This document shows, in pieces, positions 1 through 10,004 of a stretch of 10,004 bases of DNA (its first letter is position 1; every line of letters starts with the position of its first letter). Origin of the DNA: an uncultured Bacilli bacterium (GTDB lineage Bacteria; Bacillota_I; Bacilli_A; RF39; UBA660); contig CANQFI010000060.1 in assembly GCA_947598455.1 (NCBI GenBank), positions 1-10,004 of the forward strand, read 5' to 3'. Both the position numbers and the translations under genes were made by a program. Below the pieces are notes generated by a model. It saw only the letters and a list, made by a program, of their open reading frames with translations, did not search any database and had not been told where the DNA came from.

Positions 1-935
1 GCATCTTTAATATTAATTTTATTTTCCTCTTTATTTCCAATTTTAAAAACGTCTAATCTAACATTATCAGCATTGAAACTATCAACATTATTTACGGAAA
101 TAATACCGTCGGCAGTATAAATTCCAAAATCACTATTTAAAGTTATATTTCCACCATCAATAATAATATTCTTATGTTGAGAATAACCAGCATGAATAGA
201 AGGATTTCTTTCATCAATTGCAGTTAAATTTATATTTCCACCACTAATAATTACTCCATCTGGATAATCACTTTCTCCTGATATTCCAGTAACCATAATA
301 GCAGAACCATTAGATTTTATATCAACATTACCTCCAGTAATATTTACTTGTCTTAAAGCATAAATTCCTTTAGACTTTGTAAAATTACTAGCATCAATAT
401 TAAGATTACCACCACTTATAGTAACAACGCCATCAACAATAAAACCTCCATTACTGTTAATAGTACCTGATTCTATATTTAGATTATATGGATAATGAAT
501 AGTATCACCATTATTTCCTCCATTTGTTGTATAATAAGTTTTTATGTTAAGATTTAATTTACCATTATTTATACTTTTAAATGTTAATGTACCACCTTTT
601 TCACCTGTTCCATAAAAGACACTTTCTTTATCTGCTGTTAAATTATTAACTCCTTCAAAGATAACAGTTATATTATCTGATTTTAAAAATTTAATACAAG
701 GATTTACTGAATCTGTATCAGTCATTTCAAAAGTAGTATCTTCTAAAGTTAGTATTTTAGTTTCATTATCCCATGACCAGCCTTCTTCTTCTAATTTATT
801 TTCAGTTTGATGATTAGTTAAATCTAATGTTTGAGTAACCTTATTTTTAGCATAAACATAATTAACATTAATACATAATAAAAATAAAGCTAAATAAAAA
901 CCTAACATTAACTTATTCATTGTTGTTTTAAACAT
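1..935 (-). CDS. Secreted beta-helix surface protein, copy A (3' end outside window)
   Basis: This is an intact reading frame of 311 visible codons that runs off the window edge, so the C-terminus is missing. The ATG at 935 follows a purine-rich ribosome site (AGAAAGAAGTG). Residues 1-29 form a signal peptide: a basic start, a hydrophobic core and probable cleavage after VYA. A GWSWDNETKILTLE segment (about 53-66) matches a module common in Bacillota surface proteins. It is followed by rungs carrying ISGGN, ITGGN, ISGGN and IDGGN, typical of a right-handed parallel beta-helix of the pectate-lyase or carbohydrate-binding type. The gene is a tandem paralogue of the gene at 1265-2560 and aligns with it throughout, with closest agreement in the promoter, leader and first 30 codons. 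By analogy, the missing part should hold a FIVAR-like helical domain and a sorting signal. Catalytic residues are not recognisable. An adhesin or glycan-binding role is inference. Confidence 0.85.
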   Translation of the reverse strand, partial: MFKTTMNKLMLGFYLALFLLCINVNYVYAKNKVTQTLDLTNHQTENKLEEEGWSWDNETKILTLEDTTFEMTDTDSVNPCIKFLKSDNITVIFEGVNNLTADKESVFYGTGEKGGTLTFKSINNGKLNLNIKTYYTTNGGNNGDTIHYPYNLNIESGTINSNGGFIVDGVVTISGGNLNIDASNFTKSKGIYALRQVNITGGNVDIKSNGSAIMVTGISGESDYPDGVIISGGNINLTAIDERNPSIHAGYSQHKNIIIDGGNITLNSDFGIYTADGIISVNNVDSFNADNVRLDVFKIGNKEENKINIKD

Positions 936-965
936 ATTATCACTTCTTTCTACCTTTCTCTTATT

Positions 966-985
966 TTGACAAGTACTCTTGTCAA
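966..985 (-). promoter_or_regulatory. Perfect palindrome at the mRNA 5' end of copy A
   Basis: Read on the minus strand it is TTGACAAG-AGTA-CTTGTCAA, with 8-bp perfect arms and a 4-nt loop. It begins about 9 bases after the -10 box, so it would be the very 5' end of the transcript. A similar element sits in the same place at 2591-2611 before the paralogue. It could be a transcript-stabilising 5' hairpin or an operator overlapping the start site. The sequence alone does not decide between them. Confidence 0.6.
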
Positions 986-993
986 TTAAAAAT

Positions 994-1024
994 ATTCTAC
1001 CCCCCCCCGGTCCACATTTGTCAA
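994..1024 (-). promoter_or_regulatory. Promoter of copy A with poly-G spacer (19 bp)
   Basis: On the minus strand a perfect -35 TTGACA (1024-1019) and a -10 TAGAAT (999-994) are separated by 19 bp, of which the last nine are G. The 10 bases after the -35 begin AATGT, as in the paralogue. Nineteen bp exceeds the usual 17-bp optimum, so this copy is predicted to be weaker than the one at 2620-2649. The -35 also forms the right half of a small inverted repeat, TGTCA-TTAT-TGACA (1019-1032), which the paralogue lacks. Confidence 0.7.
1000..1008 (-). repeat. G9 homopolymer (C9 on plus strand)
   Basis: Nine consecutive C on the plus strand lie inside the promoter spacer of copy A. A G/C run of this length is very unlikely by chance at about 25% G+C. 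The only comparable run in the window is the G8 at the same position before the paralogue. It is a candidate slippage tract for phase variation. Confidence 0.9.
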
Positions 1025-1210
1025 TAATGACATACAATTATATTTTTTTTAATTAATTTAATTAATTTAAAAGTTATTTACTAGTTTTTTTGTATACATG
1101 TGTTTCTTTATTAGTTTAGATGAAATTTGTAGTGTTACTTTTTAGAAAAATACTATCTAATTGTTATATAAAATTGTTTTATAATCTCATTTCTATTAAT
1201 CATTTTATAT

Positions 1211-1251
1211 TAAAAAATAGGTAATCTTTGATTACCTATAAGATTACCTAT
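1211..1251 (-). terminator. Rho-independent terminator after surface protein B, with duplicated arm
   Basis: On the minus strand, shortly after the stop of the gene at 1265-2560, the order is TAGGTAATC-TTA-TAGGTAATC-AAA-GATTACCTA followed by T6. The second and third elements form a 9-10 bp stem with a 3-nt loop at 1217-1239. The first element (1242-1250) is an exact extra copy of the 5' arm and could pair with the same 3' arm, so two mutually exclusive hairpins are possible. Confidence 0.8.
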
Positions 1252-1264
1252 AAAAAACTATATT

Positions 1265-2560
1265 TTAATAATTAACTGATTCTTTTTTATAAAGAAACAA
1301 AGTATATCCAAAACCAATAATACTTAATGTTAAATATATAACATATTTAAAAATACCATCATATGTATTAGGATTATCAGTATTATCAGGTTCTTGTGGT
1401 TGTGGTTCATTTTTTAATATTAAATTTGCAATAGCATTATTAATATTTGAAGCCATAGCATCAACTTCACTTTGTTCTAATATATTCTTATCTCTTTCTA
1501 CTAAAGAAATTGCACCTATAACTGCGCTAAAATCTTCATAATCATCTTTATTTAAAGCATTAGCTTTAGCAATTGCCGCATCTACTTCGCTATAATCAGC
1601 TTCTGAACATTTTATGTAATTACCTTCCATACCATAAACTTTAAGTACATCTTCTCTAACATTAGAAACATCTGCACTATCAACATTATTTATTATAATA
1701 TGGCCTTTACGAACATAAATACCATATTCACTACTAATAGTTATGTTTCCACCATTAATAATTACATTCTTTGTATAATTACCTTCTGGAGTAGAATCAG
1801 AACGACCGGCATAAATTCCTTGTCCTTCTTTTGAATCAAGAACCACATTTCCACCACTTATTATTACGCCGTCGGCTTTATCTGTTTCTTTTAATGTTCC
1901 TGGTACCATAATTGCAGTACCATTTAAAGCAACATTAAGATTTCCTCCTGTAATATTAACTTGTTGTATAGCATAAATTCCTGAATCGTCAGAATCTGTA
2001 TCCCAGCTTTCAAGGTTAAAAGTTCCACCATTCATAGTAAATGTATCATCAACCATAATTGTACCTTTACTGTTGATAGTACCAGATTCTATTACTAAAT
2101 TATGTGGATAACCAATAGTTGTACCATTGTTACCACGATAAGTTTTCTTTAACACTTTATAGCTTAGATTTAATACAGCATTTTCTTCACCTTTTAATGT
2201 AAGTGTACCATCACCAGCTGTATAAACACCATATAAACTATAACCTTTGTCAGCTATCAAATTATTTTCACCTTTGAAAATTATAGTTATATCCTCTCCT
2301 CTATTAAATTTAATACAATCATTTACGTTATCTTCTGTATCTGTAATTTCAATAGTTATGCCATCTAAAGTTAGTGTTTTAGTATCGTTATCCCATGACC
2401 AGCCTTCATCTTCTAATTTATTTACACTACCTTCTTGAGTTGTTAAGTCTAATGTTTGAGTAACCTTATCTTTTGCATAAACATAATTAATATTAATACA
2501 TAATAAAAATAATGTTAAAGAAAAAACCAACATTAACTTATTCATTGTTGTTTTAAACAT
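1265..2560 (-). CDS. Secreted beta-helix surface protein, copy B, with FIVAR-like domain and NPNTY sorting signal
   Basis: The protein is 431 residues if translation starts at the ATG at 2560, which follows the ribosome site GGAAGAAAGAAGTG; an in-frame ATG at 2611 lies in the 5' hairpin and is rejected. Residues 1-29 are a signal peptide (cleavage after VYA), and about 53-66 carry the GWSWDNDTKTLTLD module. Residues 90-315 are a right-handed beta-helix with GG-turn rungs (NGG 177, TGG 204, SGG 235, NGG 269). Residues about 319-383 are a helical FIVAR-like repeat (DYSEVDAAIAKANALNKDDY). A proline-rich linker leads to NPNTYDGI (396-403), a membrane helix (405-423) and a short lysine-containing tail. 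The C-terminus resembles a sortase signal of the NPxTx kind, so cell-wall anchoring is likely but not certain. The gene is preceded by a G8 promoter. A binding or adhesin role is inferred, and no enzyme active site is visible. Confidence 0.88.
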   Translation of the reverse strand: MFKTTMNKLMLVFSLTLFLLCININYVYAKDKVTQTLDLTTQEGSVNKLEDEGWSWDNDTKTLTLDGITIEITDTEDNVNDCIKFNRGEDITIIFKGENNLIADKGYSLYGVYTAGDGTLTLKGEENAVLNLSYKVLKKTYRGNNGTTIGYPHNLVIESGTINSKGTIMVDDTFTMNGGTFNLESWDTDSDDSGIYAIQQVNITGGNLNVALNGTAIMVPGTLKETDKADGVIISGGNVVLDSKEGQGIYAGRSDSTPEGNYTKNVIINGGNITISSEYGIYVRKGHIIINNVDSADVSNVREDVLKVYGMEGNYIKCSEADYSEVDAAIAKANALNKDDYEDFSAVIGAISLVERDKNILEQSEVDAMASNINNAIANLILKNEPQPQEPDNTDNPNTYDGIFKYVIYLTLSIIGFGYTLFLYKKESVNY

Positions 2561-2590
2561 ATTATCACTTCTTTCTTCCTTTCTCTTATT

Positions 2591-2611
2591 TCGACAAGTA
2601 CCCCCTGTCAA
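2591..2611 (-). promoter_or_regulatory. Hairpin at the mRNA 5' end of copy B
   Basis: On the minus strand the arms TTGACAGG and CTTGTCGA flank GGGTA. Relative to copy A the DNA palindrome is broken at two positions, but both mismatches become G-U wobbles in RNA, so all eight base pairs survive. That pattern favours an RNA hairpin at the transcript start over a symmetric protein operator. Confidence 0.55.
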
Positions 2612-2619
2612 TGGTAAAT

Positions 2620-2649
2620 ATTCTACCCCCCCCGAACAACATTTGTCAA
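2620..2649 (-). promoter_or_regulatory. Promoter of copy B with poly-G spacer (18 bp)
   Basis: On the minus strand a -35 TTGACA (2649-2644) and a -10 TAGAAT (2625-2620) are separated by 18 bp. The spacer is ten mixed bases followed by G8 directly abutting the -10. The architecture matches the promoter at 994-1024 apart from one fewer G and a different 5-base block before the tract. One contraction would give the 17-bp optimum. Confidence 0.72.
2626..2633 (-). repeat. G8 homopolymer (C8 on plus strand)
   Basis: Eight consecutive C on the plus strand lie between the -35 and -10 boxes of copy B. It is the counterpart of the G9 tract at 1000-1008 and a candidate slippage site. Confidence 0.9.
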
Positions 2650-2772
2650 TATTATATTAACAGTTATTATAAAAAGTAGATTATTTATTTATATGCACTT
2701 TTTTTAACTTTGGTGCAATTTTTTTGGAATTGTTTTGAAGGATTTTTAAACAATAATATAACTTTAATCATA

Positions 2773-2807
2773 TAAAAACCTTGTTTCCATATCCGAGAAA
2801 CAAGGTT
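2773..2807 (-). terminator. Strong rho-independent terminator after the XRE-family gene
   Basis: On the minus strand a perfect 11-bp stem, AACCTTGTTTC / GAAACAAGGTT, with a 9-nt loop is followed by a T5 tract, about 20 bases after the stop of the regulator gene. It separates that unit from the surface-protein genes. Confidence 0.9.
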
Positions 2808-2828
2808 AATGTCAGAATAATATTATTT

Positions 2829-3335
2829 TTATGATAATATAAAAGCAATAGTATTACAAATAACGGCAAGTAAAAATAGGATACCAGTAATTAAATCTGT
2901 TTTATCTCTTCTTATTTTATAACGACTTAAAAATGTAACACAGTTATAAGCACATAGTAAACTAACAATGGAAGCCATATTTTTATCTTTAAAAAATGAT
3001 ATTAATATTAAAATAATAGAAAATGAAGCCATACCAATAATACCATATTTCATTGATTTTAAATTTACTAATTCCGTTAGTTTAATGATATTCTCTTCAC
3101 TCTTTTTTTCAATATCTTTTTCTTCAATCTTTTCCCCAGCAAGTATTTCATTTATACTTACTTCTAATATTTCACTAAGAGGTTTTAGTAAAGACATATC
3201 CATTAAACATAAACCTCGTTCCCATTTACTTACAGCATTTTTAGTAATGCCTAATTTTTCAGCTAAATCCTCTTGCGTTAAATTTTTTTCTTTTCTAGCA
3301 CTAGCGATAAATCTGCCAATACGCTCTTGATTCAT
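2829..3335 (-). CDS. XRE-family transcriptional regulator with C-terminal membrane helices
   Basis: The protein is 168 residues from the ATG at 3335, which sits 8 bases after AAAGGAG; a TTG extension to 3353 would begin inside that ribosome site. Residues 5-62 are a Cro/C1-type helix-turn-helix: IGRFIASARKEKNLTQEDLA, then the recognition helix around KNAVSKWERG, then LxxLxxILxVSxNEIL. An acidic linker (70-85) leads to three predicted membrane segments at about 96-114, 119-136 and 147-166. Such membrane-tethered XRE proteins are common in Bacillota, usually with unknown signals and local targets. It follows the deacylase gene by about 65 bases with no convincing terminator between them, so co-transcription is likely. 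The target is not evident, and adjacency to the surface genes does not prove control of them. Confidence 0.9.
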   Translation of the reverse strand: MNQERIGRFIASARKEKNLTQEDLAEKLGITKNAVSKWERGLCLMDMSLLKPLSEILEVSINEILAGEKIEEKDIEKKSEENIIKLTELVNLKSMKYGIIGMASFSIILILISFFKDKNMASIVSLLCAYNCVTFLSRYKIRRDKTDLITGILFLLAVICNTIAFILS

Positions 3336-3399
3336 ATTTTTTTCTCCTTTCAAGAAGAAATATAATATTTTTTAATTATTTTTTAAACATACTAGAGGT

Positions 3400-3891
3400 T
3401 TACTTTATTTTTATTATATTTACTTGATTGCCATGTTCTTTAATAATATTAATTAGATCTTGAGCTTTTAACCAAATAGTTGCAGTATTATCATTGGGAT
3501 GAATGCCAATTATACCATTATCATCTAAGAATGCTTCATCTAAATAGAAAATTACTTTTAAATCTTTATCATTTAATAAACCTAATGGTGTTACAGAACC
3601 TGGGGTTAAATTTAAAATATTCATTAAATCATTTTCACTAGCAAAACTTAAACGACGAGTATGAAATTCATCACTAAAATATTTTAAGTCTAACTTTTTA
3701 TCACCTTTAATAGTTATTAAATAGTAATTTCTTTTTTTATCATCTCTAACAAAAAGATTTTTACCATCAGATTCTTTATATGGTAAATCAATATCATTTA
3801 GTTCTTGCATATTATAAACAGCTTTATGATCTGTAATTTCATACCAGATATTTTTACTTTTTATAAAGTCATATATTTCTTGTTTATTCAT
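3400..3891 (-). CDS. ProX/YbaK-family aminoacyl-tRNA editing deacylase
   Basis: This 163-residue protein spans a complete YbaK/ProRS-associated domain (PF04073). Diagnostic segments are KNLFVRD (44-50) followed by a KKRNYYL strand, RLSFAS (80-85), TPGSVTPLGL (96-105) and GIHPNDNTAT (129-138). The pattern fits the free-standing ProX (PrdX) group, which by family knowledge hydrolyses mischarged Ala-tRNA(Pro) in trans, clearing errors of prolyl-tRNA synthetase in the cytoplasm. The start is set by GAAAGGAT about 9 bases before the ATG. An extended -10 promoter lies at 3937-3945. The exact substrate (Ala versus Cys on tRNA-Pro) is inferred from the family. Confidence 0.9.
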   Translation of the reverse strand: MNKQEIYDFIKSKNIWYEITDHKAVYNMQELNDIDLPYKESDGKNLFVRDDKKRNYYLITIKGDKKLDLKYFSDEFHTRRLSFASENDLMNILNLTPGSVTPLGLLNDKDLKVIFYLDEAFLDDNGIIGIHPNDNTATIWLKAQDLINIIKEHGNQVNIIKIK

Positions 3892-3936
3892 AATATAAAT
3901 CCTTTCAAGTAATTAAAATCAATATTTCTTATAGGA

Positions 3937-3945
3937 ATTATATCA
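3937..3945 (-). promoter_or_regulatory. Extended -10 promoter of the deacylase gene
   Basis: The minus-strand TGATATAAT matches TGnTATAAT exactly, about 45 bases before the ATG at 3891. No good -35 is visible, as is usual for extended -10 promoters. It begins just after the T tract of the lipoprotein terminator. Confidence 0.55.
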
Positions 3946-3947
3946 TG

Positions 3948-3979
3948 AAAAAAAGTAAACTTTTTAAATAGTTTACTTT
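3948..3979 (-). terminator. Rho-independent terminator after the lipoprotein gene
   Basis: On the minus strand a 10-bp stem, AAAGTAAACT / AGTTTACTTT, with an 8-nt loop runs into a T7 tract. It starts 14 bases after the lipoprotein stop codon. Confidence 0.85.
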
Positions 3980-3992
3980 CATAATTTGTAAT

Positions 3993-4496
3993 TTATTTTA
4001 TTATACAAGTAGCTCCACCTTTTTCAGCTTCAGCTTTACTTTCTTCTATGGTGCTATCGTCTTCTTTTGCTCCTTCAAATCCTTGTTCTTTTAAAGCTTC
4101 TTCAGTAGCATTTTCAAGATCGATTTCTAATATTGTATTGTATTTATAATTTTGATCATCTACAACAATTTTTAAACTAATTCCATCTTTATCAAATGGT
4201 TTATAATTTTCATCCATAGCTTTTTTATATTCTTCCCATTTTTCTTTTACAGCTGAATTAGCAGCTGTTGTATTAACTTCCATTTTCATACTTTTTAGCT
4301 TATCATTTTTATAATTCATAGAAATTACTTGTTCGATATCAAGATTGGCATCTTCTGTAGTAGATGTACATACCAAAGTTTGTTCTTGTACCTTTTCTTC
4401 CGTTGTGTCCTTTGCTTCTTTTTCTTCAGTTTTTCCACAACCGGTAGCTAAAAATATAAATAATAAACTTAAAAATAACATACTAAATTTTTTCAT
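3993..4496 (-). CDS. Small lipoprotein of unknown function
   Basis: The protein is 167 residues from the ATG at 4496, preceded by GAGGTGGG; an in-frame ATG 27 bases upstream overlaps the leader and is less likely. Residues 1-19 are a lipoprotein signal (MKKF then a hydrophobic core), with lipobox LATGC and lipidated Cys20. A charged KTEEKEAKDTTEEK linker follows, then a folded domain beginning TLVCTSTTED, with a MNYKNDKLKSMKMEV strand pair and a C-terminal CIIK. The two cysteines in the mature domain could form a disulfide. The layout resembles the YehR/DUF1307-type small lipoproteins of low-GC Gram-positives, but I cannot assign a family firmly. It is expected on the outer face of the membrane. 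It is monocistronic, with its own promoter (4547-4555) and terminator (3948-3979). Confidence 0.85.
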   Translation of the reverse strand: MKKFSMLFLSLLFIFLATGCGKTEEKEAKDTTEEKVQEQTLVCTSTTEDANLDIEQVISMNYKNDKLKSMKMEVNTTAANSAVKEKWEEYKKAMDENYKPFDKDGISLKIVVDDQNYKYNTILEIDLENATEEALKEQGFEGAKEDDSTIEESKAEAEKGGATCIIK

Positions 4497-4518
4497 AATT
4501 ACCCACCTCACTTTCAAC

Positions 4519-4536
4519 AACAAATTATTATTTGTT
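4519..4536 (-). repeat. Inverted repeat in the lipoprotein 5' leader
   Basis: Perfect 7-bp arms (AACAAAT / ATTTGTT) with a 4-nt loop lie between the -10 box and the ribosome site of the lipoprotein gene. It is A+T-rich and could be chance. At most it is a weak leader hairpin. Confidence 0.3.
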
Positions 4537-4546
4537 TTCTTATCTT

Positions 4547-4555
4547 ATTATATCA
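4547..4555 (-). promoter_or_regulatory. Extended -10 promoter of the lipoprotein gene
   Basis: The minus-strand TGATATAAT is a perfect extended -10, identical to the one before the deacylase gene. It lies about 50 bases before the ATG at 4496, and no convincing -35 is visible. Confidence 0.55.
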
Positions 4556-4767
4556 TAAAAAAAATTATTTTTTATATATTATATGTTCATGCTAGTTGTG
4601 ATTTACATAACAAAATCAATTAATTTTTTATGATAAAATCCTATTGTCTTCTGTACGAAACCAGATACATTGAAAAATTTTCCTCATTAATCTTAAGAAT
4701 TGGCATAACTTTTTTAATACCTAATTCTTTACATTTTAATATAACTCCGTTATCAATTCAAAGACAT

Positions 4768-5340
4768 TTATACTTGACTAGTAGCATTTATCATTGTACT
4801 AGTTACAATAGCAGACATAGTACTTATAACATACTGAACTACTTTTACTTTTTGAGCAATATCTGAATCTTTGATCTTTTTTAAGCGTTCATTTAATTCT
4901 TCTTTTTCATACTTATTAAAAATATTTTTTAAAAATTTAGTATAAATTAATAAGGATGCTAATAATAAGGAATCTTCTGTTATTTTTTCTTCTCCTAATA
5001 ATTCATTTCTGATTGTTTCAATTAGATTATTAAATATATTTTCATCTATTTTGATTATATCTTTTTGACCTATTATCCCCTTTTTTGCTTCTATAGTTAT
5101 AAGTTTATCTTTCAACATATTTTCTTTTAAATCATCTATAATACTTTTTAAATTTTTAGTTGAAAAGCCATAGCAAACAGAAGATAAAATTACTCTTAAA
5201 GATATTTCATCTTTCTTCATATTTTTAATAACTTCATATAATTTTTTATTGTAATCTTCTTTAGGAATTTTGTCTTTTAAAATTACTTTGTTTTTGTCAG
5301 TTTTTTCTAAATTATCATTTAACATCATTTCAACTATCAT
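4768..5340 (-). CDS. GPP34 (Golgi phosphoprotein 3)-like protein, probably 5'-truncated
   Basis: The predicted protein is 190 residues from the ATG at 5340. IVEMMLND, then a short charged strand, a long IRNELLGEEKITEDSLLLASLLIYTKFLKNIF helix region, a KYEKEELNERLKKIKDSD segment and a C-terminal hydrophobic helix match my recollection of bacterial GPP34-domain proteins (PF05719). In eukaryotes that family binds PI4P; the bacterial role is unknown. The start is suspicious: no ribosome site precedes 5340, and the frame stays open upstream to a TAA at 5389-5391, with protein-like residues RNDLTPYVIVS but no start codon. Family members normally carry an N-terminal helix of roughly 15-40 more residues. 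It may be a degraded gene, or it may use an unusual start. It lies 60 bases after the unknown gene at 5401-5949. Confidence 0.5.
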   Translation of the reverse strand: MIVEMMLNDNLEKTDKNKVILKDKIPKEDYNKKLYEVIKNMKKDEISLRVILSSVCYGFSTKNLKSIIDDLKENMLKDKLITIEAKKGIIGQKDIIKIDENIFNNLIETIRNELLGEEKITEDSLLLASLLIYTKFLKNIFNKYEKEELNERLKKIKDSDIAQKVKVVQYVISTMSAIVTSTMINATSQV

Positions 5341-5400
5341 AGAAACAATTACATAGGGAGTTAAATCATTTCTATATAAATTTTTCTTTTAATATAATTA

Positions 5401-5949
5401 CTACATTTGTATTTGTTTATTTTTTTCTAAATTTGGTAATGTAAAACTAATTACACGATTATTTTCTTTATTTAATTCTTCTTGATAAAATTCAATAAAT
5501 CTTTTAGGAATTGTCCAAATTATTTTTTTACTCTTATTAAAAACTTCATCATAGTCACTAATGCCTAGAATAACTAATTCTTCTTTTTCAGGAATACTAT
5601 GATGACGCTGGCCATAACATCCACCAAAATTACGACGATCATAGTAAAATTCTTTAAGCATTATATTTTTCATTTCATTATCATCACTTAAAGTTTGTAA
5701 ATATGGTAAATCACAAATTAAACATCTTATTTCAAAGGGAATTCCTTCACCAAAATTGTATCCTTGATGATGATTAGGACCATAATGTTTTAATTCAAGG
5801 TAAATATCGCTTTCAGTTACAACACTCATTAATTTTTTTATATTAATTGATTTTTCAGTAAAGGGGTCTTCTTTCCATTTTTCAGTATTAGTTCGATGTG
5901 CAAAATAAGTCCACCCTTCGGGGATCATGACAACTTCATTATTATCCAT
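5401..5949 (-). CDS. Conserved-looking protein of unknown function
   Basis: The protein is 182 residues, starting at the ATG at 5949 after a GGAG site and 16 bases behind the flavin reductase stop, so the two are almost certainly co-transcribed. It has no signal peptide or membrane segment and should be cytosolic. I do not recognise the family. Visible features are an aromatic N-terminus (EGWTYFAHRTN), a HYGPNHHQGYNFGEG segment (55-69), CLIC at 76-79, and a CYGQRHH cluster (111-117). The closely placed Cys and His residues (H60, H61, C76, C79, C111, H116, H117) would allow metal or nucleotide chemistry, but that is speculation. Codon use matches its neighbours. Confidence 0.8.
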   Translation of the reverse strand: MDNNEVVMIPEGWTYFAHRTNTEKWKEDPFTEKSINIKKLMSVVTESDIYLELKHYGPNHHQGYNFGEGIPFEIRCLICDLPYLQTLSDDNEMKNIMLKEFYYDRRNFGGCYGQRHHSIPEKEELVILGISDYDEVFNKSKKIIWTIPKRFIEFYQEELNKENNRVISFTLPNLEKNKQIQM

Positions 5950-5965
5950 TTTAAACTACTCCAAT

Positions 5966-6532
5966 TTATTTTTTTAATTCAAGGCCATCTTTAAAAGCAT
6001 TTCCTACTCTATCTGTTACTTTATAATAGCCGTGAGAATATGGATCAAAAGCGATGGCTTCAACTTTAGTTATATCAACGTTATCACCATTTAATACTTC
6101 TTCATTAGCTGAGACATTAACTACTTTACCAATAACACCAATACCATAAGGATTATCTTGATATTCAATAAATTCACATTCTATACAAAGAGGAAATTCA
6201 TTTATTATTGGCGCATCAACATTATTTGATTTAGTAGCTGTTAAACCACTATTTTCAAATTTGTTAGGAGTGTTATTTCCAGAGACAACACCAAAGTAAT
6301 CAGCTTCTTTAACATGGTTAGCATCAGCAATACTAATAGTAAAGGCTTTTCTTTCCTTTATATTTTGAACTGTCTTATGTGATTCAGTTAGATTTAGACC
6401 AACAACATCACGATCAATCATAGTACCCCAAGCAGCATTCATAACATTAATACTATTATCTTCATTATAAGTGGCAATCATTAAAACTGGCATTGGAAAA
6501 ATTGCTTCCGTTACTTTAATATTTTTTTTCAT
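5966..6532 (-). CDS. Flavin reductase-like, FMN-binding split-barrel protein
   Basis: This 188-residue protein covers a whole flavin-reductase-like domain (PF01613). Family signatures include FPMPVLMIATYNEDNSINVM near the N-terminus, the NAAWG motif (32-36), GLNLTESHKTVQNI (45-58) for flavin phosphate contact, the FTISIAD strand (64-70), and DYFGVVSG (78-85). Members bind FMN and use NAD(P)H or act as flavoredoxin-like electron carriers in the cytoplasm; the donor and acceptor here are unknown. The ATG follows AGAAGGGAAGAT. A short-leader promoter at 6556-6585 overlaps the terminator of the upstream operon. It is linked to the unknown gene at 5401-5949. Confidence 0.9.
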   Translation of the reverse strand: MKKNIKVTEAIFPMPVLMIATYNEDNSINVMNAAWGTMIDRDVVGLNLTESHKTVQNIKERKAFTISIADANHVKEADYFGVVSGNNTPNKFENSGLTATKSNNVDAPIINEFPLCIECEFIEYQDNPYGIGVIGKVVNVSANEEVLNGDNVDITKVEAIAFDPYSHGYYKVTDRVGNAFKDGLELKK

Positions 6533-6555
6533 ATTTATCTTCCCTTCTATATATT

Positions 6556-6585
6556 ATTATAACAAAAATGTAGGTTTATAAACAA
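6556..6585 (-). promoter_or_regulatory. Promoter of the flavin reductase gene, embedded in a terminator
   Basis: The minus-strand extended -10 TGTTATAAT (6564-6556) has a possible -35 TTGTTT (6585-6580) with an 18-bp spacer. The -35 falls in the loop of the terminator hairpin (6567-6593), and the TG of the extended -10 falls at the end of its T tract. The leader would be about 17 bases. Confidence 0.5.
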
Positions 6586-6593
6586 CCTACATT
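6562..6593 (-). terminator. Rho-independent terminator after the DUF308 gene
   Basis: On the minus strand a perfect 10-bp stem, AATGTAGGTT / AACCTACATT, with a 7-nt loop ends in a T5 run. It starts one base after the stop codon at 6595-6597. Confidence 0.8.
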
Positions 6594-6594
6594 A

Positions 6595-7161
6595 TTAATT
6601 TAATTTACTTAAATACTTTTCTATTTTATTTATATTATGATTAAAGATAATTGATTCAATTATATTCATAATAGCAAATACTATTAGGGAAATACCAATA
6701 CTAGTAATTAAAAGACCTTTGGTAAAAATAATAAATCCACCACATATAATCATTAAAACTGATATTAATAAACTAATAATTCCTGATACTTTATCAACAA
6801 ATAATATTTTACTAGAAAATGTTATATTAATAATAGCTTCATATATAACAACTAAACCTATAACAATTCTAAATATACTTTGTAGTTCACTAGTGAAGAT
6901 GATACATACAATACCTATAATAATATTTAAAATGCCAAAAGATAAATCATAATTAAATATATTGTATTTGCCTTCATATCTAAAGTAGTAAAAGATTTTT
7001 AGTAAACCATTTATTATTAAAAAACCACCTATTAAGTAAGATATAATATTTAAAATATTTTTTGAAAATATTATCATAATAATTCCAAGTAGAATAGTTA
7101 TACAGCTATTAAATATTGATTCATAACTATCTTGTTTTAATTTTTGACCAATTGATTTCAT
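6595..7161 (-). CDS. DUF308/HdeD-like multi-pass membrane protein
   Basis: This 188-residue, very hydrophobic protein has six predicted membrane helices in three pairs, at about 16-36, 38-58, 72-90, 95-113, 122-146 and 149-170. The repeated pattern (LLGIIMIIF, LIGGFLIINGLLKIF, LNIIIGIVCIIFTSE, IGLVVIYEAIINI, SVLMIICGGFIIF) is that of the HdeD/DUF308 family (PF03729). HdeD is linked to acid resistance in E. coli, but the biochemical role is unknown and cannot be extended to this protein. The ATG follows AGAAAGAAG, and the gene starts 22 bases after the YugP-type stop. It is the last gene of the four-gene unit. Confidence 0.82.
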   Translation of the reverse strand: MKSIGQKLKQDSYESIFNSCITILLGIIMIIFSKNILNIISYLIGGFLIINGLLKIFYYFRYEGKYNIFNYDLSFGILNIIIGIVCIIFTSELQSIFRIVIGLVVIYEAIINITFSSKILFVDKVSGIISLLISVLMIICGGFIIFTKGLLITSIGISLIVFAIMNIIESIIFNHNINKIEKYLSKLN

Positions 7162-7183
7162 TTTTTATTCTTCTTTCTATATT

Positions 7184-7867
7184 TTAATTTTCGCGGCGAT
7201 TAAACATTAAGATTAATCGTAATATTTGAATTAATGTTGTGGCAACACTAGCGACATATGTCATAGCAGCAGCTGTTAAGACTTTTTTACCAGATTTTAA
7301 TTCTTTACTATTAAGAAAATGAGCATAGTCTAGTTCTTTTAAAGCTCTTGAACTAGCATTTATTTCGACTGGTAAGGTTATTAATTGAAATAATAAGATA
7401 ACTATTTCTAAAATAATACCTGTCCAAATTAAGTTAATAGCTCCAAATAGAAAGCCGAAAAGGATAGCAAAATAACCTGCATAGGATGAAAAGTTAACAA
7501 CAGGAACTAAGCTAGCACGGATACGCATAAATAAATATCCATCTTTATCTTGAAGAGCATGACCACATTCATGACAAGCAACACTAACACTAGCAATAGA
7601 TGCGCTATTATAATTATTTTTAGATAATCGTACTTCTAACTTTCTTGGATCATAGTGATCGGTTAAATAACCATCTACTTCAACAACTTCAACATCTTCT
7701 AGACCATTTTTGTCTAAAATATAACGAGCTGCTTCACGACCAGTTAATTTACGTTCATTAGGAATTTTAGAATACTTATTATAAGTTGAGTTAACAAAGA
7801 ATTGAGCAAATATTGTAATGATAAGAGTAATTAAGGTTAAACCATATACAATAAAATAATAATCCAT
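7184..7867 (-). CDS. YugP-type membrane zinc metallopeptidase
   Basis: The protein is 227 residues from the ATG at 7867; AGGTGAT 5-6 bases upstream rules out the in-frame GTG at 7876, which lies inside that site. It belongs to the Zn_peptidase_2 family (PF04298). An N-terminal membrane helix (about 4-24) is followed by LTGREAARYIL, the TDHYDPR motif (69-75), the zinc site HECGH (99-103) with catalytic Glu100, and the third-ligand region LPVEINASSRAL (165-176, Glu168). Between them lie two further membrane helices, and another near 204-222. All residues expected for catalysis are present. It acts in the membrane with the active site probably cytosolic; substrates of this family are not established. 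Its ribosome site overlaps the stop of the thioredoxin-like gene, indicating tight coupling. Confidence 0.92.
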   Translation of the reverse strand: MDYYFIVYGLTLITLIITIFAQFFVNSTYNKYSKIPNERKLTGREAARYILDKNGLEDVEVVEVDGYLTDHYDPRKLEVRLSKNNYNSASIASVSVACHECGHALQDKDGYLFMRIRASLVPVVNFSSYAGYFAILFGFLFGAINLIWTGIILEIVILLFQLITLPVEINASSRALKELDYAHFLNSKELKSGKKVLTAAAMTYVASVATTLIQILRLILMFNRREN

Positions 7868-7876
7868 ATTTATCAC

Positions 7877-8119
7877 CTAATTACTTAATAATCTAATATA
7901 GTTTTTAATTTCTTTTTCATTTAGTATTTTACCTTGACTAATTATTTTGTCATTAATAATTAAAGCAGGAGTATTAAAAACTTGATATTTAGGAAATTGT
8001 TCTTTCTCCTCTATTAATTCTATTTCTAAATCATCAGAAAGGTCTTCAGCAACTTTATTAATGTTTTTTAAAAGTTTAAGACGATTACTAGATTTTTGAC
8101 CAACTATTTTTATTTTCAT
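7877..8119 (-). CDS. Small thioredoxin-fold protein lacking the active-site cysteines
   Basis: This 80-residue protein has the length and plan of the MTH895/redox-active disulfide protein 2 family: first strand MKIKIVGQ, a helix (LKLLKNINKVAEDL), strand IELIEE, the cis-proline segment NTPALIIND (49-57), and a strand with SQGKIL followed by a C-terminal helix. Family members carry CxxC directly after the first strand. Here that site reads SSNR (10-13), and the protein contains no cysteine at all, so a classical thiol-disulfide role is excluded. A binding or structural role with the membrane proteins of the operon is possible. The ATG follows AAAGGAAAA, which overlaps the stop region of the preceding gene, 15 bases away. 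Confidence 0.82.
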   Translation of the reverse strand: MKIKIVGQKSSNRLKLLKNINKVAEDLSDDLEIELIEEKEQFPKYQVFNTPALIINDKIISQGKILNEKEIKNYIRLLSN

Positions 8120-8134
8120 TTTAATTTTCCTTTC

Positions 8135-8767
8135 TTATTTATATACTTCAACGGCATTAGGATATATTTTCTTTAAATATTCATCATTATATTTATTATC
8201 AATTAAATGCCAGAAATAACTTGTTCTTTTTATATTATTACCTCTTTCTTTCATTCTAAAAGCAGCAATAAAAGAAATTATAACATCATTTATAAAGAAG
8301 GTGACTGATATAACAAATAAAGCAATTACTGTACTAGTTAAATTAATAGAAAGGAAGTACTCATTAATTGGATATAAAATGGATTTATAAAAGATGGTGG
8401 CAACTAAACCAAAGAGAACAGAATATAGAAAGTTAACTCTTCCACCTAAGTTTAAAGGAAAGTCACTATAATCCCAAGAAATTGTCCCAAAAATTTTTTC
8501 TTGTAAAAAACTAGCAACATATTCAATAATTGTACTTATTACAAAACCTACTAAAAATATTTCTAAAGATGTTTTAACTTGTAAATAATTACAAACTAAT
8601 AAAATTATTAATCCAGATAAACCATAAATAGGAATTATAGGTTCATAGATTAAACTTTTTCGCCATTCAAATCTCTTATTTCTTAATAAACACCAAATGG
8701 TTTCAATAATAAATCCTAAAAATGATCCGATTAAAAATAACCAAAAGTAACTAATAATTCTTTGCAT
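8135..8767 (-). CDS. CmpB-like membrane protein (PF06541, putative ABC-transporter type IV)
   Basis: The protein is 210 residues from the ATG at 8767, which lies 8 bases after AGAAGG; an in-frame GTG at 8776 overlaps that site and is unlikely. It has the hallmark sequence of the ABC_trans_CmpB family: FWLFLIGSFLGFIIETIW, IYEPIIPIYGLSG, a GFVIST-IEYVASFLQEKIFGTISWDYSDFPLNLGGRVN block (74-112), YSVLFGL, and a late N-D/R-x-K-E-R helix. Five or six membrane helices are predicted. The family name implies a permease, but transport has not been shown for most members and no ABC ATPase is nearby. It is the first gene of the unit ending at 6595. A perfect palindrome lies in its leader. Confidence 0.88.
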   Translation of the reverse strand: MQRIISYFWLFLIGSFLGFIIETIWCLLRNKRFEWRKSLIYEPIIPIYGLSGLIILLVCNYLQVKTSLEIFLVGFVISTIIEYVASFLQEKIFGTISWDYSDFPLNLGGRVNFLYSVLFGLVATIFYKSILYPINEYFLSINLTSTVIALFVISVTFFINDVIISFIAAFRMKERGNNIKRTSYFWHLIDNKYNDEYLKKIYPNAVEVYK

Positions 8768-8786
8768 ATTACGCACCTTCTATATA

Positions 8787-8810
8787 TGTAAAAGTTTTTT
8801 TTCTTTTACA
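8787..8810 (-). promoter_or_regulatory. Perfect inverted repeat in the leader of the CmpB-like operon
   Basis: The arms TGTAAAAG and CTTTTACA, 8 bp and perfect, flank eight A (minus strand). It ends about 8 bases before the ribosome site of the gene starting at 8767. It could be an operator or a leader hairpin. It is not a minus-strand terminator, since the sequence that follows is ATATATAG rather than T-rich. Confidence 0.5.
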
Positions 8811-8840
8811 ATTTTAAGTTTATTACTTAATTCTTAATAA

Positions 8841-8869
8841 ATTATAATTATTTTATTAAAAATTATTAA
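8841..8869 (-). promoter_or_regulatory. Possible promoter of the four-gene membrane operon
   Basis: A perfect -10 TATAAT (8846-8841, minus strand) lies about 75 bases before the ATG, with only a poor -35 (TTTAAT, 17-bp spacer). In DNA this A+T-rich such matches arise by chance, but some promoter is needed between the terminator at 8871-8898 and the gene. Confidence 0.3.
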
Positions 8870-8870
8870 A

Positions 8871-8898
8871 ACAAAAAAAATCCCATGTTTCAGGGATT
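8871..8898 (-). terminator. Rho-independent terminator after the sortase gene
   Basis: On the minus strand AATCCC and GGGATT pair around an 8-nt loop, followed by a T-rich run (eight T, two of them in the stem) and GTTTT. It lies 30 bases after the sortase stop and ends the pilin-sortase unit. Confidence 0.85.
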
Positions 8899-8928
8899 AG
8901 TTCTATTATTATATCATCTTTTAAATTA

Positions 8929-9531
8929 TTAGTTTGAATTTATTAATTTTAATCTTAGTACAACTCGGTATTTTGTATTACTACTATTACAAGTGAATAA
9001 AGATAAATCCCATTCACCATCGTCTAAAAGATCGGGATTTTTTTCTGAAATATTTTCTTTCTTTATTACTTCATATTGAAATTTATGTCCATTTAAATCA
9101 GTAAATATTACCTGGTCTTTTTCTTGGAGCTGTTGTATTTTCTTAAAATGAGATAACGAATTATGAGCGATTATTACGGCATTATTTCGATAAATTGAAC
9201 CCTTATATAATACTGGAGCTTTATTTAAATTACTTACTGTATATTCGTCTAGAACTGGTAATTCAATATCAATCTTTGATATTGAAATAATACCAATATA
9301 GTTTTTTCCTTTAATATTTATTTTGGGCATTTCTTTATCTGGATTATCTAGGTAATCTTCTGATTCTTCATTTGTTCTTTCTTGTAAAATGTTTTCTATT
9401 TCTTCTAATGCCTCTTTAGAGTTCTTACCTGATGTATAATCAAAAATTATATTATATATACATAAAACAAACGCTGTTAATATTAATATAATACCTGACA
9501 TTTTTAAAATAAAAGGTATTTTATTTTTCAC
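8929..9531 (-). CDS. Sortase (class B/D-like)
   Basis: This 200-residue protein has an N-terminal membrane anchor (about 9-30), a polar acidic stalk (31-70) and a sortase barrel. Catalytic residues are His123 in IIAHNSLSHF, Cys181 in LSLFTC and Arg189 in KYRVVLRL. Entry strands IGIISISKIDIELPVLD (79-95) and APVLYKGSIYRNNAVI are typical. The enzyme cleaves a surface-protein sorting motif between Thr and Gly and joins it to a nucleophile outside the membrane. It lacks the second, C-terminal membrane helix of class C pilin polymerases, so class B or D fits better; the class is inferred. The start is GTG at 9531, overlapping the end of the LPNTG gene by 11 bases with no good ribosome site, so translation is probably coupled. 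The LPNTG protein is the obvious substrate. Confidence 0.92.
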   Translation of the reverse strand: MKNKIPFILKMSGIILILTAFVLCIYNIIFDYTSGKNSKEALEEIENILQERTNEESEDYLDNPDKEMPKINIKGKNYIGIISISKIDIELPVLDEYTVSNLNKAPVLYKGSIYRNNAVIIAHNSLSHFKKIQQLQEKDQVIFTDLNGHKFQYEVIKKENISEKNPDLLDDGEWDLSLFTCNSSNTKYRVVLRLKLINSN

Positions 9532-10004
9532 AAGTATCTTGCTTTCGTTTGATTATAATTCCAATTGCTAAAAGAATTAAACCTGTTCCAAATAGAATTG
9601 GTACTGGCCACCATAAAAGACCAGTGTTTGGTAGCTTAAAATCATAGGTATTAGTTATTGTAAAAATGTTATTTTCATAATTAATATCAACTGCATAATT
9701 ATTACTAACACCTATTTCTTTTACTTCCCATTTATATGTGTCATCTAAATCGTTCCATTGATATGACCAACCATTGCTACTATCTAATTTAACTTCATCA
9801 TATAATTCTGAATCTTTATATAATTGAACAGTTATATATTGTGGACGGTATTTTTCTTTACCTTTGTCATTCCAAACTTTTATAACTTTTTTATCCACTA
9901 TTTTATTTAGATCTATATCATAAGCATATTTAGGATATATTTTAACTTCATATTCCCATTCATCTTGAATAGTCATATTAGGAATACTAATTAAAATGCT
10001 TTGT
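9521..10004 (-). CDS. LPNTG-anchored pilin/Cna_B surface protein (5' end outside window)
   Basis: The frame is open to the window edge, giving 160 visible codons; an ATG at 9976 is internal. The first visible part ends a pilin domain with WEYEVKIYPK (9929-9958), matching the pilin motif WxxxVxVYPK whose Lys accepts the sortase link during fibre assembly. A Cna_B domain follows, from KKVIKVWND to FTITNTY, with the expected isopeptide trio: Lys in KVW, Glu in VKE and Asn in ITNT. LPNTG (9620-9634) is followed by a membrane helix and the basic tail KRKQDTCEK. The protein should be wall-anchored and may polymerise. It overlaps the downstream sortase gene by 11 bases. The motif and domain order are seen; polymerisation is inferred. 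Confidence 0.9.
   Translation of the reverse strand, partial: QSILISIPNMTIQDEWEYEVKIYPKYAYDIDLNKIVDKKVIKVWNDKGKEKYRPQYITVQLYKDSELYDEVKLDSSNGWSYQWNDLDDTYKWEVKEIGVSNNYAVDINYENNIFTITNTYDFKLPNTGLLWWPVPILFGTGLILLAIGIIIKRKQDTCEK

Follow-up and report, generated by a model that had tools for sequence, protein, structure and literature searches.

The stretch of DNA analysed here, a 10,004-nt contig region from an uncultured Bacilli bacterium (hereafter the window), carries two copies of a putative sigma-70-type promoter whose −35/−10 spacer ends in a run of Gs touching the −10 box, each copy standing before one of two tandem paralogous genes, A and B, that probably encode cell-surface proteins. Poly-G spacer promoters acting as a slippage switch for surface proteins are the most probable explanation of the observations. 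Slippage during replication would add or remove Gs and thereby lengthen or shorten the spacer in single-base steps around 17–19 nt, the change in spacing would alter the transcription rate of the surface-protein gene behind it, and the tandem genes, which look like separate transcription units, would switch independently. At the sequence level, this reading is supported by the anatomy of the element, its repetition in the genome of a relative, the enrichment of secretion and anchoring signals in the predicted products and a tract that changes faster than its flanks; from these we infer that the promoters are active, that expression depends on spacing and that switching occurs inside a single population.

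Both promoters of the window have the homopolymer between the −35 and −10 boxes (Table 1). The element described in the first-pass annotation, G8 with an 18-nt spacer at 2620..2649, was recovered on the minus strand together with its second copy (G9, 19 nt). Its full pattern, TTGACA-N10-G8-N(0,1)-TAGAAT, matches twice in the window and in 0 of 200 dinucleotide shuffles, in agreement with the claim of that annotation that a chance G run is unlikely. Box pairs without the G tract match three times (two of them overlapping), against a shuffle mean of 1.22 and at least three matches in 30 of the 200 shuffles; it is the G tract that carries the significance, since box pairs alone are not unusual in an AT-rich window. 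The promoter, 5′UTR and leader of copies A and B align closely, with different 5-nt blocks, and 58–59 nt separate the end of the −10 box from the ATG in both genes. AATGT, noted in the first-pass annotation as the recurring start of the spacer, is not diagnostic, as many other sequences stand there in relatives. By their sequence, the window elements are putative poly-G spacer promoters built like those of Neisseria meningitidis porA and Treponema pallidum tp0126.

Table 1 Predicted promoters, genes and RNA structures of the window
Feature	Positions	Strand	Description
Putative promoter B (tract copy B)	2620..2649	minus	−35 TTGACA 2649-2644; 10-nt block 2643-2634, AATGTTGTTC; G8 2633-2626; −10 TAGAAT 2625-2620; spacer 18 nt
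Putative promoter A (sister copy)	994..1024	minus	−35 TTGACA 1024-1019; 10-nt block 1018-1009, AATGTGGACC; G9 1008-1000; −10 TAGAAT 999-994; spacer 19 nt
Gene B	1265..2560	minus	431 aa; signal-like N-terminus, putative beta-helix domain, helical part, tail of NPNTYDG, hydrophobic stretch and KK
Gene A	1..935	minus	first 311 aa in the window, continuing past its left edge; present in full length as P0006 (called with 457 aa)
Sortase-domain gene	8929..9531	minus	PF04203, E 2.4e-17
5′UTR hairpin, copy B	2591..2611	minus	8 bp including G-U pairs, 5-nt loop; −9.2 kcal/mol, z −4.25
5′UTR hairpin, copy A	966..985	minus	8 bp, 4-nt loop; −8.5 kcal/mol, z −3.25
Terminator-like stem	1217..1239	minus	after gene B, before promoter A
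Terminator-like stem	2777..2807	minus	upstream of promoter B

According to the published reports, porA is highly expressed with 11 Gs, 2-fold down with 10 and 13-fold down with 9 (PMC3639595), the poly-G spacer of tp0126 has a 17-nt optimum, and tprE, G and J of T. pallidum are transcribed only with eight or fewer Gs (PMC7864442). Because of the spacing rules known from tp0126 and porA, copy B (G8, 18 nt) is predicted to be stronger than copy A (G9, 19 nt). The window shares with porA a poly-G run between the −35 and −10 boxes, the length of which sets expression stepwise for porA (PMC3639595), a surface-protein gene, as A and B probably are; but porA is a single gene of a Gram-negative pathogen, whereas the window element recurs in low-GC Bacilli in front of genes whose products have sortase-like tails. 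T. pallidum likewise has poly-G spacers before several surface genes of one genome; unlike in the window, the tract of its tprL overlaps the −10 region and leaves the spacing unaltered, and the available part of that report describes no recurring cassette of −35 box plus tract such as the one found here (PMC7864442). Bifidobacterium breve offers a gut commensal whose sortase-dependent surface structures are controlled by G-tract slippage, although it belongs to another phylum and the tracts studied lie inside coding sequence and act by frameshift; the authors of that study also mention further G-tracts in promoter spacers (PMC9187656).

The closest relative found is G001, a rabbit-gut ‘uncultured Bacilli’ assembly with a Zn-peptidase 91% identical at the protein level. 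Nine DNA blocks are shared between the window and the G001 stretch, five of them (2372, 1525, 1162, 597, and 590 nt) 83–88% identical and the other four (813, 527, 115, and 58 nt) 72–83% identical. Protein B has one match in G001 (80%), with its own G8 promoter at the orthologous place (L108); the window has two copies. Genome-wide, G001 contains 22 tracts of at least seven Gs (16 G8 and 6 G9), and 18 of these lie directly before a −10-like box on the coding strand with a TTG-type −35 upstream, 17 having been found by regular expression and the last one (the third site of L116) by eye. The −35 is TTGACA in 13 of the 18 sites and a weaker TTG-type box in the rest. A hydrophobic N-terminus is present in 14 of the 17 scored genes behind these sites versus 87 of 220 background ORFs taken from 12 stretches of 20 kb (p 6.5e-4), and a sortase-like tail (P-x-T-x-D/G/N, hydrophobic stretch, and K/R) in 10/17 versus 2/220 (p 9.5e-12), p-values that are optimistic because tandem paralogues are not independent. 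About 18 G001 genes thus appear to stand behind the same design, most of them predicted to encode secreted or membrane proteins. The first-pass annotation had proposed a genome search for the element, in which a family of secreted proteins downstream would support a phase-variable regulon; the genes listed downstream of it in G001 point that way, with a similar picture in several further relatives. Three of the other four G001 tracts adjoin long open frames and one lies near a contig end; the tracts next to open frames raise the possibility of translational switching as a further mechanism in this lineage. At these three loci (L119, L120 and L123, with G8 or G9), the frame is unbroken through the tract in one and broken there in two, and one of the frames looks acyltransferase-like by eye.

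Proteins A and B are paralogues (177/322 residues identical, 55%), and their signal-like N-terminus and sortase-like tail make them probable cell-surface proteins. For gene B, the ATG at 2560 was taken as start instead of the TTG at 2611 given in the ORF list. The structural model of protein B (mean pLDDT 85.4) has an extended strand region, which we read as a putative beta-helix, a helical C-terminal part and a low-confidence terminal helix. Its best fold match in the PDB was 4phb (Cthe_2159, polysaccharide-lyase-like; E 4.4e-3, prob 1.00, TM 0.32/0.51, 14% identity), nothing being found there at E ≤ 0.001. Protein B thus resembles the carbohydrate-binding beta-helix proteins of the Cthe_2159/PF14262 type in its best fold match, but differs in that a PF14262 profile search of proteins A and B returned no match; four homologues (P0045, P0070, P0110, and P0114) do carry a precomputed PF14262 assignment. 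On the basis of the model and the sequences, a carbohydrate-binding surface protein would be the likeliest reading of the switched product. The sortase-domain gene of the same window encodes a candidate anchoring enzyme, which we link to A and B by inference. The window also contains a Cna_B protein with KLPNTG (9521-10003). A C-terminal motif that departs from canonical LPxTG and combines P[DN]TxD with a hydrophobic stretch and K/R recurs in the window (1265-1400) and at G001 loci, and tails of this type may belong to a distinct sortase.

Length polymorphism, anticipated in the first-pass annotation, was found among near-identical promoter copies in relatives and, for copy A, when two of its records were compared. 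Tract length differs in 28 of 60 same-genome promoter pairs whose flanks, compared over up to 45 nt, have no more than 2 mismatches (5/5 in G034, 8/21 in G039, 1/1 in G032, 13/30 in G003, 0/2 in G004, and 1/1 in G006), pairs that share sites and are not independent. This count covers 15 sites of G003 (24 matches including overlaps are known) and four of the five CATAAT-type sites of G004, and merges two identical Peptoniphilus raoultii sites, both G11 (L043 and L060), which bring it to 29/62 if kept separate. Three of the nine genomes compared (G001, G007, and G072) had no near-identical pairs. When the flanks are identical, the tract still differs in 7 of 24 pairs. One promoter family of G034 ranges from G9 to G14, all four copies examined in G004 are G11, and the G032 pair, over 128 columns, has 0 substitutions and 3 indels, all of them in homopolymers and including G12/G11. 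As judged from these alignments, in relatives the tract changes in length faster than its flanks. The two neighbouring copies of the window had been regarded as the product of independent slippage; their lengths do differ, but G8 beside G9 is weak evidence of slippage, and was rejected as proof of it, since the two copies arose by an old duplication (55% identity) and are unlike in their 5-nt blocks as well.

The two records of copy A are the window itself and the gene of P0006, which is identical to copy A at 311/311 shared residues. The contig encoding P0006 has 8324 bp; being shorter than the window, it is a different contig. P0006 is annotated as reading through the tract (MWTGGGRIFLIDK...), whereas in copy A of the window the upstream and downstream halves of this reading lie in different frames with a stop between them. 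A G8 in the otherwise same sequence, where the window has G9, explains the reading frame of P0006. Copy A would therefore exist as both G9 and G8, in one pair of records in which the G8 is read from the protein and an assembly error is possible. None of the 13 copy-A homologues listed has an N-terminal glycine run like that of P0006, so that the allele evidence stays at one pair. Homopolymer errors of assembly or sequencing, in which case the tract would be real and its length differences spurious, deserve attention since the relatives are mostly metagenome assemblies, with many copies at contig ends, and the B. breve study cautions that G-tract lengths in databases may be incorrect (PMC9187656); we nevertheless consider this explanation quite improbable, as the tract recurs at the orthologous position in G001 and the 9–14 range within one family is wide for 1-base errors. 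The P0006 annotation would also suit a translational switch, with the tract placed within an upstream-extended frame and slippage frameshifting the protein, as would the G001 tracts adjoining long open frames and the fact that, for each gene of the window, one frame crosses the tract without a stop and continues into the gene. This is very improbable for A and B: an intact signal-like sequence already follows the ATG at 935 or 2560, both the predicted transcription start and the −10 box are downstream of the tract, and the copy B frame with an upstream ATG hits a stop before the gene.

Among 72 sites from 13 genomes (a set omitting the single G049 match and overlapping duplicates), spacers measure 14–21 nt, 54 of them 17–19 nt, a peak inside the imposed range since the pattern admitted only 14–23 nt; the tracts are 7–14 Gs long and touch the −10 box in 60/72 sites. 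As tracts lengthen from genome to genome, the non-G portion of the spacer shrinks (rho −0.74 for 13 genome medians of a deduplicated subset, medians that are not independent by descent), the total spacer stays at 17–20 nt, near 18 nt, in 12 of the 13 genome medians, and 144 of 20000 permutations reached so low a variance in total spacer length. Such compensation between long tracts and short non-G parts is expected if selection holds the total spacing, and spacing is probably what counts. An unlikely alternative takes the G tract for a fixed, sequence-specific promoter part, either a site for a regulator or a spacer that is stiff or contacts sigma; it would be the mark of a surface-protein regulon, and its variation in length would be incidental. 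With this would agree that no C-oriented promoter tract was seen among the 22 of G001, that the tract adjoins the −10 box in most sites and that G001 tracts have 8 or 9 Gs only, but the range of 7–14 over the 72 sites, that of 9–14 within one G034 family and the spacer compensation fit a length ruler better. Against a slippage switch count the restriction of G001 to G8 and G9, less variation than free slippage might produce, and the uniform G11 of the four G004 copies; the carrier tracts outside the strict TTGACA cassette, the two backward-control matches and the G029 orthologue without the element, all described below, also weigh against it.

Beyond G001, a scan of genome_contigs for TTGACAAATGT-N3-6-G6-N0-8-TANNAT yielded 41 matches in 40 stretches, compared with a crude uniform-base expectation of ~4. 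By title, 15 of the stretches are Bacilli, 13, by our reading, are Clostridia or related Firmicutes and 12 are mixed, including Treponema, Microcystis, and Synergistaceae. The cassette pattern occurs in 14 of 117 relatives (G001 and G002 included), with one match of the backward control in all 117 (G064), and a looser pattern occurs in 9/9 genomes reached via the genome_contigs scan, with its backward control matching once (G006). Tracts of at least eight Gs, counted in 12 genomes, number 0, 0, 0, 0, and 1 in five relatives without the pattern and 4 to 33 in seven carriers. The share of them at the strict TTGACA cassette is 4/4 in G012, 8/9 in G034, 13/22 in G001, 13/23 in G039, 16/33 in G072, 3/7 in G020, and 3/15 in G036, G001 being the genome in which all tracts outside the strict cassette were inspected. 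G029 keeps an orthologue of gene B (76%) but has no run of six Gs in the stretch examined and no such promoter upstream of the gene; a gene found without tract and promoter suggests that the cassette is gained or lost as a unit. This orthologue (L149) contains one in-frame TGA where copy B has Trp.

The cassette was also seen in named Firmicutes, namely P. raoultii (L008, L018, and L028), where close copies have G9 and G11, and Lachnospiraceae bacterium A2 (L010 and L016). In G072 (L193), tandem surface-protein genes with NPDTxD-like tails each have their own poly-G promoter. A C stands just before 21 of the 22 G001 tracts, including the three by open frames; in G039 and G072 it is mostly a T. 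As to a phage origin, viral_contigs gave 41 stretches, by a rough estimate no more than chance would give. That the instability stems from lost mismatch repair was rejected as far as MutS is concerned: MutS_I matches in 106 of the 117 relatives (105 over the cut-off) and in 12 of the 14 that carry the pattern, G049 and G060 being without match.

Slippage-type phase variation has been studied mostly in Gram-negative pathogens and spirochaetes. Our search of the open-licence PMC literature retrieved work on promoters switched by poly-G tracts for Neisseria and Treponema and on slippage of G-tracts for Bifidobacterium; none of the titles and abstract openings retrieved mentioned poly-G promoter switching for this Bacilli group. 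The proposed mechanism would thus be of a known kind, and its regulon in this lineage one that this search did not find in print. If true, uncultured gut Bacilli would apply slippage to many surface proteins whose tails are sortase-like, some of them possibly glycan-binding, and one strain could show many surface states to its host and phages. The cassette is readily recognised, which would allow its state to be determined from deep metagenomes that are already available.

The two terminator-like stems suggest that each gene forms its own transcription unit. Tandem paralogues behind near-identical promoters might also evoke an invertible promoter or a recombination switch, a possibility we regard as barely conceivable, given that no inverted repeats were found around B and only one AT-rich pair, 81% complementary, around A. 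An 8-bp hairpin that was absent from the first-pass annotation directly follows the predicted transcription start in the two window genes and in two genes of G001. In these four sequences, 32/32 pair cells are standard and one pair changes from A-U to G-C on both sides; three further pairs alternate between G-U and Watson-Crick, in what is a small number of sequences. The G-U pairs suggest an RNA element rather than a DNA operator, and our guess is that the hairpin serves as a 5′ mRNA stabiliser. A broader picture, possible and offered here tentatively, is that this gut Bacilli lineage has a genome-wide combinatorial switchboard in which the cassette (−35, short block, G8–G14, −10) stands before up to 18 genes per genome, mostly for secreted or membrane proteins, that flicker independently; the G run on the coding strand at the −10 box would then be more than a ruler and may itself tune promoter melting or sigma contact, and the 5′-terminal mRNA hairpin would be a second control layer in the gene family of the window. 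As a separate observation, G034 (L154-L159) shows an inverted repeat formed, with slight variations, by the −10 region TATCCTAGTCA and a downstream TGACTAGGATA, with ~14 nt between them.
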